A stretch of DNA of 6,440 nt, from assembly GCA_024653865.1 (NCBI GenBank), contig JANLHD010000140.1, forward strand, positions 1 through 6,440. The letters are read 5' to 3'. A program made the position numbers and the translations under genes. Source of the DNA: an archaeon. Its GTDB lineage: Archaea > Iainarchaeota > Iainarchaeia > Iainarchaeales > Iainarchaeaceae. Below, piece by piece: positions 1 to 6,440 of the stretch. The notes beneath the pieces were generated by a model that saw only the letters and a program-made list of their open reading frames with translations, was not told the origin of the DNA and made no database searches. Each line of letters begins with the position of its first letter. Position 1 is the stretch's first letter.

Positions 1-835
1 TTATCAATAGTTTCGTGATTTTGTTGCCAAAGAATTTTGGTATCATTCCTGGGGTAAAATTTATTTCAACCAATTTTTGGGACTCCTTTGTCAGGAGAAA
101 ATCCACGCTGCATATATCAGCCCCCAAAAGCTTTGCCGCGGAAAGCGCCATTTGCCTCGTGTCCTCGGAGAGTTCCACGAATTCCGCGCTTCCGCCAATG
201 CTCACATTTGCGCGCCACTCGCCCTCCCCGCCTTTGCGGCGTATGCCAACCACATTATCGCCTATGACGAGTGCGCGGTAATCGGTTGCCTCGGAGGGAA
301 CGAATTCCTGGGTGGAAATGAATTCATCAAATACGCGCAGTGTTTCAAGGATGGGCTTGAATTCGGCTTCGGAGTTCACGAGCATTACGCCCCTGCCGCC
401 AAAGCCGCTGAGCAATTTCACAACCGCGGGAAAGCCGGTTCGCTTCACGATTTTTGCGGCGACTTCAGGGGCGACCGTGATTGCAGAATCCGGCACCGGG
501 ACTCCGATTGAACTCACGACTTTTATGGTGTAAAATTTGTGGTTGCACACCTGGAATGCCTCGGCGGAACTTTGCACATAGGCGCCGGAATTTTCCAAAA
601 TGTCGAGGACCATTTCCGCGAGTACGAAATCCTCGCCAAATGCCCTAACCCAAACAACGTCGAACTCGCCGAGGTCGCTGTTCTTGTAATAAATTTTTGT
701 GCCTCCCTCCCTGCATTCAATCCTTATTTTGTTCAGGGGCACGAACAGGGTGGAATCGAACTTTTTCTGTGCCTCGCCTATGATTAGCGGCTTGACGTCG
801 TTTCCGGAGGCTCCGCTTATTATGCAGATGTTCAT
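1..835 (-). CDS. RimK-type ATP-grasp ligase, apparently catalytically intact (3' end beyond window)
   Basis: The frame is open from an ATG at 835 to the left edge: 278 codons seen, no stop. RimK-family enzymes use ATP to form an acyl-phosphate and ligate an amino acid (often glutamate) to a carboxyl group of a protein, peptide or cofactor. Visible marks: NHK near residue 98-100 opening the ATP-grasp domain, the ATP lysine K140 followed by the glycine-rich loop GFGGRGV (144-150), DYR at 185-187, WRANVSIGG (207-215), and the metal-binding set D245 in SVDF, E257 and N259 in VEINFTPGM. All expected catalytic positions are present. The start is supported by an ATGA overlap with the upstream gene's stop and by GGTGA 7 nt before the ATG. 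It is the last visible gene of a three-gene operon. The substrate cannot be read: MptN, CofF, LysX and RimK share this fold, so no symbol is given. Family call strong, substrate unknown. Confidence 0.9.
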   Translation of the reverse strand, partial: MNICIISGASGNDVKPLIIGEAQKKFDSTLFVPLNKIRIECREGGTKIYYKNSDLGEFDVVWVRAFGEDFVLAEMVLDILENSGAYVQSSAEAFQVCNHKFYTIKVVSSIGVPVPDSAITVAPEVAAKIVKRTGFPAVVKLLSGFGGRGVMLVNSEAEFKPILETLRVFDEFISTQEFVPSEATDYRALVIGDNVVGIRRKGGEGEWRANVSIGGSAEFVELSEDTRQMALSAAKLLGADICSVDFLLTKESQKLVEINFTPGMIPKFFGNKITKLLI

Positions 836-1671
836 TTTCCCTTCACCACCGATTCGTAATGTGAGGCGACCTTTTCGTACATGTTCTTGCTAAGGGTCTC
901 GTTGAACATGTTAAAGTCAATGCGCGTGCGCACGTTGGTAACCTTGCCTTCTATTATTTTCACGACCCCGATGTCCACTCCGCACACCTTTGCGGCCTTG
1001 ATCGCCATTTCCCTGTGCTCATCCGAGAGCTTTACGGACACGGGTTTTTTTGAGTGGGAGAGGTCCTTTTCCACCCACTTTCTCTTTATGCTGAAAACTT
1101 CCTCCCCGATTACCAGGCTCTGGTCAACATCCCCTTCGATGTACTCTTGGATTGTGATTGCGTCTATTTTGACGGAAATGCTCTTTACAAACGAGCGCAA
1201 GGAGCGTTCCGATTCCAATAGCACGGAATTGGTTTTTTTTAGCCCGACAAAGGTCTTGACAATCATCGGGTAGGAAAACGCCTTGAGAGAGGATTCGATT
1301 GTTTCCTTGTCCGCAAGAATGTCGGTTTTTGGTATCTTCACGCCCTTGGAGTTTAAGGTCGAGTACATGTAGGGCTTGTTTGAAAGTATGTAATACGAGG
1401 TTGGCTTTAGCTGGCAGTAGGTGCCCATGTCCACGAGTTCGCTCAAAAATGGCTCGGCAAAGAGGGTGAACTCCGCGGGAAGGGAGAGAAAAACGGAATT
1501 GTATTCTTCGAAAGGCTTTTGGTCATGGAATATGCTTGAAACGTTTTTTTCAACTATGACGCCAACGCTTCCGACGTCGACAAAATCCGCCGAGAGCTTG
1601 CGCGCCTTGAATGCATCGAGCAGTTTTTTTATGTCCTCGGACCTGGTTTCTGCGATAATTGCGACGTCCAT
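832..1671 (-). CDS. Degenerate RimK-like ATP-grasp homologue (probable pseudoenzyme)
   Basis: 279 aa. It lines up along most of its length with the ATP-grasp encoded downstream: SNKPYM at 97-102 matches NHKFYT, YPMIVKT (134-140) keeps the ATP lysine K139, VIQ-type strand TIQEYIEGDVDQSLVIG (173-189) matches QEFVPSEATDYRALVIG, and LSDEHREMAIKAAKVCG (215-231) matches LSEDTRQMALSAAKLLG. Key residues are lost: the glycine-rich loop reads GLKKTNSV (143-150), the DYR arginine is serine, the RAN motif is absent, the metal aspartate position reads GVVKI (235-239), and the E-x-N pair reads RIDFN (250-254). I infer a non-catalytic or strongly altered paralogue, perhaps a partner subunit. A start at 1764 would extend it 31 aa into the preceding gene; ATG 1671 is preferred because a Shine-Dalgarno-like site precedes it and the family's first beta strand (VAIIAE) begins there. 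It starts 7 nt after the upstream stop and overlaps the downstream start by ATGA. Confidence 0.85.
   Translation of the reverse strand: MDVAIIAETRSEDIKKLLDAFKARKLSADFVDVGSVGVIVEKNVSSIFHDQKPFEEYNSVFLSLPAEFTLFAEPFLSELVDMGTYCQLKPTSYYILSNKPYMYSTLNSKGVKIPKTDILADKETIESSLKAFSYPMIVKTFVGLKKTNSVLLESERSLRSFVKSISVKIDAITIQEYIEGDVDQSLVIGEEVFSIKRKWVEKDLSHSKKPVSVKLSDEHREMAIKAAKVCGVDIGVVKIIEGKVTNVRTRIDFNMFNETLSKNMYEKVASHYESVVKGK
843..850 (-). promoter_or_regulatory. Shine-Dalgarno site of the intact ATP-grasp gene
   Basis: On the minus strand GGTGGTGA precedes the ATG at 835, with a 7-nt spacer after the GGTGA core. It matches the archaeal anti-Shine-Dalgarno sequence and lies inside the last codons of the upstream gene. 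Together with the ATGA overlap it supports translational coupling and fixes this start. Confidence 0.65.
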
Positions 1672-1672
1672 T

Positions 1673-1687
1673 GGGAAATCACTTCCC
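1673..1687 (-). promoter_or_regulatory. Shine-Dalgarno hairpin at the junction of operon genes 1 and 2
   Basis: The minus strand reads GGGAAGTGATTTCCC just before the ATG at 1671. AAGTGAT (1684-1678) fits the archaeal Shine-Dalgarno consensus in 6 of 7 bases with a 6-nt spacer. GGGAA and TTCCC can pair into a 5-bp stem whose 5-nt loop is GTGAT, so loop and stem contain both the ribosome site and the TGA stop of the upstream gene. A ribosome finishing the upstream gene would melt it. The sequence is plain; the coupling role is inferred. Confidence 0.45.
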
Positions 1688-3304
1688 TTTCCCGCTCTTT
1701 TCCTTGGCGTCCTTCTCCTTTTCCGAAAAGCGTGAGGGCATTTTTGCGTCCGGCTTTTGGCCATTAACCTTTTGGTCTATGGATGCGCTCTTGTCGAGTT
1801 TCTGCTTTTGCCTTGAGGTGGTGAGGTCGGGCCTCCAAACGTGCTTTGCTTTGTCCTCCTTGATTTTTGGCAGAAGGTGTTCGGAAATTATTTCATTTAG
1901 CATGTTGCGCTGACGGAACTGCCTCTTCAAGTAACGCTCGAAGGACTTTGAGAGGTTTTTGTATGAGGAAACGTCGCCGTATATGAGGCCTTCGTTGAGG
2001 CGCCAGAATGCACTTGTCCCTTTTTGTGCGAACACGATGTAGCCGCGGGAAATATCGTACTCGTCCATTGCGTCCTCGAGCAGCCGATGGTTCACGAGGT
2101 AAACGCCCGCTGTCTGTTCGCTCGGGTCCATCACAATGAGTTCCTCGCCCTCGACTCCGACGCAAAGGACGTAGTGCCCGGACTTGCTTTGCTTTGTCGG
2201 GAAGAGCACCGGTTTTTTGTACCAGAGTATTATGAGTGCCCCTTCAGCAATCCATGCCTTTGCCTCTTCTGCGAGGTCGAATATTTCGTCAAAGCGAATC
2301 AATTGGCCCCTTACCCCCGCATTCGTGAACTTTTTTACTGCCAAAATCAGGTTGTCAGGGTCCGTGCCTCCGGGAACCCTTGTTTTTGCCTCGGTTGCGA
2401 GGTCCTCTTGCCTTATGTTGTAGCCGAAGAATTCAAGCATCATTTTGGCGCTCGCGGGGCCGCAAAAGCTCGGGAGCTGGGGCTCGAAATTTTTCATCAG
2501 GTATTCTATTTGGGTGATGTTGCTGCGGATGCGCTTCACCTGAATCTCTTTTGTCATGAGGTTTTTGTTTGGTATCACATGATTGTACCCTGAATTCATT
2601 TCGATTGTTGCGCCGTGGCTTGTGATGCTTATCACTTCACCTTCCACGTCCCCGATTTTAATCCTCTGGCCGGGCTTTAGAACATTTTTTTCAACATACT
2701 TTGCGAGGAGCGCATTGCTCACGTAATCCTTGAACGAGTATGCGACCAGCGCGGCGAGGAAGAACATTATGGTGAAAACCGTTCCGGCAATTATGGTGTC
2801 AAAGAAGGGCACGGGCTTTGCGTAATAATTGAGTGTGATGCTCACTAGCACGAGGTAGAGAAAAACCTTGATTATGATGAAAACCGTGTTCACCATGTTT
2901 TGGGTGACGCCGAATTCGCTGAAGTATTCTTCCTGCCCAAGGCGGACAAAAAAGCCCCTCAAAATGTCAACCATGAGGTTGATTATGATATAGCCAAGGA
3001 GCAAGAGCAAAAGTATTATGAGGACATTCGGCAGCATTCCCCACACCCTTATGAGCACGTCCTGTGCAAACGCGACCTCGAGCACGCCAAGGGCTATGAT
3101 TGTGAAGATGACGAATATCAGAAGTTCCAAAAGCCTTGCGAGCGAACGCAGGGATGATGGGGAAATGAGCTTTAGCTTGTTGTTTATTCCCTCAAGCAGG
3201 GTTGCCGCCGCCTTTGCCGCCGCAATCCCCATAACAAGGACCACAAGCGCAACAATTAGGTTGTCCGCCATGGCCTGCTCTATTATGCCGATGTATCCTT
3301 CCAC
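1679..3304 (-). CDS. MscS-type channel fused to a C39-like cysteine peptidase domain
   Basis: 541 aa from GTG 3304. About five hydrophobic helices (roughly 16-38, 58-80, 91-113, 140-160, 169-191) are followed by the MscS beta domain (196-256; KPGQRIKIGDVEGEV and the VIPNKNL motif typical of MscS). In place of the usual MscS C-terminal vestibule comes a papain-fold domain (about 264-429): Q277 in PQLPSFCGPAS, nucleophile C281, GGTDPDNL (312-319), H377 in SGHYVLCVGV and D393 in VMDPS, i.e. a complete C39-like oxyanion Gln and Cys-His-Asp set. A basic, lysine-rich, probably disordered tail (about 430-541) ends the protein. MscS topology would put the peptidase in the cytosol, below the pore. The start is uncertain: TTG 3322, TTG 3307, GTG 3304 and ATG 3271 are in frame; GTG is chosen because GGGGGGA lies 9 nt or so upstream. 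It is the first gene of the operon with two ATP-grasps. Domains sure, fusion function unknown. Confidence 0.9.
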   Translation of the reverse strand: MEGYIGIIEQAMADNLIVALVVLVMGIAAAKAAATLLEGINNKLKLISPSSLRSLARLLELLIFVIFTIIALGVLEVAFAQDVLIRVWGMLPNVLIILLLLLLGYIIINLMVDILRGFFVRLGQEEYFSEFGVTQNMVNTVFIIIKVFLYLVLVSITLNYYAKPVPFFDTIIAGTVFTIMFFLAALVAYSFKDYVSNALLAKYVEKNVLKPGQRIKIGDVEGEVISITSHGATIEMNSGYNHVIPNKNLMTKEIQVKRIRSNITQIEYLMKNFEPQLPSFCGPASAKMMLEFFGYNIRQEDLATEAKTRVPGGTDPDNLILAVKKFTNAGVRGQLIRFDEIFDLAEEAKAWIAEGALIILWYKKPVLFPTKQSKSGHYVLCVGVEGEELIVMDPSEQTAGVYLVNHRLLEDAMDEYDISRGYIVFAQKGTSAFWRLNEGLIYGDVSSYKNLSKSFERYLKRQFRQRNMLNEIISEHLLPKIKEDKAKHVWRPDLTTSRQKQKLDKSASIDQKVNGQKPDAKMPSRFSEKEKDAKEKSGKGK

Positions 3305-3330
3305 CAAAATGAATCCCCCCAACCCCGGGT

Positions 3331-3359
3331 TATTAATATGGCTTTTAACGGTTTAAATA
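3331..3359 (-). promoter_or_regulatory. Probable promoter region of the channel/peptidase operon
   Basis: On the minus strand TATTTAAA (3359-3352) is the best TATA-like box and would place initiation near 3330, leaving a 5' leader of about 26 nt that includes the GGGGGGA ribosome site before GTG 3304. A second AT octamer, TATTAATA (3338-3331), would instead give an almost leaderless transcript near 3308. Which is used cannot be settled from sequence alone, and this is the main reason the start codon stays uncertain. Confidence 0.5.
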
Positions 3360-3498
3360 GGTTAGCAATCGTTATTGTGGAACAAAAAATTCGTATTTTT
3401 TTTCTAACTTTTTGTTGGGTTTTTTTAGGGATATTTTTTTTGTAATTTTAGAGGGGAAATAAATGGTGAAGGACGAGTAAACCACGCAACCGTTAGAA
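3360..3498. other. AT-rich divergent intergenic region with four oligo-T tracts and a 5-codon mini-ORF
   Basis: This region lies between two divergent genes. On the plus strand it carries T8 (3396-3403), T5 (3409-3413), T7 (3420-3426) and T8 (3434-3441), any of which could terminate archaeal transcription heading toward guaB, although no plus-strand gene lies upstream. Next comes GAGGGG (3451-3456), a 6-nt spacer and ATG-GTG-AAG-GAC-GAG-TAA (3463-3480), which looks like a ribosome site and a five-residue leader peptide MVKDE. A plus-strand transcript from the palindromic TTTAAA at 3352 would be needed for either to matter to guaB. I see no larger gene here. Confidence 0.35.
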
Positions 3499-3506
3499 TT
3501 ATAAAT
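3499..3506 (+). promoter_or_regulatory. TATA box of guaB (leaderless transcript)
   Basis: TTATAAAT begins 28 nt before the guaB ATG, so initiation about 26 nt downstream of the box centre falls on or next to the start codon. No Shine-Dalgarno sequence precedes the ATG, as expected for a leaderless mRNA. An imperfect inverted repeat AGC-GTAA-GCT (3514-3523) lies between box and start and could overlap RNA polymerase binding. Confidence 0.65.
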
Positions 3507-3526
3507 CATTTAAAGCGTAAGCTATT

Positions 3527-4981
3527 ATGGCAGCAAAACAACCAAAGCTCGAAATCGGGCTTACTTTTGATGACGTTCTGCTTTTGCCCGGCTCTTCTTC
3601 TGTTTCTCCCGGCAAGGCTAATTTGGGCACAAGGCTCACAAAAAAAATCGGTTTGAACATACCGATAATGAGCGCGGCGATGGACACGGTCACCGAGTAC
3701 GGCACCGCGATTGCAATGGCGCAGCAAGGCGGCATCGGAATCATCCACAAGAACCTGACGATTGATGAGCAGGCGGCGCAGGTGGAAAGAGTGAAGCGCG
3801 CCGAGTTCCTCGTGGTCACCAACCCCGTCACCATTTCACAAAAAACAACCATAGGAGAAATCCACGCACTCAAGGCGCAATTCAACGTGCGCAGCTTCCC
3901 CGTAATAGAGAACGGAAAATTGGTTGGAATTGTGACGAACCGCGATTTGGTTTTCGAGGACGATGAATCGAAAACCGCCGAGGAAATAATGACAAAGGAT
4001 TTGGTCACCGCGCCCCCTGGCACAAGCCCCGAGCAGGCGAAGAGCATTCTTCACTCTAACAGGGTTGAAAAGCTCCCGCTCGTGGACTCCAAGGGCGAAC
4101 TAAAAGGCCTCATTACGATTACCGACATCGAGAACACGCAAAAATACCCGCACTCGAACAAGGACAAGAAAGGAAGGCTGGTTGTGGGCGCGAGCATCGG
4201 CGCGAAAGACGAAAAAAGAATTGAGGCGCTTATGGAAAAAGAGGTTGATGTGCTCGTGCTTGACACTTCGCACGGCCACCGCGATGTCGTGGTTGATGCG
4301 GTGAAGAGGTACAAGAAAAATTATGACATTCAATTGATTGCCGGCAACGTCGCAACGTATGAGGGAACAAAAGCGCTGGTGAAGGCGGGCGCCGACTCGG
4401 TGAAGGTCGGGGTTGGGCCTGGGGCAATTTGCACCACTCGCGTGATTGCGGGCGTTTGGGTTCCGCAGATTACCGCGGTGATGGAGGCTGCAAGGGCTGT
4501 GAAGGGCACATCTGTTACAATCATTAGCGATGGCGGAATAAAATACTCGGGCGACATAGTGAAGGCGATTGCGGCGGGCGCGGATTGTGTCATGGTTGGC
4601 TCTATGCTCGCGGGTTGCGAGGAGACGCCTGGAAAAATTGTTTACATGAACAACCGCAAGTTCAAGCAATACCGCGGCATGGGAAGCCTGGGCGCAATGG
4701 AGAGGGGTTCGAAGGAGAGGTACTTCCAGGCGGAGGTCAAGCAAACAAGCAAGCTCGTGCCCGAGGGAATCGAGGGGGTTGTCCCTTACAAGGGCGCGGT
4801 TGCGGAGGTCATTTACCAGTTGACGGGCGGGCTTAGAAGCGGCATGGGCCTCACCGGGGCGGCAACGATTGCAGAGCTGAAGAAAAAGAAGATGGTGAAA
4901 ATAACCGAGGCTGGGCTCAAGGAATCCCACCCGCACGACATCACAATCACCGAAGAGGCGCCGAATTACTCTCCATATTAA
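3527..4981 (+). CDS. guaB: Inosine-5'-monophosphate dehydrogenase
   Basis: 484 aa, the usual length for a CBS-containing IMPDH. It oxidises IMP to XMP with NAD+ in the cytosol, the first committed step to GMP. The N-terminal barrel segment shows LTFDDVLLLPG (12-22) and PIMSAAMDTVTE (46-57). Two CBS domains (about 95-143 and 154-203) interrupt the barrel and in the family bind adenine or guanine nucleotides for regulation. Then DTSHGH (246-251), GNVAT (273-277), the catalytic loop GVGPGAICTTR (295-305) with nucleophile C302 and monovalent-cation ligands, phosphate-binding SDGGI (334-338) and GSMLAG (358-363), YRGMGS (382-387), the flap dyad R398-Y399 and the family C-terminus HPHDITITEEAPNYS. 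Odd point: the loop after the cysteine reads AGVWVPQ, with W311 where GVGVPQ is usual. The gene is monocistronic, with its own TATA box and a T-tract terminator. ATG 3527 is fixed by the leaderless promoter and by family alignment. Confidence 0.98.
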   Translation: MAAKQPKLEIGLTFDDVLLLPGSSSVSPGKANLGTRLTKKIGLNIPIMSAAMDTVTEYGTAIAMAQQGGIGIIHKNLTIDEQAAQVERVKRAEFLVVTNPVTISQKTTIGEIHALKAQFNVRSFPVIENGKLVGIVTNRDLVFEDDESKTAEEIMTKDLVTAPPGTSPEQAKSILHSNRVEKLPLVDSKGELKGLITITDIENTQKYPHSNKDKKGRLVVGASIGAKDEKRIEALMEKEVDVLVLDTSHGHRDVVVDAVKRYKKNYDIQLIAGNVATYEGTKALVKAGADSVKVGVGPGAICTTRVIAGVWVPQITAVMEAARAVKGTSVTIISDGGIKYSGDIVKAIAAGADCVMVGSMLAGCEETPGKIVYMNNRKFKQYRGMGSLGAMERGSKERYFQAEVKQTSKLVPEGIEGVVPYKGAVAEVIYQLTGGLRSGMGLTGAATIAELKKKKMVKITEAGLKESHPHDITITEEAPNYSPY

Positions 4982-4984
4982 GGG

Positions 4985-4994
4985 CGCTTTTTTT
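4985..4994 (+). terminator. Oligo-T terminator of guaB
   Basis: CGC followed by T7 (4988-4994) lies just 6 nt after the guaB TAA. Archaeal RNA polymerase stops at such T runs without needing a hairpin. The hexamer AGGGCG flanks it on both sides (4981-4986 and 4995-5000). Confidence 0.55.
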
Positions 4995-5018
4995 AGGGCG
5001 AGTCGGAAAAATTACGCC

Positions 5019-5038
5019 AAAAAAAATATTTGCAAAAA
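5019..5038 (-). terminator. Oligo-T terminator of the DUF1003 gene
   Basis: Read on the minus strand, T5 (5037-5033) then T8 (5026-5019) follow the stop codon at 5041-5039 directly. Together with the guaB T run this forms a convergent, bidirectional termination region in under 60 nt. Confidence 0.55.
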
Positions 5039-5536
5039 TTATTTGTTGTATTTTCTTGCAAGTTCATTCTGGCTTTCGGAAAGTTCATCCTGCAGCTTCA
5101 ATATTTCGTCCTTGAGCTTTTCAATGTCCTTGGTGAGGGGTTGGGCAGAAATTACTTCCTTCATTTCAAGCACGTCCTTTTGCAGGATTTTTATTTCCCG
5201 CTCGGCCCTGCGGTTTATGTAATAATCCAGCTCCGCCCTCTTCCGGTCCATTTCGGAGGCGCGGTTTTGGCTCATAAGAATTACGGGCGCCTGCAATGCG
5301 GCAATTGTGCTAAGCACCAGGTTGAGCAGGATGAAAGGGTAGGGGTCCCATGGGCGGGCAATGAAAATAAAGGCATTCAAACTCACCCACAATAGCATGA
5401 AAACCAGGAAAAAAATTATGAAATTCCAGCTGCCTGCCTTTAGGGCGACTTCGTCAGCGAGCTTTTCCCCGAAAGTTCTTTTCGAGAAATGCCTCAAATC
5501 CTGGGCTTTGATGTTTTTGCCATCTTGTGATTGCAT
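5039..5536 (-). CDS. DUF1003 family inner-membrane protein with C-terminal coiled coil
   Basis: 165 aa. The signature is clear: a cytosolic N-terminus, GSWNFI (35-40) leading into helix 1 (about 38-59), the short PWDPYPFILLN linker (62-72), helix 2 (about 67-86), then the family motif MSQNRASEMDRKRAELDY (88-105) with INRRAEREI after it. Residues 135-162 are strongly heptad-like and charged, predicting a coiled coil. DUF1003 has no established biochemical role; it is a small two-helix membrane protein found in bacteria and archaea. The ATG at 5536 follows a TATA box by 30 nt, implying a leaderless message, and the gene stands alone, convergent with guaB. The membrane-embedded core is typical; the coiled-coil tail may let it oligomerise or bind a partner (inference). 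Confidence 0.92.
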   Translation of the reverse strand: MQSQDGKNIKAQDLRHFSKRTFGEKLADEVALKAGSWNFIIFFLVFMLLWVSLNAFIFIARPWDPYPFILLNLVLSTIAALQAPVILMSQNRASEMDRKRAELDYYINRRAEREIKILQKDVLEMKEVISAQPLTKDIEKLKDEILKLQDELSESQNELARKYNK

Positions 5537-5558
5537 GCCAAAAATAACCGCAATCTGG

Positions 5559-5566
5559 TATAAAAA
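5559..5566 (-). promoter_or_regulatory. TATA box of the DUF1003 gene
   Basis: On the minus strand TTTTTATA begins 30 nt before ATG 5536, predicting initiation at or next to the start codon. No Shine-Dalgarno site is present. Immediately upstream of the box is a tandem GCAAAA-TT-GCAAAA (5586-5573), where the BRE or an activator could bind. Confidence 0.6.
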
Positions 5567-5728
5567 TTTAGGTTTTGCAATTTTGCGAAAATGGGGTTGC
5601 CAAAAGTCACCTGTTGGAAAAAAAACACTAAAAACCGCACATCCGCAGAGAAATAATTTTCTAAAGTTTTATTTAATCAATAAAAAAAACAACAAAAAAG
5701 AAGCGCAAAATAACGGTTTTACTAATGT

Positions 5729-5736
5729 ATTTATAG
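5729..5736 (+). promoter_or_regulatory. TATA box of the cohesin-like surface protein gene
   Basis: ATTTATAG, with core TTTATA starting at 5730, lies 29 nt before the GTG at 5759. The spacing equals that at guaB and the DUF1003 gene, so the message is probably leaderless. This spacing is the best evidence for the GTG start. Upstream, 5640-5710 is AT-rich with A8 and A6 runs and holds no recognisable gene. Confidence 0.6.
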
Positions 5737-5740
5737 TAGT

Positions 5741-5750
5741 AAAGCGCTTT
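5741..5750. repeat. Perfect 10-bp palindrome AAAGCGCTTT between TATA box and start
   Basis: The palindrome sits 5 nt after the TATA box and 8 nt before the GTG start, where a bound dimeric protein would block RNA polymerase. Its place suggests an operator for the surface protein gene, but a 10-bp palindrome is short and only one copy is seen. Confidence 0.35.
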
Positions 5751-5758
5751 TTCTAAAC

Positions 5759-6440
5759 GTGGACCCAAGGATTGTTGCCGCATTTTTTGTTTTGGCACTC
5801 GCCGGCTCCGCGCTTGCGGCGGGAAGCATTTCACTTAGCCCGGCAAGCATTGCAGGTGTAGTTGGCGGCACGGCGCAAATAAGCGTTGCCGCGACTTCGG
5901 TCACAAACCTCTACGGGTACCAATTCGATGTGCAGTACGATTCATCTGTGCTTGAGTTGAACACGGTGCAGTACTCGAATGTTCTGGGGACCTCGAGTTC
6001 GCCGCAGCAAAAATTCTGCACACCGCAGGCCAATTGGGAAACCTCGACAGGGCATGTGGGAAACCTTGCGTGCACGAGAATAATTGCGGGCGAAATAAAT
6101 CCCGCAAATGGGAACCTTGCGACAATAACTTTTAACGTCATCGGCGAGGGAAGCGGGACAATTACAGTTTCAGACGTCCTTGTTTCGAATTCACAGGCGC
6201 AGAGCGTGAGTGTTGCCATAACAAATCCGAGCTCGTCTTTTAGTTCGTGCCAGGCGCAGGATGTTGTGTGCACTTCTTCGGCACAATGCAATGATGGCAA
6301 TCTTGCGACCACGGATTTGTGCCTAAATGCGGGAACCTGCAATGCCAGCTGTTCGAATGTTTCGAACATTGACGTTTGTGCACAGGGTGAAATTTTAGAG
6401 CAATGCACTTGCGGGGACGGGGCGTATTCACAGGGGTATT
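5759..6440 (+). CDS. Secreted cohesin-like, cysteine-rich surface protein (3' end beyond window)
   Basis: The frame is open from GTG 5759 to the right edge: 227 codons seen. Residues 1-20 form a Sec signal peptide (MDPR, hydrophobic core, cleavage after SALA). Residues about 22-155 resemble a cohesin-type beta sandwich: SISLSPASI, then LYGYQFDVQYDSSVLEL (51-67) and GNLATITFNVIGEGSGTITVSDVLV (118-142 region), the usual cohesin strand pattern. C87 and C105 could form a disulfide in it. From C164 the chain becomes cysteine-rich (nine Cys to residue 218) with QCNDGNLATTDLC (176-188), like the C-x-DGN-x-x-TxD-x-C repeats of archaeal and bacterial extracellular proteins. In cellulosomes cohesins bind dockerins; in archaea the same fold occurs in surface proteins of unknown partner. 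Start chosen from the TATA box 29 nt upstream and an in-frame TAA at 5723. Membrane anchor or further domains would lie beyond the edge. Confidence 0.85.
   Translation, partial: MDPRIVAAFFVLALAGSALAAGSISLSPASIAGVVGGTAQISVAATSVTNLYGYQFDVQYDSSVLELNTVQYSNVLGTSSSPQQKFCTPQANWETSTGHVGNLACTRIIAGEINPANGNLATITFNVIGEGSGTITVSDVLVSNSQAQSVSVAITNPSSSFSSCQAQDVVCTSSAQCNDGNLATTDLCLNAGTCNASCSNVSNIDVCAQGEILEQCTCGDGAYSQGY

Follow-up and report, generated by a model that had tools for sequence, protein, structure and literature searches.

A peptidase joined to a channel-like module in one chain raises two questions, namely what it cuts and whether the state of the membrane has an influence on the cutting. Such a protein is encoded on an archaeal contig (JANLHD010000140.1), of which a stretch of 6,440 nucleotides, here called the window, was analysed. 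An MscS-like channel module is followed in this protein by a C39-like peptidase domain, and the protein is therefore designated MscS-C39. We know of no close precedent for an architecture of channel plus peptidase, and a full-text search, to which subscription journals mostly do not contribute, listed no paper on an MscS-C39 protein among its matches. In the following, we describe the anatomy of the protein, its family and its genetic neighbourhood, and we weigh what it might do in the cell.

Domain organization of MscS-C39

The features of the fusion gene and of the two genes following it are listed in Table 1. Two start codons come into question for the fusion gene, a TTG at 3322, leading to a protein of 547 amino acids, and a GTG at 3304, leading to 541 amino acids.

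Table 1 Location of the fusion gene, its encoded domains and the adjacent ATP-grasp genes in the window
Feature	Position	Strand	Basis
MscS-C39 fusion gene	1679..3322	(-)	ORF, Pfam domains, family of 67 aligned proteins
Five predicted membrane helices, residues 19-214	2681..3268	(-)	Hydropathy over 67 proteins; helices in AF2 model
MscS beta-domain, residues 215-263	2534..2680	(-)	PF00924 above cut-off
C39-like papain-fold peptidase domain, residues 271-436	2015..2512	(-)	Gln282, Cys287, His383, Asp399
Conserved C-terminal extension after the peptidase domain, residues 437-513	1784..2014	(-)	Invariant columns
AG1, RimK-fold ATP-grasp protein with degenerate active site	832..1671	(-)	Likely start at 1671 within an ORF open from 1764
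AG2, RimK-family ligase with intact ATP-grasp residues	2..835	(-)	C-terminus cut by contig end

MscS channels have three membrane helices, a characteristic packing pattern of small residues in the pore helix TM3a, and a C-terminal part that is placed in the cytosol. MscS-C39 has five membrane helices instead of three, and the last one runs on into a pore-helix-like segment with the pattern F-K/R-D/E-x3-N. Glycine, alanine or serine are common at positions 180, 184, 191 and 196 of this helix, with bulky residues in between, and Asn203 is kept in 65 of the 67 family members. The C-terminal alpha/beta vestibule of MscS is missing, and the C39 fold occupies its place, as the original prediction had it. 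This part is a papain fold in which the oxyanion glutamine and the cysteine, histidine and aspartate of the catalytic site are all present in the protein of the window. A fold search likewise returned papain-like structures, the nearest being the isopeptidase PeiR and a phytochelatin synthase, the latter in the form of an acyl-enzyme with glutathione. Entries of MscS were matched with rmsd values of 7-13 Å, so that the search supports the pieces of the protein and not their arrangement. Arg441, Tyr454 and Trp496 are invariant in the C-terminal extension, within which the confidence of the AF2 model drops from about residue 470, and the protein of the window ends with a lysine-rich tail after residue 513.

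The MscS-C39 family and conservation of the catalytic residues

In a protein search in which the 7997 best candidates were scored, 67 proteins were found at E≤0.001, including that of the window. Some of them are named 'C39 family peptidase' or 'mechanosensitive ion channel' at NCBI. The catalytic cysteine and histidine are kept in 66 of the 67 aligned proteins, the farthest of which share about 30% identity, and thus do not vary freely among relatives. Dead peptidase sites occur in the family member P0059 and in the protein of locus L084 (8001-9494), in which the glutamine, cysteine and histidine are all changed; as AG2 is intact at this locus, it represents a natural dead-peptidase version of the gene trio described below. 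The original prediction of an MscS module fused to a C39-like peptidase with a complete catalytic set is thus confirmed by Pfam, by the fold search and by the alignment, and the conservation of the site argues for a working peptidase.

A scan of genome contigs with the window protein alone yielded no relative. With the family alignment as query, relatives were found at 65 loci, 63 of them archaeal and two bacterial, the bacterial ones being matches to the C39 part only, with 26-27% identity. C39-only relatives were also noted at L116-L118. The titles of the archaeal loci name Diapherotrites, Micrarchaeota, Aenigmarchaeota, Nanohaloarchaea, Nano- or Woesearchaeota, 'DPANN group' or simply 'archaeon', and in one case (L107) 'uncultured euryarchaeote'. 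Altogether, 62 MscS-C39 genes were counted, the window included, since in two cases a single gene is split over two loci (L109 carries the second piece of the L090 gene and L110 that of the L076 gene) and was counted once. Each of the 62 comes from a different archaeal genome, labelled as or grouping with lineages of the small-genome DPANN archaea.

Association with two RimK-type ATP-grasp genes

In 31 of the 62 cases, MscS-C39 heads a tight trio with the genes of two RimK-type ATP-grasp proteins, AG1 and AG2. Of 64 loci (the window and L048-L110), 30 show AG1 behind MscS-C39 in the same orientation, and all of these except L048, where the contig stops inside AG1, continue with AG2, which leaves 29. 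The two ATP-grasp genes overlap by 1-14 bases at 22 of these 29 loci; in the window, the overlap is 4 bases. The NHA24 gene was scored as a trio because AG1 and AG2 follow its C-terminal piece on L110, although its other piece, L076, is cut by the contig end and bears the label 'noAG' on the C39 tree. By the titles of their loci, trios occur in Diapherotrites, Micrarchaeota, Aenigmarchaeota and Nanohaloarchaea, and their order is constant in Diapherotrites, Aenigmarchaeota and Nanohaloarchaea while the remaining neighbours change, e.g., an EF-G gene in Aenigmarchaeota and IMPDH and M20 genes in Diapherotrites. In nanohaloarchaeal loci such as L063-L071 and L107, genes of S6e and eIF2-gamma-like type precede the trio, and divergent TrkH/TrkA genes for potassium uptake are located in its vicinity. 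From this synteny, eIF2-gamma or S6e was considered as substrate, an idea that was dropped since the neighbours differ in the other groups.

AG2 of the window matches PF08443 (3.7e-30) and, above cut-off, TIGR00768, and its best match in the PDB is RimK (1e-25). Both ATP lysines, the glycine loop, the RSN motif and the Asp/Glu/Asn metal ligands are present in all 28 aligned trio copies. AG1 has kept the RimK fold and lost most of the glycine loop and of the metal ligands. Its inactivity is not certain, however, as the two ATP lysines survive in 27 and 18 of 29 trio copies and the metal glutamate is replaced by aspartate in 15 of 29. Copies shorter than 220-230 amino acids (the split AG2 of L055) were left out of the alignments and trees of the AG proteins, and those shorter than 250-260 amino acids (AG1 of L048 and L157) out of the residue table.

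The C39 tree comprises 61 rows, proteins below 350 amino acids (L090, L109) having been left out, and splits into two branches. One branch of 31 rows holds all 29 ligase-linked rows together with L076 and L057, the latter from a genome with no AG1 match and a weak AG2 match and having no linked ligase. In the other branch of 30 rows, no gene has linked ligases. Aenigmarchaeota and Nanohaloarchaea are present in both branches.

Several further genes were noted near MscS-C39. In the window, an IMP dehydrogenase gene (3527-4981) and a DUF1003 gene (5039-5536), both ordinary by Pfam, are followed by the start of a secreted-looking cohesin-domain protein (5759-6440) that is truncated where the contig stops. 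A third RimK-like ATP-grasp gene, sometimes accompanied by M20 or M29 peptidase genes, stands beside the trio in some Diapherotrites loci (L054:9386-10216, L051:7101-7904 and similar ones). A GCS2-like gene (glutamate-cysteine ligase family 2) lies within five genes of MscS-C39 at L053, L054, L055, L065, L068 and L069, that is, in two archaeal groups, three of the six loci having been scanned with Pfam.

Probable exchange of MscS-C39 and RimB-type proteins

The AG1 pair was found in 34 of 87 genomes of the phylum of the window (over 150 bits). Eleven of the 34 possess MscS-C39 and 23 lack a full MscS-C39. A RimB-type match (PF05618) was obtained at E≤0.001 in 22 of these 23, in 21 of them over the cut-off of Pfam, the matches spanning the second half of the model alone and lying near this cut-off. 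All 22 proteins carry the motif D-T/S-G-A/S. In the 20 cases that were measured, the RimB-type gene is arranged head-to-head with AG1, the two genes being separated by no more than 294 bases in 19 cases and by 1320 bases in one. These retropepsin genes beside the pseudo-RimK/RimK pair are located on L137-L158; on L146, a gene for a GNAT acetyltransferase follows RimB. The remaining genome, G019, has the ligase pair and neither MscS-C39 nor RimB in the stretch checked, and one further PF05618 match in the phylum, in G086, stands beside another RimK-like gene.

No PF05618 match was obtained in the 11 MscS-C39 genomes of the phylum or in the 30 further trio genomes; for the trio genomes as a whole, the count is 0 of 31. 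A profile of archaeal RimB proteins gave in these 31 genomes a single weak match interrupted by a stop (21 bits), compared to 172-186 bits in three RimB genomes whose RimB proteins are rows of the profile and hence not independent controls. The RimB-type loci of Diapherotrites share neighbours with the trio loci, i.e., a cytidylyltransferase-like gene (12 of 22), a Tyr/Trp-type tRNA synthetase gene (8 of 22) and an IMPDH gene (7 of 22), which suggests that the peptidase was exchanged at one and the same position of the chromosome. Because a RimB-type protein accompanies the ligase pair in 22 of 23 relatives and bacterial RimB, according to the accessible part of a survey, removes the glutamates that RimK adds to RpsF (PMC11957791), MscS-C39 most likely took the slot of RimB as counter-enzyme of the RimK-like ligase.

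The exchange requires one change on the AG1 tree and, on the AG2 tree, two (for MscS-C39) or three (for RimB); both trees come from quick searches with SH-aLRT support only, and the partners shown on the AG2 tree were labelled by hand. Since no more than one to three events in evolution underlie the pattern, the genomes cannot be counted as separate tests. Such counting was given up after the trees had been calculated, the Fisher p of 4e-8 ignoring descent. What remains is a handful of events, clean throughout, rather than dozens of independent cases.

No linked ligase was seen for 31 of the 62 MscS-C39 genes, one of which, that of L101, stops at a contig end, where a following ligase would not show. 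In 28 of these 31 genomes, an AG2-like ligase is encoded elsewhere (over 150 bits), and 27 contain a RimB-type match, which in 24 cases adjoins the AG2-like ligase (coordinates compared by eye). As RimB coexists with MscS-C39 here, MscS-C39 does not replace RimB in the unlinked branch, and its task may differ from that in the trio. On L120 and L121 (genomes G106 and G108), on contigs other than that of MscS-C39, two RimK-like genes stand side by side, and a RimB-type match adjoins them.

Proposed function and alternatives

An MscS-C39 protein that has its catalytic set intact and heads the trio would act as a membrane-bound peptidase removing the glutamate chains predicted to be added by AG2, a function to which we give about as much belief as doubt. 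AG2 would form alpha-glutamyl chains, either on the end of a protein or free in the cytosol, and AG1 might serve as its regulatory or scaffold partner. By analogy, MscS-C39 would have replaced RimB in erasing the product of AG2, and the topology of MscS would place its peptidase in the cytosol. In the most speculative steps, tension on the MscS module would open or re-orient a ring of peptidase domains under the pore, and a lower osmolarity outside would thereby lead to removal of the product. Gating by tension, the step with the least support, might be suggested by the resemblance to MscS. MscS-C39 is not the sole MscS protein of the cell, as was once considered, since other MscS genes are present in all 11 Diapherotrites trio genomes. 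The dead sites of L084 and P0059 allow for a non-catalytic role, given that RimB, besides acting as a protease, stimulates RimK, as far as the available text goes (PMC11957791).

The product of AG2 may be attached to a protein, or it may be a free glutamyl peptide or osmolyte. In the latter form, the ligases would make a free peptide (poly-glutamate or one of glutathione-like or N-acetyl-glutaminyl type), which MscS-C39 degrades and/or releases on down-shock, without any protein substrate. We regard this as a real but clearly minority possibility, which is kept alive by the GCS2-like and M20 or M29 peptidase genes near some trios and by the resemblance of the C39 part to phytochelatin synthase, whose family (PF05023) is matched by 11 of the 67 members. 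MscS channels themselves are tied to down-shock, and Trk potassium genes lie near the nanohaloarchaeal trios (their families occur in 11-12 loci, with one member of each scanned). In bacteria, moreover, RimK makes free poly-alpha-glutamate and is stimulated in this by RimB (PMC11957791), and the osmoprotectant NAGGN is reported as the product of one operon encoding an asparagine synthase, the acetylating ligase Ngg and a glutamyl aminopeptidase (PMC8070244). On the other hand, the GCS2 family is found near the gene in 6 loci only and M20 in 5 only, Trk is limited to one group and perhaps belongs to an inherited neighbourhood, and other MscS genes are available in all 11 genomes tested.

The MscS part might also be a mere membrane anchor, with a tethered peptidase trimming membrane-associated products of the ligases and no role of a channel or of tension. 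PF00924 is weak, reaching E≤0.001 in 46 of the 67 members and being absent at this level in 21, large residues occupy many positions of the last membrane helix, and the other MscS genes of the 11 genomes point in the same direction. A mere anchor would not need the beta-domain and Asn203, however, which are kept down to about 30% identity, and we consider this explanation improbable. It is still less probable that the linkage is incidental, i.e., that the C39 part functions in general quality control or on peptides of a host or symbiont and the ligases are neighbours by descent. Half of the family lacks a linked ligase and dead variants exist, but the order of the trio persists while the remaining neighbours differ, and none of the 31 trio genomes is matched by the RimB model.

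Production of a RiPP of the graspetide type, in which two ATP-grasp ligases modify a precursor, the C39 part cuts off its leader and the MscS pore exports it, is very unlikely. Among 228 small ORFs of 20-110 amino acids at 30 trio loci, counted where they lie mostly outside larger genes, no conserved precursor-like ORF was found; those common to the loci resemble, by eye, antisense frames or genes of zinc-ribbon proteins. In addition, the active site of AG1 is degenerate, no solved structure is closer to AG2 than RimK, and RimB occupies the slot in relatives. With no such precursor found, with RimK-type ligases as the linked genes, and with no ABC transporter seen either in the window or in those shared neighbour families to which Pfam was applied, the export of a cleaved peptide through the pore, the second half of the original prediction, is not supported. 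Its first half, a peptidase coupled to a channel, fits the anatomy. The ligase operon and the exchange with RimB, neither of which had been seen at that time, both point to removal of the ligase product.

Comparison with known systems

One parallel to the reading of MscS-C39 as an eraser of glutamyl chains is the RimK-RimB system of Pseudomonas, which acts in polyglutamylation of ribosomal protein S6. The trio has a RimK-family ligase with intact ATP-grasp residues and lacks the retropepsin partner RimB; its peptidase is membrane-bound and C39-like, whereas RimB is a soluble aspartic peptidase. It differs further by the extra degenerate ligase, by being archaeal and by a substrate that is predicted only. 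The survey of RimB and RimK covers 5959 bacterial accessions, and no word beginning with 'archaea' occurs in the accessible part of its text (PMC11957791).

The rlo operon resembles the trio in combining a protease, a membrane protein and an ATP-grasp protein (RloA, RloB and RloC), and according to the excerpts of the paper available it controls tolerance of hypo-osmotic stress (PMC12239564). RloA is a retropepsin related to RimB and cuts poly-glutamate (PMC11957791, PMC12239564). When the three RloA proteases are missing, the cells fail under hypo-osmotic stress, and loss of RloC or RloB rescues them (PMC12239564); how the operon brings about this phenotype is left open in the same excerpts. 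RloA is a secreted protein, and RloB, which has seven transmembrane helices, is a transglutaminase without activity, whereas in MscS-C39 the protease and the membrane module form one chain, with the peptidase predicted on the side of the ligase. The counterpart of rlo in the window is confined to the ATP-grasp part, and its genome yielded no RimB-type match. As a membrane-sensor-like module and a peptidase are united in one MscS-C39 chain, an osmotic link becomes testable.

Compared to MscS channels, the peptidase has replaced the vestibule and the number of membrane helices is increased. The C39 domains of ABC exporters such as ComA and PCAT1 differ in that MscS-C39 has no ABC transporter in its chain, that its C39 domain stands C-terminal to a channel module and that no double-glycine precursor was found nearby. 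The pseudomurein endoisopeptidase PeiR and the phytochelatin synthase Alr0975 act on other substrates, share about 20% identity, and have no MscS module named in their entries. The fold, the ligases and the retropepsin are all of known kinds, and their combination is absent among the literature matches listed.

Implications

If MscS-C39 acts as the counter-enzyme of AG2, write-erase modules of the RimK type would be placed in DPANN archaea, and an aspartic peptidase would have been exchanged naturally for one of the cysteine type in the same slot. A testable route from membrane tension to covalent modification would also be at hand. In the most far-reaching version, which we put forward tentatively and hold to be doubtful, the mechanosensitive-type pore is itself the peptidase, tension switches a C39-like ring that erases RimK-type glutamyl chains, and this protein has replaced RimB in DPANN. 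It would then provide a link, within one protein, from osmotic force to a covalent write-erase cycle.
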